Shown in pieces: positions 1 through 64,000 of a stretch of 64,000 nt of DNA. Within the stretch, counting starts at the first letter, position 1; every line of letters begins with the position of its first letter. The position numbers and the translations under genes are program-made. The stretch is taken from contig JAOIVW010000002.1 of assembly GCA_028224375.1 (NCBI GenBank), positions 124,001-188,000 on the forward strand, written 5' to 3'. The notes beneath the pieces are model-generated. The model saw only the letters and a list, made by a program, of their open reading frames with translations, was not told the origin of the DNA and searched no databases. Origin of the DNA: Hellea sp. Lineage in GTDB: Bacteria; Pseudomonadota; Alphaproteobacteria; Caulobacterales; Maricaulaceae.

Positions 1-1
1 A

Positions 2-307
2 TGGAAAGCCGGCAATAACCCTGAAAAAGGTAAGCCAGGCGCGAAAGCCGCTCAGCTTGTTATCGATAAAGCTGAAAAAGCCGAAGCGCGTAAGGTCGCT
101 GAAGCTGAAGCTAAGGAAGCGGCGAAAGAAGCAGAAAAGGCGGCCAAAGAAGCCGCTAAAGAAGCTGAAGCCGCTGAAAAAGCTGCCGCTGAGGAAGCTA
201 AAAACGCACCGGCTGAAGAGGCACCTGCTGCCGAAGACGCTCCAGCCGCTGAGGAAGCCCCAGCTGCTGAAGAGGCCCCTGCAGAAGAACCAAAATCTGA
301 AGGCTAG
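2..307 (+). CDS. rpsP: 30S ribosomal protein S16, C-terminal part
   Basis: The open frame enters from the left edge and ends at TAG 305-307. Its first residues (WKAGNNPEKGKPGAKA) resemble the end of the alphaproteobacterial S16 core, where an ERAARSNPEKALPGKRA-like stretch is usual. S16 is a small-subunit assembly protein. The remaining ~80 residues are a low-complexity Ala/Glu/Lys tail that becomes Pro/Ala/Glu-rich near the end; such tails are common on alphaproteobacterial S16, though this one is long. The body of the gene lies outside the window. A Rho-independent terminator follows. The Lys/Leu/Arg-rich reading in another frame over the same bases is an artefact of GCT/GAA/AAG codons. Confidence 0.8.
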   Translation, partial: WKAGNNPEKGKPGAKAAQLVIDKAEKAEARKVAEAEAKEAAKEAEKAAKEAAKEAEAAEKAAAEEAKNAPAEEAPAAEDAPAAEEAPAAEEAPAEEPKSEG

Positions 308-333
308 GCTTTCTTTAAAGTTTGAAATAAATA

Positions 334-366
334 ACCGAGGGGTTCACGCCCTTCGGTTTTTTTATG
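334..366 (+). terminator. Rho-independent terminator after rpsP
   Basis: ACCGAGGGG and CCCTTCGGT form a stem around the loop TTCACG and are followed by a run of seven T. It lies 27 bases after the rpsP stop. Confidence 0.85.
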
Positions 367-408
367 CGGCTAGGTTTTTTTATGCCACTGATATCGATCC
401 TGTCTTCG

Positions 409-424
409 TTAACTTTCCATTAAC
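409..424 (+). promoter_or_regulatory. CtrA-like box (TTAA-N7-TTAAC)
   Basis: TTAA at 409-412, seven bases, then TTAAC at 420-424 matches the published CtrA consensus TTAA-N7-TTAAC exactly. It sits about 150 bases upstream of the small ORF at 571, in the intergenic region after the rpsP terminator. Binding by CtrA is inferred from the motif only. Confidence 0.5.
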
Positions 425-570
425 CATAAAATTATACTTTTTGTTAATAAGACTTTTTGCAACACTGGCGCGACTGAGAGAGACTATAGAAATTCAAAGC
501 ACATGACATCTAAATCAATGTCTAACTCGCTGTTGAAAACTCAGGTTGATAAAAACTAGGATGAGCAGAT

Positions 571-888
571 ATGGCTTCGAAGACATCTCAAAAGGCAGTC
601 ACCTCGGTTGTGAGCGAAACAAAACAGCGTCGTCAGCTATCGCATGGTCTGAGGCGCGAGAAAAATTTCAGAACAAATAAGAAGCGGGTCATATATTCAT
701 TCGACGAATTCGTTATGTGTGACGACTTTAAGGCCAGTATCGAATTATTAAATCACCAAGTTGCGAAGTTGGACGAGCTCGTTGCAAAACAGGCCAGAGA
801 AAACGATAGACTTTTAGCTCGGGCCAGTGCCTTGCATAATGAATATACGAGGGATGAACAGCAATCGCTTTTCAGCATCTATGGCTGA
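571..888 (+). CDS. Small protein of unknown function
   Basis: This is a 105-residue ORF that I do not recognise. The first ~45 residues are basic and polar (many Lys, Arg, Ser, Thr). Residues ~50-95 are predicted helical, with a heptad-like pattern (IELLNHQVAKLDELVAKQ) that suggests a short coiled coil. No signal peptide or membrane segment is visible. It stands alone, with intergenic DNA on both sides. A consensus CtrA box lies ~150 bases upstream, so cell-cycle control is possible. The start ATG is preceded by AGGATGAGCAGAT, a weak ribosome site. Codon use and length make a real gene likely, but the function is unknown. Confidence 0.6.
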   Translation: MASKTSQKAVTSVVSETKQRRQLSHGLRREKNFRTNKKRVIYSFDEFVMCDDFKASIELLNHQVAKLDELVAKQARENDRLLARASALHNEYTRDEQQSLFSIYG

Positions 889-1360
889 ATATATATGCGC
901 TGTAAAAGCTTTCGGGCACTCGCGTGCCGCTGGTCTATAATCGCAAATGTTATGAGCGGCTATGACAAGCACTGCAAAAATAAACGCACCTTAACCCTTT
1001 TCGAATGTAATATTCGGATTGAGTTCAGGCAAAATTGCTAGTTTAGAAAAGTAAGCTGAAGCGTAGATTTGCCTTATGGTATGTTGTGGGTTCGCTTCGG
1101 CTTACGAGCGCTTGATTAATTTTATGCGTCAAAGCTTGTGAACCGCTACTGGCAACCTTCGCAATTTAAATTCTTGCTTTCTCAACATCTCTTTTGACCC
1201 AAAATTTGAGTGAGAAAAACGTGGTTAAAAAAGTGTTAATAAATCTTAACACTTTTAGGTTCATTCATTCATCTGAGCTTCATGGACTAGACTATATTCG
1301 GGTAGCCTGAATAAGTGACTTTGTGGGAGTTAAACTTATGAACATATTGGTGCTAGGATA
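889..1360. other. Intergenic region with an AT-rich inverted repeat
   Basis: This 470-base stretch has no credible gene except the 7-codon leader at 1338. It contains a perfect inverted repeat: AAAAGTGTTAA (1229-1239), six bases, TTAACACTTTT (1246-1256). The repeat could be a weak terminator or an operator for the XRE regulator downstream. No RNA gene was recognised. Confidence 0.5.
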
Positions 1361-1361
1361 A
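1338..1361 (+). CDS. Seven-codon leader ORF overlapping the XRE gene
   Basis: ATG at 1338 has GGGAG about ten bases upstream and encodes MNILVLG. Its stop TAA (1359-1361) overlaps the ATG of the XRE gene at 1361 in a TAATG junction. The XRE gene has no good ribosome site of its own, so translational coupling through this mini-ORF is plausible. The peptide itself is probably unimportant. This is inferred from spacing only. Confidence 0.4.
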   Translation: MNILVLG

Positions 1362-1627
1362 TGGCGGCCGTCAATCAGGATACGATGACGCCCCAACACA
1401 TGAGGGCGGCGCGTGCGCTTTTAGGCTGGTCGGTCCGCGAAATGGCCAAGCAAGTCCACGTTGCAGAGGCGACAATCAAACGGTGTGAAACTGGACAATC
1501 CGTGCAGCAAATTAGCCGTATGACTATTTTTGATGCCTTTAAGGAACATGGTGTTTGGATGGTTGACGGAGATAGTCTTGGCGTAGGCCTTCGAAATACT
1601 AGCGTCGGCCAAAATATCGCTCATTAG
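1361..1627 (+). CDS. XRE-type helix-turn-helix transcriptional regulator
   Basis: An 88-residue single-domain DNA-binding protein. Residues ~11-65 follow the Cro/CI/XRE pattern: the helix ARALLGWSVREMAKQVHV, the recognition helix around AEATIKRCETG, then a supporting helix. The family binds palindromic operators as dimers and often autoregulates. The likely operator is the perfect 11-base inverted repeat at 1229-1256. The TAATG overlap with the 7-codon leader suggests coupled translation. It converges on the MarR triplet, with 15 bases between the two stop codons. Its target genes are unknown; small XRE proteins of this form are common in Alphaproteobacteria. Confidence 0.8.
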   Translation: MAAVNQDTMTPQHMRAARALLGWSVREMAKQVHVAEATIKRCETGQSVQQISRMTIFDAFKEHGVWMVDGDSLGVGLRNTSVGQNIAH

Positions 1628-1642
1628 TATCACACTGCGTTT

Positions 1643-2245
1643 TTAAGACACCGCGCGGAGAGAGACAGACATTTTCTGTCTGAGCTCGATGCCGTCAAAT
1701 TCCTGAAGCGTTTCGAAATAGTCACGCATAATTTCTGCGCGTTTACTGATCTTGTAAATCACAGCGAGAAATTCACTTTTTTCAGACTCGCTCATTGACC
1801 GAAACAACATGTTTTCAACATTCGCAAAACCTGTTTTCACGCGCTGATTATAAAGAGACACTAACTTTCTGCCTTTGTTTGTAAGCTTTAGAACCGAACT
1901 GCGCGTATCACTCTTATTGTTTTCTCGTTTAACAATTTTCGCGTCAACCAGCTTCGCCGCAGCCCGGGTAACGGTGGCCGGATCATATCTTAAATTGGCG
2001 GCAATTTGGGCAAGCGTGCAGGGTTCATGCTGATCTTGAATATATGACAAGACACGAATCTCGCGAAGCTTGAGATCGCGAAACTCACTGATTGTCGGTA
2101 TAACATGTGTCTTGATAATGTGAGCGTAATCATCCGAAATTCCCTCGGATAAGGAGAGGAAAGTCAAATCCGCATTTTGGGTTGGAATGGCCTTTGATGT
2201 CGGCCTTGTGTCATCAGTGAAATTAGTTTTTTCTGCCTTAAACAT
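1643..2245 (-). CDS. MarR-family transcriptional regulator, paralogue 1
   Basis: A winged-helix MarR protein of 200 residues. The core around residues 60-160 has the MarR order: a dimerisation helix (HIIKTHVIPTISEF), LKLREIRVLSYI, recognition helix (DPATVTRAAAKLVDAKIV), and the wing with DTRSSVLKLTNKG. The chosen ATG at 2245 is preceded by AGGAG seven bases upstream; a GTG further out has no ribosome site. It is the last of three tandem paralogues on this strand and keeps 40-50% visible identity with the other two. Upstream is the palindrome CTTCAAAA-TT-TTTTGAAG, a likely MarR operator. No enzyme or efflux gene is attached, so its ligand is unknown. Confidence 0.85.
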   Translation of the reverse strand: MFKAEKTNFTDDTRPTSKAIPTQNADLTFLSLSEGISDDYAHIIKTHVIPTISEFRDLKLREIRVLSYIQDQHEPCTLAQIAANLRYDPATVTRAAAKLVDAKIVKRENNKSDTRSSVLKLTNKGRKLVSLYNQRVKTGFANVENMLFRSMSESEKSEFLAVIYKISKRAEIMRDYFETLQEFDGIELRQKMSVSLRAVS

Positions 2246-2300
2246 AACAAAGCTCCTTGAGTCCGCCACACACCTCAAGGTCCACACTTAAAGGTATCAG

Positions 2301-2318
2301 CTTCAAAATTTTTTGAAG
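2301..2318 (-). promoter_or_regulatory. Palindromic operator candidate upstream of MarR paralogue 1
   Basis: CTTCAAAA (2301-2308), two bases, TTTTGAAG (2311-2318) is a perfect inverted repeat about 55 bases upstream of the start codon. MarR dimers bind such short palindromes, usually in their own promoter. The CTTCAA/TTGAAG half-site recurs upstream of paralogue 3. Confidence 0.5.
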
Positions 2319-2355
2319 CCTCTAAAGATTTTATAGGGGTGTAAACCTTAAGAAA

Positions 2356-2958
2356 TTATGATGCCGCGGCCAGAAAGAGCGGGATGTCTTCCTTAGACTT
2401 TGTGTCCATCGCTTTACGCAATAATGCCGCATTGTCCCGCATGATTCGCGAACGCTTATTCACTTTATAAACTGTGGTAAGAAATTCCGCTTGTTCGTCT
2501 AAGCTTAAAGACTTTTCCATCATGCCTTCCAGGGTCGTAAAAACGGTTCTTACGCGGGTGTCATAAAGAGACAGTAACGCCCTGCCGGTGTCTGTGAGTG
2601 TGAAGGTTACGATGCGCGTATCTTTTTGGGCTCTTTCCCGCAAAACCATATCGGCCTTTACCAGGCGGGACATGGCCCGCGTGACAGTCGCCGGGTCATA
2701 TCTGACCAAATCGGCAATGTGGCTTGGACTTAAAGGGACATCATGTAATTCCATACAGGTGATAATGCGAATTTCCCGCATCTTAAGCCCATGCGTCTCG
2801 CCTATATGAGGCATAACACATGTCTTGATAATATGATCATAATTATCCGAAATTTTATCGGATAAGGATTGTAAGATTGTATCCGTATAGTCGGAATGTT
2901 TGACCTTTGAGGCCGGTTCCGCACCGTCAATAGAATCAAGTGATTTTGCTTCGTCCAC
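2356..2958 (-). CDS. MarR-family transcriptional regulator, paralogue 2
   Basis: The 200-residue middle copy of the MarR triplet. It shares the blocks HIIKTCVMPHIGETHGLKMREIR and RYDPATVTRAMSRL with its neighbours and has the wing DTRIVTFTLTDTG. The GTG at 2958 is chosen as start because TTGGAGCTTTGTA stands in front of it just as AAGGAGCTTTGTT stands in front of the ATG of paralogue 1; the reading frame extends upstream through the leader without a better signal. The leader carries AAGTGTGGA twice. The C-terminal tail (residues ~180-200) is unrelated to those of the other copies. Role and ligand are unknown. Confidence 0.83.
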   Translation of the reverse strand: MDEAKSLDSIDGAEPASKVKHSDYTDTILQSLSDKISDNYDHIIKTCVMPHIGETHGLKMREIRIITCMELHDVPLSPSHIADLVRYDPATVTRAMSRLVKADMVLRERAQKDTRIVTFTLTDTGRALLSLYDTRVRTVFTTLEGMMEKSLSLDEQAEFLTTVYKVNKRSRIMRDNAALLRKAMDTKSKEDIPLFLAAAS

Positions 2959-3009
2959 TACAAAGCTCCAAGAGATATCCACACTTACCTCTAGGTCCAC
3001 ACTTTAAGG

Positions 3010-3039
3010 TATGCACTCCAGATATATTCGAAGTGCATA
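3010..3039 (-). promoter_or_regulatory. Palindromic operator candidate upstream of MarR paralogue 2
   Basis: TATGCACT (3010-3017) and AGTGCATA (3032-3039) are perfect inverted copies with 14 bases between them. TTCGAA overlaps the right arm. The position relative to the gene matches the palindromes upstream of paralogues 1 and 3. Confidence 0.4.
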
Positions 3040-3099
3040 GAGAGTATATAGGGACGCAGCCTTTAAGAAATTATGAAATTATAGAGCAATTTCAGCAGT

Positions 3100-3651
3100 T
3101 TAGATTTTGGGTAAATTAGCCGCAAATTCACGCATGATTTCTGCGCGCTTGCTGACTTTGTAAATCGTCGTAAGATAGTCAGTCTTCTCTTCTGTGCTAA
3201 ACGATTTTGACATCATTTCTTCCAGTGACGAGAACACAATTTTTATGCGCGCATTGTAGCGCGCAACTAAAGCCTCGCCGCTTTCTGTGAGCGAGAGAAC
3301 GATACTGCGCGTATCTTTTTGATTGTCTTCACGCCTGACCATATCTGCCTCAGCCAGACGTTTCGCGGCGCGGGTCACGGTCGCCGGGTCATATCTTATC
3401 ATGGCGGCAATATGGGCTGGCGTCAGCGCGTAATCATAAGACGCAATACAGGCCATGACGCGAAGTTCCCGCGCTTTAAGCCCATGCGTTTCGCCGATGT
3501 GAGGCATAACGCATGTTTTAACAACATGGCTATAATCTTCAGAAATTCTTTCGGACAAAGCTTGGAAGGTTGTGTCGGCATATTCGACAGGATCGACCTT
3601 TAACTTAGGTCTGATATCTTTAATAAGGTTTGGTTTAATAGCGCTCGACAT
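3100..3651 (-). CDS. MarR-family transcriptional regulator, paralogue 3
   Basis: The 183-residue promoter-most copy of the triplet, with the MarR core (HVVKTCVMPHIGETHGLKAREL, RYDPATVTRAAKRL, wing DTRSIVLSLTESG). The start ATG at 3651 has GGAAG seven bases upstream, the same spacing as in the sister genes. It is shorter because the C-terminal tail after MREFAANL is missing. All three copies have separate leaders of about 100 bases, so they look like three independently controlled units rather than one tight operon. No target gene is adjacent; the bd oxidase operon upstream runs in the same direction. Confidence 0.85.
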   Translation of the reverse strand: MSSAIKPNLIKDIRPKLKVDPVEYADTTFQALSERISEDYSHVVKTCVMPHIGETHGLKARELRVMACIASYDYALTPAHIAAMIRYDPATVTRAAKRLAEADMVRREDNQKDTRSIVLSLTESGEALVARYNARIKIVFSSLEEMMSKSFSTEEKTDYLTTIYKVSKRAEIMREFAANLPKI

Positions 3652-3706
3652 AACAGACTTCCATGAGACAATCATTCACCTAAGCGTCTATACTTTCGAG
3701 GTGCAT

Positions 3707-3726
3707 ACTTCAATAGTAGTTGAAGT
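3707..3726 (-). promoter_or_regulatory. Palindromic operator candidate upstream of MarR paralogue 3
   Basis: ACTTCAA (3707-3713), six bases, TTGAAGT (3720-3726) is a perfect inverted repeat about 55 bases upstream of the ATG. The half-site CTTCAA matches the palindrome of paralogue 1. Confidence 0.5.
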
Positions 3727-3802
3727 TTCAATTATATTTATACTCTTTGTATCTTAAAGAACAATAAAATCTACAGTCGCGCCAGCTGCTACGGGTTTAT
3801 GC

Positions 3803-3961
3803 CTAGAGAAACAAAAGCGAGCGGAGGAAATAGGCGCTCCCTGCTACGACCGCGACGCCGCTCAGCATAAAAATCGCCATCCACATCATGCGGCTCAAAA
3901 GCGGCTTTGGCGGCTCATGCGCGTCAGGCGGCGGCGTAGGGGAGAGCCAAGACTTAGCCAT
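3803..3961 (-). CDS. DUF2474-like small membrane subunit of the bd oxidase
   Basis: 52 residues: a proline-rich N-terminus (PTPPPDAHEPPKP) followed by one transmembrane helix (MAIFMLSGVAVVAGSAYFL). Its ATG at 3961 overlaps the cydB stop in ATGGCTAA. DUF2474 proteins are single-span polypeptides encoded right after cydB in CioAB-type operons; by analogy with CydX they may stabilise the oxidase, though this is not shown directly. Two upstream ATGs in the same frame lie inside cydB and are less likely. It is the last gene of the cydA-cydB operon. Confidence 0.7.
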   Translation of the reverse strand: MAKSWLSPTPPPDAHEPPKPLLSRMMWMAIFMLSGVAVVAGSAYFLRSLLFL

Positions 3962-4994
3962 GATAGCCATCCCCTTCCTTAACCTTGCCCCAGAAGAGTT
4001 TGTGGACATAGGCCGTGTAGAGCAAAATAGTTGGCAGCATCACAACCGCGCCCACCAATAAAAACGCCAAGGCATTATCCCGCGCGGCGGCGTCCCAAAT
4101 ATCGACCTGAAAAGGCACAAGATAAGGAAAGAGGCTGACGGCTAGTCCTGCAAAGCCCGTTGCGAAAATGCCGACACTGAGCAGATAAGGCCGCCAATCA
4201 TAGCGAGGTTTGGTTTTAAGGTCACGCCAGAGCCAAAACATAAGCGCTCCGCTGATTAGCGGGATAGGCAGAAGGAAGACCGCTTTCGACATATCAATAG
4301 CGCTCATGCTGATACCCCAATGCTGAGTTACTTTGGGATCAATTGACAGTGTTGCCAGACTGACCATGGCCATGCCTATGACAACCCCTATCAGAGACCG
4401 GCGTCCCCATTTTCGCGCAAAGTCCTGTAAATCACCTTCGGTTTTAAGAATAAGCCAGCCGACGCCGAGAAGGACATAGCCGACCACGAGTGACAGCCCG
4501 ACAAGGATTGAAAATGGCGTAAACCAATCAAAGGCAGACCCAGCGAAATCACGTCCTTCAACAGTCATACCTTGGATATAGCCGCCTAAAATAATGCCTT
4601 GGGAAAAAGCTGCGACGAGCGAGCCATAAGCAAAAGCGCCGTTCCAAAACCGGCGTGTGGGTTCCCGCACAGCCTTATGACGAAATTCAAAGGCGACGCC
4701 GCGAAAGATAAGCGCGGCCAGCATCACTAATATGGGCAAGTAAAAGGCGGGCATGATGATAGCATAGGCGAGGGGGAAGGCCGCAAAGAGCCCGCCGCCG
4801 CCGAGAACAAGCCATGTCTCATTCCCATCCCAAAAGGGCTCGATCGTGGCGGTCATCATATTGCGCTCCGTATCGGACCGCGCAAAAGCGGTCAGGATAC
4901 CAATGCCCAAATCAAAACCGTCCAGACAGACATAAAGCATGACCGCTACCGCAATCAGGCCCGACCAAATAAGGGGAAGATCTAAGGCGTCCAT
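3954..4994 (-). CDS. cydB: Cytochrome bd-type (cyanide-insensitive) quinol oxidase subunit II
   Basis: A 346-residue integral membrane protein with about nine predicted helices. It is the structural partner of CydA in the quinol oxidase that reduces oxygen to water without pumping protons. Recognisable CydB features are the N-terminal LPLIWSGLIAVAVMLYVCLDGFDLGIG, the PFWDGNETWLVLGGGGLFAAFP block near residue 53, and RHKAV..PTRRFWNGAF. The start ATG overlaps the stop of cydA (TAATG), so translation is coupled. The short-loop CydA partner points to the cyanide-insensitive CioB subgroup. Confidence 0.93.
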   Translation of the reverse strand: MDALDLPLIWSGLIAVAVMLYVCLDGFDLGIGILTAFARSDTERNMMTATIEPFWDGNETWLVLGGGGLFAAFPLAYAIIMPAFYLPILVMLAALIFRGVAFEFRHKAVREPTRRFWNGAFAYGSLVAAFSQGIILGGYIQGMTVEGRDFAGSAFDWFTPFSILVGLSLVVGYVLLGVGWLILKTEGDLQDFARKWGRRSLIGVVIGMAMVSLATLSIDPKVTQHWGISMSAIDMSKAVFLLPIPLISGALMFWLWRDLKTKPRYDWRPYLLSVGIFATGFAGLAVSLFPYLVPFQVDIWDAAARDNALAFLLVGAVVMLPTILLYTAYVHKLFWGKVKEGDGYHG

Positions 4995-6424
4995 TATTCG
5001 CTCCTATCCTTCACCGGTTTATTCTCAGGTTCAGCCATATCCGTGACCGCGCCCAGAGGTGAACCAGGTGCGCGGCGACCATCTTTCACAGGCGCTGCCG
5101 GTTTATCGTTAAAGCCGCTCGTCGCGATGCGCATCATATAGATAACGCCAGCGGTAAAGATAATCGCGTAAACAATGATAAAGACCAGAAGCGATGTCGC
5201 CACTTGCCCAGTCGTCACAGGCGACAAGCTGTCCGCCGTACGCAGGTGTCCATAGACCGTAAAGGGTTGCCGCCCAACTTCGGCGACGATCCAGCCTGTA
5301 ATCACGGCAATAAACCCAAGGGACCCCGCGGGGACAGCCAGCCAATGAAACAAGCCTGGCTTATCCAGTGTTTTGCGCCGCCACTTTACAGCCCCCCATA
5401 TGGCTAACACCAAAATACCTAATCCCGCTCCGACCATAATGCGAAACGCCCAAAAGACGATAAAGACTGGGGGATGCTCTCCTTCAAAATCATTTAGGCC
5501 CTTAATGACTTCCTCATCAGGAAGGCCCATCACTTTATTGCCCAATCCAGGAATAGCGACTTCAAATTTATTGGTACGGGTTGTCTCATCAGGAATGGCA
5601 AAGAGGATGGTGTCTTGATGTGATTTAGTTTCCCACCAACCTTCCATCGCGGCGATTTTGGCAGGTTGATGATGATGGGCCACTTCGCCTGACCAATGCC
5701 CGGCCACGATTTGCATGGGCATCAAGACCAATAATGTCCCAATCGCCATACGCATCTGCAGCCGCGTCGGTTTTTGGTCATGTTTGCGCAAAGTCTGCCA
5801 CGCGCCAGCTGCCAAGATGACAGCCGCTGTCGTGATAAAGGCGGCGAGCATCATATGCACATAGCGCGACGGGAAGCTGGGGTTAAAGATAACCTCCATC
5901 CAATCCGTGGCGTAAAAGCGTCCATTCTCATCAACGGCGAAACCTTGTGGCGTTTGCATCCAGCTATTGGCGGATAAAATCCAAAAGGCCGAGACAGAGG
6001 TGCCTGCGGCGACAATACAAGTGGAGGCAAAATGCAAACCTTTGCCCACGCGTTTCCAGCCAAAGAGCATGACGCCCAAAAATGTGGCTTCGAGGAAGAA
6101 GGCGGTAAGAACTTCGTAGCCCAATAAAGGCCCTAAGACATCGCCCGTCATATCGGCAAATTTCGCCCAATTGGTGCCAAATTGGTAACTCATCACCACG
6201 CCCGACACGACGCCCATGGCAAAGGCGAGGGCGAAGATTTTGACCCAATGCAGATAGAGGCGTTTATAGACCTCTTTGCCAGTTTTCAGCCACATGCCCT
6301 CACAGACGGCAAGGAAAGCGGCCAGACCAATAGTGAAAGCAGGGAAGAGAATATGGAAAGCAATTACGAAGGCAAATTGCAAACGCGAGAGTAATAAAGC
6401 GTCAAAATCCAAGTCAGTCTCCAA
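4994..6424 (-). CDS. cydA: Cytochrome bd-type (cyanide-insensitive) quinol oxidase subunit I
   Basis: A 476-residue haem-bearing subunit of the bd-type terminal oxidase in the inner membrane. Visible haem ligands and proton-path residues include His24 (IAFHILFP), Glu104 and Glu112 (GYEVLTAFFLEATF), and His190 (RYVHMM). The loop carrying the quinol site is short and the protein is much shorter than E. coli CydA (~520), which is typical of CioA enzymes with low cyanide sensitivity. It heads the operon cydA-cydB-DUF2474. About 165 bases separate it from the divergent phasin-like gene. No FNR-type TTGAT-N4-ATCAA site was seen there. Confidence 0.93.
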   Translation of the reverse strand: METDLDFDALLLSRLQFAFVIAFHILFPAFTIGLAAFLAVCEGMWLKTGKEVYKRLYLHWVKIFALAFAMGVVSGVVMSYQFGTNWAKFADMTGDVLGPLLGYEVLTAFFLEATFLGVMLFGWKRVGKGLHFASTCIVAAGTSVSAFWILSANSWMQTPQGFAVDENGRFYATDWMEVIFNPSFPSRYVHMMLAAFITTAAVILAAGAWQTLRKHDQKPTRLQMRMAIGTLLVLMPMQIVAGHWSGEVAHHHQPAKIAAMEGWWETKSHQDTILFAIPDETTRTNKFEVAIPGLGNKVMGLPDEEVIKGLNDFEGEHPPVFIVFWAFRIMVGAGLGILVLAIWGAVKWRRKTLDKPGLFHWLAVPAGSLGFIAVITGWIVAEVGRQPFTVYGHLRTADSLSPVTTGQVATSLLVFIIVYAIIFTAGVIYMMRIATSGFNDKPAAPVKDGRRAPGSPLGAVTDMAEPENKPVKDRSE

Positions 6425-6601
6425 TGGGTCTTAGCGGGATTTAACGCCCGAGGTTTCTTTACTCTAACAGGCGTGAGACCATCCTGTAAATTTACATAAG
6501 TGCCGCAGATGAACTTTCGCAAAGCGCCGCCTGTTTAGGACGCGCTTTCTAATCTTCGCGCTTAACTGTTCAGCATAGAAGAGCCCCACTTGGAGATACC
6601 C

Positions 6602-7402
6602 ATGAGCACCCAAATACTAGACACAAAAACATTCACCCCCGTTAAAAACACAATCCTGGCCGTGCGCCGCACGCGCCGCGCTTATCTCGGCCTGCATGTT
6701 GCCGCATTTGAGCAAGCGCAAATCGGATTTACCAAAGCCCGCGAATTAACAGATGGTCTTTTCGAAGACCTCATCACGAAAGGCGAAATTTTGGAAGCCA
6801 AAGCGGGCGCGGCTTTTAAAGGCACTCAAGTTAAAGTCCTCGAAGGTTATAGCGAAACCACTGAAACGGTCCGCGATATGCTGCCGTCATCTGCCAGCCG
6901 CGTTGAAGAGCTTGAAGCTGAAGTTGCTGAGCTCAATAAGGTGTTGAAAAAATTGGCCAAGCCTGCTGCTAAAAAGAAGGCCGTCAAGAAAGCTACCGTT
7001 AAGACAACAGCGGCCAAAGCCCCTGTAGCCAAGAAAACGAAGCCTGCCAAAACGGCCGCGTCAACTGACGCCGCCGCCGCTGATAAATATATCTCTTACG
7101 TCGAAGATGTTCGCGGTTATGACAAAGACGCGGACGCTGCGATTGTCAAAAAAATCGTAGATCATTGCGGTATCGCGCTGCAAAGCCGTGACGGTCTTTA
7201 TGTGGCTTGTTCAGATGAAACAGAGCGCCACACTGTTCGCGATAGCTGGCTTGTCAAAAAGCTGGGCCTGACGGGCGAGACGGCTGAGCTTGATGCCAAA
7301 GTCATGACGGTTTGCGAAACTATGCAAAAAGACCGCATGAAATCTCGCGTGACATTCTATTACCTGCTTGCGAAAAACGAAGCGAAATTGGCCACGCTTT
7401 AA
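6602..7402 (+). CDS. Phasin-like protein fused to a DUF2853 domain
   Basis: Three parts are visible in 266 residues. Residues ~5-125 are helical and phasin-like (AAFEQAQIGFTKARELTDGLFEDLITKGEI..EAKAG, then a coiled-coil EELEAEVAELNKVLKKL). Residues ~127-165 are a Lys/Ala/Pro linker resembling histone H1 tails (KPAAKKKAVKKA). Residues ~170-266 resemble DUF2853 (YVEDVRGYDKDADAAIVKKI, ALQSRDGLYVACSD..ER, VRDSWLVKKLGL). Phasins coat polyhydroxyalkanoate granules, and Lys/Ala tails can bind DNA (compare PhaF/PhaM); the role of DUF2853 is unknown. The ATG at 6602 follows GGAGAT at good spacing; a TTG four codons earlier is less likely. A terminator follows. Confidence 0.7.
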   Translation: MSTQILDTKTFTPVKNTILAVRRTRRAYLGLHVAAFEQAQIGFTKARELTDGLFEDLITKGEILEAKAGAAFKGTQVKVLEGYSETTETVRDMLPSSASRVEELEAEVAELNKVLKKLAKPAAKKKAVKKATVKTTAAKAPVAKKTKPAKTAASTDAAAADKYISYVEDVRGYDKDADAAIVKKIVDHCGIALQSRDGLYVACSDETERHTVRDSWLVKKLGLTGETAELDAKVMTVCETMQKDRMKSRVTFYYLLAKNEAKLATL

Positions 7403-7428
7403 ACTAAGCCGCCGATGCGAATATAAAA

Positions 7429-7455
7429 GCCGGGTCAGAAATGGCCCGGCTTTTT
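7429..7455. terminator. Terminator after the phasin/DUF2853 gene
   Basis: GCCGGG and CCCGGC flank a short loop and are followed by TTTTT on the plus strand. On the minus strand it can also end the convergent Sel1 gene. The segment CCCGGCTTTTTGCATT is repeated directly just downstream (7464-7479). Confidence 0.75.
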
Positions 7456-7476
7456 GCATTTCCCGGCTTTTTGCAT

Positions 7477-8184
7477 TTAAAGTGAGAGCTTGTGGACCAG
7501 CCAATAGAGCCTTTGCCGCCACCGGAAAATACGCATTAAAATACTGAAGAGTAACAGTCCTGCGATGCCTCCGGCAATTTTTCCGTAATTGCGAGGCGGG
7601 GGCGGTACATTCAGCTCTATGGCTTGCGCTAATGGTACGCGGGCGGTGTCTCGGCCTGCAGCGACGGCGCGTTCCAGATATGCCTGAGCCTGCGCGTAAT
7701 CTTTCTTGACGCGGCGCTTGCCAGATAACAACGCTTTACCGCGCCCTTCCAAGCATTCAGGTTTATTGGCAAAGGGATGGCCTTCGGGAAATTCGGCGGC
7801 GCCGCTACGGCAATACCAGTCCAGATAATCTTTGGCTTGTTTTTGGGCCTGAGCAAACCCTTGCCCTTGACTGATGTCTCGCGGCGCGGCGGCGCGGATA
7901 AACCAAGGCAGGCCCTTTTTATAATTATGGTGGTTCTTGCGATCAAAAGCCAAAATGCGGCCCATTCCCAATTCTGGCTTTGCCAAACCGAGCTCGGCGC
8001 CTTTTTCATAGAGTTTATAGGCCGTGTCATAATCTTCACGTATATGATAAAGATAGCCTTGGCGGTGAACGACATGCGCTTTCGCCAATTTTTCCGCGTA
8101 AACTAGGTCTTCATTATCTGCCGCTAAAGCCCCGCCCGCGCCGCAAAGCGTTAGTAAAATAGCGATATGACCCCAGCATCTCAT
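7477..8184 (-). CDS. Exported Sel1-repeat (TPR-like) membrane-anchored protein
   Basis: 235 residues. A signal peptide ends near AGGALAADNED. Sel1/TPR-type repeats follow: YDTAYKLYEKGAELGLAKPELGMGRIL around residue 55 and DYAQAQAYLERAVAAGRDTARVPLAQ around residue 165. A C-terminal hydrophobic helix (GKIAGGIAGLLLFSILMRIF) is followed by a basic end, so the repeat domain should face the periplasm. Two Cys in WYCRSG and PECLEG may form a disulphide. Sel1 proteins act as protein-protein scaffolds; no partner is evident. It converges with the phasin-like gene. Confidence 0.7.
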   Translation of the reverse strand: MRCWGHIAILLTLCGAGGALAADNEDLVYAEKLAKAHVVHRQGYLYHIREDYDTAYKLYEKGAELGLAKPELGMGRILAFDRKNHHNYKKGLPWFIRAAAPRDISQGQGFAQAQKQAKDYLDWYCRSGAAEFPEGHPFANKPECLEGRGKALLSGKRRVKKDYAQAQAYLERAVAAGRDTARVPLAQAIELNVPPPPRNYGKIAGGIAGLLLFSILMRIFRWRQRLYWLVHKLSL

Positions 8185-8225
8185 AGAGCCTATTATAAAG
8201 ATAAGCCCTTAAAATTGCGCTAAGC

Positions 8226-8867
8226 CTAAAACAAAGCGCCTTTTACACCGTCGAGAATAAATTGCGCGGCAAGGGTTGCTAGCAGCACGCCGAGCACGCG
8301 GGTGAGAACATCCGTCACGCTTTTACCCATTAGCTTCATGAGCGGGCCTGCGACGAGGAAGGTCAGTAGCGTCAAAATTAATGTGAGCGTCAAAGCGGCT
8401 AAAACGGAAATTTGGCCTGCCAAAGTATCCGTCTTGCCCATCAGAATTAAGAGTGACGCCATCGTGCCGGGCCCGGCAATCATCGGAATGCCCATCGGAA
8501 AGACCGAAATATCTTCAGGACTGGAAGCTTCCTCTAAAGCGACTTCGGCGCGGTCTTCGCGTGTCTCTGTGCGTTTTTCAAAGACCATGTTCAGGCCAAT
8601 CATAAAGAGCATGATCCCGCCGGCTATGCGAAGCGCGTCTAAGCTTATTCCTAATTTGGAAAAGACAAATTCCCCGACATAGGCAAAGCCGAATAGGATG
8701 ATGGAGGCCACAAAGACGGACTTATAGGCCATCGTTCTTTGGTGCTTGCGCGTCGTGCCATTCGTCAATGTTGCAAAAATCGGCGCGCAACCCGGCGGGT
8801 CGATAATCACAAAAAGCACGGCAAAGGCCGACAAGAATATCTCAAGTTCAAACATGGGCGGGGCCAT
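8226..8867 (-). CDS. MarC-family integral membrane protein
   Basis: About 213 residues with six predicted helices. The MarC/UPF0056 signature is clear: FLSAFAVLFVIIDPPGCAPIFATLT near the N-terminus, ALRIAGGIMLFMIGLNMVF, and FPMGIPMIAGPGTMASLL in the middle. The family is widespread; MarC is no longer thought to be a multidrug exporter and its substrate is unknown. Two starts are possible, 8867 (MAPPMFELE) and 8855 (MFELE); I prefer 8867 because AAAGG lies just upstream, although the spacing is short. The longer frame to 8960 lacks homology and is unlikely. It is divergent from the SPFH operon. Confidence 0.85.
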   Translation of the reverse strand: MAPPMFELEIFLSAFAVLFVIIDPPGCAPIFATLTNGTTRKHQRTMAYKSVFVASIILFGFAYVGEFVFSKLGISLDALRIAGGIMLFMIGLNMVFEKRTETREDRAEVALEEASSPEDISVFPMGIPMIAGPGTMASLLILMGKTDTLAGQISVLAALTLTLILTLLTFLVAGPLMKLMGKSVTDVLTRVLGVLLATLAAQFILDGVKGALF

Positions 8868-8967
8868 AAGCCTTTCGGCTGTAAAGGGCAAGTCCCCTGT
8901 TTGCGCCGCGCGCCTTCCCTTCGTTTTTAGCTCTAGCCCCTTGCAAAAGGGCCGCGTCATTCCAATA

Positions 8968-8996
8968 TTGACAATATGATATCAAAATGATATCAA
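8968..8996 (+). promoter_or_regulatory. Promoter with doubled TGATATCA operator before the SPFH operon
   Basis: TTGACA (8968-8973) is a consensus -35. The palindrome TGATATCA occurs twice, at 8977-8984 and 8988-8995, with centres 11 bases apart (one helical turn) and fills the -35/-10 interval. TATCAA at 8991-8996 gives a 17-base spacer as -10. A dimeric regulator binding both copies would block transcription. The regulator is not identified. Confidence 0.55.
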
Positions 8997-9023
8997 TTTA
9001 TAATATTAGAGAAGGAGAGAGAT

Positions 9024-9896
9024 ATGAGTGAGATTAGAGAGAATGAAGTAAAATCAGTAAGCGGGATTCCGTTTTTGATGTTTTTATTAGTGTTGATTGT
9101 TGTCGGGGCAGCCATTGTCGTTGGAGGCCAAGGCCTTTCCAAATTAGGCCGGGTCGCGATACCATTTCTTGGAATACCTTTAGTGTTATTAGGATTTTCA
9201 GGCCTTTATAAGGTGGAGCCTAATCAATCTGCCGTTTTAAGCTTGTTCGGGAAATATGTCGGCACGGTGCGCACGCCGGGCCTGCGTTTTAACAATCCGT
9301 TTTTCACGAAAAAGAAAATCAGCCTGCGGGTGCGTAACTTTGAATCTGGAAAATTGAAGGTCAATGAACTGGATGGCTCGCCGATTGAAATTGCCGCTAT
9401 TGTGGTGTGGGAAGTCAACGACTCCGCCGAAGCCGTGTTCAATGTCGATGATTATGAGAGTTTTGTGCAGATACAGTCCGAAGCCGCAATTCGCGCCATG
9501 GCGACAAGCTATCCTTATGATCAGCACGGCCCTGAAGAAATTAGTCTTCGCTCGCACCCAGCTGAAATCTCTGAGCGCTTGCGTCAAGAAATTCAGGACC
9601 GCTTATCAAAAGCGGGTATCCACGTGATTGAAAGCCGTATTTCGCATCTGGCCTATTCGCCTGAAATTGCGGGCGCGATGTTACAGCGTCAGCAAGCCGG
9701 CGCGATTATTGCCGCGCGTAAGAAAATCGTCGAAGGCGCGGTGGGTATGGTCGAAGACGCGCTGGAAGCTTTACAGGCCAAAGACATTGTTGAGTTGGAT
9801 GATGAGCGCAAAGCGCAAATGGTGTCTAACTTGCTCGTCGTGCTCTGTTCAGACAAAGCCACACAACCCGTCGTGAACACAGGATCGCTTTACTAG
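9024..9896 (+). CDS. SPFH/Band-7 (prohibitin-like) domain membrane protein
   Basis: 290 residues. Two hydrophobic segments (~14-34 and ~45-60) are followed by an SPFH domain: [34 protein letters not shown] near residue 60, [15 protein letters not shown] near 117, and [33 protein letters not shown] near 190. SPFH proteins form membrane-associated rings or microdomains. This subtype, with an Arc-like RHH protein encoded immediately downstream, is a recurring gene pair. A strong ribosome site (GAAGGAGAG) precedes the ATG. It is the first gene of an operon with the RHH and DUF4177 genes, controlled by the doubled TGATATCA site. Confidence 0.85.
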
Positions 9897-9908
9897 AGCG
9901 ATTCCAAG

Positions 9909-10103
9909 ATGGCGGCGAAAAAAGCATATCCCCTGCGCATCAATGCTGATGTGCTCAAAGCAATGCAGCGCTGGTCGGATGATGAGCTGCGCTCTGTCAA
10001 CGCGCAGATCGAATATGTTCTGCGCGATGCTTTGCGAAAATCAGGGCGGCTTAAAGAAACAAAGTCCAAGGCGGTGAAAACTAAGCCTCAAGATAAGACA
10101 TAA
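9909..10103 (+). CDS. Arc-like ribbon-helix-helix protein
   Basis: 64 residues: YPLRINADVLKAMQRWSDDELRSVNAQIEYVLRDALRKSGR matches the RHH fold (beta strand, two helices) of the Arc family. A basic tail follows. It starts 12 bases after the SPFH stop, and SPFH-RHH gene pairs occur in many bacteria. It may be the operon's own DNA-binding regulator, or, as some authors assume for such pairs, act at the membrane with the SPFH protein. The DNA target is unknown; the TGATATCA sites are one candidate. Confidence 0.7.
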   Translation: MAAKKAYPLRINADVLKAMQRWSDDELRSVNAQIEYVLRDALRKSGRLKETKSKAVKTKPQDKT

Positions 10104-10115
10104 GAGGAGAGCAAT

Positions 10116-10301
10116 ATGAAAGACAGAAAGTGGCAGTATAAAGTCGAAACTATCAAACAAAGTATGTGGAGCTACAAACCCAAAAAGGTAGATGGTCAGA
10201 TTTCGGAAAGACTTAACCGAATGGGTATGGAAGGCTGGGAATTGGTCGCCATCAAACCTCATGGCTATTATACGCAGATGTATTTAAAGCGCCCGTTTTA
10301 A
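10116..10301 (+). CDS. DUF4177 domain protein
   Basis: 61 residues. WQYKVETI at the start and ERLNRMGMEGWELVAIKPHGYYTQMYLKR are the hallmarks of DUF4177, a small alpha/beta domain of unknown function. It is translated from its own AGAGGAG ribosome site 12 bases after the RHH gene and is probably part of the same operon. Confidence 0.75.
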   Translation: MKDRKWQYKVETIKQSMWSYKPKKVDGQISERLNRMGMEGWELVAIKPHGYYTQMYLKRPF

Positions 10302-10343
10302 GAGCGTCTTTCCAAAGGTGTTAATATCTGCCATCATCTTTCC

Positions 10344-10769
10344 ATGCGCAAGATGGTTATTATTTATGGCCTGTTTCTAGCCGTCGCAGGCTTTGTTCTG
10401 ACATGGTTGGATTACCGTTTTTGGATGCGTGATATAGGACTTGAGGTTTACGGCTTGGTCGTGGCGGTCATATTTGCGGGGCTTGGAATTTGGGTAGAGC
10501 GTCAACGCAAACCGGAAACCCCTCTTGTGTCTTCCGGCCCTAATCTTAAAGCTATCAAAGCGCTGGGTTTAACACGCCGCGAAATCCAAATGCTCGGCAT
10601 CTTAGCAACGGGTAAAAGCAATAAGGAAATAGCCCGTGATTTGGGCCTCTCGCCCAACACCATTAAAACACATCTTGCCAATCTCTATGAAAAGCTCGGC
10701 GTGAGAAACAGAACGCAAGCCGTGACTGAAGCTGCGAAACTCTCTTTAAATGCCTCAGAATATGGGTGA
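10344..10769 (+). CDS. Membrane-anchored LuxR-type transcriptional regulator
   Basis: 141 residues. Two hydrophobic helices (IIYGLFLAVAGFVLTWL, ~5-22, and LEVYGLVVAVIFAGLGIWV, ~33-51) precede a LuxR/FixJ-type HTH at ~75-135: LTRREIQMLGILATGKSNKEIARDLGLSPNTIKTHLANLYEKLGVRNRTQA. No sensor or receiver domain is present, so the membrane part itself probably senses or anchors. It precedes DUF4199 and VOC genes; this three-gene arrangement recurs in Alphaproteobacteria, and the regulator likely controls it. The start ATG at 10344 has no strong ribosome site. Confidence 0.8.
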   Translation: MRKMVIIYGLFLAVAGFVLTWLDYRFWMRDIGLEVYGLVVAVIFAGLGIWVERQRKPETPLVSSGPNLKAIKALGLTRREIQMLGILATGKSNKEIARDLGLSPNTIKTHLANLYEKLGVRNRTQAVTEAAKLSLNASEYG

Positions 10770-10854
10770 GATCGTCGAATTCACCCATCCGGGCGAGTGA
10801 CTCTGGCCATCGCTTCATCATAATCAGGGTGAATTCAATATAAGGGGAATAGAC

Positions 10855-11412
10855 ATGGAGACATCATCGCAGCGCTCAAGCTTTTGGACGATAGCCATTA
10901 TCTATGGCGGGCTGGCCGGGTTTTTAATTATCTCAATGATGATTGCAGGCTTTACCTTTATGGGGCTAGAAAGTAGCGCGGGATCACAAACGGTAGGTTT
11001 CCTACTCATGTTTCTTATTCTGTCGCTTCTGTTTATTGGAATGAAGCGCTTTCGCGACCGTGAGCAAGGCGGCGTCATTAAATTTTCAAAGGCGTTAGTT
11101 CTGGGTCTTGCAATGTCATTCTTTGCAGGGGTGGCTTATGTCATTATTTGGGAAATTTATCTCGCCGTGACGGACCATCAATTTATCGGGGTTTATACAG
11201 ACCATCTTATTGAGCTTAAAAAAGCTAAAGGTGTGTCCGGTGAAGCGTTATCTCAATTCATGGATAAGATGACTAAAATGAAGAGCGATTATTCGCGGCC
11301 CTTTTATCGTATCCCTGTGACCTTCACAGAAATATTCCCCATGGGTTTTATTGTAACTCTAATATGTGCCTTGATTTTGCATAAGCCAAAATTTTGGGCC
11401 CGTTCAATATAA
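10855..11412 (+). CDS. DUF4199 integral membrane protein
   Basis: 185 residues with four predicted membrane helices. The DUF4199 pattern is visible: a first helix pair ([54 protein letters not shown]), then a helix ([16 protein letters not shown]) and a Met/Lys-rich loop before the last helix. Function unknown. It follows the membrane LuxR gene by 85 bases, preceded by AAGGGGAATAGAC, and ends 11 bases before the VOC gene. Confidence 0.75.
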
Positions 11413-11423
11413 AGGAGGTTGCT

Positions 11424-11795
11424 ATGCAACTCGGAAATTTTTCAATTAGCCTTGCCGTTAAAGATGTTAAAGTTAGCAAAGCGTTTTATGAGAAACTTGG
11501 CTTTCAACCTTTCGGAGGCGATATCACTCAGAACTGGGTTATTTTAAAAAATGGCATCACAGTCATTGGATTGTTCCAAGGCATGTTTGAAAAAAATATG
11601 CTGACTTTTAATCCGGGTTGGGATGAAAATGCGCAAAGCTTGGACAGCTATACGGATATACGTGACTTACAGGCTGAGCTAAAAAAAGACGGTATTGCCT
11701 TTATGACAGAAGCCGACTCAGCCAGCAGCGGCCCCGCATCATTTGTTATTCAAGACCCGGATGGGAATCCGATCCTTGTTGATCAACATGTGTAG
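11424..11795 (+). CDS. VOC-family (glyoxalase/bleomycin resistance-like) protein
   Basis: 123 residues forming one glyoxalase-type domain. [27 protein letters not shown] at the N-terminus, FNPGWDE in the centre, and [18 protein letters not shown] at the end fit the family. Typical metal-ligand positions are not all evident (no early His/Glu pair), so a binding or non-enzymatic role is possible. AAAGGAGG lies seven bases before the ATG at 11424, a strong ribosome site, which decides against the longer upstream frame. Co-transcribed with the DUF4199 gene. Confidence 0.8.
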
Positions 11796-11798
11796 TTA

Positions 11799-12947
11799 CT
11801 AATCCGGGACAGATTTACCGCGAACCAATCGCCAGAGGCGGCGCGTATTCCTTTTAAAAAAATGATAAGGCGATGCGCCTAGTTTCATCATGCGCCGCAT
11901 CCGCCGCCAGCGCCGCCTTGCGACGGGCTCATATTCAGGCGTCAGGTAATCAAAGAAAACCTGGCTGACATTCTCCCAGCTATAATTTTGCGCGTGAGCG
12001 GCGGCGTCTTTGCGCTTTAAATCCAGACAGGCGAGGCAGGCGGCTTGTAAGTCATCCTCTACAATGCCGGCTCGGCTGCCGGGGATAATGTCAACAGGCC
12101 CGGTCACAGGATAAGCGGCAACAGGCGTGCCCGTCGCCATGGCTTCTATAATGACAAGTCCGAATGTATCGGTTTTGGACGGGAAGACGAACACATCTGC
12201 ATCAGCAAAATGGCGGGCGAGCTCAAGGTCGAACTTTGCGCCCAGATAATGAGCATCAGGATATTTCTTTTTCAGCTGCTCTAATTGCGGGCCGTCCCCG
12301 ACAATGACTTTAGAGCCGGGAAGGTCGAGCTTGAGGAAGGCTTCGATGTTCTTCTCAACGGCAATGCGCCCAACATTGACGAAAATCGGACGGGGTAAAT
12401 CTTTATAGACGTCCTCAGGGGCGAAGCGTTTATTAGGGTGAAATTGAACCGTATCCACGCCGCGCGCCCAAGGGGCCAAATTGGTAAAGCCCTGCTCATC
12501 CAAAAAATCGACCATGGAGGGCGTCGTGACCATGGTGCGCCCGCCGCTATTATGAAAACTGCGCACAAATTTATAAGGCAAGCTGAGCGGGACAAAGGGA
12601 AAGCGCGCCTTTATATATTCAGGAAATTTGGTGTGATAGCTGGTGGTGAACGGCATACCCCATTTGAGGCAGAGCGCGCGCGACGCCTGTCCCAGCGGGC
12701 CTTCTGTTGCGATGTGGATGGCTTCGGGGGCAAAGCTTACAATCCGCCGCGCAACATCGGATTTGGCAAATGGGGCCAAACGAATATCGGGATAGGTCGG
12801 GAGCGGCATTGTCCAATAGCCATCTGACGGCGCAATGACCTCCACAACATGTCCTTTTTCGCGCAGCGCGCCAATGGTCATGGCCAGTGTGCGCACTACA
12901 CCGTTCATCTGAGGCGTCCAAGCATCTGTGACAACGAGAATTTTCAT
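11799..12947 (-). CDS. GT4-family glycosyltransferase
   Basis: 382 residues in the GT-B fold. The N-terminal domain starts MKILVVTDAWTPQMNGVVRTLAMTI. TTSYHTKFPEYIKARF (~residue 100) is typical of the SQD2/mannosyltransferase-like GT4 branch. The C-terminal domain has FVNVGRIAVEKNIEAFL, VIVGDGPQLEQLKKKYP and the EX7E-type motif in PSKTDTFGLVIIEAMATGTPVAAYP. GT4 enzymes of this branch move sugar from a nucleotide donor to lipids or glycans in the cytoplasm or inner leaflet. A glycolipid product is likely here, but the substrate cannot be read. The gene is monocistronic and converges on the VOC gene. Confidence 0.85.
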   Translation of the reverse strand: MKILVVTDAWTPQMNGVVRTLAMTIGALREKGHVVEVIAPSDGYWTMPLPTYPDIRLAPFAKSDVARRIVSFAPEAIHIATEGPLGQASRALCLKWGMPFTTSYHTKFPEYIKARFPFVPLSLPYKFVRSFHNSGGRTMVTTPSMVDFLDEQGFTNLAPWARGVDTVQFHPNKRFAPEDVYKDLPRPIFVNVGRIAVEKNIEAFLKLDLPGSKVIVGDGPQLEQLKKKYPDAHYLGAKFDLELARHFADADVFVFPSKTDTFGLVIIEAMATGTPVAAYPVTGPVDIIPGSRAGIVEDDLQAACLACLDLKRKDAAAHAQNYSWENVSQVFFDYLTPEYEPVARRRWRRMRRMMKLGASPYHFFKRNTRRLWRLVRGKSVPD

Positions 12948-13159
12948 AGGATAAGAATAATTACGCTGACATTATATGCAAACATCTTGTTGAGAAATTT
13001 AAGGCCGCGAATCTTATCCGTTTTGCGGTGTATTTACGCCTCACGCCTACTGAAGCGAGCGTTTTAGTGTGGGACCTCATAATAATACTTCGATTTGACA
13101 GGGGCTTGACCGTGGTCATTTCGGAACCGTCATAAAAAATTCACAGAAATCTCAACAAT

Positions 13160-13175
13160 TTAAGCCCTCGTTAAT
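13160..13175 (+). promoter_or_regulatory. CtrA-like site upstream of nrdA
   Basis: TTAA (13160-13163), seven bases, TTAAT (13171-13175) matches TTAA-N7-TTAAC except for the last base. It lies 21 bases upstream of the NrdR pair. It could tie ribonucleotide reductase expression to the cell cycle; this is inference only. Confidence 0.35.
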
Positions 13176-13195
13176 AAAAAATTTCCTTTTTTGAT

Positions 13196-13242
13196 ACACT
13201 AGGTATTGACGGATGGAGGCAAATCAACACTATATGTAGTAA
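13196..13242 (+). promoter_or_regulatory. Paired NrdR boxes upstream of nrdA
   Basis: Box 2 (13227-13242, ACACTATATGTAGTAA) matches the NrdR consensus acaCwAtATaTwGtgt at 13 of 16 positions. Box 1 (13196-13211, ACACTAGGTATTGACG) matches at 11 of 16. The two start exactly 31 bases apart, the spacing of about three helical turns known for NrdR pairs. NrdR represses ribonucleotide reductase genes when deoxynucleotides are plentiful. Confidence 0.75.
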
Positions 13243-13391
13243 CGAAACGTACCGGGGGGTATTCCGGGGTTTTCCATTCAGACCAATTTCCATGTGATGC
13301 CTTGGCTAGGCATAGCAAGGAAATTTTGACGTTAAATTTTAAGGCGGAGCGATTCAAATCGTCCGCAAACTGGGAGAAAAAGGGAAGTAAT

Positions 13392-15314
13392 ATGTCAGAA
13401 AATTCAATGAACGCATTTGTGGCACCGTCTGTAGAAACAGAGTTGGAAGCCATTGAGCAGCAAACAGTCACGATTCGGGCAAAAGCCCCTGCGAAACCGG
13501 CGATTGTTAAAGAGCAGCGCATCGAAGCGGTCAAGCAAGTCCGTGAACGTGACGAGCTTCTGACAGATTTCGGCAAGAAGACCCTTGTCGACCGCTATCT
13601 TCTACCTGAAGAGTCCTATCAAGATATGTTTGCCCGCGTGTCTGTCGCCTATGCCGATGACACGGCCCACGCTCAGCGTCTTTATGATTACATGTCGCAG
13701 CTTTGGTTTATGCCCGCGACACCCGTTCTCTCAAATGGCGGCGCGGATCGCGGTCTTCCAATTTCTTGTTTCCTGAACGCTGTGGATGACAGCCTTGATT
13801 CAATCGTTGGGGCTTGGACAGAAAATGTTTGGCTTGCCTCTAATGGCGGCGGCATCGGGACATATTGGGGCAATGTGCGCTCAATCGGCGAAAAAATTGG
13901 CTGCGCGGGTAAGACATCTGGCATTATTCCTTTCATCCGCGTGATGGACAGCTTGACCCTTGCTATTTCGCAAGGCTCGCTGCGCCGCGGCTCTGCTGCT
14001 GTCTATCTGGACATCCACCATCCGGAAATTGAAGAGTTTCTTGAAATCCGTAAGCCGTCCGGTGACTTTAACCGCAAATCGCTTAACCTACACCACGGCC
14101 TAAACATTACGGATGCCTTTATGGAAGCGGTTAAGGACGGGACAGATTTTGCCCTGAAAAGCCCGCATACTGGCGAAACAATTAAAGAAATTTCGGCCCG
14201 TAAGCTTTGGCAGAAAATTCTCGAAATGCGCCTTCAAACAGGTGAGCCTTATATGGTTTTCTCTGACACAGTGAATGACGCGCTCGCCAAGCATCAGCGT
14301 GACCAAGGTCTGCGCGTTCAGCAATCAAATCTTTGCGCTGAAATCATGCTGCCAACAGGCCGCGATAAATATGGCAAGCAGCGCACGGCCGTTTGCTGCC
14401 TCTCATCTGTCAATGCTGAAAAATATGACGAGTGGAAGAATGAAGAAGGCTTCATCGAAGACATTATGCGTTTCCTTGATAATGTCCTGCAGGATTTCAT
14501 CGATAATGCACCTGAGTCTATGGCAGACGCTAAATATTCCGCCGCGCGGGAGCGTTCCGTAGGTCTCGGCCTGATGGGTTTTCACTCAATGTTGCAAAGC
14601 AAAAGCATTCCGTTTGAAAGCGCGATGGCTAAAGCTTATAATAACCGTCTGTTCCGCCATATTCGCCGCGGCGCAGATGCGGCTTCGGTGAAACTTGCTA
14701 ACGAACGCGGGGCGTGCCCTGATGCGGCTGAAGCGGGCGTGAAAGCACGTTTCTCTCATAAAATGGCAGTCGCGCCGACGGCGTCTATCTCCATCATTTG
14801 CGGCGGAACCTCTGCAGGTATCGAGCCTATTCCGGCTAATATCTATACGCATAAAACATTGTCGGGATCTTTCACCGTCAAGAACCGCTTGCTCGAGGAT
14901 CTGCTAGAGACAAAGGGTCTGAATACAGATGAAGTCTGGGGCTCTATTTTGGAAAATGAAGGCTCTGTTCAATTCATGGACGAGCTGGACGATCACGAAA
15001 AAGCGACATTTCGCACAGCCTTTGAAATCGATCAGCGCTGGGTGATTGAACATGCCGCTGACCGCGCGCCCTATATCTGTCAGGCGCAAAGCCTGAACAT
15101 TTTCCTTCCGGGTGATGTTGATAAATGGGATCTTCACATGCTGCATTGGCAAGCTTGGGAAAAAGGCGTGAAATCGCTTTACTATTGCCGCTCCAAATCC
15201 GTTCAACGCGCCGCTTTCGCAGGGTCTGAAGACAAGGCAGAAATGACAGAAATGGAAAAAGCCATGGCCAAAGCCGCGCCCACGAATTATGCAGAGTGTC
15301 TGTCCTGTCAGTAG
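13392..15314 (+). CDS. nrdA: Class I ribonucleoside-diphosphate reductase, alpha subunit
   Basis: 640 residues from the ATG at 13392, preceded by GGGAAG. The enzyme makes deoxyribonucleotides for DNA synthesis. Visible family blocks are PATPVLSNGG with SCFLNAVDDS (substrate-site Cys), SNGGGIGTYWGNVRS, NLCAEIMLPT and TAVCCLSSVN (active-site NxCxE loop and second redox Cys), and the C-terminal tail ECLSCQ with the CxxC shuttle pair. The usual N-terminal ATP-cone is absent or strongly reduced, so the overall activity site may be missing. The longer frame back to 13206 runs through the NrdR boxes and is not coding. nrdB is not downstream; a terminator and unrelated protease genes follow. Confidence 0.92.
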   Translation: MSENSMNAFVAPSVETELEAIEQQTVTIRAKAPAKPAIVKEQRIEAVKQVRERDELLTDFGKKTLVDRYLLPEESYQDMFARVSVAYADDTAHAQRLYDYMSQLWFMPATPVLSNGGADRGLPISCFLNAVDDSLDSIVGAWTENVWLASNGGGIGTYWGNVRSIGEKIGCAGKTSGIIPFIRVMDSLTLAISQGSLRRGSAAVYLDIHHPEIEEFLEIRKPSGDFNRKSLNLHHGLNITDAFMEAVKDGTDFALKSPHTGETIKEISARKLWQKILEMRLQTGEPYMVFSDTVNDALAKHQRDQGLRVQQSNLCAEIMLPTGRDKYGKQRTAVCCLSSVNAEKYDEWKNEEGFIEDIMRFLDNVLQDFIDNAPESMADAKYSAARERSVGLGLMGFHSMLQSKSIPFESAMAKAYNNRLFRHIRRGADAASVKLANERGACPDAAEAGVKARFSHKMAVAPTASISIICGGTSAGIEPIPANIYTHKTLSGSFTVKNRLLEDLLETKGLNTDEVWGSILENEGSVQFMDELDDHEKATFRTAFEIDQRWVIEHAADRAPYICQAQSLNIFLPGDVDKWDLHMLHWQAWEKGVKSLYYCRSKSVQRAAFAGSEDKAEMTEMEKAMAKAAPTNYAECLSCQ

Positions 15315-15343
15315 CCGGAAGTTTGTATAAACGTAAAGTATAG

Positions 15344-15378
15344 CCCCCTAATACTCTTTAGTATCAGGGGGTTATTTT
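15344..15378 (+). terminator. Terminator after nrdA
   Basis: CCCCCT-A-ATACT and AGTAT-C-AGGGGG pair around the loop CTTT, with TTATTTTATTTTT following. It separates nrdA from the protease pair. Confidence 0.85.
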
Positions 15379-15473
15379 ATTTTTAAAGCCGTAAACTTAG
15401 AACCTAGTTGCATTTTAAACTTGAAGTAAATTCTTTGATATGGTTACTCTTATTAACAAATTGGAGGAATGCT

Positions 15474-16943
15474 GTGGAGCTGCGAAAGAAACGATTTTAC
15501 GCATTTCTTTTACTGGGGTTTCTTGGTTCTTCAAATATAGCATATTCTCAAACTACTGGTTTTATTCCACCAACTCCAGATGAGTTTAATAGCTTTGCTC
15601 TTACTAATACACATTTTGGCAAGATTAATGGGCCTCCTCCGAAGCAAGATAGCATAGCGCAGTTTTTTCCAAATCCTGGAGAACAAGGGACACAATATTC
15701 TTGTATGGGCTTCGCATTCGCTCATGCAATGATAACTTCACTAGAAGCCCAGAAAACTCGACGGTTGCCTGAACCTTACAGCGCGGCATATCTTTATAAC
15801 TCGACAAAAGAGGAAGAGCCTCAGGGACAATGTAATTATGGTGTAAAGCCTTCCGTAATTATTAATATGTTAACTTCCTATGGCGTGCCACGAGCTAGCG
15901 CATTCCCATTTGATCCCAAGCGATGTGATAAAATCAATATAAGTAATATTATTCAAACATTTCCGAGAAGAAAGCTCAAAGATGTTGAACGCATAAACGG
16001 TCCGGGCTCAGGCAAAGACATAGTTACTAGAGTTAGAGATGCTATTGCCTCGTCAAAGCAGCCAGTGGTAATTGGTATGCCCACAGGGCCGAATTTTGCA
16101 AATTACCGTTCTGGAATTTATCCATCAAACTTCCAAACTAAAGATTTAAAACAGATTTTGAATGAAGTAATTCCTAACGATGCGTTCCACTCCATGGTTA
16201 TTATTGGGTATGACGACACTCGCGGTTTTAAAGTTATAAATTCGCATGGATTAGATTGGGGAGATTTGGGCTTTGGGTGGATAGATGATGAAGTTGTAGA
16301 GCGTAAAAATGTCTGGCTTTGGACCGCGAAACTTGGAGATTTAGTAGAGTCTACTGGTGTAACACCAAGCGTTTCAGTGGCGACGTCGCCTGAGGAAAAA
16401 GAATATGGGGCCGCAGCAGAATCTACTGACGACCCTGAATCCGTTTTTGGCGCTCCCGCCATTTCATATCCAGCCGCGGGTTATGGTGAAAAATACGCGT
16501 TCGGAGAAAAATTAGCTAGCTCTTTAAGGGGTACAGTTGGTCATAATGCAGCTGGTCAGACGCCCAAAGGAATAGATTATTATCCAGTCTCTTTATGGCT
16601 TCAGTTGGCGGAAAAAGATATGAAAAAACTAAAAAGAGTGGAGTACCATTGGAATGCTCCCAGTTACAAAAGCCCTAAAGTACCTAAAGGAAAATCTGAA
16701 ACCTCCTACTTAATTGAATACTTTGGTTATGGGGCAGTAAGCCAGGCAAGCATACGAGTTTGGTTGGTAGATGGAACTGAATATGAAATATTCTACCCAT
16801 TTCGGAGTATCTGGAATTATGGCTCATTAAATTATAATGATCTGAAACCCAACTCGACAATCATAAAAGTTGACCCCAAAGCATTATCGCCTTGTTCAGT
16901 AGGATCAAGTCGGGTCGGCAGAGGGCCATGTATTGCTCAGTAA
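15474..16943 (+). CDS. Secreted papain-like (C1A) cysteine protease
   Basis: 489 residues from GTG 15474, which has GGAGG six bases upstream and directly precedes a signal peptide (RKKRFYAFLLLGFLGSSNIAYS). The catalytic set is visible in papain order: Gln71 and Cys77 in EQGTQYSCMGFAFAHA, His239 in NDAFHSMVIIGYDD, and Asn256 in KVINSHG. A long C-terminal region (~290-489) is not recognised; it includes the acidic motif DDPESVFGAP (~319-328), echoed in the next gene. Codon use is much more AT-rich than in nrdA, which suggests acquisition. Only 30 bases separate it from the M6-type protease gene. Substrate unknown. Confidence 0.8.
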   Translation: MELRKKRFYAFLLLGFLGSSNIAYSQTTGFIPPTPDEFNSFALTNTHFGKINGPPPKQDSIAQFFPNPGEQGTQYSCMGFAFAHAMITSLEAQKTRRLPEPYSAAYLYNSTKEEEPQGQCNYGVKPSVIINMLTSYGVPRASAFPFDPKRCDKINISNIIQTFPRRKLKDVERINGPGSGKDIVTRVRDAIASSKQPVVIGMPTGPNFANYRSGIYPSNFQTKDLKQILNEVIPNDAFHSMVIIGYDDTRGFKVINSHGLDWGDLGFGWIDDEVVERKNVWLWTAKLGDLVESTGVTPSVSVATSPEEKEYGAAAESTDDPESVFGAPAISYPAAGYGEKYAFGEKLASSLRGTVGHNAAGQTPKGIDYYPVSLWLQLAEKDMKKLKRVEYHWNAPSYKSPKVPKGKSETSYLIEYFGYGAVSQASIRVWLVDGTEYEIFYPFRSIWNYGSLNYNDLKPNSTIIKVDPKALSPCSVGSSRVGRGPCIAQ

Positions 16944-16973
16944 AAGTAAATTATCTAGAAAGGACCACAAATC

Positions 16974-18557
16974 ATGAAAAAACAAATTATGGCTTTAATG
17001 TCAGGAGTAGTTATTTCATTAGGTTTTTCGCCCGCAATCGCTTCTCCTCCCCCCTCACTGGACCCCGATAGCCAAGGAGCTGAATATGAAATTTCAGAAG
17101 AGATATCTAACTATGTCATTCGAAATGGTTTCAGAACACGTGTTGCTACAAAAAAATTAATCAGAGATCACTTACGTCGGACAAAAGAAGATGATGAGCC
17201 AACATTCGGCGCACCTCCTATCAAAAGGGCAACAGCAGTTAATGGAACTGTAGAAATTCCTGTCTTGCCCTTTCTATTTTCAGATAGCGCCAAGGCTCCT
17301 TTCTCCAGTTCGGTATTAGAAACACATTTATATGGAAATGCGCCGGGCGACAGATCCATTACCACTCATTACAATGATATGTCTCGTGGATTACTAAATT
17401 TGACTGGTGAAGTGCGACCATGGGTGCGCTCCAAATATAATCGTAAAGAAACTAACTCAGATTTGGGTCAAACTTTGACTGAAATTTTGACCGAAAACGA
17501 TAAAAAGGTCAATTTTGCACAATTCGACAATGATGGGCCAGACGGTAAACCCAATTCAGGGGATGATGATGGGATTGTTGACTTTATTGCTTTTGTTCAG
17601 CCAAATATAGGAAATGAATGCGGCAAAAGTTCAGGTGATATTCACTCGCATAAGTATAATCTCAAATATTACAAAGAGGGTGTTTTTGAGACTAATGATA
17701 AGAGCAAACTGAAGGACAGTGATGGTATCCATAGAAATATACGCATTGCAGAATATTTAATCAATCCAGCCCTTAGTTGTGATAAAAAAAGCATTATCGA
17801 AATCGGAGTATTTACCCACGAATATGGGCATGCCTTCGCTTTACCGGACTTGTATAATACAAATAACCCTCGGGTTTCTTCTGGTATATCAAATTGGGGA
17901 TTGATGGGGGCTGGAAGTTGGGGCGGGGATTACGTCTCTCCAGATAGACCAACTCATATGCTAGCTTGGTCAAAAGAATACCTTGGGTGGGTTCAACCTT
18001 TAGAGATTTCCAATGATGTATCAAATGTAAAATTAAGGCCCGTTACAACCGGTGATGTAATAAGAATTAATTATTCAGATGTTCATGATCCGGGAGATCA
18101 GAAGTACCTTCTTTTAACATACAGGACAAAAGATGGTTTCGATGACAGTCTGCCAGCCTCAGGCTTACTGATGACAGAAATTCATGATGTAGTAATTGCA
18201 GCTGGTATGATGACAAATCAAGTAAACTCTATTGCAAACCTTCACGGCATAAATGTTATACCCGCAAATGGAGTGCTTGATTTACATAGACCTTCAACTG
18301 TTGCGCACCGAGATCACCTATTCACGCCTTCAGTTCATGGAAATGAGTTGCCTGAATCAGCTGCTCAAAGGCTTGGCGTAGTACTTTGTAATATACGCGA
18401 AGAAGATAGCGCTCTGCTACTAGACATCTTTTTTGATGAGACTAGCTGCCCTTCTACTGATGGAGAGCCAATATTTGGGAGTCCGGGTGCAAGTGAAACA
18501 ACATCAGATACTTTCAGCACGATAATTTCATCTTTGCTAAAGGAGGCTTCAGAATAA
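16974..18557 (+). CDS. Secreted M6-like zinc metalloprotease
   Basis: 527 residues with a signal peptide ending near AIASPPP. The zinc motif HEYGHAFALPDLYN gives His282, Glu283, His286 and Asp292, and is followed by SNWGLMGAGSWGGD, the arrangement of M6 (immune-inhibitor-A-like) peptidases; FDNDGPDG..DDDGIVDFIAF is the family's calcium-type segment before it. Residues ~25-85 look like a pro-region ending near KEDDEPTFGAPP. A second copy, DGEPIFGSPGA, lies at ~498-505, and a related motif is in the upstream cysteine protease. The ribosome site AAAGGACC precedes the ATG. AT-rich codon use matches the upstream gene, so both probably arrived together. Confidence 0.82.
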   Translation: MKKQIMALMSGVVISLGFSPAIASPPPSLDPDSQGAEYEISEEISNYVIRNGFRTRVATKKLIRDHLRRTKEDDEPTFGAPPIKRATAVNGTVEIPVLPFLFSDSAKAPFSSSVLETHLYGNAPGDRSITTHYNDMSRGLLNLTGEVRPWVRSKYNRKETNSDLGQTLTEILTENDKKVNFAQFDNDGPDGKPNSGDDDGIVDFIAFVQPNIGNECGKSSGDIHSHKYNLKYYKEGVFETNDKSKLKDSDGIHRNIRIAEYLINPALSCDKKSIIEIGVFTHEYGHAFALPDLYNTNNPRVSSGISNWGLMGAGSWGGDYVSPDRPTHMLAWSKEYLGWVQPLEISNDVSNVKLRPVTTGDVIRINYSDVHDPGDQKYLLLTYRTKDGFDDSLPASGLLMTEIHDVVIAAGMMTNQVNSIANLHGINVIPANGVLDLHRPSTVAHRDHLFTPSVHGNELPESAAQRLGVVLCNIREEDSALLLDIFFDETSCPSTDGEPIFGSPGASETTSDTFSTIISSLLKEASE

Positions 18558-18880
18558 AATCGGAACTAGGCTCAGGATTACTTGCTCTTCCTAAGTGACT
18601 ATCGCGCTTCGCTTGCCTACTTGGGAATGCTGCTCCGACAAGTCGAAGCAGCATTCCGGAGTCCAGAATTTCGTAAGCTTATTGTGGTCGAAACAAGCAT
18701 ATTTGGCCCTATGTTTACCCTTTCAACCTAAATTTCACTGTAAAAATCGGCTAAGCTCTTGATGTTATTTGAGAAAGACAGAAGTTTACGATTCAAAACT
18801 TCTCACAATGAATATAAAGTGCTCTAAAACGGCATATTTTCATGAGATGTCATAAAAAATACAACATAATCTTGATAGAG
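18558..18880. other. Intergenic region with a long inverted repeat
   Basis: No gene is seen. GGAATGCTGCT (18624-18634) and AGCAGCATTCC (18647-18657) are perfect 11-base inverted copies with 12 bases between. No T-run follows, so it is not an ordinary terminator. It may be a hairpin at the end of the protease mRNA or the trace of a small mobile element. Confidence 0.4.
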
Positions 18881-18902
18881 CGCCCCGAAAGGGGCGTTTT
18901 TG
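18881..18902 (+). terminator. Rho-independent terminator
   Basis: CGCCCC-GAAA-GGGGCG followed by TTTTTGTG. It lies 320 bases past the metalloprotease stop with no gene in between, so it may end a long 3' UTR or an unseen small RNA. Confidence 0.75.
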
Positions 18903-18939
18903 TGTGTTTTTGTGACATGCATCACGGAATAACTTTTTA

Positions 18940-18978
18940 TGTTAAGCTTATGTTAATCAGCGTTAAATTATATTTAAC
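18940..18978 (+). promoter_or_regulatory. Tandem CtrA-like sites
   Basis: TTAA-N7-TTAAT (18940-18955) and a full-consensus TTAA-N7-TTAAC (18963-18978) lie 23 bases apart, 100-140 bases upstream of the envelope-protein gene at 19079. CtrA often binds such clustered sites; binding here is inferred. Confidence 0.5.
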
Positions 18979-19078
18979 TAAATAATGTCGCTTAACTGCG
19001 ACAATAATGCTGGAAATATGGTACAGTCTTTGCTACGTAAGGTGGATTAGGGCTGTGATAGATGGAGTTTAAGCCAAA

Positions 19079-19816
19079 GTGGGACTAAGGTCGCTACATA
19101 AAACACGCGTCAAGCGCACTAAAAAAGGTGGCTTAGCTGCCCTTTTAGCGCTGTCCGCTACTTGTTTGGCTGTGTCATCTCCCTCTTTCGCGCAAGATAA
19201 AAGCAGTGCGGATACGCCGTTAAAAATCATTGCGCCGACAGATGGCCTGACGTTAAATCTTGGTGTTGAAAATTCTAGATTTAACAATGGCGGCCTTGAA
19301 ATGCCGGCGGAAAGCATCGGATCATCGCTCTTTAACCTCGATATATCTGATACAGGCTGCCTAACGGGCGGCGAAGGGTGCTTGTCGCGCGAAGAAACGC
19401 TGGACTTTGGATATGCCAAGGCTTTTTCCAGCCGTAGCAATACGGGCCTAGATTTGACATTAACGCCCCGTGCGGCCTTACGCTTTAATGATGAAAGCTC
19501 ATCGGCTGTTGTTGGCGCTGTTGTCGAAATCGGCGAAGACCTTCGCAAAGGTGGTAATTTTGACAATAATACATGGTATTTCTTTGCTGGTGCCGATGCA
19601 GAAGCTCTGACTTATGCGCCTAATTCTGTTGGCCGCCTCACAAGCGGGCAGTTCCACTTGCAGGACCGTATCATTGTTGGCGACGCCCAAGCGGGTCTTG
19701 GCTACCGGATTGGCGACGCAGATGTGTCGCTGTCTTATCTGCGCCGTGAAGCCACGGCTGAGGATTTCAGCTTTACAGAAGATGCTGCGGCTTTGTCCTT
19801 TACGTGGAAGCGTTAG
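19079..19816 (+). CDS. Exported outer-membrane barrel-like protein
   Basis: 245 residues from GTG 19079 (GGAG eleven bases upstream). The basic N-terminus and hydrophobic stretch GLAALLALSATCLAVSSPSFAQD form a signal peptide. The mature part alternates polar and aromatic residues as in beta-barrels (TWYFFAGADAEALTYAP, VGDAQAGLGYRIGDADVSLSYLRRE) and ends with ALSFTWKR, where a terminal aromatic fits outer-membrane insertion. The end weakly resembles LpxR/DUF2219 lipid A deacylases, but the catalytic residues are not clear. A Cys pair (DTGCLTGGEGCLS) may be a loop disulphide. The tandem CtrA-like sites upstream suggest cell-cycle control. Function unknown. Confidence 0.65.
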   Translation: MGLRSLHKTRVKRTKKGGLAALLALSATCLAVSSPSFAQDKSSADTPLKIIAPTDGLTLNLGVENSRFNNGGLEMPAESIGSSLFNLDISDTGCLTGGEGCLSREETLDFGYAKAFSSRSNTGLDLTLTPRAALRFNDESSSAVVGAVVEIGEDLRKGGNFDNNTWYFFAGADAEALTYAPNSVGRLTSGQFHLQDRIIVGDAQAGLGYRIGDADVSLSYLRREATAEDFSFTEDAAALSFTWKR

Positions 19817-19937
19817 GCTACTCTCTGCCTATTTAGTCCCGTCCATAATTTGTGCGGCCCTAGGCTAAATTTCTCTCACTATATCAATAACTTGCAATGT
19901 CAGCTCTAGCCCATATTATAATGAGGTTGGAGGGAGA

Positions 19938-21353
19938 ATGAACTTTTTTGATGAAATGCTAAGGCAAGATGGGGAGCCGCGGGATAGCTATGCCCAATAT
20001 TTCAAATGGTTTCACGATCAAGACCCTAAAACTCTAAAACGTAAAATGGTAGAGGCCGAGGCTGTGTTTCGCCGCACCGGCATTACCTTTAATGTTTACG
20101 GGAAAAAAGATGCGGCCGAGCGCCTCATTCCCTTCGACATTGTCCCGCGCATCATCGCTGCGCAGGAATGGCAAACTCTGTCCAGAGGTATCGAGCAGCG
20201 CGTTAAAGCCATTAACGCCTTTATCTATGATATTTACCATAAGCAGGACATTTTAAAGGCGGGTATCGTTCCAACCGAGCTCATTTCAAATAATGAAGCG
20301 TTCCTACCGCAAATGATCGGCGTTGAGCCGCCCGGAAAAGTCTATACCCATATTGTCGGGGTTGACCTTGTCCGTACGGGCCCAGATGAGTTTTTTGTGC
20401 TCGAAGATAATGCGCGCACACCTTCGGGTGTTTCCTATATGCTGGAAAACCGAGAGACGATGCTGCAAATGTTTCCGGAGCTTTTCACCGAAAATAAAGT
20501 TCAGCGCGTCAGTAATTATCCTAATCTGTTGCGTCAGTCCTTAGAAGCTTCTGCGCCCGCTGCATGTGAGGGCTCGCCAACGGTTGCGGTGCTCACGCCG
20601 GGCATTCATAATTCTGCCTATTTTGAACATGCTTTTTTGGCGGACCAAATGGGCGCTGAATTAGTTGAAGGTCATGACATCCGTATTGAAAATGGCCGCG
20701 TATGTATGCGCACGACCCAAGGCTATTCCCCGATTGATGTGCTTTATCGCCGTGTGGATGATGACTATCTTGACCCCTTAAATTTTAGGCCTGAATCTAT
20801 GCTGGGCGTGCCAGGTATTATGGATGTTTACCGCGCAGGCGGCGTGACGATTACCAATGCGCCAGGGACGGGTATTGCGGATGATAAGGCGATTTATTCT
20901 TACATGCCCGACATCGTAAAGTTTTATACAGGCGAGACAGCTCAGCTCAAAAATGTTCTGACATGGCGCTGTTCAGAAGCGGATTCATTAAAATATGTGC
21001 TTGAGCATTTAGATGAGTTGGTTGTCAAAGAAGTCCACGGCTCAGGAGGATATGGCATGTTAGTGGGCCCAGCCGCCAGCAAGGTTGAAATATCCCGCTT
21101 CAGAAAAAAACTAAAAGCAAACCCCAGTAATTATATTGCGCAGCCAACTTTGGCACTGTCCACGACACCGATTTTAAGCAAATCTGGCCTAGCGCCGCGC
21201 CATGTTGATTTACGCCCCTTTGTATTGGTTAGCCCCAACAGCATCGACATTACGCCAGGCGGCTTGACGCGTGTCGCAATGACCAAAGGCTCTTTGGTTG
21301 TGAATTCCAGCCAAGGCGGCGGCACCAAAGATACTTGGGTCTTGAGGGCTTAG
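19938..21353 (+). CDS. Circularly permuted ATP-grasp protein (DUF404/DUF407)
   Basis: 471 residues. It opens with NFFDEMLRQDGEPRDSYAQYFKWF and contains AAERLIPFDIVPRIIAAQEWQ, FVLEDNARTPSGVSYMLENRE, VLYRRVDDDYLDPLNFRPES and LVVKEVHGSGGYGMLVGP, all typical of the circularly permuted ATP-grasp family. Related enzymes form amide bonds using ATP. In many bacteria it is encoded with an alpha-E protein and a transglutaminase, as here; Iyer and colleagues proposed that the set makes or trims a peptide modification, but the product is unknown. GGTTGGAGGGAGA precedes the ATG. First gene of a tight three-gene operon. Confidence 0.9.
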   Translation: MNFFDEMLRQDGEPRDSYAQYFKWFHDQDPKTLKRKMVEAEAVFRRTGITFNVYGKKDAAERLIPFDIVPRIIAAQEWQTLSRGIEQRVKAINAFIYDIYHKQDILKAGIVPTELISNNEAFLPQMIGVEPPGKVYTHIVGVDLVRTGPDEFFVLEDNARTPSGVSYMLENRETMLQMFPELFTENKVQRVSNYPNLLRQSLEASAPAACEGSPTVAVLTPGIHNSAYFEHAFLADQMGAELVEGHDIRIENGRVCMRTTQGYSPIDVLYRRVDDDYLDPLNFRPESMLGVPGIMDVYRAGGVTITNAPGTGIADDKAIYSYMPDIVKFYTGETAQLKNVLTWRCSEADSLKYVLEHLDELVVKEVHGSGGYGMLVGPAASKVEISRFRKKLKANPSNYIAQPTLALSTTPILSKSGLAPRHVDLRPFVLVSPNSIDITPGGLTRVAMTKGSLVVNSSQGGGTKDTWVLRA

Positions 21354-21356
21354 CGT

Positions 21357-22298
21357 ATGTTAGGAAAAACAGCCGGCGCTCTCTTTTGGATGTTTCGATA
21401 TATGGAACGCTGTGAAAACACGGCGCGGCTTGTCGAGGCTGGGTTTTACATTGCGCTCACGCGCTCTCAATCCGCTGACGATGAATGGGCCTCGATTATT
21501 CAATCTTCGGGAAACGCTAAGCAATATGACGCGCTGCATGAGCATTATAATGGCCCTGAGGTTATTAATTTTCTATTGCGGGAAAAGAGTAACCCCTCCA
21601 GCGTCTTATCCATGATAGAACTTGCGCGCTCTAATGCGCGTATGGCTCGCACGGCCTTGACGCGTGAGGTCTGGGAAGCCGTCAATGAAGCATGGCTTGA
21701 TATTTGTGCTAGTTTGAAAGCCGACATTACACCTAAGACTCTGCCAGGCATTATTGGATTAATTCGGCGCCGAAGCGCTCTGGTTCAAGGCGCGCTGCAT
21801 GGAACGATGTTGCGCAATGACATTTATGACTTTGCCCGTCTCGGAACTTACACCGAACGCGCCGAAAGCACAGCCCGCATATTAGATGTAAAATATTATG
21901 TCTTGCTGCCCTCCGTCTCTGTCGTTGGCGGGCCTATGGATAATGTGCAATGGGAAACCATTTTACGCTGTGTCTCGGCAGAGCGATCTTATCGTTGGGT
22001 GACCAAAGGAGCTGTCACCCCGCGAGGCATAGCAGACTTTCTTATTTTAGACCGCACCATGCCGCGCTCTTTAGCCACGTGTGAATGGGAAACGGCGCAA
22101 CACCTTTTCCATCTGAGCAATGTTTATGGCTCTAACCTGCCGAGCCAAAAAATGGCTGCTGATATTTTAGGGGAGCTATCGTCTCAAAGTATAGATGCCG
22201 TTTTCGATTATGGCCTGCATGAATTTATTGGTGAGTTTCTAGTTAAGAATCAAATGCTCGCGGCGCAAATCGAAGCCGATTATAGATTCACGAATTAG
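21357..22298 (+). CDS. Alpha-E domain protein (DUF403)
   Basis: 313 residues, almost entirely helical. The start MLGKTAGALFWMFRYMERCENTARLVEAGFY, with a conserved Arg/Glu pair, and the later repeat FARLGTYTERAESTARILDVKYYVLLP define the alpha-E family. It has no known activity alone; it occurs with the permuted ATP-grasp gene, from which it is three bases away, and is thought to work with it on the same peptide. Two bases separate its stop from the transglutaminase gene. Confidence 0.9.
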   Translation: MLGKTAGALFWMFRYMERCENTARLVEAGFYIALTRSQSADDEWASIIQSSGNAKQYDALHEHYNGPEVINFLLREKSNPSSVLSMIELARSNARMARTALTREVWEAVNEAWLDICASLKADITPKTLPGIIGLIRRRSALVQGALHGTMLRNDIYDFARLGTYTERAESTARILDVKYYVLLPSVSVVGGPMDNVQWETILRCVSAERSYRWVTKGAVTPRGIADFLILDRTMPRSLATCEWETAQHLFHLSNVYGSNLPSQKMAADILGELSSQSIDAVFDYGLHEFIGEFLVKNQMLAAQIEADYRFTN

Positions 22299-22300
22299 CC

Positions 22301-23104
22301 ATGCAGCTTCATATTACGCATCTAACAACTTACCGTTTTGAAACGCCGCCCAGCTATGGATTGCAGCAAATCAGGCTCTCGCCCAAAGACTCCAGCGGGC
22401 AGAATGTTCAGGATTGGTCTTTATCTTTTGAGGGCGCAAGCTTGCAGACTGAGTTTACGGATCATCATAACAATAAGACCCATCTCATTCGCATAGATGA
22501 AGGCGTGCAGGAAATGACGGTCAAAAGTGAAGGCACCGTAACTGTAGATGATAAAAACGGCATTGTCGGCAAGCATGGCGGTTTTGCGCCGCTTTGGTAT
22601 TTTTTGCGTCAAACCCCGCTCACCCATCCCGGCGCTGAGATAAATAAATTAGCGAGCTCTTTTTCTGCGGGGCAGGGAACAGAGCTCGAGCGCCTGCATG
22701 GCCTCTCGCACAATATTGGCGCGCTAGTCAGTTATCAAACCGGCCAGACAACGGCCATCAGCACGGCGGAGCAAGCCATAGGCTCAGGGGCCGGTGTGTG
22801 TCAGGATCATGCCCATATTTTTATATCAATCGCCCGCCAAGCCGGATTACCTGCAAGATATGTCAGCGGTTATCTGATGATGAATGACCGCGTTGATCAA
22901 GATGCCACCCATGCTTGGGCTGAAGTTTATCTTGAGAATTTGGGGTGGACAGGCTTTGACGTCTCTAATCAAATTTCCCCTGACGCCCGTTATGTGCGCG
23001 TAGCAACAGGGCTTGATTATTCGTCTGCCGCGCCTATTTCAGGCCTTACACAAGGCGGAAGCGGGGAGTCGATAAAAGTCGATATTCACGTCCAGCAACA
23101 ATAG
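22301..23104 (+). CDS. Transglutaminase-like cysteine peptidase
   Basis: 267 residues. The N-terminal beta domain begins LHITHLTTYRFETPPSYGLQQIRLSP, typical of the Bact_transglu_N domain. The catalytic triad is clear: Cys in GSGAGVCQDHAHIFISIARQ, His in DATHAWAEVY, Asp in TGFDVSN. Members paired with the ATP-grasp/alpha-E genes probably hydrolyse or transfer peptide bonds. No signal peptide is visible, so it should act in the cytoplasm. Last gene of the three-gene operon; a proteasome-type peptidase that often joins this set is not next to it. Confidence 0.9.
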   Translation: MQLHITHLTTYRFETPPSYGLQQIRLSPKDSSGQNVQDWSLSFEGASLQTEFTDHHNNKTHLIRIDEGVQEMTVKSEGTVTVDDKNGIVGKHGGFAPLWYFLRQTPLTHPGAEINKLASSFSAGQGTELERLHGLSHNIGALVSYQTGQTTAISTAEQAIGSGAGVCQDHAHIFISIARQAGLPARYVSGYLMMNDRVDQDATHAWAEVYLENLGWTGFDVSNQISPDARYVRVATGLDYSSAAPISGLTQGGSGESIKVDIHVQQQ

Positions 23105-23182
23105 ATTCAGGTTTAATAAAAGTCTGGCTTCCGTGTCCGATATACCGACAATAATGAAGAGCTGAAATAAAGTCGCTCTAAG

Positions 23183-25591
23183 CTAAAAGCCTTCCGCTTC
23201 AGGTAGGAATATTTCGCGTTTGCCGCCTGACATGGCTTCGCCGATCATGCCTTCAGTTTCCATGCGCTCTATTAAATCCGCGGCGCGGTTATAGCCGATA
23301 GAGAGCTTGCGCTGAATATAGCTGGTCGAGGCTTTGCGGTCGCGGGCGACAATGGCCACAGCTTGATCAAAGAGGGAATTACCTTCGCTGCCGCCGCCTG
23401 CCAGAGTGGGGTCGCTTGGCCCTTCTTCGCGTTCCGTTGTGATGTCTTCCAGATAGCTCGGCGCGCCTTGGGCTTTGACGAAATTCGCAATTTGCTCAAC
23501 TTCTCCGTCCGAGACGAACGGCCCGTGAAGGCGGCGCGGACGCCCTGTGCCCATAAAGAGCATGTCGCCATTGCCGAGAAGCTGCTCAGCCCCTTGTTCG
23601 CCAAGAATAGTACGGCTGTCGATTTTAGAGCCGACACGGAAAGAAATACGCGTTGGGAAGTTGGCTTTAATCGTGCCCGTAATCACATCAACGGACGGGC
23701 GTTGGGTTGCCATAATCATATGAATACCGGCGGCCCGCGCCATTTGCGCGAGGCGCTGGACAGAGCCTTCGATATCTTTTTTGGCGACCATCATCAGGTC
23801 AGCCATTTCGTCAATGATAACGACAATAAATGGCATAGGCTCGAAGTTTAATTCTTCCGTTTCATATTCAGGCTCACCGCTTTCTTTATTATATCCCGTC
23901 ATCACGGTGCGGGTCATAACCTCGCCGCTGGCTTTAGCTTCAGCGACTTTTTCATTATAGCCCGCCATATTCCGCACGCCCATTTTTGACATTTTGCGGT
24001 AGCGGTCTTCCATCTCGCGAACGGTCCACTTTAAGGCGACCACAGCTTTTTTCGGCTCTGTTACGACAGGGGCGAGCAAATGCGGCGCGCCGTCATAGAC
24101 AGAGAGCTCAAGCATTTTAGGGTCAATCATGATGAACTTACATTGCTCAGGGGTGAGCGTGTACATCAGCGAGAGTATCATCGCGTTGACGCCAACGGAC
24201 TTACCTGAACCCGTTGTACCCGCAATGAGCAAGTGAGGCATTTTAGACAGGTCGGTAATGAAAGGCGCGCCGCCAATATCTTCGCCGAGAATAAGCGGAA
24301 GCGCCATTTCCGTATTTTTGAATAATTCAGAATTAAGCATATCGCGCAGCCAGACCGTTTCGCGGCGGCGATTGGGCATTTCTACGCCCATAGCATTGCG
24401 GCCCGGCACAACGGCAATACGCGCAGATTGCGCGGACATATTTCGCGCAATATCATCTGAGAGATTAATTACGCGCTGGCTTTTGACGCCGGGGGCCGGT
24501 TCAAATTCAAAGAGCGTGACAACAGGGCCGGGACGTACTGCGCCCATTTCGCCTTCAATACCATAATCGGCCATGACCTTATGCAGATTGTTAGACGCAC
24601 GTTGTAGAGCGCCTTCATCGGTGACGGCAGAGCGGGGCGGCGGAACCTTCAAAAGATCAAGGCCGGGCAGGACAAAGTCGGAGCCTTCGGGAAAATTAAA
24701 TTGCGGTTTCTTAGGCGCGGCTTTGCGCTTTTTCTTGGCCGGAGCTTTAGCTGCAGGCTTTGCCGCCGCTTTTGGTTTGCGTAGGCGCTTGGGCTTAGGC
24801 TTAGCAGCAGGAGCTTGAGGCGTATCCGGAAGCGTACGGTAAAGATTATCAATCGAATCTGACGCGCCCATCGGCTCAACATAGTTTTTCTTAAACAGTT
24901 TCGTGACAAAGATAGCCATCTTATCAATGCCAATGCGAATATAGGCCCAGACCAATCCGGCGGCGTCCCATATATCAATCAAATCTTTGGCGACGATATT
25001 GAGAAAACGTCCCAAGCAAAACCCTGCGGCAATGAAAGTTATGAAAGCAACAACTAGGCCAGACAAGGGGAGGTTAAAATGATCCAGAGTGCCTTTGGCG
25101 TTTAGATAAATACTATCGCCAATCCAGCCGCCAAGCCCGCTACCCATCGGCCAGCTTTGCGGGATAGGAAATGCCGAGAGTGTCGCCGTGCCGAATATAA
25201 CGGCGCCAAACCAGATTAGCGCTCTACGGACGGTGTCAGCTCTTGTATCTTTTTTGCGCGGACGAAAAATACCGCGCACCCCTGCGTAAAGCGTGAGCAC
25301 TGCGGCGAGGATGGTTCCCCAGCCAAAGACTTGTAACAGCACATTAGACAGCTTGGCTCCTGGGCGGCCCATTAAGTTTTGGACGCTGCCGATGCCCGCC
25401 GTATCACCCGTTGAATCAAACGGGTTATAAGAGAGCACAGATATCAAAACAAATGCGCCAATCGCGCAAAGAAGCAGCGCAATAATTGCCCGCTTAAAGG
25501 CGCCGCCCGCAGACATATTTAAATCTTCCATCAGCTGATGGGCATATCCGGCGTCATAATCAGTGGCAGTAGCGCTGGGCGGCATGGGCAA
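23183..25591 (-). CDS. ftsK: DNA translocase FtsK
   Basis: 802 residues. Four hydrophobic helices lie in the first ~190 residues and anchor the protein at the division septum. A Pro/Ala/Lys linker follows (~265-310), then the RecA-like motor with Walker A in IAGTTGSGKSVGVNAM (~470) and Walker B around PFIVVIIDEMADLMM (~585), and a C-terminal winged-helix gamma domain (ASTSYIQRKLSIGYNRAADLIERMETEGMIG), which reads polar chromosome sequences. The protein moves chromosome ends to allow dimer resolution during division. It is a full-length alphaproteobacterial form. It is monocistronic, and its start lies 168 bases from the divergent ubiH-type gene. Confidence 0.95.
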   Translation of the reverse strand: MPMPPSATATDYDAGYAHQLMEDLNMSAGGAFKRAIIALLLCAIGAFVLISVLSYNPFDSTGDTAGIGSVQNLMGRPGAKLSNVLLQVFGWGTILAAVLTLYAGVRGIFRPRKKDTRADTVRRALIWFGAVIFGTATLSAFPIPQSWPMGSGLGGWIGDSIYLNAKGTLDHFNLPLSGLVVAFITFIAAGFCLGRFLNIVAKDLIDIWDAAGLVWAYIRIGIDKMAIFVTKLFKKNYVEPMGASDSIDNLYRTLPDTPQAPAAKPKPKRLRKPKAAAKPAAKAPAKKKRKAAPKKPQFNFPEGSDFVLPGLDLLKVPPPRSAVTDEGALQRASNNLHKVMADYGIEGEMGAVRPGPVVTLFEFEPAPGVKSQRVINLSDDIARNMSAQSARIAVVPGRNAMGVEMPNRRRETVWLRDMLNSELFKNTEMALPLILGEDIGGAPFITDLSKMPHLLIAGTTGSGKSVGVNAMILSLMYTLTPEQCKFIMIDPKMLELSVYDGAPHLLAPVVTEPKKAVVALKWTVREMEDRYRKMSKMGVRNMAGYNEKVAEAKASGEVMTRTVMTGYNKESGEPEYETEELNFEPMPFIVVIIDEMADLMMVAKKDIEGSVQRLAQMARAAGIHMIMATQRPSVDVITGTIKANFPTRISFRVGSKIDSRTILGEQGAEQLLGNGDMLFMGTGRPRRLHGPFVSDGEVEQIANFVKAQGAPSYLEDITTEREEGPSDPTLAGGGSEGNSLFDQAVAIVARDRKASTSYIQRKLSIGYNRAADLIERMETEGMIGEAMSGGKREIFLPEAEGF

Positions 25592-25669
25592 ATTCCTGTC
25601 AAAACCCTAAAAAATAATCCTAATATAATGTGAAGGCGGGGCGTAAAGATGAGGTTAAGACACAGATGA

Positions 25670-25705
25670 TTTCTCTGATAATTTCCCTGATAATTTCTCT
25701 GATAA
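25670..25705. repeat. Three tandem copies of a 12-base unit
   Basis: TTTCTCTGATAA, TTTCCCTGATAA and TTTCTCTGATAA follow each other directly in the ftsK/ubiH intergenic region. They may be binding sites or replication-slippage products. Confidence 0.7.
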
Positions 25706-25759
25706 ATTTGTGCAAAACGCCCCATGGTCAAAACCGTATGCGGCAGATAAAAGCGGGTC

Positions 25760-26956
25760 ATGAAAATGGATTTTGATATCATCATTATCGGGGCAGGTCT
25801 GGTAGGCTTAACCACGGCTTTGGCTTGCGCACATAAAGGGGCGTCAATCTGCCTGCTCGATGCCGCTGACCCTGCAAAGGCGGATGATGGCCGCGCCTCC
25901 GCAGTCGCCGCCAGTAGCTATGCCATGTTTGAACATTTGGGCATTGCGGCGCGGCTAGAGGGCCATGTTCAGCCCATTACAGATATGTTGATTGCAGATG
26001 GGGCTGTTGGCGATGTTTCGCCCCTAACGCTTCATTTTGATAGCGCGGATTTGGGCGGCCCAACGGGATATATGGTTGAGAATAATCAGCTCAAGCCTGC
26101 TCTGCTGACCGCTGTTAGGGATAATGAAAATACAACTCTACAGGCCCCTGTGCATATTTCAAACACAGACCGAGACGCTAAAGGCGTGACGGTCACATTG
26201 AAAGACAAGACCGTTTTAACGGCCTCGTTGCTTGTGGCGGCAGATGGACGTAATTCTAGCCTTCGCCGAGAGGCGGGAATTGATGTGCAGCGTTTTGGCT
26301 ATGATCAAAAGGCGGTTGTGACGACGTTTAAGCATGAGCTCCCGCATGACGGGGTAGCCCACCAAATCTTTTTCGCAGGCGGCCCTTTGGCGCTATTGCC
26401 ATTGACGGGGCAGCGCTGTTCCATTGTGTGGTCAGATAAGGCGCGGGCGATTGAGGCGGCGATGGCGTTGGACGAGATGGCATTTACGGCTGAACTGTCA
26501 CGGCGCATTGGCGGATCTCTGGGGGAGATAAGTCTATGCGCCCCTCGCCAAGCCTTTCCGCTAAGCCTGCAGATGGCAGATTGTTACACAGATCAGAGGC
26601 TCGTTTTAGTCGGGGATGCGGCTCACGCCATTCATCCCATAGCGGGGCAGGGATTGAATATGGGACTGCGCGATGCGGCGGCCTTAGCGGATGTGGTCGC
26701 GGAGAGCCGCTTTGTTGGGCTTGACCTTGGCGGCGCGGCTATTGGTGATTATGAGGCGTGGCGCAATTTTGATAATAAAATGTTGGGCATGACAACGGAT
26801 ATGCTCAACCGCTTATTTTCCAATAATATCGCGCCCCTGCGTCATGCCCGCCGTTTAGGGTTAGCGGCAGTGAACCGCTTTAAGCCTGCGCAGACATTTT
26901 TTATGAAAGAGGCGGCCGGTGAGGCGGGTCATCTGCCAAGCTTGTTACGGCGTTAA
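25760..26956 (+). CDS. UbiH/UbiF-type FAD-dependent hydroxylase
   Basis: 398 residues. The dinucleotide motif IIIIGAGLVGLTTALAC lies at ~6-22, and DGRASAVAASSYAMFEHLGI is the family-typical segment that follows. The second FAD motif is RLVLVGDAAHAIHPIAGQGLNMGLRDAAALADV (~275-308). Enzymes of this family hydroxylate the ubiquinone ring; which position cannot be told by eye. It is soluble or peripheral at the inner membrane. The 3' end overlaps the convergent small gene by four bases. The ATG at 25760 begins with MKMDFD; the second ATG (25766) is also possible. Confidence 0.88.
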   Translation: MKMDFDIIIIGAGLVGLTTALACAHKGASICLLDAADPAKADDGRASAVAASSYAMFEHLGIAARLEGHVQPITDMLIADGAVGDVSPLTLHFDSADLGGPTGYMVENNQLKPALLTAVRDNENTTLQAPVHISNTDRDAKGVTVTLKDKTVLTASLLVAADGRNSSLRREAGIDVQRFGYDQKAVVTTFKHELPHDGVAHQIFFAGGPLALLPLTGQRCSIVWSDKARAIEAAMALDEMAFTAELSRRIGGSLGEISLCAPRQAFPLSLQMADCYTDQRLVLVGDAAHAIHPIAGQGLNMGLRDAAALADVVAESRFVGLDLGGAAIGDYEAWRNFDNKMLGMTTDMLNRLFSNNIAPLRHARRLGLAAVNRFKPAQTFFMKEAAGEAGHLPSLLRR

Positions 26957-27540
26957 CTGCTGACGTTGCGAGGGCTGTATTCAATCGCCTCAACGTGGAA
27001 TGTCAGACAACGGCTGTAAAAGTTTCTGGGTAACCGCACGGGCTTTCCCTTAACCTCGGCTTTAATCGTCTTGGTCAAGCAGCGTCCGGTCAATTTGAAA
27101 TCCTGCCATCCCGAGACATCTTTATAAGCGCCGTTCTTCCACGCTCTAAGTTTTTCGGCAATTTCAGGATTGCTCGCCATCAGCAATTTTTGCTTTGCAT
27201 GACGATTGAAAAAAGGCGCGGGGCACTGCCCTGAGCCTGCATATTTTTGCGAGAATTTCTTCGCTGATTTTTCGTCAAAATAATGAAGCGTGATTAGAGC
27301 GCCCGCATCTTTTATGCCGCGCTGGGATTGCGTCATCGTGGCGATGCCGTGTATGACGCTTTTCTCTGCTGAGAGCTGATACTCAAAATAGCGCTTATTA
27401 TCAGACACCGTGAAACTTTGCGTCTCTGGATCGACGGAAATGACTTCAGAACTGTTCTTTGCAAAGGGGTTATCCTGCGTTGCCGCATAAGCCAGCAGCA
27501 CAAAACCGCCTATTCCCATGATAATATGCCCCATATTCAT
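26953..27540 (-). CDS. Uncharacterised membrane-anchored protein
   Basis: 195 residues. A single N-terminal hydrophobic helix (HIIMGIGGFVLLAYAATQ) is followed by a periplasmic-looking domain. Cys in GSGQCPAPFF, GRCLTK and SRCLTF are spaced as if for disulphides. No family was recognised. The gene is convergent with ubiH and its terminal four bases overlap it. Nothing nearby suggests a role. Confidence 0.6.
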   Translation of the reverse strand: MNMGHIIMGIGGFVLLAYAATQDNPFAKNSSEVISVDPETQSFTVSDNKRYFEYQLSAEKSVIHGIATMTQSQRGIKDAGALITLHYFDEKSAKKFSQKYAGSGQCPAPFFNRHAKQKLLMASNPEIAEKLRAWKNGAYKDVSGWQDFKLTGRCLTKTIKAEVKGKPVRLPRNFYSRCLTFHVEAIEYSPRNVSS

Positions 27541-27826
27541 GGGCTCTTTTTATCAAAAAGGGGTTCAAATTTAGGTAATGAGTAGCGTTAACAATACCTT
27601 ACCCTGCGGCGCTTTAAACACAAAAAATATAGGCGAAATTCTACTGAAAAAAGTACTGTATTAGGGGGTTGTATCTTGTTCAGATAGGGTTCATGTAGCG
27701 CCGCATAATAAGCCCCTACGAGTTAAGAATAACTTGAGTTTGAGCTCTGGGGGCTCGATTTCGGTACCGGACATTGCGCCCCGTTTCGGTATCGTCGGTC
27801 CGTCACTTTCGAGTGACGGACCACTT
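27541..27826. other. Intergenic region with a strong hairpin
   Basis: No gene is seen. GGTCCGTCAC (27797-27806) and GTGACGGACC (27813-27822) form a perfect 10-base stem with loop TTTCGA. ACTTTTATTTT follows on the plus strand, a poor T-tract. It stands directly beside the 110-base hairpin element at 27827-27936. Confidence 0.5.
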
Positions 27827-27936
27827 TTATTTTGGGCATAGCATCTTCGTATCTGCATCATCTTGTGCTCGAAATAGGCTATTGCCTAATTTCTGCGCAA
27901 GCTAATACAGCTACGAAGCGCTATGCCCAAAATAAG
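27827..27936. repeat. 110-base near-palindromic hairpin element
   Basis: The ends TTATTTTGGGCATAGC (27827-27842) and GCTATGCCCAAAATAA (27921-27936) are perfect 16-base inverted copies. Pairing continues inwards with small bulges (CTTCGTA/TACGAAG, CTTGTGC/GCGCAAG, GAAAT-AGGC/GCCT-ATTTC) to a TATT tip. It ends three bases past the recF stop. No T-tract follows on either strand, so it is more likely a MITE-like element or a structured RNA than a terminator. Confidence 0.6.
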
Positions 27937-27938
27937 GG

Positions 27939-29054
27939 TTATGATTCTGAAACTACGCCTTCGCGGACTTCGAACATCTGTGCGCGGCCTTTAAAGGCTT
28001 CGAAGAGTGAGGCGTCGGTGCCTGTCATAAAAACCTGTGTGCCTAACGCGATTAGCTCTTCTATGAGGGCGGCGCGGCGGTCAATATCCAGATGGGCCGC
28101 GACTTCATCAAGCAGAAGTATCGGCGCTTTATCGGCTTGGGCGCGGGCATGGGCGAGGGTGAGGCCTATCAATAGCGCTTTTTGCTCCCCCGTTGAACAA
28201 TCCTCAGCGGGCATGTTTTTCTCGGCATGGCGCACCCGTAAGTCGGATTTATGCACGCCCTTTAATGTTCGCCCCGCGCGTTGGTCGAGCGGGCGCTCGG
28301 AGGCGAGGGAGCTTTTGATAAAGGCCTCAACATCTTCAAAAGGTAAGCCGCTTTGGAATTGTTCTTCTGCTTCTCCCTCCAGCGCGACGACGGCTTTAGG
28401 AAAAATGTCATCAGCTTTGGCGGCGGCGCGGCTTTCTATTTCTTCGATAAGCCGCGTGACAGTGATGGCGCGGGCTTGAGCGACATGGGCGCCTTGCGTG
28501 GCCATGTCGGCTTCTAGCGCGTCATACCATCCGCGATCCGTAATGCCGTCAGAGAGCAAGCGGTTACGTTCCGAGCGGGCCTTTTCATAACGCAGGCTCG
28601 CCATGCCGTGGGAGGGGGCATGAACTAAGGAGAAACGATCCATAAATTTGCGGCGGTCCGAAGCGGGCCCTGTGAAAAGCCTATCTTGGGCGGGGGTGAG
28701 CCACATCAACGTCAAGAGTTGGGCGAGCTGCGGGCCTGTCGCATTCTTTCCATCTAGCCTTACAATGCGCCGCTTAGGATATTCAGGCACTTGCCCGACA
28801 GACACGCGCGTGTCGCCAATGCTGGCATTAATTCCCCAAGCCGCCGCGACCTTATCTCCCTCGCGCCGTGCAAGGTCATCCATCTTGGCACGGCGTAATC
28901 CGCGTCCAGGGGAGAGAAATGAGACGGCTTCTAAAAGGTTGGTCTTGCCTGCGCCATTCGGCCCAAACAGCACAACGGGCGCGCCAGTCAGCGCAATATC
29001 AAGCGAGGGGTAAGAGCGAAAATCCGTAAGACGAAGAGAACCAATATGGGCCAC
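27939..29054 (-). CDS. recF: DNA replication and repair protein RecF
   Basis: 371 residues. IGSLRLTDFRSYPSLDIAL and Walker A FGPNGAGKTNLLEAV are at the N-terminus. The ABC signature CSTGEQKALLIGLTLAHA and Walker B PILLLDEVAAHLD lie near residues 275-310. RecF helps load RecA at gaps in single-stranded DNA, with RecO and RecR. It lies 14 bases downstream of dnaN, the usual order, so the two are likely co-transcribed. dnaA and gyrB are not next to them in the window. Confidence 0.94.
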   Translation of the reverse strand: MAHIGSLRLTDFRSYPSLDIALTGAPVVLFGPNGAGKTNLLEAVSFLSPGRGLRRAKMDDLARREGDKVAAAWGINASIGDTRVSVGQVPEYPKRRIVRLDGKNATGPQLAQLLTLMWLTPAQDRLFTGPASDRRKFMDRFSLVHAPSHGMASLRYEKARSERNRLLSDGITDRGWYDALEADMATQGAHVAQARAITVTRLIEEIESRAAAKADDIFPKAVVALEGEAEEQFQSGLPFEDVEAFIKSSLASERPLDQRAGRTLKGVHKSDLRVRHAEKNMPAEDCSTGEQKALLIGLTLAHARAQADKAPILLLDEVAAHLDIDRRAALIEELIALGTQVFMTGTDASLFEAFKGRAQMFEVREGVVSES

Positions 29055-29068
29055 AGCGTGCCCGCGGC

Positions 29069-30172
29069 TTAGACGCGAAGCGGCATCAGCACAAAGAGTG
29101 CGCCGGGGTCTTCTGCGTCTTTTACCAAAGCAGGCGAGGCGGGACTGTCGAGGAAAAACGTTGCGTCACGGCCTTCAATCTGGCCAGCCACATCGAGCAA
29201 GTATTTCGCGTTAAAGCCAATTTCCAGCGGGTCGGCGCTGTAATCCACCATTAATTCCTCATGGGCGTTTCCGCTCTCAGGATTATTGACGGTCAGGGCC
29301 AGATTATCCTGAGTTAGAGAGATTTTAATTGAGCGCGACTTTTCAGCGGAAATCGTCGCCACGCGGTCTACCGCATCCGCAAAGACTTTATTATCAATCG
29401 TCAGCTCTTTCTCATTTCCTTTAGGAATAACGCGCTCATAATCTGGGAAGGTGCCGTCAATGAGTTTGGACGTCAGAACTGCAGAGCCGTAATGGAAACG
29501 AATTTTCGCTTCTGAGACAGAGAGCGATACATCGGCGTCACCGCCATCAATGAGGCGGCGAATTTCGGCCACGGTCTTGCGAGGTATAATCACGCCTGGC
29601 AAACCTTCAGCGCCTGGCGGGATGTCCATCTCGGCGAGTGCCAAGCGGTGACCATCTGTGGCAACAGCCCGCAACGCTCCGTCATGAGCATGGACATAAA
29701 TCCCGTTTAAGTAATAGCGCGTTTCTTCCGTCGAAATCGCAAAGCGTGTTTTATCAATCAAGCGGCGTAGCTCGGCGGCTTTGAGAACAAAATTATGGGT
29801 AAAGCCGTCCGCTGTCATCTTCGGAAAGTCACCTGATGGCAAAAGCGGGAGGGTGAAGTGCGACCGTCCTGCATCAATATCCAAGCGGTCATCCGCATTT
29901 ATCTGGAGCGAGACCTGCGCCCCGTCAGGGAGCTTACGCGCAATATCGTAAAGCGTATGGGCGGGGGCGGTAATCTGCCCTGGCGCGCCGATATCGGCTG
30001 CGGTGTCTTCAGAGATTTCAATATCTAAATCCGTCGCGACAAGCGTAACTTTGCCGTCCTCAGCACTCATCAACACATTGGATAAAATAGGGATCGTATT
30101 GCGGCGTTCCACAACATTTTGGACATGTCCCAGCGCCTTTAAAAGTGCGGCGCGCTCAATAGAAAGTCTCAT
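29069..30172 (-). CDS. dnaN: DNA polymerase III beta sliding clamp
   Basis: 367 residues from ATG 30172 (MRLSIERAALLKALGHVQNVVERRNTIPILSNVLM). The longer frame upstream adds 16 residues without homology. Three repeated clamp domains are visible; the hydrophobic cleft region includes DGHRLALAEM and the end is ALFVLMPLRV, the conserved C-terminal MPxR. The ring tethers DNA polymerases to DNA. It forms an operon with recF. About 240 bases separate it from the divergent pstS. Confidence 0.95.
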   Translation of the reverse strand: MRLSIERAALLKALGHVQNVVERRNTIPILSNVLMSAEDGKVTLVATDLDIEISEDTAADIGAPGQITAPAHTLYDIARKLPDGAQVSLQINADDRLDIDAGRSHFTLPLLPSGDFPKMTADGFTHNFVLKAAELRRLIDKTRFAISTEETRYYLNGIYVHAHDGALRAVATDGHRLALAEMDIPPGAEGLPGVIIPRKTVAEIRRLIDGGDADVSLSVSEAKIRFHYGSAVLTSKLIDGTFPDYERVIPKGNEKELTIDNKVFADAVDRVATISAEKSRSIKISLTQDNLALTVNNPESGNAHEELMVDYSADPLEIGFNAKYLLDVAGQIEGRDATFFLDSPASPALVKDAEDPGALFVLMPLRV

Positions 30173-30413
30173 CTTCTCAGCCTGACTAAAATCTGTTGAA
30201 AAAGGCCTTGCGCGAGGCAAGACCAGTTAGAGCCCGTAACATAACGTAAAAGGCGTAAATGCCAAGGGCAATTCGCGCGGTTGAGGCTGGGGATAAGTTT
30301 ATGCTGCCCGGCGCAGAATATGTGTTCACGTTTAGTTGATTTAAGTTTAAGGACTTAAGTCTTTTGATGGGTTATCTCTTTGCTCTAGTGAATTTTGAGG
30401 ATGATAAGGTTTT

Positions 30414-31241
30414 ATGTATAAGCAATCTGTATTTGCACTTTCAGCTCTCATCCTAGCGGCGTGTTCGGCGCCTGAAGCCGTCAATGTTTCAGGCTCATCG
30501 ACAGTGCTGCCGGCTGTCTCGCTTGCTGCGGATCAATTTGTGGCTGAGACGGGCACGACAGTTGTTGTCAATGCAGGCGGCTCAGGCAGCGGTTTTAACC
30601 AACTGGCCGAAGGGCAAACGGATATTGGCATGATGTCGCGCGATATCACCGATAGTGAGCTAGAAAGATTTAAAACGATTGATTTTAAAAGAATAGCCAT
30701 TGGACGCGACGCCGTTGTGCCGACGATTTCATCTGAAATATATGAGGCAGGCGTAAAGGCACTAACGCTCGCGCAAATCGCAGATATCTATTCAGGGCGT
30801 GTAGATAATTGGGCAGAATTTGGCGGCCCTGACCGCGCGATTTTCGCGGTCGATAAAGAGGCTAGCCGAGGCACGCGGCAGATATTTATGGGCGTGGTGA
30901 TGGGAAACCCTAAAGCCAAAACACCAGGAACTGATTTAGTCACAGGCTCAAATAATGAAGAGCAAACGGCGTTAACGCAAAGCGATTCTGGTATTGGTAT
31001 GCTGTCTTTCGCGTGGCTGAATGAGGATGTCAAAGGGCTTTCAATTATTCTGGATAACGGACAAGTTGTTGAGCCCTCACTTGAAAATATTCAAAATGGA
31101 AGCTTTCCATTTGTGCGAGATTTATTGGTTATCACCCGCGGCGATATTAAACCGCCTGCTCAGAAATTTGTAGATTATCTATTAGGCCCCGAAGGACAAA
31201 AGGCCGTTGAAGAATCCGGCTATATTAAGGTATCTGAGTGA
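30414..31241 (+). CDS. pstS: Phosphate ABC transporter substrate-binding lipoprotein
   Basis: 275 residues. The signal sequence ends in the lipobox LILAAC (Cys17), so it is a lipoprotein in this organism rather than a free periplasmic protein. VSGSSTVLPAVSLAADQF, GGSGSGFNQLAEGQTDIGMMSRDIT and KEASRGTRQIF are phosphate-binding PstS segments. First gene of pstSCAB. I saw no CTGTCAT-type Pho box in the 170 bases upstream. It overlaps pstC by four bases. Confidence 0.92.
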   Translation: MYKQSVFALSALILAACSAPEAVNVSGSSTVLPAVSLAADQFVAETGTTVVVNAGGSGSGFNQLAEGQTDIGMMSRDITDSELERFKTIDFKRIAIGRDAVVPTISSEIYEAGVKALTLAQIADIYSGRVDNWAEFGGPDRAIFAVDKEASRGTRQIFMGVVMGNPKAKTPGTDLVTGSNNEEQTALTQSDSGIGMLSFAWLNEDVKGLSIILDNGQVVEPSLENIQNGSFPFVRDLLVITRGDIKPPAQKFVDYLLGPEGQKAVEESGYIKVSE

Positions 31242-32155
31242 GCGCAACTTCTGCATTAAAAGCGAAGGCCTTATTAAAAGCAAAGCCAGCTTCAAAGCGC
31301 CGCGACGCGACTAAAGCTTATTGCCAAGGCAGTGCTGTTTTATCCATTGTCATTGTCAGCGTTATACTCCTGACACTTTTAATTCAAAGTCTTCCGGTTT
31401 TAATGTCAGGCGATAATGGCCTGATCGGGACGCAGTGGAATCCTGATGAAGGTCAGTTTGGCATTATTGCGCCTTTATTCGGCTCTGTCTTTGTTATGAT
31501 TATTGCGACGGTAATAGCCTTCCCCATAGGCTTGTTGACCGCAATTTATATTTCCGAAACACGCTCCTCGAAATTACGGCGATTAATTAAATCTATTCTC
31601 GAGCTTTTGGCGGGTATTCCGTCCATTGTTTATGGATTAATTGGTGTCGCTTACCTCAATATTTGGGTTGCGGATTTATTTGATTTGCAGTCAGGCCGAA
31701 TTATTTTAACGGCAGGTATTTTATTAGGCATTATGATTTTACCGACATTTCTAACGCTGACTGAAGACGCTTTATCAGCTGTGCCGCAGCGCTATCGAGA
31801 GAACGCAAAATCATTAGGGATGTACCGCCACGAAGTGTTTAAAGATATTATTTTCCCGCAAGCCAAAGTCGGCATAGCGGGGGCGGGGCTTTTAGCATTA
31901 GGCCGCGCGCTCGGTGAAACCATGGCGGTTATGCTGGTGATTGGTTCGCTGGACCGCTTGCCCTCTCCGCTCTTTAATCCTTTATCTTCGGGGCAAACAA
32001 TTACGTCTAAGCTTGGCCGCGAGGTGGGAGAGAGCGCTTTTGGTTCGGTGCATTTCAGCGCCTTAGTGTTTATGAGCTTTATATTAGTATCTATTACTAT
32101 CGCGCTGACGATTTTATCGCATTATTTTCTGACCCGAAAGCCCTCTGATGTTTAA
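31238..32155 (+). CDS. pstC: Phosphate ABC transporter permease PstC
   Basis: 305 residues with six predicted helices. The N-terminal region is longer and Lys-rich. The permease EAA loop is YRENAKSLGMYRHEVFKDIIFPQAKVGIAGAGLLALGRALGETMAVMLVIG near the end. SILELLAGIPSIVYGLIGVAYL is typical of PstC. It forms the channel together with PstA. It overlaps pstS by four bases and pstA by eight. Confidence 0.92.
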   Translation: MSATSALKAKALLKAKPASKRRDATKAYCQGSAVLSIVIVSVILLTLLIQSLPVLMSGDNGLIGTQWNPDEGQFGIIAPLFGSVFVMIIATVIAFPIGLLTAIYISETRSSKLRRLIKSILELLAGIPSIVYGLIGVAYLNIWVADLFDLQSGRIILTAGILLGIMILPTFLTLTEDALSAVPQRYRENAKSLGMYRHEVFKDIIFPQAKVGIAGAGLLALGRALGETMAVMLVIGSLDRLPSPLFNPLSSGQTITSKLGREVGESAFGSVHFSALVFMSFILVSITIALTILSHYFLTRKPSDV

Positions 32156-33011
32156 AATTAAAAACAGACGGCATTTTTATGAGCAAAGTTTCGCCTTTGC
32201 GTCGCGGCTGTCATTAATTATTTGCGCGGGCGTTTTACTCTTCCTTCTCGGCTCTATTTTTATTCAAGGGATAAGCGCGCTGAGCCTAGAATTTTTATTC
32301 ACGCCTTCCAGCTCTTTCGGTAAATCGGGCGGTATTTTTTATCAGCTCTTTGGCAGTCTGCTGATGGTGTTAGTTGCGGCTTTATTAGTTCTTCCGCTCG
32401 CCTTAGGGACAGCTCTTTTTCGCAATTCTTATAATAAAAATTCAGCTATCGCCCATATTATGGATCAAAGCCTTTATGCGCTTAATGCCATCCCTTCCGT
32501 CACTTACGGCATATTCGGGCTTATCTTTTTTGTGAACCTGCTCAATACAGGGATTAGCTGGTTTGTGGGCTCTATTATATTAGCCATTATGATGCTGCCT
32601 ACGGTGACGCTGTCCACCTATCAAGCCATGGCGGCTATTCCTAAAATATATCACGAGAATGCCGCCGCCCTTGGCCTGACGCGGACAGAAATTGTGCGCC
32701 GCGTAACGCTGCCGCAAAGTTTCCACGGCGTTGTTACGGGGCTTTTAATTGGTCTCTCTCGCGCCATTGGCGAGACCGCGCCCATCATGTTTATTGCGAC
32801 CGCCTTTTCTGGCGTCAGTGTTCCTCAAAGCTTGGTCGAGCCCGTCTCGACCCTGCCCACCCATATCCTTGAACTGGCGCAGCAATCCACAGACCCGCAA
32901 GCGCTGCAAAATGCCTGGGGCGCGAGTTTGACTCTTGTGCTCTTAGCCGCCACATTTAGTGGGCTGGCCTTATTCCTGCGTAGCCGCCTTAACAGTGAAG
33001 GTCATCAATAA
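32148..33011 (+). CDS. pstA: Phosphate ABC transporter permease PstA
   Basis: 287 residues with six predicted helices. SLYALNAIPSVTYGIFGLIFFV and the coupling loop IYHENAAALGLTRTEIVRRVTLPQSFHGVVTGLLIGLSRAIGETAPIMFIA identify PstA. It pairs with PstC. Its stop overlaps the pstB start by one base. Confidence 0.92.
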   Translation: MFKIKNRRHFYEQSFAFASRLSLIICAGVLLFLLGSIFIQGISALSLEFLFTPSSSFGKSGGIFYQLFGSLLMVLVAALLVLPLALGTALFRNSYNKNSAIAHIMDQSLYALNAIPSVTYGIFGLIFFVNLLNTGISWFVGSIILAIMMLPTVTLSTYQAMAAIPKIYHENAAALGLTRTEIVRRVTLPQSFHGVVTGLLIGLSRAIGETAPIMFIATAFSGVSVPQSLVEPVSTLPTHILELAQQSTDPQALQNAWGASLTLVLLAATFSGLALFLRSRLNSEGHQ

Positions 33012-33838
33012 TGTCCGATATGCATGGCAAACCCCAATTAGCCTTGGTTGAGAATAGTGCGAGCGCGGAGGCGGCGGCGCAAGCCTCTGCTGTGCAGATT
33101 AGAAACTTCTCCGCCTATTACGGCAAAAACTGTATCATTTCCGATGTCAGCCTCGACCTGCCCGAAAAGGGCGTCACCTGTCTGCTCGGCCCGTCAGGCA
33201 CAGGAAAGTCCACGCTGCTGCGCTGGATTAACCGCATTAATGAAGAAACCGAAAATGCCTCATTTTCTGGCAATATAAATGTCTTGGGCTTGGACGTGCT
33301 GGAGGGCTATCCCGATGTTACGGAACTTCGCCGCCGCACAGGCATGGTCTTTCAGCAGCCTTGCGTTTTTCCCTGCTCGATTTACGACAATATGCTGATG
33401 GGGCTGCGCAACCGCAAACTCTCCAAATCAGAGGCGCGCGCCATTATCGAGCAGAGCCTTAAATCCGCTGCCATATGGGATGAAATCGCGCACCGCCTCG
33501 AAGACCCTGCAACCTCGCTCTCGCTTGGGCAACAGCAGCGCCTCTGCATCGCGCGAGCCCTTGTCTTAAAGCCGAGCATCTTATTACTGGATGAGCCCAC
33601 AGCCTCTATCGACCCTGTCTCCTCCCGCGCTATCGAAGACCTTGTCATCTCGCTGGGCGAAGATATCGCCGTTGTGATGGTCACGCATAATATCGCGCAG
33701 ACAAAGCGCATTTCCGACCATGTCATTTTCCTTTGCGACGGCAAAATTGTCGAGCAGGGCACGCGAAAGCACATGTTCTCTATGCGCAGCTGCGAAAAAA
33801 CACGCACCTATATTACCGAGGAATTTTGCGATTGTTAG
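33011..33838 (+). CDS. pstB: Phosphate ABC transporter ATPase PstB
   Basis: 275 residues. Walker A GPSGTGKSTLLRWINR, Q-loop MVFQQPCVFPCSIYDN, signature SLSLGQQQRLCIARAL, Walker B ILLLDEPTASIDP and switch His in MVTHN are all present. The first ~25 residues are an Ala/Glu-rich extension. Canonical PstB has LSGGQQQR; here the third residue is Leu and Gly is shifted (LSLGQQQR), a mild departure. It drives phosphate uptake. phoU and phoB, often next in the operon, are absent. Confidence 0.9.
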   Translation: MSDMHGKPQLALVENSASAEAAAQASAVQIRNFSAYYGKNCIISDVSLDLPEKGVTCLLGPSGTGKSTLLRWINRINEETENASFSGNINVLGLDVLEGYPDVTELRRRTGMVFQQPCVFPCSIYDNMLMGLRNRKLSKSEARAIIEQSLKSAAIWDEIAHRLEDPATSLSLGQQQRLCIARALVLKPSILLLDEPTASIDPVSSRAIEDLVISLGEDIAVVMVTHNIAQTKRISDHVIFLCDGKIVEQGTRKHMFSMRSCEKTRTYITEEFCDC

Positions 33839-33932
33839 CTGCCCCCTCTGCGCCGCTGAACACCATTTCATCACAGAAAATAGATTTGCACGTTACCAAA
33901 TGGAGTGAAAGAAAAGCGTAAAGGAGTTTCTC

Positions 33933-34673
33933 ATGAAATTATTATCCGCATTTTCTTTTCTAGCTTTTACATTGGCGGCCTGTTCAAATCCGACGGCGAA
34001 TGCCCAAGATGCTGCGCCTGCGACCGACGTAGCTGCGCCCGCTAATCAGTTAGTCGTCGCGGAGTTATTTACCTCGCAAGGCTGTTCCTCTTGTCCGCCG
34101 GCAGAGAAGTTTTTCTCAGAGCTGGCAGAACAAGATAACGTTATGACGATTGAATGGCATGTCGATTATTGGGATCAACTTGTCCATGGCGGATCGCGCT
34201 GGAAAGACCCTTATTCCAAGAAAGATTTCACGGATCGCCAAAGATCTTATAATCGCTCTCTGCGCGGCCAAAGCGGCGTCTACACACCCCAAGCCGTGGT
34301 CAATGGTCATTTCGAAGGCGTGGGCAGCCGCAGAGGGGTCGTCACAGACCTCATTGAGAGCGCGCCCGCCATCACAGTGCCCGTCAGCATCGAGAATAAT
34401 AACGTCACGGTCGGCGCGAGTTCCAAGGCGGCAGATATTTTATTCGTGCGCCTGCTCAAAGAGCAAGCCACCAATGTCAAAGGCGGCGAAAATAAAGGCG
34501 CCAAGCTCTCGGGCCGCAATATTGCCTTGGACGCCAAAGTCATCGGAAAGACAGGCTCCGGCGAAGTCACCGTCAGCTTACCCGCGCTAAAAGACGGCGA
34601 AACCTGCGCCATCCTCGTCCAGCCCCAAAAAGGCGATGTCGGCCCGGTATTAGGCGCGGCGAAGTGTGCTTAG
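33933..34673 (+). CDS. DUF1223 thioredoxin-like lipoprotein
   Basis: 246 residues. Signal sequence with lipobox LAAC (Cys17), then a low-complexity Ala/Pro linker. The DUF1223 domain opens with VVAELFTSQGCSSCPPAEKFFSEL, a thioredoxin-like fold with a CxxC pair, and continues IEWHVDYWDQLVHGG and VYTPQAVVNG (typical cis-Pro region). A periplasmic redox role is plausible but not established for the family. AAGGAGTTTCTC precedes the ATG. It stands alone, 94 bases after pstB. Confidence 0.85.
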   Translation: MKLLSAFSFLAFTLAACSNPTANAQDAAPATDVAAPANQLVVAELFTSQGCSSCPPAEKFFSELAEQDNVMTIEWHVDYWDQLVHGGSRWKDPYSKKDFTDRQRSYNRSLRGQSGVYTPQAVVNGHFEGVGSRRGVVTDLIESAPAITVPVSIENNNVTVGASSKAADILFVRLLKEQATNVKGGENKGAKLSGRNIALDAKVIGKTGSGEVTVSLPALKDGETCAILVQPQKGDVGPVLGAAKCA

Positions 34674-35436
34674 TGGCTAACTAGGAACAACCGCAGCAGG
34701 TGATAATCGCCAAGTGAGCGCTAGTCGCTCCCCCCTCCGACCCGCATGCGCGGCCCACCTCCCCCGTGAACAGGGGAGGAGAAGGGTGCTAAACTGTAAA
34801 TGAAGAGAGCCCTCTTCCCCCGCATGCGGGGGAAGTACCGCGAAGCGGGGATGGGGGGAGCGTAACCCGCCATGCTTTGCGAGGAAAAACCCAACGGATT
34901 AACTACCTCATCTCACGCAAATCATCGCCGCGTTCTCTTCTTTCAGCTATCATTCCCGCGCTTTATCCAGAACATCTCCGCCAGCGTTTTGAAAAAACAC
35001 AGGAGCGGTGACTCGTAAGCCTCCGACTCATCATTCCCGTAATCTCCCCACATCATTCCCACACTCTCCCCACATCATTCCCGCGAAGGCGGGAACCCAG
35101 CAGCGGACCACCCCATCAAGAGAGAACCTATAAGAGCCCCTCCCAATGACCATTAGCCATTAAAGGCCAGACGCCGAAAGACTGGGTCCTCCACTGGGTC
35201 CCCGCCTACGCGGGGATGATGGGGGAGGGGGTGGGGTTTTTATTTTATCAGTAATGGTGGAGTTTTTTTGGGTAATTGTGAGGAGTAAGGATCTTCGAGA
35301 TCTTAAAACAGCCATTACTTTTGATTCTTGCTGAATATTAAATAATCAATCATTAACCTTAGGTGATCTGTGGTAAACAACTTTAAGTGATGATAGAAAT
35401 ACAATTAGTACGATAAGAATCGAAAGAGCGATTGAA
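34674..35436. repeat. Intergenic region packed with GC-rich palindromic repeats
   Basis: No gene was found in 760 bases. Palindromes seen include the 22-base perfect one at 34814-34835 (CTTCCCCCGC / GCGGGGGAAG), TTCCCGC-GAAG-GCGGGAA at 35078-35095, and CCCCGC-CTAC-GCGGGG at 35200-35215. ACATCATTCCC is repeated in tandem at about 35050-35080. These resemble the dispersed extragenic palindromes of Alphaproteobacteria. Past 35240 the DNA becomes AT-rich and holds the probable promoter of the nuclease-STAND gene. Confidence 0.7.
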
Positions 35437-37731
35437 ATGTATGATTTTTCCAACTTATCTCCGCTAGACTTTGAACATTTGATTGCGGACTTGATGAGCG
35501 CAGAAATGAGTTTGCGTTTTAAGTATTATAAGGCTGGCGCCGATGGAGGGATAGACACTCAAGCTTTCGATGGTTCCAGACGTATTGTTCTGCAAGCTAA
35601 GAGATATATTGAAAGTAATTTTACAAAACTAAAGAGTAAGTGCAAGATTGAGGCGGCTCTGTGGGAAAAACGCTCATCAGTACCAGATGAATTCTGGCTT
35701 GCGACGACAGTACCGCTTCTGCCTTCGCAGGCTGAGGAACTTGCTGAACTCTTTCCTCTTATGCCAATTGATTCATCGCGAGTGCTTGGATTGGGTGATA
35801 TAGAAGGTCTTTTGCGCTCCCACCCCGAAGTGGGCAGAGGTCACGTAAAGCTTTGGCTTGGAAACACAGGGACACTTGAGAGAATTATCCATTCTGGAGT
35901 CATGGAGAACTCTGATTTTGAACGAAAAGAGATTGAAGATACTGCCAAAACTTATGTCAGCCATAAAGGCTTCGATATCGGGCTTAAAACATTAATAGAC
36001 CATGGTAGTCTAGTTATATCCGGACCGCCTGGCATTGGCAAAACGACGATGGCTCACATGCTAGCTCTGGATCACATGCGAGGTGGTTGGGAAGTGGTTT
36101 TCGTTCACGAAGATTTCGAAGCTGGAGATGCTGTGAAAGCAGGTGCAAAACGGCTCATTTTCTTCGACGATTTTCTAGGTCAAATTACACTTACGCCAGA
36201 TAGTATACGACATTCGGACCATCGTATTAACTCTTTAATCAGACGTGCCGCTAAGGACCCGGACCTCAGGTTTATGATGACATCGCGGGACTATATTTTA
36301 GAAGATGCACACCATCAGAGTGAACGGCTCAGCGAAGATATATTTGTGGGCCGCAAATATGTATTGCGTTTAAATGCGTACTCTAAGCTACAAAAAGCTC
36401 ACATTTTGTATAATCACTTATATGCTTCTGGATTACCACAGCCCATACTTGAGAGGGTCGTTTCGACAGGAGTTTATAAACAAGTTGTGGACCATCCAAA
36501 TTTTACGCCACGCCTAATAGAGACTATGACCACGCGATATAAATCGCAGCCTGGTCCAGAAATTTACATTGCCGAATTTCTTGACTTACTAGACAATCCA
36601 GAACGGCAATGGTCAATACCTTATGATGAACACTTTAAACCTTCGGACCAACTATTATTAATATCGTATAGTTTATACATGAGTCAGCGTAGAAGTTTTC
36701 CGACGAGAGAACTTTTGTTAGAAAACTTTCTTGACCTACGCAATCGCCTCGGTTTTGCAATAGCACTGCCTGAGGCGAGAAAAGAATTTCGAAAAGCGTT
36801 ACGTCGAATGGATGGTGGTTTGATTCAAATTTCTGACGGGAGAATACGGTCAACTAATCCTGGAGCAACAGAGTTCCTTCAAGGGCGTCTTGAAACAGAT
36901 GGCCATTTAATCGTATATTTGGCGGATACCAATACGGAAAGAGAGATTGAGGCAGCGATGTGGTCACTTCAATCACGAAAGAGAACGTCACCAGAGAAAG
37001 AAACCTTAAACGCAATCCTTAAGGCAATAGAGCGTGTTTCGCAAAACGCCTTATCGCCAGATTTGGCAGTAGTTGTCGCTTGGGTAGACCGTCTATTGGC
37101 TGACGATAGCATATCACAACATCGGTCAATGCCACTGATACGTCGACTTACTAATGCAACAGATGATGATTGGCCAATGGAGCCAATGGAGACTTTATTG
37201 AAGTGGCTTACAGATTACAAAAAAAAGTTTTCTTTGCCAGTCGGTTTCAGAGCCCAATTTGTATCTTGGCTAGAAGTGGAAGCATTAAGAATAGAGCCTT
37301 ATATTAAAGAGGGTGAAATTGAACTGGATGAGGCTGAAGCATTCTTGAATAATGTGGTTTGCAGTGAATTTTCTTCGCCCAGTCTTTTCAAACTTGGAGC
37401 GGGACTTACAGAAAGCGCCATCGACAAAGCTACTTCAAATTACACTATAGAATCCGACGAAGATGCAAGTGTGATTATTCAGACAATCACTGATTTAGGT
37501 GCAGAATACGACCTAGATGTATACTCGGCTATTCGAGATATAGAGGACACAGCTAACCAAAAGTGGGCTCGTGATGATTGGTGGGAGCAACGTGCCATGG
37601 AAGAGCGCCGTGAAGAAAAATTTTTGGGTTCAGGGGGTATCAAGACTATGGTTGGGGAAAGCTCAGTTGAAGCAAGTGAAGAACAAATTATCGACGATAT
37701 GTTCGGGAGCCTAAACGGTAGTGCGTCCTAA
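35437..37731 (+). CDS. Mrr-type nuclease fused to an nSTAND3-like NTPase (candidate antiphage protein)
   Basis: 764 residues in three parts. Residues ~1-130 resemble an Mrr_cat restriction-endonuclease fold: Glu14 (DFEHLIADLM), Asp40 (GADGGIDTQAF), and Gln53/Lys55 (VLQAKRY), the PD-(D/E)xK-type active site. Residues ~165-400 are a P-loop NTPase with Walker A GPPGIGKTT (196-204), Walker B RLIFFDDFLGQ (239-249) and MMTSRDYI (280-287), strongly like nSTAND3. Residues ~400-764 are helical and probably the sensor arm. STAND proteins with nuclease effectors are known antiphage sensors; this role is inferred. The gene is AT-rich, alone, and lies in repeat-rich DNA between DUF1223 and lysS, which suggests horizontal gain. 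Confidence 0.75.
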   Translation: MYDFSNLSPLDFEHLIADLMSAEMSLRFKYYKAGADGGIDTQAFDGSRRIVLQAKRYIESNFTKLKSKCKIEAALWEKRSSVPDEFWLATTVPLLPSQAEELAELFPLMPIDSSRVLGLGDIEGLLRSHPEVGRGHVKLWLGNTGTLERIIHSGVMENSDFERKEIEDTAKTYVSHKGFDIGLKTLIDHGSLVISGPPGIGKTTMAHMLALDHMRGGWEVVFVHEDFEAGDAVKAGAKRLIFFDDFLGQITLTPDSIRHSDHRINSLIRRAAKDPDLRFMMTSRDYILEDAHHQSERLSEDIFVGRKYVLRLNAYSKLQKAHILYNHLYASGLPQPILERVVSTGVYKQVVDHPNFTPRLIETMTTRYKSQPGPEIYIAEFLDLLDNPERQWSIPYDEHFKPSDQLLLISYSLYMSQRRSFPTRELLLENFLDLRNRLGFAIALPEARKEFRKALRRMDGGLIQISDGRIRSTNPGATEFLQGRLETDGHLIVYLADTNTEREIEAAMWSLQSRKRTSPEKETLNAILKAIERVSQNALSPDLAVVVAWVDRLLADDSISQHRSMPLIRRLTNATDDDWPMEPMETLLKWLTDYKKKFSLPVGFRAQFVSWLEVEALRIEPYIKEGEIELDEAEAFLNNVVCSEFSSPSLFKLGAGLTESAIDKATSNYTIESDEDASVIIQTITDLGAEYDLDVYSAIRDIEDTANQKWARDDWWEQRAMEERREEKFLGSGGIKTMVGESSVEASEEQIIDDMFGSLNGSAS

Positions 37732-37867
37732 TTTACATTTTATGCTTACTGCTTAGGCATGGATAGTTGAATAATCTATGGCTTGCTAAGGGCATATTAT
37801 CTACAGCCATTGACCCCACCCCGCCAACAGCCTAAATCCCGCGCTTAACCTCACTACGGACACTCCC

Positions 37868-39466
37868 ATGCCTAATGACCTTTATATGAGCGCGAAAGCT
37901 TGGCCTTTTGAACAGGCGCGGCAGATTTTGAAACGGCTTGATATTGAGAAAAAGCGCGGCATTGAGCGCGGTGAGGCTCCTGTTGTGTTTGAGACGGGGT
38001 ATGGCCCGTCGGGCTTGCCGCATATTGGTACCTTTGGTGAGGTGGTGCGCACGACTATGGTGCGCAATGCTTTTATCGCGCTGACCGAAGGGAAAGTCCC
38101 GACCAAGCTGATTTGTGTCTCGGATGATATGGACGGGATGCGCAAAGTGCCGCCGACTGTGCCTAATCCTGAAAGCCTTGAGGAATATCTGCAAAAGCCG
38201 CTCACCGATGTGCCTGATCCCTTTGGCACGCACGCAAGTTACGGCGCGCATATGAATGCAAGGCTGCGGGCCTTTTTGGATGGGTTTGGGTTTGAGTATG
38301 AGTTCCTCTCCGCCACCGAGCTTTACCGCACGGGCCGCTATGATAAATTCTTGCTGAAGGCGCTGGAAAAATTTGATGATATTATGGCCGTGATGCTCCC
38401 CACATTGGGTGAGGAACGCCGCGCGACCTATTCGCCCTTTTTGCCAATCTCGCCTTCATCAGGCCGCGTGCTTTATGTGCCGATGACATCCGTCGACGCC
38501 GAGGCCGGGACGATTACATTTGATGATGAAGACGGCTCCGAGGTCACACTGCCTGTCACGGGCGGTCATGTGAAGCTGCAATGGAAGCCGGACTTTGGCA
38601 TGCGCTGGGCGGCGCTGGGTGTGGACTTTGAAATGTTCGGTAAAGACCATCAGGATAATGCGCCGATTTATTCGCGCATTTGTAAGATTTTGGGCGGGCA
38701 ACAGCCTGTGCAATATGTCTATGAATTATTTCTCGACGAAAAAGGCGAGAAGATTTCCAAGTCTAAAGGCAATGGCATCTCGGTTGAGGATTGGCTGAAA
38801 TATGCGCCTGCCGAAAGTCTCTCGCTTTATAATTTCGCCAAGCCCCGCGCGGCGAAGAAATTATATTTCGATGTCATCCCGAAAAATGTCGATGAGTATT
38901 TTCAGCATCTGGACGGGTGGAAACGTCAGGACGAAAAGGCGCGGCTGTCTAACCCCGTTTGGCATATTCATAATGGCAATCCGCCGAGCTTTGTTCCGCC
39001 TGTCTCTTTCGCGCTTTTGCTCAATCTGGTGAGCGCGGCAAATGCGTCGGATAAAGATATTCTCTGGGGCTTTATTCAGCGCTATGCGCCTGACGCCAAC
39101 CCGAGCGATAATCCTGCGCTGGATGATTTGGCCAGCTATGCCGTGCGTTATTATCAGGACTTCGTAAAACCTAATAAAGATTACCGCGCCCCGACGGATC
39201 AGGAACGCGCAGCGCTGGAGGATTTAACGGCGCGTTTAAGGGCTGTACCAGAGGCAGAAAAAGCTGACGGCGAAGCGTTGCAAACGCTGATTTTCTCAGT
39301 CGGGAAAGACCATGAATTTGAGAACCTGCGCAATTGGTTCAAAGCGATTTACGAAGTCTGCCTGGGCCAAAGCCAAGGTCCGCGCTTCGGGTCTTTTGTG
39401 GCCATTTACGGCCCCGATGAAACCGCGCAATTAATTGAAGATGCGCTGGCTGGGAAGATGGGTTAG
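37868..39466 (+). CDS. lysS: Lysyl-tRNA synthetase, class I
   Basis: 532 residues. The class I signatures are present: HIGH-type PHIGTFGEV in [11 protein letters not shown] (~residue 50), and KMSKS-type [11 protein letters not shown] (~residue 295). The enzyme charges tRNA-Lys. Most bacteria use class II LysRS; archaeal-type class I is standard in many Alphaproteobacteria. The ATG at 37868 starts [18 protein letters not shown]. It is monocistronic, with palindromic repeats downstream. Confidence 0.94.
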
Positions 39467-39477
39467 ATTTTATTGTT

Positions 39478-39615
39478 TCGTCATTCCGTCCTAGTGTTTG
39501 CTCGCAAACACTAGCGGAACCCATACCTAATCATCGCGACTTGATATAATTTACTGATAGGCGCCATATTTAGGCATGGGTCCCGTCAACGCTTTGCGTT
39601 GTGTCGGGATGACAA
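39478..39615. repeat. Nested palindromic intergenic element
   Basis: Outer arms GTCATTCCG and CGGGATGAC, an inner pair ACCCATACCTAA / TTTAGGCATGGGT, and two hairpins (CTAGTGTTTGC-TC-GCAAACACTAG at 39491-39514, and CAACGC-TTT-GCGTTG) give one multi-armed fold of about 135 bases. This is the architecture of bacterial interspersed mosaic or palindromic elements. Confidence 0.6.
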
Positions 39616-39670
39616 AGTTCGATGATGTGTTTTTAATTTTGATGATGCGCTAATTGTGGTATCTTTGGGC

Positions 39671-40447
39671 ATGTTAAAGTCCGTCCTCATTCTATTTGCC
39701 TTGCTCTTTGCCGCGCCCGCTTGGGCCCAAACAGCGTCTGACCTGCGAGACCTCTTGACTGCCGGGGACTTTGATGAGGCGCGCATGATGGGCGAAGCTT
39801 TAGGCACAGCTGAGGGTTACGCTCTGGCGGCTGAAGGTCTGGCCTCGCAAATATTCTTGGGCGAGGTGGGGAAGCTTCACAGTAATTCCAAAGTGGCGCT
39901 GAAATTAGCCGAAAAAGCTCTGGAGCTTGACCCAAGCCTTTATGAGGCGAAACTTCAATATGCGCTCGCCGATGGATTTGTCACCCGCACAACAAGCGAC
40001 ATCACCTCTTGGCGCAAAGGCCTGCCGCCCAAAACCCTCGCGCGGATACAGGCTTTCCGGGCCGATTACCCCCAAGACCCGCGCGGCTTGGCGCTGGAAG
40101 GGGCATGGCACCTGGCTATTATTCGTAAGCTTGGCGAGAAAAAAGGTGAAAAGTGGTATGGTGCCTCTTTGGAGAAAGCCGAGACCCTTTACGGCGAGGC
40201 GCGCAGGCTCGCCCCAAATGATGTGCTGATAGATACGAATTACGCGATGGGTTATTTAGCGCTGGGCGGGGATGTTTACGGCCCGAAAGTCAAACCCATC
40301 TTGGAGACAATCGCCGCGCAACCCGTCAACGAATATGTTTACGCCCAAGTCCAAATCAAAGCAGGAAAAGTGCTCGCAGCTTTCGGCGATGATAAAAAAG
40401 TTGAGAAGATGGCCAAACGGTTTCTGGATGGCAAGCCGCTTGAGTAA
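39671..40447 (+). CDS. Exported TPR-like protein
   Basis: 258 residues from ATG 39671 with the signal peptide MLKSVLILFALLFAAPAWAQ. The rest is helical with TPR-like pairs (KVALKLAEKALELDPSLYEAKLQYALADG; LEKAETLYGEARRLAPNDVLIDTNYAMGYLALGG). It should sit in the periplasm. No enzymatic motif is visible; such proteins act as scaffolds. It is flanked by palindromic repeats on both sides and has no operon partners. Confidence 0.75.
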   Translation: MLKSVLILFALLFAAPAWAQTASDLRDLLTAGDFDEARMMGEALGTAEGYALAAEGLASQIFLGEVGKLHSNSKVALKLAEKALELDPSLYEAKLQYALADGFVTRTTSDITSWRKGLPPKTLARIQAFRADYPQDPRGLALEGAWHLAIIRKLGEKKGEKWYGASLEKAETLYGEARRLAPNDVLIDTNYAMGYLALGGDVYGPKVKPILETIAAQPVNEYVYAQVQIKAGKVLAAFGDDKKVEKMAKRFLDGKPLE

Positions 40448-40465
40448 CTTAAATATTTAAATTCC

Positions 40466-40586
40466 CCTCATCCTGAGGAGTTTTTCATTCCGCAGGAATG
40501 AATGACGTCTCGAAGGACTGTCGCAACAAAACACCTATCCGCCGACCCTTCGAGTCCCGAGGCTACGCCTCGCCTCAGGGTGAGGA
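40466..40586. repeat. Nested palindromic intergenic element
   Basis: Outer arms CCTCATCCTGAGG (40467-40479) and CCTCAGGGTGAGG (40573-40585) enclose the hairpin CATTCC-GCA-GGAATG, the pair CTCGAAGG / CCTTCGAG, and the hairpin CGAGGC-TAC-GCCTCG. The fold plan is like the element at 39478, though the sequence differs. It resembles dispersed CTCATCCTGAGG-type repeats known from Alphaproteobacteria. Confidence 0.6.
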
Positions 40587-40595
40587 GACCGCCCC

Positions 40596-41219
40596 CTACT
40601 GTGACACCCAAACAATCCGGGCCATCCATTGCACATCTTTCTTGGACAATATCCGATCATCATATTCGGGGTTTAGCGATATCAGTTCTATCTTATGCGT
40701 CGTCTGTTTATAGAGCTCTTTGGCCATGACTTCGCCGTCTATGGTTTTAACAACGACGCGGTCGCCTTTGCGCACGGACTCGTTGGGCGCAACTAAGATG
40801 CGGTCACCTGCGCGCAGGACGGGGGCCATGGAGTCGCCTGCGATTTGTAGGGCATAGACGCCGCCGCTTTGCAGGCCTGGGACCCGCACATCATCCCAGC
40901 CGCCGCCTTTGGGGAATCCTGAATCGTCAAAGAAGCCTTCATCTCCCGCTTGCGCTAAACCGATGACGGGAATGGCGGGGCCGTTATTGGGCGCATTATC
41001 GGCAAAGCGGGCAAAGTCTTCAAAGCTCATCCCGACAACGCCGAGGACTTTGGATAGGCTTTCGGTGGAGGGCCAGCGGTCTTTGGAGCCTGAGCTGCGT
41101 TTGGATTTATTAAAGGTCGTCGGGTCTAGGCCCGCTTGTTTCGCCAAGCCAGAGGGCGAGGTCGATAGATGCACGGCCAAGCGGTCAAGGGCGGCCCAGA
41201 TATCTCGATGCGAAAACAT
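40596..41219 (-). CDS. HTH/S24-family (LexA-like) repressor
   Basis: 207 residues. The N-terminus is a helix-turn-helix (LAKQAGLDPTTFNKSKR, ~26-41, with TESLSKVLGVVGMSFEDFAR following). The C-terminal S24 domain has Ser130 in IAGDSMAPVLRAGD and Lys167 in GEVMAKEL, the Ser-Lys dyad of LexA/CI autoproteases. GLAQAGDEG has an Ala91-Gly92 bond where LexA-type cleavage would fall. Self-cleavage on DNA damage is plausible but not certain. It is a chromosomal alphaproteobacterial type, not within a prophage here. No operon partner. Confidence 0.82.
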   Translation of the reverse strand: MFSHRDIWAALDRLAVHLSTSPSGLAKQAGLDPTTFNKSKRSSGSKDRWPSTESLSKVLGVVGMSFEDFARFADNAPNNGPAIPVIGLAQAGDEGFFDDSGFPKGGGWDDVRVPGLQSGGVYALQIAGDSMAPVLRAGDRILVAPNESVRKGDRVVVKTIDGEVMAKELYKQTTHKIELISLNPEYDDRILSKKDVQWMARIVWVSQ

Positions 41220-41259
41220 ATTGGCATATGTTTAGGTAAATATTCCTAATAGGTCAAAT

Positions 41260-41291
41260 AAAAAAACCCGCCCGATATTACGCGGACGGGT
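41260..41291 (-). terminator. Terminator after the first ammonium transporter gene
   Basis: On the minus strand ACCCGTCC and GGGCGGGT pair with one mismatch and are followed by TTTTTTT. It lies 26 bases past the stop of the amtB copy at 41317. Confidence 0.8.
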
Positions 41292-41316
41292 ATTTATTAT
41301 AGTGATTTGGCGAGAG

Positions 41317-42582
41317 CTAATTATAGGCGCTTTCACCGTGAAGGCTCGTATCCAAGCCTACATATTCCTGCTCTTCGGTGACGCGCAGACCGAGCGTAAC
41401 TTTTAGGACCACGAGGATAACCGCGCTGGCAATAGCTGACCATGCGACGACCGCCGCTGTGCCTGTGAGCTGAACCATGAAGTCACCATCGCCCGTTCCG
41501 CCAAGCGCTGTGCTGGAGAGGAAGGGAAGGATCAAAATACCGAGAATACCGCCGACACCGTGAACCGCAAACACATCAAGGCTGTCGTCGATTTTCAGCT
41601 TCACGCGAATAAGGTGAACCGCCGCGTAGCAGAGCAAGCCGCCAGCCAAACCAATCAGCAAAGCGCCTCCGGGGCCAAGCACGCCTGCCGCAGGTGTGAC
41701 TGTCGCTAGACCCGCAATTGTACCCGTTGCCGCGCCGACCAATGTCGGTTTCTTATTTGTGATGGCTTCGATAGCCACCCAGACGAGGGTCGCGACAGAG
41801 GCGGAAATATGGGTGACGAGCAGAGCCATGCCTGCGCCGCCATCAGCGGCCAGTTGTGAGCCGCCGTTAAAGCCGAACCAGCCGACCCAGAGCATAGACG
41901 CGCCAATCATAACGATGGCCGGACGGTGAGGGACTGCGAGCTCATTGGGAAAGCCTTTGCGCTTACCGAGCATGAAGACATAGACCAAGGCCGAGATACC
42001 CGCCGTGGCGTGAACGACAAGGCCGCCTGCGAAATCGATAAGGCCTTTTTCCGCCAGCCAGCCGCCGCCCCAAACCCAGTGGGTTACAGGTGCATAGACG
42101 ACGAGCAACCATAAAGCTGTGAAAATCATGACGGGCAGAAACTTTACGCGCTCAACAAAGGCGCCAACGATAAGGGCCGGGGTGATAACGGCAAAGGTCA
42201 TTTGGAAGGCGAGGAAAACAGATTCGGGTATTGTTCCGCTAACAGCATCTCGTCCAAGATTTTTAAGAAACAGATTTTCCAATCCGCCCCACCATCCATT
42301 GGCGGATCCAAAGGCAATGGAGTAACCCGCCACGACCCAAATGATAGAGGCGAGAGCGGCTATTACGTAAACTTTCATCAGAACGGAGAGATAATTTTTC
42401 GCCCGCACCAATCCGCCGTAAAACAGCGCTAATCCCGGCAAGGACATAAAGAGCACTAAGGCGGTGGCGGTTAATATCCAAGCTGTGTCGCCTGAATTGA
42501 CAGCTGCGTCTTGCGCAAAGGCTGTGGTGGATGCGGCCATAGCCGCCGTTAAGCCGATAAGGGCTTTGGATAATCTATTCAT
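41317..42582 (-). CDS. amtB: Ammonium transporter (Amt family), copy 1
   Basis: 421 residues. A signal peptide (ALIGLTAAMAASTTAFAQ) precedes eleven membrane helices. GLALFYGGLVRAKN is the Amt N-terminal block. The pore twin histidines are His191 (GGLVVHATAG) and His341 (FAVHGVGG). It imports ammonium across the inner membrane. Usually glnK, encoding its PII regulator, precedes amtB; none is found here. A second Amt gene lies 213 bases upstream on the same strand with its own terminator, so the two are separate units. Confidence 0.92.
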   Translation of the reverse strand: MNRLSKALIGLTAAMAASTTAFAQDAAVNSGDTAWILTATALVLFMSLPGLALFYGGLVRAKNYLSVLMKVYVIAALASIIWVVAGYSIAFGSANGWWGGLENLFLKNLGRDAVSGTIPESVFLAFQMTFAVITPALIVGAFVERVKFLPVMIFTALWLLVVYAPVTHWVWGGGWLAEKGLIDFAGGLVVHATAGISALVYVFMLGKRKGFPNELAVPHRPAIVMIGASMLWVGWFGFNGGSQLAADGGAGMALLVTHISASVATLVWVAIEAITNKKPTLVGAATGTIAGLATVTPAAGVLGPGGALLIGLAGGLLCYAAVHLIRVKLKIDDSLDVFAVHGVGGILGILILPFLSSTALGGTGDGDFMVQLTGTAAVVAWSAIASAVILVVLKVTLGLRVTEEQEYVGLDTSLHGESAYN

Positions 42583-42704
42583 AGCGTTTCCCCGCTTAAT
42601 TTTGTCATCTTATTATGTCTGACGCGCTAGAGCATCTCTCATAGCGGCGGGAGTCGCGCGGGCAGGTGTCTTGGGGAAGAAAAGCACGCGCCCAAATATT
42701 AAAC

Positions 42705-42747
42705 GAAAAAACCCCGGCTCTGCACATATGCTGTGCAAGGCCAGGGT
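42705..42747 (-). terminator. Terminator after the second ammonium transporter gene
   Basis: On the minus strand a two-part stem (ACCCTGGC...GCCGGGGT outside, TGCACA...TGTGCA inside) is followed by TTTTTTCG. It ends the Amt gene at 42795. Confidence 0.85.
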
Positions 42748-42794
42748 CTATCACCGTGCTCAATTAATGAGCACGAGGGGAAAATTTGTGCAAA

Positions 42795-44108
42795 TTATGC
42801 GTTCACAAATTCAGGATATGAGGCGATGCCGACTTCATGGCTATCCAATCCGTCATATTCAACTTCTTCGCTGACCCGGATGCCTATGCTAACTTTCAGC
42901 GCATACCATACAATAGCTGAGGCCGCGCAGACAAAGACGCCTGTTGCGAGAACACCGATGAGCTGTGTCATGAAACTGATAGACTCGTCATTATTTGTGA
43001 AGGCTACGGCAAGCGTGCCAAAGATACCGGCCACTAAGTGAACCGGTATAGCGCCGACAACATCATCAATTTTAAGCTTGTCGAGTAGCGGAACAGTCAA
43101 ACATGCAAGAAGCGAACCGAGCCCGCCAACTAACAAGGCAACAGGTACGCTAGGCGTCAGTGGTTCAGCTGTGATAGCGACGAGGCCTGCCAGTGCGCCG
43201 TTGAGCGCCATTGTCAAATCAATCTTCTTATAACGAAGCTGCGTGTAGATAACCGCGATGATAACACCGGCAACAGCCGCCATGTTCGTGTTTACGAAAA
43301 TCTTAGAAATAGAATCCGCATCTGAGATTGTGCCCATGGCGAGTTGTGACGCGCCGTTAAAGCCAAACCACCCAAGCCACAGAATAAAGACACCAAGTGT
43401 TGCGAGCGGCATGTTCGATCCTGGAATAGGATTGACCTTACCGTCAACATATTTGCCTTTACGGGCGCCTAAGATTATGGCGCCCATGAGAGCGGCCCAA
43501 CCGCCTGTTGAGTGAACGAGTGTTGATCCGGCAAAGTCAGAGAACCCTCTGTCATCAAGCCAGCCATATCCCCATTCCCATGAGCCAACCACTGGATAGA
43601 TGAAGCCAGTTAGAACGACTACAAAAATAATAAAGGGCCAAAATTTAATGCGCTCGGCAACTGTACCAGAGACGATAGAGGCTGTTGTCGCGCAGAAGAC
43701 CATTTGGAAAAACCAATCAGAGTAAGACGAGTACCCTGTGCCTACGTCCTCAGCTACAAATTCATATCCAAATGCAAATGTACCGAAGATATTATTATCC
43801 GCAGCTCCTACATACATTAGGTTATAGCCGATGACCCAAAACATGAGGCCCGCGACTGAATAAAGACTGATATTTTTAAGGCACTGCATGGACACGTTTT
43901 TCGTGCGCACGAGGCCCGCTTCGAGCATGGCGAAACCTGCCGCCATCCACATAACTAAGAAGCCGCCAATTAAAAATAGCAGCGTATTAAAGATAAAGGC
44001 GTCATTTGCCGCCAAGCTATCAAGCGTGGGTGCATCTTGCCCCCAAGCCATCATTGGGAGCGCGCTCAAAACCGCCGCCCCGCCTATTATTTTTGCGATT
44101 TTACGCAT
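42795..44108 (-). CDS. Ammonium transporter (Amt family), copy 2
   Basis: 437 residues with an N-terminal signal peptide (IIGGAAVLSALPMMAWGQ) and eleven helices. MLEAGLVRTKNVSMQCLKNISLYS, FAGSTLVHSTGGWAALMGA and GAIPVHLVAGIFGTLA carry the Amt signatures, including both pore histidines. It is distinct from copy 1, with an extracytoplasmic insertion near AADNNIFGTFAFGYEF, and probably belongs to another Amt subfamily. No glnK is adjacent. Confidence 0.9.
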   Translation of the reverse strand: MRKIAKIIGGAAVLSALPMMAWGQDAPTLDSLAANDAFIFNTLLFLIGGFLVMWMAAGFAMLEAGLVRTKNVSMQCLKNISLYSVAGLMFWVIGYNLMYVGAADNNIFGTFAFGYEFVAEDVGTGYSSYSDWFFQMVFCATTASIVSGTVAERIKFWPFIIFVVVLTGFIYPVVGSWEWGYGWLDDRGFSDFAGSTLVHSTGGWAALMGAIILGARKGKYVDGKVNPIPGSNMPLATLGVFILWLGWFGFNGASQLAMGTISDADSISKIFVNTNMAAVAGVIIAVIYTQLRYKKIDLTMALNGALAGLVAITAEPLTPSVPVALLVGGLGSLLACLTVPLLDKLKIDDVVGAIPVHLVAGIFGTLAVAFTNNDESISFMTQLIGVLATGVFVCAASAIVWYALKVSIGIRVSEEVEYDGLDSHEVGIASYPEFVNA

Positions 44109-44160
44109 AGGATATCCCTTCCATAAATTACTTGTGGTTTGGCTTTGAAGGGGCGCGTTC

Positions 44161-44174
44161 CGACTCGCGAGTCG
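44161..44174. promoter_or_regulatory. 14-base palindrome upstream of the second Amt gene
   Basis: CGACTCGCGAGTCG is a perfect palindrome lying about 55 bases upstream of the Amt start at 44108, and about 110 bases before the divergent DUF952 gene. It is a possible operator; no sigma-54 promoter or NtrC site was recognised. Confidence 0.35.
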
Positions 44175-44285
44175 TTCGAAGGGGCAAAGGGGTAAACGAT
44201 TGCTTAAGGTTATTTTATGTGCGCGAATAATTCGAATCTGCTTTAATGTTGTGCAGAGCTAATCCAGCGGCAGAAAGAGACTAAA

Positions 44286-44639
44286 ATGCGTGATCCGATA
44301 ATTTACAAAGTTCTCCGCCAATCAGAGTGGGAGACACTAAGCCGTGACGGTCAATTTGAGGGCAGCGCACATGATCAACGCGACGGCTTTATACATATGT
44401 CCATAGCGGCCCAATTGCAGGGTACGCTCGATAAGCATTATACGCAGGGCGATATTCTGGTGCTGGCCGCTGTAAGATATAAAGATGTCGCGGAGACCGT
44501 AAAATGGGAAGTCTCGCGCGGCGGAGCCGAGTTCCCGCATATATATGGTGTGTTGCCTTTAGAAGCGGTAGAGCAACACTGGGACTTGTCACCAGACCCG
44601 AAAGGGCGATATGCGGTGAGTGAACTCATTACGGATTAA
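44286..44639 (+). CDS. DUF952 family protein
   Basis: 117 residues. IYKVLRQSEWETLSRDGQFEGSAHDQRDGFIHMS and GAEFPHIYGVLPLEAVEQHWDL are DUF952 signatures. The family is related to glutathione S-transferase-like or ADP-ribosyl-type folds in some annotations, but has no proven activity. It ends two bases before pyrD, and DUF952-pyrD pairs are common in Alphaproteobacteria, so an operon is likely. Confidence 0.85.
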   Translation: MRDPIIYKVLRQSEWETLSRDGQFEGSAHDQRDGFIHMSIAAQLQGTLDKHYTQGDILVLAAVRYKDVAETVKWEVSRGGAEFPHIYGVLPLEAVEQHWDLSPDPKGRYAVSELITD

Positions 44640-44641
44640 AC

Positions 44642-45700
44642 ATGTCACTTTTTTATAAAATGGGTACGGCGGCGATGCGGATGCTCCCAGCTGAACGCGC
44701 CCATAATACAACCATCAAAGCGCTAAAGGCGGGACTTGGCCCTGTTGCGAATAAGACGGCTTCGCCGGAACTGATTACGCAGGTTGGCGGGCTGACCCTG
44801 CCTAACCCTGTGGGCCTTGCAGCGGGCTTTGATAAGAACTGCCAAGTGCCCGATGCGATGCTCGCCGCAGGTTTTGGTTTTGTTGAATGCGGAACGGTCA
44901 CGCCGCGCCCTCAAGTGGGCAATCCGAAACCGCGCCTCTTTCGCCTGACGGAAGACAAAGCGGTAATTAACCGCATGGGCTTTAATAATGGCGGACTGGA
45001 TGAGTTTAAAACGCGCCTTGAAAAGCGCCACGGCAAGTCTGGGATTGTCGGGGCTAATTTGGGCGCAAATAAAGACAGCGATGACCGCGTCGAAGATTAT
45101 GTCAAAGGCTTGAAAGCGCTGTGGGGCATGAGCGATTATTTCACGATTAATATCAGCTCGCCAAACACGCCGGGTCTGCGCGATTTGCAAAATGAAAATG
45201 CAATGGATGAGCTCTTGGGCCGTATCGCCGAGGCGCGGGCTGAGCTGACAGGTAGCACACCGAGCTATCCGGTTTTCTTAAAGGTCGCGCCGGATGTCGA
45301 TATGTCCGAGATTGAACGGATAGTTGAGCAAGCCCGCATGTATGGCATGAACGCTATCATTGTTTCCAACACAACAATCGCGCGGCCTGATAGCCTGCAA
45401 AGCGCGCATCGCGGCGAGACAGGCGGGCTCTCAGGCGCCCCGCTTTTCGAAACATCAACAGCAGTCCTGAGAGAGTTTTCCGCCGCCGCCCAAGGGAAAA
45501 TAGACTTAATCGGCGTGGGCGGTATTAGCAACGGGCAGCAGGCTTACGCCAAAATCCGTGCTGGGGCCAAAGCCGTGCAGCTTTATTCCGCGCTCGTCTT
45601 TAAAGGGCCGGGGTTGGTGACGGACATTAATCGGGATTTGAAAGCGCGCTTAAAGGCGGACGGGTTTAACAATATTTCCGAAGCTGTGGGGCAGGGATAG
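44642..45700 (+). CDS. pyrD: Dihydroorotate dehydrogenase (quinone), class 2
   Basis: 352 residues. The amphipathic N-terminal extension (LFYKMGTAAMRMLPAERAHN) used for membrane contact, PVGLAAGFDKNCQ, GFNNGGLDEF, FTINISSPNTPGLRDLQ (catalytic Ser region) and LIGVGGISNGQQAYAKIRAGAKAVQLYSALVF are all class 2 features. It oxidises dihydroorotate with FMN and passes electrons to ubiquinone, in pyrimidine synthesis. It follows the DUF952 gene after two bases. Confidence 0.95.
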   Translation: MSLFYKMGTAAMRMLPAERAHNTTIKALKAGLGPVANKTASPELITQVGGLTLPNPVGLAAGFDKNCQVPDAMLAAGFGFVECGTVTPRPQVGNPKPRLFRLTEDKAVINRMGFNNGGLDEFKTRLEKRHGKSGIVGANLGANKDSDDRVEDYVKGLKALWGMSDYFTINISSPNTPGLRDLQNENAMDELLGRIAEARAELTGSTPSYPVFLKVAPDVDMSEIERIVEQARMYGMNAIIVSNTTIARPDSLQSAHRGETGGLSGAPLFETSTAVLREFSAAAQGKIDLIGVGGISNGQQAYAKIRAGAKAVQLYSALVFKGPGLVTDINRDLKARLKADGFNNISEAVGQG

Positions 45701-45709
45701 CTGAAGGAA

Positions 45710-46174
45710 GTGGAAGAAGTGTTTTTTGAAATAAGTGAAACAAAAACTCTATTAAAATCTCTACTTCCCATGGGTAATGACGAGTATCGTTTTTTGTCTG
45801 ACAGAGAAGACAATAGTGCTACCATTTCTATATTTAGGTTTGGAGAGTTTAAGAAAAAAACGCTTAAAATTACTCTTTTCCGCGCTACTAATGTCGATCA
45901 AATTTTTAACGCATGGACAATTTTTGTTAAGAAAATTGATAAAAAAAAGCAATTTGAGTCTATTGAAAAGACGGAAACAACACTTTGGTTTTACGTGAAC
46001 GATTACAACGGAGAACGACTACCATTCTCCGAAATCGAAGAGTTTTTAGAAGCAGGTAATTTTAACAAAATTGACTATAGCAAAGCAAGACTTGCATATA
46101 GGATTGCGACTCTGCGTTATCAGATGGGCCTACGAGTGGCTGAAAGCCTAAATCTCTTTCGTCATAAAGACTGA
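45710..46174 (+). CDS. AT-rich protein of unknown function
   Basis: 154 residues, start GTG 45710 with GAAGGA just upstream (a second GTG lies nine bases on). The protein is rich in Lys, Phe and Glu; it shows no signal peptide, membrane helix or family motif that I recognise. Base composition is clearly lower in GC than in pyrD and the following genes, which suggests recent gain. Its stop overlaps the convergent GNAT gene by 27 bases. It begins ten bases after pyrD and may be read through from it. Confidence 0.55.
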   Translation: MEEVFFEISETKTLLKSLLPMGNDEYRFLSDREDNSATISIFRFGEFKKKTLKITLFRATNVDQIFNAWTIFVKKIDKKKQFESIEKTETTLWFYVNDYNGERLPFSEIEEFLEAGNFNKIDYSKARLAYRIATLRYQMGLRVAESLNLFRHKD

Positions 46175-46603
46175 GTGTTCGCACTGTTTGTAATCACCAA
46201 AGGGGCCGCAGTCTTCGAAACCGAAGCGCTTGTAAAGTTTAACGGCTGGTTTGAAATATAGGCCGGGATGAGTCTCTAATGAGAGTCTTTTATAACCCCG
46301 CTCTTTGGCGAGTTTAATAATATGATAGAGCAAGGCTGCGCTAACGCCGCGGCGGCGAAAGTGGCGGTCTGTGTGGGTGGATTTAATTTCGCCATGTGTT
46401 GCGTCGAGCTCTTTTAAAGCGCCGCAGCCGGTCAGAGTTTCGCCTTCCCAGACAGAAAAGAAGGTCACGTCATCGGCCTGCAATCCTTCTATGTCGAGCA
46501 CTTGATTGGTGTTCGCATCTTTATTGGCGAAAACCTCATCCAGATGTATCTTGACCAAAGCCCGCACATCGGGATGAGTCAAATTATCAATTTTAATGTC
46601 CAT
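46148..46603 (-). CDS. GNAT-family N-acetyltransferase
   Basis: 151 residues. GALKELDATHGEIKSTHTDRHFRRRGVSAALLYHIIKLAKERGYKRLSLET contains motif A (RRRGVSAALL), the acetyl-CoA pyrophosphate loop, followed by the family end FKPAVKLYKRFGFEDCGPF. It transfers acetyl groups to an unknown amine. Last gene of a leftward operon; its start overlaps the MATE gene by eleven bases. Confidence 0.85.
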   Translation of the reverse strand: MDIKIDNLTHPDVRALVKIHLDEVFANKDANTNQVLDIEGLQADDVTFFSVWEGETLTGCGALKELDATHGEIKSTHTDRHFRRRGVSAALLYHIIKLAKERGYKRLSLETHPGLYFKPAVKLYKRFGFEDCGPFGDYKQCEHSVFMTKEI

Positions 46604-47942
46604 CGGAGAGATCCATCTTTTTCCGAATATTAGGAAAGTAAAAAGCCAGTGTTACGGCTCGCGCTATATAATACATTAAAAACGCAATCCAGATTCCATC
46701 TTTTCCTAGTCTTGGAGTCAAAACATAATGAGCGGCAATATAAATTGCAACAGCTGCAATGGCGGCATTACGCATTTGTACTGTATTGGTTGTGCCAATG
46801 AAAATACCGTCAAGCTGCCAAGCGGTAAACCCAGCAATGGGCGCAAGCGCGCAATAGGGCAGATAGCGCAGCGCGCTCTCTATCACGGCGGGGTCTTTGG
46901 TCAGCAGCGCAATAAAGTGTGGTCCGCCGAAATATATGGTGGCGGCAATCAGAAACGCAAAAATAACAGAGAACTCTGTGGTTAGCCTTATGGCTTTGTC
47001 AAAGCGTTTACGGTTCTTCGCGCCGTAAGCTGCCCCCGTCACGGCTTCGGCGGTATGGGCGAAAGCATCTAGTACTAGCGCGACCATGGTAATGAACTGC
47101 ATCAAGATATGATAGCCCGCCAAAAAGATAACGCCTTGCGCGGCGGCGGCATTACCGAAAAAGCTAAAACCAATAGTGAGACACATTGTGCGAATAAAAA
47201 TATTGCTGTTGGTGATACCGAGTTTTTTCAAAGCCTCTGGATTGAGCAAAGCCTTTTTCGATAGCGCTTCGGGTTTAAATCCGCCGCGAGCTTTGATGGC
47301 GGTATAAGCCAGCCATAAGCCAGCCGCCAGACCGCACCATTCGGCTATGGCAGAGGCAATGCCAACGCCCCAAAGGCCCCAACCAAAGTGAATCACAAAA
47401 AGAGGCGAGAGCAGGATATTTACAACGTTTAAAACAATCTGCATTTTCAGCGCCAGACCAGAACGGCCAATGCCGACAAACCAGCCCATCAGGGCGATAG
47501 AGGCGAGTGTCGCGGGCAGACCCCATAGCCTTGCGCCAATATAGATAGCGGCAGAACTTTCGACTTCGGGTGTTCCTGTGAAAATTTGAAAAGCGCCTGC
47601 GAGGAGCGGGAGTTGCGTTAAAAAAATCAACAGCCCGATGGTTAGGCCCAGCGGAACGGCTCTGATGAGATGCGCTTGCACGCCGCCTTCATCCCGCGCC
47701 CCGTCACTTTGCGCGGCCAGCCCTGCCGTACTCATACGCAAGAATCCAAATCCCCAATAAGCGATGCCATAAATGACTGCGCCCAGCCCGATACCTGCCA
47801 GAGCGGTTGTCGAGCTATAACGGCCTATAACAAATGTATCGACGAGGCCGACAATGGGCGCGGCAGCATTGGCCAGCATAATGGGCCAGCTTTGGGTGAA
47901 CACATTCCTTCGAGTAAGAGCTATGCCCCCAGCAGAGCTCAT
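46593..47942 (-). CDS. MATE-family efflux transporter
   Basis: 449 residues from ATG 47942 with twelve predicted helices. VFTQSWPIMLANAAAPIVGLVDTFVIGRYSSTTALAGIGLG is the MATE N-terminal block, and the second half repeats the fold (VALVLDAFAHTAEAVTGAAYGAKNRKRF). It resembles DinF-type exporters, which move drugs or other compounds using ion gradients; the substrate is unknown. Its start overlaps the stop of the thioesterase gene in TAATG. A longer reading frame to 48011 lies within that gene. Confidence 0.88.
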   Translation of the reverse strand: MSSAGGIALTRRNVFTQSWPIMLANAAAPIVGLVDTFVIGRYSSTTALAGIGLGAVIYGIAYWGFGFLRMSTAGLAAQSDGARDEGGVQAHLIRAVPLGLTIGLLIFLTQLPLLAGAFQIFTGTPEVESSAAIYIGARLWGLPATLASIALMGWFVGIGRSGLALKMQIVLNVVNILLSPLFVIHFGWGLWGVGIASAIAEWCGLAAGLWLAYTAIKARGGFKPEALSKKALLNPEALKKLGITNSNIFIRTMCLTIGFSFFGNAAAAQGVIFLAGYHILMQFITMVALVLDAFAHTAEAVTGAAYGAKNRKRFDKAIRLTTEFSVIFAFLIAATIYFGGPHFIALLTKDPAVIESALRYLPYCALAPIAGFTAWQLDGIFIGTTNTVQMRNAAIAAVAIYIAAHYVLTPRLGKDGIWIAFLMYYIARAVTLAFYFPNIRKKMDLSDGH

Positions 47943-48358
47943 TAGTCCGTCTTCGACAGGAGATAATGGCCTTGCATGGCCGCGATGGGTTTGTCGTAAT
48001 CGTCTTGCCAAGCTTGCACCCGCACATTGGCCACGCGGCTACCCTGTTTGAATATTACAGCGCGGGCATAAGTATCTTTGGGGTGACCCTTACGCAGATA
48101 ATCTACATTAATTCCGATGGGTTTCGGCAAGGGGCGTTCGGCGTCTTGATCAATCAGCAATTGGATAATCGCTGCCATTTCCATCAGCCCGCTAATCGCG
48201 CCGCCATGAAGTGCGGGCAAGGTTGGGTTGCCGATATTGGTCTCTATAAAAGGCATAACCAGTGTGAACTCTTCGTTGATGAGAAGAGGTTTTAATCCTA
48301 AAGTTTCAGCATATGGAATGCGGGAGAGCTCTTTTGATATTCTATCGTCCCTTACCAT
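47942..48358 (-). CDS. PaaI-like hotdog thioesterase, first copy
   Basis: 138 residues. The hotdog core PTLPALHGGAISGLMEMAAIIQLL (HGG active-site region), PIGINVDYLRKGHPKDTYARA and VANVRVQAWQDDYDKPIAAMQGHYLL are PaaI-type. The enzyme should hydrolyse an acyl-CoA. Its start overlaps the end of a second thioesterase gene by seven bases, and its stop overlaps the MATE start. Confidence 0.87.
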   Translation of the reverse strand: MVRDDRISKELSRIPYAETLGLKPLLINEEFTLVMPFIETNIGNPTLPALHGGAISGLMEMAAIIQLLIDQDAERPLPKPIGINVDYLRKGHPKDTYARAVIFKQGSRVANVRVQAWQDDYDKPIAAMQGHYLLSKTD

Positions 48359-48813
48359 GCCTTGGCATCCTTCGGGCGAAGACCTGTGGCCATGAATGTG
48401 GCTTGGGCCATTGCGACCGGGTCATCCTCATCGCCGTCATGGGCAATGGCGCGCAGGAAAGCGACATGCTTAGTGGTCTTATAACAATGGGCTTGGGCAA
48501 TGATGGTCTCGCCCGGTTTGGCCGCGCGCATATAATCTATGGAGAGGTTAAGCGTCGCGCAGGCGCTGGGTTCATCAAATCCAGCAATCGCGGCTAGACC
48601 GCAGGCTTGGTCGAGCAATGTCGTTACGGCTCCTCCATGTAGAACCTTGGTATCAGGATCGCCAATGAGGTCAGGGTTATAAGGCAGGCTCATCGTGGCG
48701 CGGCCTTTATCAACCGCGACGAATTTAATGCCGAGCTTTTTACCGTGCGGCGTATGCTCCGCCAGTGTTGGCCCCAGCTCCCATAATTTTTGTATAAAAT
48801 CATTACTTGCCAT
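48352..48813 (-). CDS. PaaI-like hotdog thioesterase, second copy
   Basis: 153 residues. TKVLHGGAVTTLLDQACGLAA carries the HGG motif with Asp two turns later, and LNLSIDYMRAAKPGETIIAQAHCYKTTKHVAFLRAIAHD fits the PaaI/COG2050 subgroup. The two copies may act as a heteromeric pair, since many hotdog enzymes pair up, but this is a guess. It lies ten bases from the esterase gene upstream. Confidence 0.87.
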   Translation of the reverse strand: MASNDFIQKLWELGPTLAEHTPHGKKLGIKFVAVDKGRATMSLPYNPDLIGDPDTKVLHGGAVTTLLDQACGLAAIAGFDEPSACATLNLSIDYMRAAKPGETIIAQAHCYKTTKHVAFLRAIAHDGDEDDPVAMAQATFMATGLRPKDAKAW

Positions 48814-48823
48814 GAGGCTATCC

Positions 48824-49960
48824 TTAGAGACTCTCGTAGAGGGCGTCTATGAGGCGTCTTGGCCGCATATCCCCTATAAGCGTATTCTCTTGGCGGTTCA
48901 TGACATAAGCGCCGTGAAGTCCTGTGACTGGGTCAGCAAAGACACAAGACCCGCCCCAACCGCTATGGCCCACAGTTTCAGCGTTAGGCCCGTAAAAATA
49001 ATTAGGGGCGTTGCGCATTACGCCCGCCGCAAAATCTACATCGAATGGCACAACAAGATTGGGGCCTGAGATGCGAGACTGGCGCAGGAACCCAACAATG
49101 TCTTCTGAAAGATATTTTGTCTGCTCAACATTTCCGTCCACAGCCATTTGCATCAGCCTTGCGAGGCCTTTGGCTGTGGCTTGGCAATTACTGCCTGCAA
49201 ATTCTGCTTGGCGCCATTCGCTGACAGGGCGGCCCCCAGGCGAAGAGCTTTTATTCATAAAGGCGGCTTTCGTCGCGGCGTTCATCTCGCCCAAATCCGC
49301 CATAGCTTTCGGCTTTATCATGGTTGAGCAGCGGTGATGTTCCTCTTCGGGCAGGCCAATCCATACATCAATATCATTTGGCGCGCAGAGATCCTCGCGC
49401 AAGATGCGGCCAAGGCTGCGCATATCTTTATCGGCCCGCCTTGCAATCTCGCCTGCCAAAAATCCAAAGGTGACGGGATGATAGCCGCTGGCGGAGCCCG
49501 GCGGGAAGATCGGTTCTTGCGCGGCAAGCTCAGTGCAGGTCTTATCCCAATCATACCAATCTTCAGGGCTCCAGTCGGGATTAGTGATGCCTGACAATCC
49601 AGCTTGATGCGACATGACTTGCGCGACGGACATCTCGCCTTTGCCATGGGCGGCAAATTCGGGCCAAAGGGTTGAGACAAGTTGATTATAGCCCAAACGG
49701 TCTAGATCAGCGAGGTGGGCAATCACTAAGGCCGCCACCGCTTTCCCTGAAGAAAAAACCGAAAACAGCGTGTCATCCTTGACGGGTTCAGTCTTTTTAC
49801 GGTCCGACCAGCCGCCTTTTAAATCAATTAAAAGCTCGCCATCCCGATAGACACAAAATTGCGCGCCATGCTCTAAATCATTGTCGAAATTAGCTTTAAA
49901 AGCCTCGGCAACAGGCTCCAGCCCTGAAGCTGTAAAAATATCAAAAGGCGTATCGGTCAT
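48824..49960 (-). CDS. EstB-type serine hydrolase (beta-lactamase fold)
   Basis: 378 residues. The SxxK nucleophile motif is Ser70-Ser-Gly-Lys73 in SVFSSGKAVAAL. VMSHQAGLSGI and PGSASGYHPVTFGFLAGEIARR (conserved Tyr) follow, and GHSGWGGSCVFADPVTGLHGAYVMN gives the class C-like HxG-type block. There is no signal peptide, so it is a cytoplasmic esterase of family VIII rather than a secreted beta-lactamase. Its start overlaps the pyridoxal kinase stop by four bases. Confidence 0.87.
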   Translation of the reverse strand: MTDTPFDIFTASGLEPVAEAFKANFDNDLEHGAQFCVYRDGELLIDLKGGWSDRKKTEPVKDDTLFSVFSSGKAVAALVIAHLADLDRLGYNQLVSTLWPEFAAHGKGEMSVAQVMSHQAGLSGITNPDWSPEDWYDWDKTCTELAAQEPIFPPGSASGYHPVTFGFLAGEIARRADKDMRSLGRILREDLCAPNDIDVWIGLPEEEHHRCSTMIKPKAMADLGEMNAATKAAFMNKSSSPGGRPVSEWRQAEFAGSNCQATAKGLARLMQMAVDGNVEQTKYLSEDIVGFLRQSRISGPNLVVPFDVDFAAGVMRNAPNYFYGPNAETVGHSGWGGSCVFADPVTGLHGAYVMNRQENTLIGDMRPRRLIDALYESL

Positions 49961-50772
49961 AAGATTTCAATCGGTAAAGGTTTGGCAATAAGAAGCGCGT
50001 CTTGCTCGCGAATAAGGGGCAGTTCTCCGGCGTCGGACTCAATCGCGGCTGTCAGCACCGCAAATATACTGGCCACGGATTTAGCCAGAGCATCGCGGCG
50101 CAAATCCCCTAGCAAAAGATGAGCTAAAAATGTTGCCGCCAAACTGTCGCCGCCGCCATGGGGCACAGAGTCAAATTTGTCATGATAAACAAAATAACGC
50201 GCCGGGCCGTCTGTGAACACTGCGCCAATGCTAGTTTTGTGCGGTACAGAGGTGACAAGGGCGGCTATGTTCAGGCTCGCGGCGCTACCTATTATGCTTT
50301 CTAGGGTGAGGGCAGGCGTGTCCGTTATATAAGAGAGCTCCCAGGCATTAGGCGTTATCACATCGGCCAGAGGCAAAAGCTTTGCGATGATGGCTTTCGC
50401 GCGGCTCTCGGGAATATAGAGTTCGCCATGATCTCCCATAACGGGGTCCACTAGGGCAATAGCTTCAGGATTGGCGGCTTTAACATCGGCAATAATCTCG
50501 GCTGCGACATTAATATGGGCATCATCTGCCAGATATCCTGTCATGACAGCATCAATGGGCATGTTCTGCTTCTTAATCGCCGCCCACATATCGCGCAGAT
50601 GCTCAGCAGATAGGGACTGACCGCCCGGCGCGCCCCATCCGGGGTGCCGTCCTAATACGGTTGTCGGGATAACAATGGTCTCAATACCTAAGCGGCGCAG
50701 GCAAAAGGCGCTAGCCGTCGCGCCAACACGGCTGGCGGCGACATAGGATGATATTACCAAAGCGGTTTTCAT
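49957..50772 (-). CDS. pdxY: Pyridoxal kinase
   Basis: 271 residues from ATG 50772 (MKTALVISSYVAASRVGATASAFCLRRLG). TVLGRHPGWGAPGG, TGYLADDAH, LVDPVMGDHGELYIPES and ITPNAWELSYIT are typical of PdxK/PdxY, and SVPHGGGDSLAATFLAHLL holds the catalytic GxGD Asp. It phosphorylates pyridoxal to the cofactor form. It heads the leftward operon of six genes. The ten extra codons upstream have no ribosome site. Confidence 0.9.
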   Translation of the reverse strand: MKTALVISSYVAASRVGATASAFCLRRLGIETIVIPTTVLGRHPGWGAPGGQSLSAEHLRDMWAAIKKQNMPIDAVMTGYLADDAHINVAAEIIADVKAANPEAIALVDPVMGDHGELYIPESRAKAIIAKLLPLADVITPNAWELSYITDTPALTLESIIGSAASLNIAALVTSVPHKTSIGAVFTDGPARYFVYHDKFDSVPHGGGDSLAATFLAHLLLGDLRRDALAKSVASIFAVLTAAIESDAGELPLIREQDALLIAKPLPIEIL

Positions 50773-50819
50773 AAGGGTTATGTGACGATATAAGCCACTC
50801 AAATCAATCGGAGTTTCAT

Positions 50820-51167
50820 ATGTCTTTGAAAATTTACCACAATCCTCGCTGTTCTAAGTCCAGACAGACCCTGAAACTCATTGAGGATGCCGGAGAGACG
50901 GTGGAGACAGTTCTATATCTAGACGAGCCGTTATCTGAGGCCGACATAGGCGCGCTTTTGGCAAAATTGGGCTTTAAAGAGGCGCGGCAGATGATGCGCA
51001 GGGGCGAAGCTATATATAAAGAGTTGAATTTAAAGGATGAAAGCGACGAAAAAGCGCTCATTCGGGCCATGGCTAAGCATCCTAAGCTGATTGAACGCCC
51101 GATTGTGGTTAAAGGAAACCGCGCAATTATGGGCCGTCCGCCCGAAAATGTGCAAATTTTCCTCTAA
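50820..51167 (+). CDS. arsC: ArsC-family arsenate reductase
   Basis: 115 residues in the thioredoxin-like ArsC fold. Cys11 in YHNPRCSKSRQTL is the redox Cys, and PIVVKGNRAIMGRPPENV is the usual end with the Arg that contacts the substrate. It reduces arsenate using glutaredoxin. No arsR, arsB or acr3 is adjacent, so a broader reductase role in the Spx/ArsC family cannot be excluded. Confidence 0.87.
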   Translation: MSLKIYHNPRCSKSRQTLKLIEDAGETVETVLYLDEPLSEADIGALLAKLGFKEARQMMRRGEAIYKELNLKDESDEKALIRAMAKHPKLIERPIVVKGNRAIMGRPPENVQIFL

Positions 51168-51276
51168 ATCCTAAAAAAATACGCCAAGTAAACGCCTTGT
51201 TAAGCAAACCACGTCATTCCTCTCATTAACCATAGTTTTCCTGTGTCTTTCAGGATGGCTTATTCGGAGGAACGAG

Positions 51277-52620
51277 ATGCGCTTAGCTGTGTGCACTTTA
51301 TCGGCGGTTTTACTATCGGGCTGTTCTTGGCTTGGCGGTGCTGGCAATGTCTTTAATGGCGGTGGTCAAGGCCACAATGCCAACTCGTCTCAATATCAAT
51401 ATGGCGCTGGTCAAGCTGCACGTGGTCAACATCAATATCGGGCGCAGGGTAATCCGTGTCAGGTTTATTCGCCGCAAGCCCCTATTCCGCAAGGCTGTCA
51501 TCCGTCTCAAGTCACGCTCGGCACAGCCGGCGGCTTCCCGCAGCAGCCTAATTTTGGCGGTGGTCAATATACTAGCCAAGGATATGGGTCTCATGCAGGC
51601 GTTGCCCATCAGCAAGCCGCGAGTTATAATCCGCGTAAGAATAAGCTGCGTAAGCCACGTTTCCGCGGATCTTTATCTTTAGGCGTTGAAAAAAGCGTTT
51701 CAGGGAGCCTTTTAAGCTTCAGTGACGTGGGAGATTTAGATCCTGCAGCCGGTTATAATCCTCAGAATTTTAATCAGGTTTTTGTCAATGGCACGCCTGC
51801 AGACGGACAAGTCACAACAACGACTTACACGGCAAACAGCCAGACGCGCGATGAATTTGGCGCTCCAGCTGGTGCGACGCAAGCAGATATCTTTGCGCCC
51901 AATAGTTTTGATGCCTTAAACGCACCGGACATTTCTTTTGACGATGTTTATTCAACGCCCGCGAGAATTGCTGGCGGTGCCGAATATATATTGTCGCCAA
52001 AAACAACTTTATTCGCAAATGCGGGCTACTCTTATGCAGAAGGTAAGAGCACATCGACTGCAGCCTCAATCATTGCAACGCCTTATGAATTTACGTCCGT
52101 TCAAAATTTTGATGCGGCCGGCGTGGCAGACGGTGCCCCTATTGAGACAATTGTAGCTGGCAATAGCACACAAATTGCGAATTTTGGCTATGATTTTACG
52201 GATATGAAGCGCATTGATCTCGAAGCTGGGGCAAGACGTTATTTTGATCCGATTGTGAAGTCACAAGGCTATAAAACACTTACACCATTTGTCGGAGCTT
52301 CAGTCGGAGCCTCACGTTATAACTCAGTGTCGTATGACGTTGTTCAAACACAATCAGCCTATATTGATTCATTTCCAGCGTCGACAGGCGACGGGACCTT
52401 TGAAATTTCAGGTCCCGCCACACGCGTTGATCTTTATGACAGTCAATGGGTTGCCTCAGGTCAGCTAAATGCTGGCATGGAGTGGCAAGTTACACCTAAA
52501 ACAGCTTTTGCATTTGAAACAGGCGTCCGTATCGAAGGCGCTCGCGATTATAGCAACGGTGTAAAGGGTGACACGAATGTAGCAATTCCCGTTACAATAA
52601 GAGGAAGTTACAATTTTTAG
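51277..52620 (+). CDS. Lipoprotein with outer-membrane barrel-like domain, copy 1
   Basis: 447 residues. Lipobox VLLSGC (Cys16) then SWLGG. A Gly/Gln/Asn/His-rich segment (~20-125) is followed by a basic stretch (RKNKLRKPRF) and a domain with alternating beta-strand residues (~130-447) ending in Phe (TIRGSYNF), typical of OmpA/OmpW-like barrels. The start and signal peptide match the next two genes, so it is a paralogue family. Lipidation plus a barrel is unusual. GGAGGAACGAG precedes the ATG. Function unknown. Confidence 0.7.
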   Translation: MRLAVCTLSAVLLSGCSWLGGAGNVFNGGGQGHNANSSQYQYGAGQAARGQHQYRAQGNPCQVYSPQAPIPQGCHPSQVTLGTAGGFPQQPNFGGGQYTSQGYGSHAGVAHQQAASYNPRKNKLRKPRFRGSLSLGVEKSVSGSLLSFSDVGDLDPAAGYNPQNFNQVFVNGTPADGQVTTTTYTANSQTRDEFGAPAGATQADIFAPNSFDALNAPDISFDDVYSTPARIAGGAEYILSPKTTLFANAGYSYAEGKSTSTAASIIATPYEFTSVQNFDAAGVADGAPIETIVAGNSTQIANFGYDFTDMKRIDLEAGARRYFDPIVKSQGYKTLTPFVGASVGASRYNSVSYDVVQTQSAYIDSFPASTGDGTFEISGPATRVDLYDSQWVASGQLNAGMEWQVTPKTAFAFETGVRIEGARDYSNGVKGDTNVAIPVTIRGSYNF

Positions 52621-52731
52621 CTAAATAACTGGAAAACTTAAGGTTTTGTTTCCGATTTAGAAACTAAATTTTAAACATACAGTGTTTTAAACAAAGACAG
52701 TTAGTCTTTAACGAAGAAAAGGGAGGCCGAT

Positions 52732-54060
52732 ATGCGGCTCGCAGTTTGCGCTTTATCAGCGGTTTTATTGTCAGGATGTTCTTGGCTCGGTGGGGGCGGT
52801 CACGGCTCTTCAAGTGGTGCGTATGGAGTAAATTGTGCTCCAACGGGAACAGGTTATTACGGCGGCGGTCAATCCGGCGCATGTGGCCCAGCAGGTGGAT
52901 ATGGCGTAGCCAATGGTTACGGCGCAGGCGCAGGATACGGCCAAGCAGGTTTCGGCCAAGGTGCTGGATACGGTGCTGGGGCTGGTTACGGCCAAGGTGC
53001 TGGATATGGTGCAGGTGCTGGTTACGGCGCTCAAGGCTATGGCGGACAAGGTTTTGGAGCTCAGGGCTTTGGCGGACAAGGTTTCGGCGGACAAGCTGTA
53101 GGCGCAGGTCTTGCGGCTAATGGTGTCGGCGCAAATGGCTACACATTACAAGGTTATCAGGGTGCATATGGCGCGAACCCTGCGGTAACAACACTCGGCG
53201 CAGGTGCAGGATACGGCTCAGCTGTATACGGACAAAATGTTGTCGGAACACAATATAATAACGGACAATATGTTCAAGGCGCTGGTGTTCAAACAGTTCA
53301 AGGCGCTCCTTATTATGTGCCGCAGCCTTACCCGGCTTATTACGGCGTTCCGCAACTTCGCGGCGTAGGCGCAGCTCTACCTTTCGGTTTTGAGGCCGTC
53401 GGCGGAACAGAATTTGATATTGGCGGAGATATCTTTGACGGTAAAAAAGGCGGCCCAAGTGTAGGCGGCGGCGGCAGAGCCGGTGACATTGACAACATCA
53501 GCTATGATGATGCTTTTGGTACGACCTATTCAATCGGCGGACTCTTCTCATATGATGTTGGTCCCAATACAACCGTATTAGGCGGCGGTAATTATGCGAC
53601 TGCTGACGGCAACCGCGTCAGCACAGGCAGCTTTGAATCCGGTAGTTTTGATCCTACCACGGGAGATTTCACGTCAACCGGGCCTGAGCGTACGCTCACA
53701 GGAGAGTTCGACGACTTGAATACTTACACGATTGAAGGTGGCGTCCGTCAATATGTCGGCGGCAATCAAGTCGTACGTCCTTATGTCACTGGATTAGGCG
53801 GATTTACTTACAATGAAAGCGTTGATTTGACTCAAACACATGATGATGATGGCACTCTCTTTAATGAGCAAGAGTTTATCCAATCAGGGTGGCGTCCAAC
53901 AGCTGCAGGTCTTGTCGGCGCAGAAGTCGCTGTCGGGAACAGAGCCGCAATTGGTATCGAGTCCGGCATTCGCTGGCGCGATAACCTGAAAACAAACGCA
54001 GGCGGTGCAGATGATCGCTGGACAATTCCTGTTAATCTTCGCGGCCGGATTGCTTTCTAA
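52732..54060 (+). CDS. Lipoprotein with Gly/Tyr-rich repeats and barrel-like domain, copy 2
   Basis: 442 residues. The signal sequence is almost identical to that of copy 1, with lipobox VLLSGC at Cys16. Residues ~60-125 are repeats built on GYGAGAG(Y/F)GQ and QGFGG, and a looser Gly/Tyr/Gln region continues to ~200. A beta-rich domain follows (~220-442) ending in RGRIAF. The Gly/Tyr repeats resemble adhesive or amyloid-prone sequences and would lie on the cell surface if the lipid anchor faces outward. Two Cys at ~35 and 51 (NCAPTG, ACGPAG) add interest. GGAGGCCGAT precedes the ATG. A terminator follows. Confidence 0.72.
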   Translation: MRLAVCALSAVLLSGCSWLGGGGHGSSSGAYGVNCAPTGTGYYGGGQSGACGPAGGYGVANGYGAGAGYGQAGFGQGAGYGAGAGYGQGAGYGAGAGYGAQGYGGQGFGAQGFGGQGFGGQAVGAGLAANGVGANGYTLQGYQGAYGANPAVTTLGAGAGYGSAVYGQNVVGTQYNNGQYVQGAGVQTVQGAPYYVPQPYPAYYGVPQLRGVGAALPFGFEAVGGTEFDIGGDIFDGKKGGPSVGGGGRAGDIDNISYDDAFGTTYSIGGLFSYDVGPNTTVLGGGNYATADGNRVSTGSFESGSFDPTTGDFTSTGPERTLTGEFDDLNTYTIEGGVRQYVGGNQVVRPYVTGLGGFTYNESVDLTQTHDDDGTLFNEQEFIQSGWRPTAAGLVGAEVAVGNRAAIGIESGIRWRDNLKTNAGGADDRWTIPVNLRGRIAF

Positions 54061-54076
54061 TTAAGCCGAAATTAAC
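54061..54076 (+). promoter_or_regulatory. CtrA-like sequence after copy 2
   Basis: TTAA-N7-TTAAC with full consensus directly follows the stop codon at 54060 and precedes the terminator. It is 170 bases from the next gene and might be accidental. Listed because the motif is complete. Confidence 0.2.
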
Positions 54077-54088
54077 CAAGAATACAAA

Positions 54089-54115
54089 AGCCCGGGTCAT
54101 TGGCCCGGGCTTTTT
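54089..54115 (+). terminator. Terminator after lipoprotein copy 2
   Basis: AGCCCGGG and CCCGGGCT form a perfect stem with loop TCATTGG, followed by TTTT. Confidence 0.9.
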
Positions 54116-54245
54116 GCTATTTCTTTAAGACTTTCCCTTAAAGGCCTATTTAACAAAATCGAGTTGGCCTTGTCTTTGCAACGTAGTGTTTCAAATCTGA
54201 AGTTCGCGGCAATTGTGCCAATTCGAAACAACAGGGAATGGAACT

Positions 54246-55100
54246 ATGCGTATTTTATTAGCTGGTGCAGCAGCAATTGCACTTTCAGGATGTTCTTGGT
54301 TAGGTCTGGGCGGCAACCACGATTACAAAAATTATGGCTATAATGGCCAAACAGGCAATTACGGCTATCAAGCTGACAGAGTCGCGCCAAAGGCGTGTCA
54401 TAGCGGTCAGTGTTTAAGCCGTTGGAACCTTGAAGGCGCTATCGGACCGTCATTCGCAGTCGGCGGCACAGCCATAAGCGGCGAACAAATCAACGCTTCA
54501 CAAGGTACAGCTATTCGCAATATCGATAGTGATGATGTTTTCGATACAGGATGGCGCGGTGAGTTGGGCGGCTCTTATGCGCTAAGCCCGAACCGTAAAA
54601 TCACGGCAAACGGTTTTTATGAGCACGCCAATGGCGGAGATGTTGTAGATTGGGGCACACTAAACGGTGCCTCTCTTCAGGGCGGCTTGTCAGATTATGA
54701 TGCATATGGTGCTGAAGTTGGCCTTCGTCAATATTTCGCTCCGCGCCGTGCTCCGCTTGTGAAATCAATTCGTCCGTATATCGAAGGTAAACTCGGCGCA
54801 GCCTATCTTGAGGACATTAATTTAAATAATGTCACAACAACGGCTGGCGGCGTGGTAACGAATGTTCCTGATCTACCATTTTATGAAAGTGGTTGGGTTC
54901 CAACAGCTGCAGGTATGATTGGTATTGAAACACCTATCGCTAGATATACAACAATCGGTCTTGAGACAGGTCTGCGTTATACGGGCACGCCTAAAACCGA
55001 CACATCTGCTCTTAGTCCGGGCACGCCATTAGCGGGCACGAATAATGGCGGCGCACGTTATTCTATTCCGGTTATGCTGCGCGGTCGTTATCGCTTCTAA
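54246..55100 (+). CDS. Lipoprotein with outer-membrane barrel-like domain, copy 3
   Basis: 284 residues from ATG 54246. Lipobox IALSGC (Cys16) and SWLGLGG match the other copies; the low-complexity part is short (YNGQTGNYGYQ). The barrel-like domain has RWNLEGAIGPSFAVGG at its start, SGWVPTAAGMIGIETPIARYTTIGLETGLRY, closely matching SGWRPTAAGLVGAEVAVGNRAAIGIESGIRW in copy 2, and ends RGRYRF. This confirms the paralogy. A leftover frame upstream to 54213 has no lipobox-consistent start. Function unknown. Confidence 0.72.
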   Translation: MRILLAGAAAIALSGCSWLGLGGNHDYKNYGYNGQTGNYGYQADRVAPKACHSGQCLSRWNLEGAIGPSFAVGGTAISGEQINASQGTAIRNIDSDDVFDTGWRGELGGSYALSPNRKITANGFYEHANGGDVVDWGTLNGASLQGGLSDYDAYGAEVGLRQYFAPRRAPLVKSIRPYIEGKLGAAYLEDINLNNVTTTAGGVVTNVPDLPFYESGWVPTAAGMIGIETPIARYTTIGLETGLRYTGTPKTDTSALSPGTPLAGTNNGGARYSIPVMLRGRYRF

Positions 55101-55154
55101 GCAAATTTTACATAGAGTCATCGTTCGGGTTTAGGCCTGAATGAGTGGGGGCCT

Positions 55155-55183
55155 AACCCTGGCAGGAAACTGTCAGGGTTTTG
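55155..55183. terminator. Terminator between lipoprotein copy 3 and the DUF885 gene
   Basis: ACCCTGGCAG-GAAA-CTGTCAGGGT is followed by TTTTGTCG on the plus strand. It stands between two convergent genes. Confidence 0.7.
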
Positions 55184-55210
55184 TCGTTTCAGAAGGCAAA
55201 TTAAAGACCA

Positions 55211-57076
55211 TTAGTTTTCTGCAGGGCGTGATTGCTCTTCAAAAATCCAGCGGTCAATATTGGTTTCCAGCAGGCCAAGCGGCATGCCGCCTTCGAGCAA
55301 TATGGCATCATGGAATCTACGAATATTAAATTTATCTCCGAGCTGTGTTTCAGCCCGTTTGCGCAGTTCCAATATTTTCAGCTCGCCAATTTTATAGGCC
55401 AAAGCTTGTCCAGGCCAGCTGATGTAACGCTCGACTTCGGTTTTGATATTATGCGGGGCGAGGGCAGAGTTTTCAAAGAAACATTTTTCGGCTTGTTCGC
55501 GCGTCCAGCCTTTCCAATGCATACCGGTATCAACGACCAAACGGCAGGCCCGCCACATTTCATAGGTCAGCTGCCCAAATTTTTCATAAGGCGTTTTATA
55601 AAGCCCCATCTCTCCAGCAAGCTTTTCTGCATAAAGCCCCCAGCCTTCGCCGAAAGCATTGGGGTAAAGACTTTGGCGGAAGGCGGAAACATTTTTAAGT
55701 TCTTGGCCTAATGCAATTTGGTGATGATGGCCGGGAACGCCTTCATGCGCTGTCAGGGCCGGGAGGTTATAAAGCGGGCGCTGTTTCAAGTCATAAGTAT
55801 TGACGACATAATTTCCAGCGCGGTGCTGTTCAGGGTTACCGCCCCAATAGCGGCCCGTCGTGTAATTGGGCGCAATCTCGGCCGGCACAGGAATGACACC
55901 ATAAGATAAGCGCGGTAAGGTTTCGAAAAACTCAGGCATTTTGCCGTCGAGCTGCTTCGCCATCCAAGCGGCTTCTTTTAAAAGCTCATCTTCAGAGTTT
56001 GCATAAAATTGCGGGTCGGTGCGTAGGAAGTTTAGAAAATCAGCAAAGCTGCCTTTAAATTCAACCTCTTTGATGATGGCATCCATTTCGCCGCGAATAC
56101 GCGCGACTTCATCAAGGCCGACTTGGTGAACTTCATCGGGCGTAAGATCGAGGGTCGTAAAATAACGCACAAGCGCCTGGTAATAATTGCGCCCCTCTTC
56201 AGTTGTGCCAATGCCGACAACAGGCCGCGCCTTAGGCAGATACTCGTCTTCTAAAAATTCGGCCAAGTCACGATAAGCCGGCATAACCGCATTTGTGATT
56301 GCAGCTTGTCCCAGTGAGGCCAAGCGGGCTTGCTCATCGCTTGATATAGTGTCGGGATAGACCGTGAAGGGTTTGTAGAAACTGTGTTCTGTGGCCTCTC
56401 CTTGTCCAAGGTTTACAACCATCTCAACGATGCCGGGCATAATCTCCGCCGAAGCCGTCATATCGGTTTCAATACCGCGCCGCATATTAGCTTTATGCTG
56501 TCCGAAATAGCGCGGAATTTCCGTTAGCCGCGCCGCATAGGCTTCATAATCATCAGGGCTGGCAAATGTGGTCTGCCGCGAAATATAGCTCATCTCATTA
56601 AAAAACCCGCTATCATTGGTAAAGGGAATGCGGGCTTGATCAAAAGGTGCTAGGCGTTGACGCTGTTCTAACACAAAACCGAGCAAATTATAATTTAGGC
56701 GCTTTTCTTGTGACATCGGCCGCACAGACAGCGCGGCATGGCGCTTAATAAAGTCTGATGTAATGCGCCTGTAATTTTCAGCCCCTTCAGGACTGACATC
56801 AGGTAATTTTCTTAAGGCCGCCCGGTCACCCTCCTGCCCAGCCGAGATAGGGTTTCCGGCAATTTCCATTTGCTCAAAATCAGCAATTAACGTCTCAAGA
56901 CTGTCATCAATGCGGCATTCGCGTATGCCGTCGACAATAATCACAGTGCCGCCTTGGCAAAAGTCAGCGGACATGACTGCAGGCTGAGCCGTGGATTCGG
57001 GCACGGTTTGGGCCATAGCTGTCAACGGTAAGGCTGCTGACATAGCCAGAATAGTAAGGCGAGAGATGACTGTCAT
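55211..57076 (-). CDS. DUF885 secreted peptidase-like protein
   Basis: 621 residues with a signal peptide (MSAALPLTAMAQTVPES). The DUF885 signature is HEGVPGHHHQIALGQE (~435), an HExxxH-like metal motif, with GEGWGLYAEKLAGEMGLY shortly after, as in M3/M32-like metallopeptidases. It is probably a periplasmic zinc peptidase, though the family is mostly uncharacterised. It is monocistronic, divergent from the C39-like lipoprotein gene. Confidence 0.85.
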   Translation of the reverse strand: MTVISRLTILAMSAALPLTAMAQTVPESTAQPAVMSADFCQGGTVIIVDGIRECRIDDSLETLIADFEQMEIAGNPISAGQEGDRAALRKLPDVSPEGAENYRRITSDFIKRHAALSVRPMSQEKRLNYNLLGFVLEQRQRLAPFDQARIPFTNDSGFFNEMSYISRQTTFASPDDYEAYAARLTEIPRYFGQHKANMRRGIETDMTASAEIMPGIVEMVVNLGQGEATEHSFYKPFTVYPDTISSDEQARLASLGQAAITNAVMPAYRDLAEFLEDEYLPKARPVVGIGTTEEGRNYYQALVRYFTTLDLTPDEVHQVGLDEVARIRGEMDAIIKEVEFKGSFADFLNFLRTDPQFYANSEDELLKEAAWMAKQLDGKMPEFFETLPRLSYGVIPVPAEIAPNYTTGRYWGGNPEQHRAGNYVVNTYDLKQRPLYNLPALTAHEGVPGHHHQIALGQELKNVSAFRQSLYPNAFGEGWGLYAEKLAGEMGLYKTPYEKFGQLTYEMWRACRLVVDTGMHWKGWTREQAEKCFFENSALAPHNIKTEVERYISWPGQALAYKIGELKILELRKRAETQLGDKFNIRRFHDAILLEGGMPLGLLETNIDRWIFEEQSRPAEN

Positions 57077-57217
57077 AAGTGACCCTTAAATGCGCAATAG
57101 ATTTGTTTTAGTCCCCTAAGAAGCGAACAACAAGCCTTATCGCTAGGTAACAACAGGTAACAAAGAGTTCATGAAAGGGGCAACGCTCTCTTAGGATTTC
57201 TGAGGTATGGATACTCT

Positions 57218-57859
57218 ATGATTAAGCGGGCTACCATTCTTTTGATATCAGCAACGGGGCTTTATGGCTGCGGCTCTACGCCTTTGCCCCCAAGCGCGCC
57301 GACCTCAAACGCATCCTTTCCGGCGTCTCCGATTTCGGCTCCGAAGATAACGCCTATTCCGCGAGGGGGTTTGTCTTTGCCTGATCGGGTGGCTTTTTCA
57401 CAAAAGGATCCGCGATGGTCTTCAGAAAGATTGGGAAACTCCTCAGACACGATGGGCACAGATGGCTGCCTAGTTACAGCGACCTCTATGGCCTTGGCCA
57501 ATCTTGGTTTTGTGACCAACCCATCTGATTTAAATGCAAGGCTGACGCAGACCGATAGTTTCACGCCGCGCGGCTGGCTGATTTGGGACGGTATCCGTAA
57601 AGTTACAGCGGGTGAGGCTGAGGCGGTTTATCATACAGAGGCGTCTGAAGGCATTATCAATAGCTGTATGAGACAAGGCCAATATCCTTTAGTGCAGTTC
57701 TATCTGAAAAGCGGGCGATCACATTGGGCGATGATTACGAAACGCGACGGGCGCGGCTATCATATGCGCGACCCGCTCAGGCCTTCAAAAAGCGCGTTAA
57801 TTTTCCCGCGCAGCAGCGACTCTTTTAAGGCTGTGCGGTGTGTGGGGCTAAAGGCTTAA
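57218..57859 (+). CDS. C39-like peptidase lipoprotein
   Basis: 213 residues. Signal sequence with possible lipobox GLYGC (Cys18), then a Pro/Ser/Ala-rich linker to ~50. FSQKDPRWSSERLGNSSDTMGTDGCLVTATSMALANLGFVTNPSDLNARL fits peptidase C39_2 with catalytic Cys in DGCLV. His in SGRSHWAMITKRDG and Asp in MRDPLRP complete the triad. It would cleave peptides in the periplasm or act as a binding domain. It lies 37 bases before the yccF gene. Confidence 0.75.
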   Translation: MIKRATILLISATGLYGCGSTPLPPSAPTSNASFPASPISAPKITPIPRGGLSLPDRVAFSQKDPRWSSERLGNSSDTMGTDGCLVTATSMALANLGFVTNPSDLNARLTQTDSFTPRGWLIWDGIRKVTAGEAEAVYHTEASEGIINSCMRQGQYPLVQFYLKSGRSHWAMITKRDGRGYHMRDPLRPSKSALIFPRSSDSFKAVRCVGLKA

Positions 57860-57896
57860 ATTGAAAACCCTCTTTTCCTGTGCTTATATCTAAATC

Positions 57897-58307
57897 ATGC
57901 GCCTCATTGGAAACATTCTTTGGATTATTTTTGGCGGGTGGTTGACGGCTTTATTATGGCTCTTGGCGGCCCTCTTAATGGCTATCTCTATTATAGGTCT
58001 TCCATGGGCGCGGTCTTGCGTCATGATTGCGCGGTTTTCATTTCTACCTTTTGGCTATCGTTTGGTAAACCGAGAGGCTCTAACAGGACGAGGAGATATT
58101 GGGACAGGGAGTCTGGGCCTGCTGGGGAATATTATTTGGGTCATATTTGCAGGATGGTATCTGGCCTTATCACATCTCATTCTTGGTGCTCTTTGGTGCG
58201 TGACCATCATAGGTATTCCGTTTGGAGTTGCACATTTTCGCCTCATGAAGGCAAGCTTTATGCCGATAGGTAAGTCTGTTATTTCAGCAAAGCAGTCACG
58301 GGCGTAA
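57897..58307 (+). CDS. yccF: YccF domain inner-membrane protein
   Basis: 136 residues made of two YccF (DUF307) units: GNILWIIFGGWLTALLWLLAALLMAISIIGLPWARSC and GNIIWVIFAGWYLALSHLILGALWCVTIIGIPFGVAHFRL, each with NxxW and the IGIP loop. Function unknown in the family. It precedes the ComM gene by 57 bases. Confidence 0.85.
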   Translation: MRLIGNILWIIFGGWLTALLWLLAALLMAISIIGLPWARSCVMIARFSFLPFGYRLVNREALTGRGDIGTGSLGLLGNIIWVIFAGWYLALSHLILGALWCVTIIGIPFGVAHFRLMKASFMPIGKSVISAKQSRA

Positions 58308-58364
58308 ATAAAGTTCTTGATTTGTTCTCACTCTCTATGATAGTGCCCTATTGCGGAGGGTATT

Positions 58365-59912
58365 ATGGTTGCACGCATTTATACAGTTGCATTTGAGGGC
58401 GCAGAAGCCCGCCGCGTCGATGTGCAGGTGCAAGTCACCTCTTCAGGTAAAAACATTTTCAATATTGTGGGTCTGGCCGATAAGGCTGTGGCTGAATCGC
58501 GCGAACGTGTCAGGGCCGCCTTTGCCTCTCTTGGGATAAGTCTGCCCGGCAAACGTATTATCATTAATCTGGCTCCTGCGGATTTGCCCAAAGAAGGCGC
58601 GCATTATGACCTGCCCATTGCGCTGGGGTTAATGGCTGCGATTGGCGTCATCCCCGTCGATGCGATTGAGAGCTTTGCCGCCATTGGAGAGCTGTCTTTG
58701 GACGGGACAATTTCGCCGGTTCCTGGCGCTTTACCCGCCGCGGTTTTAGCTAATGCCGAAGGCGTGGGGCTTATCTGTCCAGAGGCCAATGGCGCCGAGG
58801 CCGCTTGGGCGGGGGATTTGCCGCTTTTGGCCCCGCAAAATCTCATTCAGCTGATGAACCATTTTAAAGGCACGCAAATTCTGGCGCGGCCAGAGCCAGG
58901 ACATATGCTCGAAGAAAAGAGCTCAATTGATCTACGGGATGTGCGGGGTCAGGAGACAGCTAAACGCGCTCTAGAAGTTGCTGCCGCAGGCGGGCATAAT
59001 CTTCTAATGGTGGGCCCGCCTGGCTCGGGTAAATCCATGCTCGCCGCGCGAATGGCCGGATTGCTTCCGCCCCTGACAGCTAAAGAGCTTTTGGACGTCT
59101 CTATGGTGCATTCCGTTGCGGGCTTATTAGAGCGTGGTCAGCTTTCACGCACACGTCCGTTTAGATCTCCTCATCACTCAGCCTCGATGGCCGCAATGGT
59201 TGGCGGGGGCGTGAAAGCTAAGCCGGGAGAGGCGTCTTTGGCGCATCGCGGGGTTTTATTTTTGGACGAACTTCCTGAATTTACGCCGCAGGTTTTGGAC
59301 AGCTTGCGCCAACCTCTAGAAACAGGCGAAATTGCGGTTGCGCGCGTTAATGCGCATGTGACTTATCCCGCGCGCTTCCAGCTTATTGGCGCTATGAATC
59401 CCTGCCGCTGCGGCACGGGCGGAGCCGATGGTATTGCGTGTCGGCGCGGGGAGCGCTGCGCGGCGGATTATCAAGCCCGCGTGTCAGGCCCCTTTATGGA
59501 TAGGCTGGATATTCAAATTGACGTACCTGCCGTCACGCCAGCTGATTTGGCCCTGCCGCCCAGCAAAGAAGGCACGGCTGAGGTAGCTGCCCGCGTGGCA
59601 CGGGCGCGAACATTGCAGCTTGAGCGTAATGGCGGACGTACTAATGCTGAACTGTCCCAAGACATGCTCGATCATGTCGCCGCGCCTGATAAAGACGGCC
59701 AAAAGCTGCTGATACAGGCGGCGGAAACTCTTGGCTTAACGGCGCGGGGCTATCACCGCGTCTTAAAAGTAGCTCGCACATTGGCTGATTTGGCAGGTTC
59801 TGAAAATATTCACCGCTTGCATATTGCTGAAAGCTTGTCGCATCGTCGTGCCCGAAAGGGGCTCATAACGTCCAAAAGGCCCGTTATTTCAAGCCGGCAA
59901 CGTCAATATTAG
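58365..59912 (+). CDS. comM: ComM/YifB-type magnesium chelatase-like AAA ATPase
   Basis: 515 residues. The Lon-like N-terminal part begins VARIYTVAFEGAEARRVDVQVQ with GLADKAVAESRERVRAAF and GALPAAVLANAEGV. The AAA part has Walker A GPPGSGKSMLAARM (~225), HRGVLFLDELPEF (~295), and the end VARARTLQLERNGGRTNAELSQ with HLHIAESLSHRR. In competent bacteria ComM helps branch migration in DNA uptake recombination. Its role here is inferred; no other competence gene is in the window. Confidence 0.9.
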   Translation: MVARIYTVAFEGAEARRVDVQVQVTSSGKNIFNIVGLADKAVAESRERVRAAFASLGISLPGKRIIINLAPADLPKEGAHYDLPIALGLMAAIGVIPVDAIESFAAIGELSLDGTISPVPGALPAAVLANAEGVGLICPEANGAEAAWAGDLPLLAPQNLIQLMNHFKGTQILARPEPGHMLEEKSSIDLRDVRGQETAKRALEVAAAGGHNLLMVGPPGSGKSMLAARMAGLLPPLTAKELLDVSMVHSVAGLLERGQLSRTRPFRSPHHSASMAAMVGGGVKAKPGEASLAHRGVLFLDELPEFTPQVLDSLRQPLETGEIAVARVNAHVTYPARFQLIGAMNPCRCGTGGADGIACRRGERCAADYQARVSGPFMDRLDIQIDVPAVTPADLALPPSKEGTAEVAARVARARTLQLERNGGRTNAELSQDMLDHVAAPDKDGQKLLIQAAETLGLTARGYHRVLKVARTLADLAGSENIHRLHIAESLSHRRARKGLITSKRPVISSRQRQY

Positions 59913-60072
59913 TCCCAAATCATGCTTAATTGATAAAACCTTTACGCGAAGTTTAATCAAAATAAATCGTAGAAAATGTGCATTTCTCTCGTTTTGGTAA
60001 GACTATTTTTAGATTAAGTGTTCACAAATGACATGAAATCAACCCAACTTACTGGGATATGAGGGGATTTAT

Positions 60073-61305
60073 ATGTCACCCGACGACATTTTTGCGGCTC
60101 AAATGTGGCCGTGGCCTGAACCGGCCCTAAAACGCGACACCATGGGACGCGTATTGTTTGTCAATGCAGCCTTTTTGCAGATGTATGGCGGCCAAGTTGA
60201 AGATTGGCGCGGAAACATCGTCACAGGGTGGCCCGCCCCGCAGCCTCCTGGCATGCCTTATCGTTTTGAAACGCGTTTGCCGACTGAAGAGGGTGAGCAA
60301 GTCTATGACTGGATGGAATTAACAATGGCTGACGGTAATGCCTTCGCCATGGCGCGTAATGTGACCTATTTATTCCAAACACCTGACCCTGATCCGGGTA
60401 ATATGCAACACCCAGCAGAGGTTGAGCAAGCTGTAGCGGCGAATGCGCCGCAAACAGCGGCTGCCATGCACACCCCAAACTTGGAAGAGAGCTTGCCAGT
60501 TTTCGCAGAGCAGCCGCCTGTCCATGAGGTCACCCAACAAGATACAGCGCCTGAATATACGCCTGCAGATAGTTATGCGGCTGAAAGTCATCAATTGGCA
60601 GAAAATATGTCGGCTGATATTGCGGCTGACCCTGTCTTTGATGCGTCTTCCTATGATAATTTAGCAGATACCAGTGTTGCTGAAACCGCGCCTATTGCGC
60701 CAGCAGCAGAGCCTGTAGCTGTAAATAATGCACCTGAAGAGCGCGATTTTGAGCGCCGTGCATTGCCGATAGAAAACCAAGATGCTGTTCTAGGCAATAA
60801 TTGGCGCGATGCTGTTATTGCCAAAGCTGTCGGCGCGAAAGCGCTGAAAGCAGAAGAGCCTCAGCCAGAAACTCCTGCGCCCGAAGGCAATGAGGAGACA
60901 GGCAGCGGCAGCGATACTGTTCGGATTTTACTGGCCGAAGATAATGCCATCAACGCCTTATTAACGCGCACATTGCTCGAAGCTGAAGGCCATAGTGTCG
61001 ATACTGTCGAAGACGGCGCTTTAGCGGTTGAAGCTATGAAATCAGCTAAATATGATTTGATTTTCATGGATATGCGTATGCCGAATATGGACGGGCTTGA
61101 AGCCACACGCAAAATTCGCGCGATGGATAATGTATCCAAAGGTTTGCCGATTATCGCACTGACCGCCAATGCCTTTGATGATGACCGTAATGCCTGTTTT
61201 GACAGCGGCATGAACGACTTCATGACAAAGCCCGTTTCCGCAGAAGAGCTCTCGGAAATGGTGCGCACATGGACAAAAAACAAGGCTGAGCGCGACGCCG
61301 CTTAG
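60073..61305 (+). CDS. PAS-like domain/receiver protein lacking a kinase domain
   Basis: 410 residues. Residues ~15-105 are PAS-like (LKRDTMGRVLFVNAAFLQMYGG, WMELTMADGNAFAMARNVTYLF). Residues ~106-280 are acidic Ala/Pro/Glu-rich and probably disordered. Residues 283-405 are a receiver: ILLAEDN (Asp290), IFMDMRMPNMDGLEA (phospho-Asp333), IIALTANAF and MTKPVS (Lys386), as at the end of hybrid kinases. No H-box or ATPase domain is present. It looks like a hybrid histidine kinase with its core removed, so it may receive phosphate from another protein. A 160-base upstream region has no CtrA-like site. Confidence 0.8.
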   Translation: MSPDDIFAAQMWPWPEPALKRDTMGRVLFVNAAFLQMYGGQVEDWRGNIVTGWPAPQPPGMPYRFETRLPTEEGEQVYDWMELTMADGNAFAMARNVTYLFQTPDPDPGNMQHPAEVEQAVAANAPQTAAAMHTPNLEESLPVFAEQPPVHEVTQQDTAPEYTPADSYAAESHQLAENMSADIAADPVFDASSYDNLADTSVAETAPIAPAAEPVAVNNAPEERDFERRALPIENQDAVLGNNWRDAVIAKAVGAKALKAEEPQPETPAPEGNEETGSGSDTVRILLAEDNAINALLTRTLLEAEGHSVDTVEDGALAVEAMKSAKYDLIFMDMRMPNMDGLEATRKIRAMDNVSKGLPIIALTANAFDDDRNACFDSGMNDFMTKPVSAEELSEMVRTWTKNKAERDAA

Positions 61306-61317
61306 GCTCCGCTAAGG

Positions 61318-62985
61318 TTAAGTCTGAGTTTGGCCATTTTTGGCCACTCTTATCCATTCAATTAAGGCAAGAATACTCGCAACTCCGCCCAGAACGGCGC
61401 AGAGGATAAAGGCTTTTGCAAAGCCTTCTTCTTCGATTATAGCGCCAATAGTCGGGCGGCCTAGAACACCGAGCAACATCACTAACGAGACGAGTAAGGC
61501 ATATTGTACGGCGGCGTATTCTTTATTAACAATTGATGAGAGGTAAGCGATGGAAGCTGCGCTGGCGAGACCAACAGCTATGTTCTCGGCGAAAATAACG
61601 GTTGTTAATCGCGCCATTCTAACATCAAGATTGAAGAATCCAAAGAGATGGTCAAGCTGCAAAAAGCCTAGTGCCGCATCAGTAAAGCTAGCATCTAAAG
61701 CTAAATCAGCGAAAAGTAGATTGGTAGCCGCGGCAAGAACGGCCCCGACGAAAAAAACTGGCATACGTCCGAAACGCAGCATCGCCAATCCGCCTAATGC
61801 AATACCCACAATCGTTGCGATGACGCCCATAAATTTTGATGCAAAACCAACTTCTGTCAGCGTATGCCCAAGAGCTCCGTAATTTTCGCCAAGATAAAAT
61901 GGATAAGCAAAGCCGCCCCAGATTAAATCTGTGAAGCGGTATGAAAGCACGACGGCTAGAACCAGAATAGCCGCCCATTTCAAGCGCCCGATGAGTTCCA
62001 TCATGGGCTCAAGGATTGCCTCGTAGAGTATCTTGAAAAGCGGAGGTAGATGACTTGCAGCGTCTACTTTAACATGGGATTGCCGGTTATCGAGCCAGTT
62101 TAATACGGCTGAAACCACGCCCAGCCAAATGACGGTCACGCCAATCACCCATGGACCCTGATAGCGAATAAAACTTCTGGCGCTATAATTTTCAGGGTCT
62201 GTAAGTGCGCCGTGCATAAAGTTAGCAATCATGTAAAAGCCAATGCCCCAGCCTAAAATAATTAAGAGAATACCGACCAATCTTTGACGGCTTGACAGGT
62301 GTTTACCTTGGCGCAAAGTATTTTTTGATGAATCAAGATGTTGCTGAGTTGTTAGGCTCGGCCTGGCTATAACGACCCCGATTATTGTAAGGCCCATCAG
62401 CGCCGTGCCGCTGAAGAACGTCAATTTCCAGCCAATATGATCGGCAACTATCAGGGCTACAAAACCACCCATAAGGGAAGCAATTCGGTATCCAAATTGT
62501 TCAACAGTTGACAGAATATCTAAATGGGTATCATCCCGTGCAACCTCAATCCGCCACGCAGCCAAGACAATATCGAAACTCGCCGAAAGCACGGCAATAA
62601 TGACAGATATCAAACCAATGCGGCCAAGGTTATTTGGCGGATTTGAAAATGAAAGTGCCAGCAGTCCAAGCGTTATCAGAAATAACAATACGAACATTAA
62701 AAAACGACGGGGACCTGTCTTAAGTCCAAAAGGTGTGCGCCGACTTTGTAGGGCAGCGGCCCACATAAATTTAAAGGCGTAAGCCAGAAAAGCCCAAGAC
62801 AATAAGCCGATGGCTACAGGCTTTACATCAGCCGTTGTGAGCCAAGCGTTGAGGGTTCCGCCAACGGCGACGTAAGGCAGACCTGACGCCAACCCTAATA
62901 TCAACATCGCTAAAACTTGGCGATCCGTGACAGCGGCTTTGAGCGCCTGACGGGTTGAAATTTTTTCGGGTGTTTTGACTGACAT
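61318..62985 (-). CDS. AmpG-like MFS permease
   Basis: 555 residues from ATG 62985 with about twelve or more helices. MLILGLASGLPYVAVGGTLNAWLTTADVKPVAIGLLSWAFLAYAFKFMWAAAL is the AmpG-like N-terminal block, and SIVNKEYAAVQYALLVSLVMLLGVLGRPTIGAIIEEEGFAKAFI the last part. AmpG imports muropeptides for cell-wall recycling; this protein is longer, with a central insertion (~210-330), so the substrate may differ. Divergent from mutS, with 42 bases between the starts. The frame upstream to 63033 runs into the mutS start. Confidence 0.82.
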   Translation of the reverse strand: MSVKTPEKISTRQALKAAVTDRQVLAMLILGLASGLPYVAVGGTLNAWLTTADVKPVAIGLLSWAFLAYAFKFMWAAALQSRRTPFGLKTGPRRFLMFVLLFLITLGLLALSFSNPPNNLGRIGLISVIIAVLSASFDIVLAAWRIEVARDDTHLDILSTVEQFGYRIASLMGGFVALIVADHIGWKLTFFSGTALMGLTIIGVVIARPSLTTQQHLDSSKNTLRQGKHLSSRQRLVGILLIILGWGIGFYMIANFMHGALTDPENYSARSFIRYQGPWVIGVTVIWLGVVSAVLNWLDNRQSHVKVDAASHLPPLFKILYEAILEPMMELIGRLKWAAILVLAVVLSYRFTDLIWGGFAYPFYLGENYGALGHTLTEVGFASKFMGVIATIVGIALGGLAMLRFGRMPVFFVGAVLAAATNLLFADLALDASFTDAALGFLQLDHLFGFFNLDVRMARLTTVIFAENIAVGLASAASIAYLSSIVNKEYAAVQYALLVSLVMLLGVLGRPTIGAIIEEEGFAKAFILCAVLGGVASILALIEWIRVAKNGQTQT

Positions 62986-63027
62986 GGAAACCTTTGCTTT
63001 GCCGCACCTTACGAAGAGGCTTATAAA

Positions 63028-64000
63028 ATGCAAGCAAAGTCGGGCGATTCAAGCCTTGCATCACAGAGCGTTATTCGCCAATTTGCGCCCGTTATGAACG
63101 CCCCCGTTAATACCGATAAAAGAGCCCATAAGTTGACGCCTATGATGGCGCAGTTTTTGGGTATTAAGGCCGAGGCGGGGCCGGATGTTTTGCTGTTTTA
63201 TCGCATGGGTGATTTTTATGAGCTATTCTTTGACGATGCCGTAAAAGCCGCCGAGGCGCTAGATATCGCGCTGACAAAACGCGGCAAGCATAATGGCGAG
63301 GATATCGCCATGTGCGGCGTGCCTGTTCATTCATCTGAGACCTATTTGCAGCGGCTGATTAAAAAAGGCTTTCGGGTCGCTGTCTGTGAGCAAACGGAAA
63401 GTCCGGCAGAGGCGAAAAAGCGCGGCTATAAATCAGTCGTCAATCGCGCTATTGTCCGTGTCGTCACGCCTGGCACCTTAACCGAAGATACGCTTTTGGA
63501 CGCTCGCGGGCGTAACCTTATTCTCGCATTATCTAAGACGTTGGCGGGAGATTTTGCTCTGGCGTGGGCGGATATTTCTGACGGCTTATTTTATGTCTGC
63601 GACGTGCCGCCTGCCAGATTGCCAAGTGAATTATCTGCGCTTAGCCCTCGCGAAATTGTGCTGCCTGAAAGCCTTTATCAAACGCCTGACTTTATGGCGG
63701 AGCTGCCCTTATCCGGCACGGCACTTACACCGCAGCCTTCGACAAAATTTGATATACGTTCAGGGGAGCGCCGCCTGAAAGAGCGTTTTGACGTTAAAAG
63801 TCTCGACGGATTTGGTGATTTTTCCAAAGCTGAAATATCCGCCGCTGGGGCGCTGCTGGATTATCTGGAACTGACCCAAGCGGGTAATCCCGTTCAGCTC
63901 TCGCCGCCGCAGCGACGTGTCGCGAGCGGCTATATGGCGATTGATCCAGCGACGCGCCTAAGCCTTGAAATTGACCGCACACAAAAAGGTAAAAAGTCAG
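63028..64000 (+). CDS. mutS: DNA mismatch repair protein MutS, N-terminal part
   Basis: The frame is open to the right edge: 324 complete codons. LTPMMAQFLGIKAEAGPDVLLFYRMGDFYELFFDDA is the MutS mismatch-recognition domain, with the Phe-x-Glu pair read as FYELF. CGVPVHSSETYLQRLIKKGFRVAVCEQTE and RAIVRVVTPGTLTEDTLLD continue domain I/II. AGAGG nine bases before the ATG supports 63028; a later ATG at 63094 is possible. The C-terminal ATPase lies outside the window. Confidence 0.93.
   Translation, partial: MQAKSGDSSLASQSVIRQFAPVMNAPVNTDKRAHKLTPMMAQFLGIKAEAGPDVLLFYRMGDFYELFFDDAVKAAEALDIALTKRGKHNGEDIAMCGVPVHSSETYLQRLIKKGFRVAVCEQTESPAEAKKRGYKSVVNRAIVRVVTPGTLTEDTLLDARGRNLILALSKTLAGDFALAWADISDGLFYVCDVPPARLPSELSALSPREIVLPESLYQTPDFMAELPLSGTALTPQPSTKFDIRSGERRLKERFDVKSLDGFGDFSKAEISAAGALLDYLELTQAGNPVQLSPPQRRVASGYMAIDPATRLSLEIDRTQKGKKS

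Follow-up and report, generated by a model that had tools for sequence, protein, structure and literature searches.

Proteins that combine a nuclease with a STAND-type NTPase, such as AVAST and its relatives, are well-established phage sensors. The locus described here, situated in a window of 64,000 nucleotides from a Hellea sp. contig (JAOIVW010000002.1, positions 124,001 to 188,000), raises the question whether its single AT-rich gene among housekeeping genes encodes such a sensor, whether this domain arrangement is new, and by which mode of action the protein would operate.

Domain architecture and active-site residues

The open reading frame is intact (764 codons, ATG start, zero internal stops) and occupies exactly the coordinates given in the initial annotation (see Table 1). 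Both domains claimed there, an Mrr-like nuclease and an nSTAND3 P-loop NTPase, exceeded the curated Pfam cut-offs, with 26.4 bits versus 21 for Mrr_cat (residues 5-59) and 137.6 bits versus 27.2 for nSTAND3. The active sites of Mrr-type PD-(D/E)xK nucleases are characterized by the pattern E...GxDxGxD...QxK, which is present with E13, D36, D40, Q53 and K55. Among the catalytic residues named initially, Asp40 and Gln53/Lys55 are correct, each being identical in 102/102 aligned sequences, and D36 and E72 are equally invariant; in contrast, the proposed Glu14 has to be replaced by E13 (conserved in 99/102), as residue 14 is a histidine at a variable position. The Walker B motif was confirmed as read. 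The segment at residues ~400-476 is predicted to be winged-helix-like, a name that was derived from the order of three helices and a beta hairpin in the model and not from a fold match. Relative to the window, the description as AT-rich holds (GC 0.43, GC3 0.37), the GC3 value being the fourth lowest among the 49 window ORFs of at least 150 amino acids.

Table 1. Coordinates of the PDC-S73-type gene, its domains and motifs, and the adjoining features (window positions).
Feature	Position	Strand	Basis
PDC-S73-type gene, Mrr nuclease - nSTAND3 NTPase - helical C-terminus, 764 aa	35437..37731	+	ORF; PADLOC PDC-S73
Mrr-type PD-(D/E)xK nuclease domain, residues 1-135	35437..35841	+	Pfam Mrr_cat 5-59; residue conservation
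nSTAND3 NTPase domain, residues 173-329	35953..36423	+	Pfam nSTAND3, E 3.6e-40
Walker A GPPGIGKT, residues 196-203	36022..36045	+	sequence; G196, G199, G201, K202 identical in 102/102
Walker B IFFDDFLG, residues 241-248	36157..36180	+	sequence; D244, D245, F246, G248 identical in 102/102
Predicted winged-helix-like segment, residues ~400-476	36634..36864	+	AlphaFold2 secondary structure
Variable all-helical C-terminal region, residues 477-740, putative sensor	36865..37656	+	AlphaFold2 helices; pairwise identity
Short C-terminal tail, F756 conserved (99/102)	37657..37728	+	alignment
Repeat/palindrome block upstream, outside the gene	34800..35234	.	35074-35234 shares 72% identity with the repeat block next to the alternative cargo gene in G006
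Right edge, DNA homology to G006 resumes, 61 bp upstream of the lysyl-tRNA synthetase start codon	37807..37867	+	blastn 37807-39466, 85.5%

Assignment to the PDC-S73 family

According to the profile searches, the gene is, by its sequence, a divergent member of the catalogued candidate phage-defence family PDC-S73: the corresponding profile of PADLOC-DB 2.0.0 (2023; PDLC05079) was matched by residues 2-756 at positions 4-749 of 752 (E 2.7e-103). No feature separating the protein from PDC-S73 was found; its score is considerably lower than that of the G121 relative (345 versus 806 bits). A pseudogene or fragment is rejected by the full-length match and the absence of internal stops. In consequence, the suggestion that this exact arrangement may be undescribed does not stand, because it had already been modeled end to end as PDC-S73. 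What holds of the initial interpretation is an accessory gene for a nuclease, an nSTAND3 domain and a C-terminal helical region, as indicated by Pfam, the predicted fold, residue conservation and a patchy distribution. In the literature searched, neither PDC-S73 by name nor a published antiphage activity test for any of its members was found; the term nSTAND3 appeared in two papers, one of which deals with Avs5. PMC12988326 traces the PDC genes to a guilt-by-embedding approach, citing Payne et al. 2024, and describes validation as pending for the majority of the PDCs in the core defensome.

In a large protein set, of which the 7999 best candidates were scored, 110 proteins including that of the window matched at the threshold of E <= 1e-3; this number places the reading frame far above chance, and a chance ORF is rejected by its 109 other matches. 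Among the matches listed, the three closest others aligned over 99% of the length at identities of 76, 64 and 37%, the remaining ones over at most 77% at no more than 36%. Within the 41 family sequences that were scanned (of the 110, the window's own included), PDC-S73 and nSTAND3 were detected in all 41 and Mrr_cat in 38.

The family alignment comprised 102 of the 110 sequences including the window's own (P0040, P0047, P0051, P0063, P0095, P0104, P0109 and P0110 were excluded as shorter, fragmentary or long). Besides the nuclease residues mentioned above, K138 is identical in every row, as are the Walker residues listed in Table 1, R284, and H353, P358, R359, P388 and W392. This invariance of nuclease and NTPase residues argues, at the sequence level, that both enzymes have probably been kept active. 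The mean pairwise identity (5151 pairs) amounts to 0.41 for residues 1-135, 0.35 for 136-172, 0.40 for 173-330, 0.33 for 331-399 and 0.27 for 400-476; it falls to 0.16 (0.164) for 477-740 and is 0.25 for 741-764. The region 477-740 is thus the most variable one, with zero columns in which a single residue accounts for 90% or more. Compared with the two closest homologues, it is 0.66 and 0.50 identical, the nuclease 0.84 and 0.73, and the 24-residue tail even less (0.60 and 0.45). A conserved front followed by a variable 477-740 region would be expected if effector and switch were fixed and the sensor diversified; weak constraint on this region would fit as well.

Distribution among relatives

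A core gene, the alternative that the initial annotation itself had raised, is rejected: in translated searches of draft genomes, several of which are incomplete (completeness 76 to 100 within the genus), matches were obtained in 2/137 family genomes (the own genome and G121, at 30%) and in 0/9 genomes of the same genus. In a sample of 385 genomes of the class, 11 matched at E <= 0.001; most of the nuclease and NTPase was covered only in the own genome and in G313 (29%, residues 2-500), the other nine matches being weaker and partial. For comparison, lysyl-tRNA synthetase was found in 58/61 genomes searched, the own genome included.

The own genome contained four nSTAND3 matches, of which the one over the cut-off is the PDC-S73-type gene. 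Since nSTAND3 also exceeded its cut-off in 7/14 control genomes, this domain alone is no marker of defence, a result that would be compatible with a cellular ATPase-nuclease of DNA repair or stress response devoid of any defence role, as would the modeled AAA+ core, which resembles many housekeeping ATPases. Such a cellular function is nevertheless highly improbable in view of the absence of matches from 9/9 same-genus and 135/137 family genomes, the atypical composition of the gene and its full-length match to a defence-candidate model.

Variable site upstream of lysyl-tRNA synthetase

The gene ends 136 bp before the ATG of the lysyl-tRNA synthetase gene downstream. Its flanks had been described as repeat-rich DNA and housekeeping genes; the latter was confirmed, the former applies to the upstream side only (about 34800-35234) and not to the downstream side. 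The names DnaN, RecF, pst and lysyl-tRNA synthetase were read from the translations and not from family scans.

In the closest relative, G006, whose synthetase is 93% identical, the same site (L037 5293-6774) is occupied by a gene on the opposite strand that encodes a 493-residue HATPase_c_3 protein; residues 15-296 of the latter match PADLOC MzaB (E 6.4e-26). Judged from the sequences of this one relative, the two sister genomes carry different defence-like genes at the position upstream of the synthetase, and the MzaB-like cargo of G006 is suggestive of a small hotspot for defence-like genes. The upstream repeat block possibly represents the left edge of the variable site; this left junction is tentative, because only repeat DNA aligns there. 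As pstC, pstA, pstB and the upstream DUF1223 gene had no match in the G006 stretch, the variable stretch may extend beyond the PDC-S73-type gene. Another gene order upstream of the synthetase was present in G007, G009, G010 and G017; the contig of G004 stops 980 bp upstream of the synthetase, and the remaining synthetase loci carry at most 1.5 kb of flank.

None of the nine window ORFs scanned with the PADLOC models at 1e-5 gave a match, which places the window copy outside any recognizable defence island. The scan for promoters and terminators returned fewer sites than its shuffles, and neither an Rfam match at gathering score nor a tRNA was detected in the window. Elsewhere in the window, three further stretches were recorded: an adjoining AT-rich gene pair with Peptidase_C1 and Peptidase_M6 domains beside the ribonucleotide reductase gene (15408-18557; GC3 0.32 and 0.31, ranking second and third from the bottom among the 49 ORFs; no PADLOC match), a 154-aa ORF directly 3' of the dihydroorotate dehydrogenase gene (45710-46174; GC 0.35; no Pfam or PADLOC match), and three successive forward-strand ORFs of 447, 442 and 295 aa (51277-55100; GC3 0.38-0.39; no Pfam match at 0.001).

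Genomic context of the homologues

Homologues were present in 37 plasmid records, 28 of which were typed as conjugative (MOB-suite), in at least five species genomes, in two phage records and in at least two IMG/VR contigs; with relatives in so few viral records, a phage gene is rejected. The neighbors vary over eight annotated plasmid loci and the window, as judged by eye, so that the gene appears as a single one without conserved partner; a multi-gene operon is rejected, since a partner common to the eight plasmid loci is absent.

Eighty-eight neighboring ORFs selected from 15 loci were scanned as a pool, and 20 of them, picked by eye from 12 loci, were scanned singly. Ten of these 20 matched PADLOC models at E <= 1e-20, in 7/12 loci: AriA and mad6 (L050), the methyltransferase and restriction subunits of Type I systems (L051), Type I restriction as a partial match (L052), PDC-S58 (L057), PDC-S06 and AbiEii (L059), GajA (L061) and PDC-S06 (L064). 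No PADLOC match was obtained for the other ten, including all those tried from L053, L054, L055, L056 and L058. Owing to the biased choice and the lack of a control set, this count is to be read as support and not as proof. On a Prosthecochloris plasmid (L060, 6553-12304), the PDC-S73 homologue is located near a diversity-generating retroelement comprising avd, a reverse transcriptase and formylglycine-generating-enzyme family proteins.

The frequent occurrence on plasmids, together with the addiction-type neighbors HipA, Fic and AbiEii on some of them, could also point to a conflict gene of plasmids or mobile elements that protects its replicon from competitor plasmids or conjugative elements instead of from phages. 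We regard this function as quite unlikely: the window copy is situated between housekeeping genes of chromosomal type, and several homologues lie near genes matching antiphage models.

Predicted fold and comparison with known STAND systems

Based on the AlphaFold2 model (pLDDT 85.7, pTM 0.66), an Avs-like fold is tentatively predicted for the window protein. In the Foldseek comparison with the PDB, Avs4 bound to the phage portal (8dgf) ranked first (E 3.1e-9, 790 alignment columns); EfAvs5 came next (E 3.2e-7), and SAMD9, NOD2, RPP1 and CED-4 were among the lower-ranked matches. The TM-scores by query length are low (0.38 at 12% identity for Avs4, 0.33 at 10% identity for Avs5). The VIA-align comparison concerned mostly the AAA+ core (residues ~147-458) and placed housekeeping AAA+ chains on top; its best 50 matches listed were AAA+ chains of the proteasome, Clp and DnaA types, and the absence of Avs from these excludes nothing. 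The family profile matched mostly P-loop ATPases over short stretches among the PDB sequences (best 60 of 207), and the viral fold library returned weak matches, the top one being a phage protein labeled NLR family. Folded alone (8 sequences), the C-terminal region reached a pLDDT of 57.8; with this low confidence, no ligand class is suggested by the model.

The protein has the AVAST-type layout, i.e. an N-terminal effector, a STAND NTPase and a variable helical C-terminal region. Eight PADLOC families matched at E <= 1, none of them AVAST-named, in a library that presumably includes AVAST models. Two of the matches were confined to the N-terminus: residues 2-159 matched positions 3-158 of 639 of Aga_TIR-PNTD1-PNTD2 (E 2.5e-34), and residues 2-147 matched positions 3-138 of 572 of Aga_REase-TIR-PNTD1-PNTD2 (E 2.9e-22); we take "Aga" in these names to mean Argonaute-associated. 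Both models were also matched by 41/41 family sequences scanned. The effector cassette is thus common to the Aga proteins and the PDC-S73 family, the match stopping before the NTPase, and these N-terminal 159 residues appear to be a nuclease cassette that is re-used elsewhere.

Avs4 possesses a STAND NTPase and a C-terminal helical sensor, as the window protein appears to; its chain (8dgf), however, comprises 1534 residues, compared with which the 764 residues found here are about half the length. According to PMC12931631, Avs1-Avs4 recognize terminase, portal or another phage protein and then cut the genomes of both phage and host with their nuclease effectors, which kills the cell. With Avs5 (PDB 9jap, 9nc9; chains of 764-833 residues) the window protein shares a similar chain length and the nSTAND3 class of NTPase, but the effectors differ: a Sir2 NADase is combined with nSTAND3 in Avs5, according to PMC12931631, and an Mrr nuclease is present in the window protein.

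Proposed mode of action

The gene is a well-supported nuclease-STAND antiphage candidate. Antiphage function, a phage molecule as trigger, oligomerization, a DNA target and cell death are steps that we infer beyond the identification of the domains. With a probability of roughly two in three, we consider the gene product to be an NLR-like candidate immune receptor that consists of one protein, belongs to the PDC-S73 group and is triggered by phage, whose nuclease cuts DNA and by which the infected cell is stopped. A phage molecule would bind to the variable C-terminal helices (residues ~477-740); binding would lead to nucleotide exchange and to assembly of the nSTAND3 NTPase into an oligomer; the oligomer would switch on the N-terminal Mrr-type nuclease, and the active nuclease would cleave DNA, with abortive infection as the outcome.

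Mrr-type nuclease domains also occur in type IV enzymes. An unlikely reading, if the least unlikely of the alternatives considered, is therefore a type IV-like, modification-dependent restriction enzyme that would recognize modified foreign DNA directly and cut only this DNA without death of the cell, the NTPase acting as motor or regulator. Several homologues are indeed annotated as "restriction endonuclease" by their sources, and the homologue P0004 weakly matches the mREase_IV profile (E 0.0078). In contrast, we take the nSTAND3 NTPase of this protein to differ from the McrB-type GTPase, and the helical C-terminal region, being without a conserved column, is not suggestive of one conserved DNA-reading surface. 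Moreover, nSTAND3 is the NTPase class found in Avs5 (PMC12931631). A compact Avs-like receptor that causes DNA cleavage and abortive infection thus remains the most likely action of the protein.

More speculatively, PDC-S73 might represent a hybrid branch of the bacterial NLRs, in which an Avs5-type nSTAND3 switch drives an Mrr nuclease in a chain of half the Avs4 size, a rapidly diversifying helical sensor reads a ligand unused by known Avs proteins, and such genes replace one another as cargo at the site upstream of the synthetase; this extended proposal is tentative, and we would rather doubt than assume it as a whole.

The PDC-S73 relatives are single, compact nuclease-STAND genes scattered over alphaproteobacteria, gammaproteobacteria, actinomycetes, Chlorobiota, Bacteroidales and one methanogen, and a single-gene receptor of 764 residues is simple to express and to assay. 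Should these proteins prove active, nSTAND3 would be seen to serve as a switch for NAD depletion in some receptors and for DNA cleavage in others.
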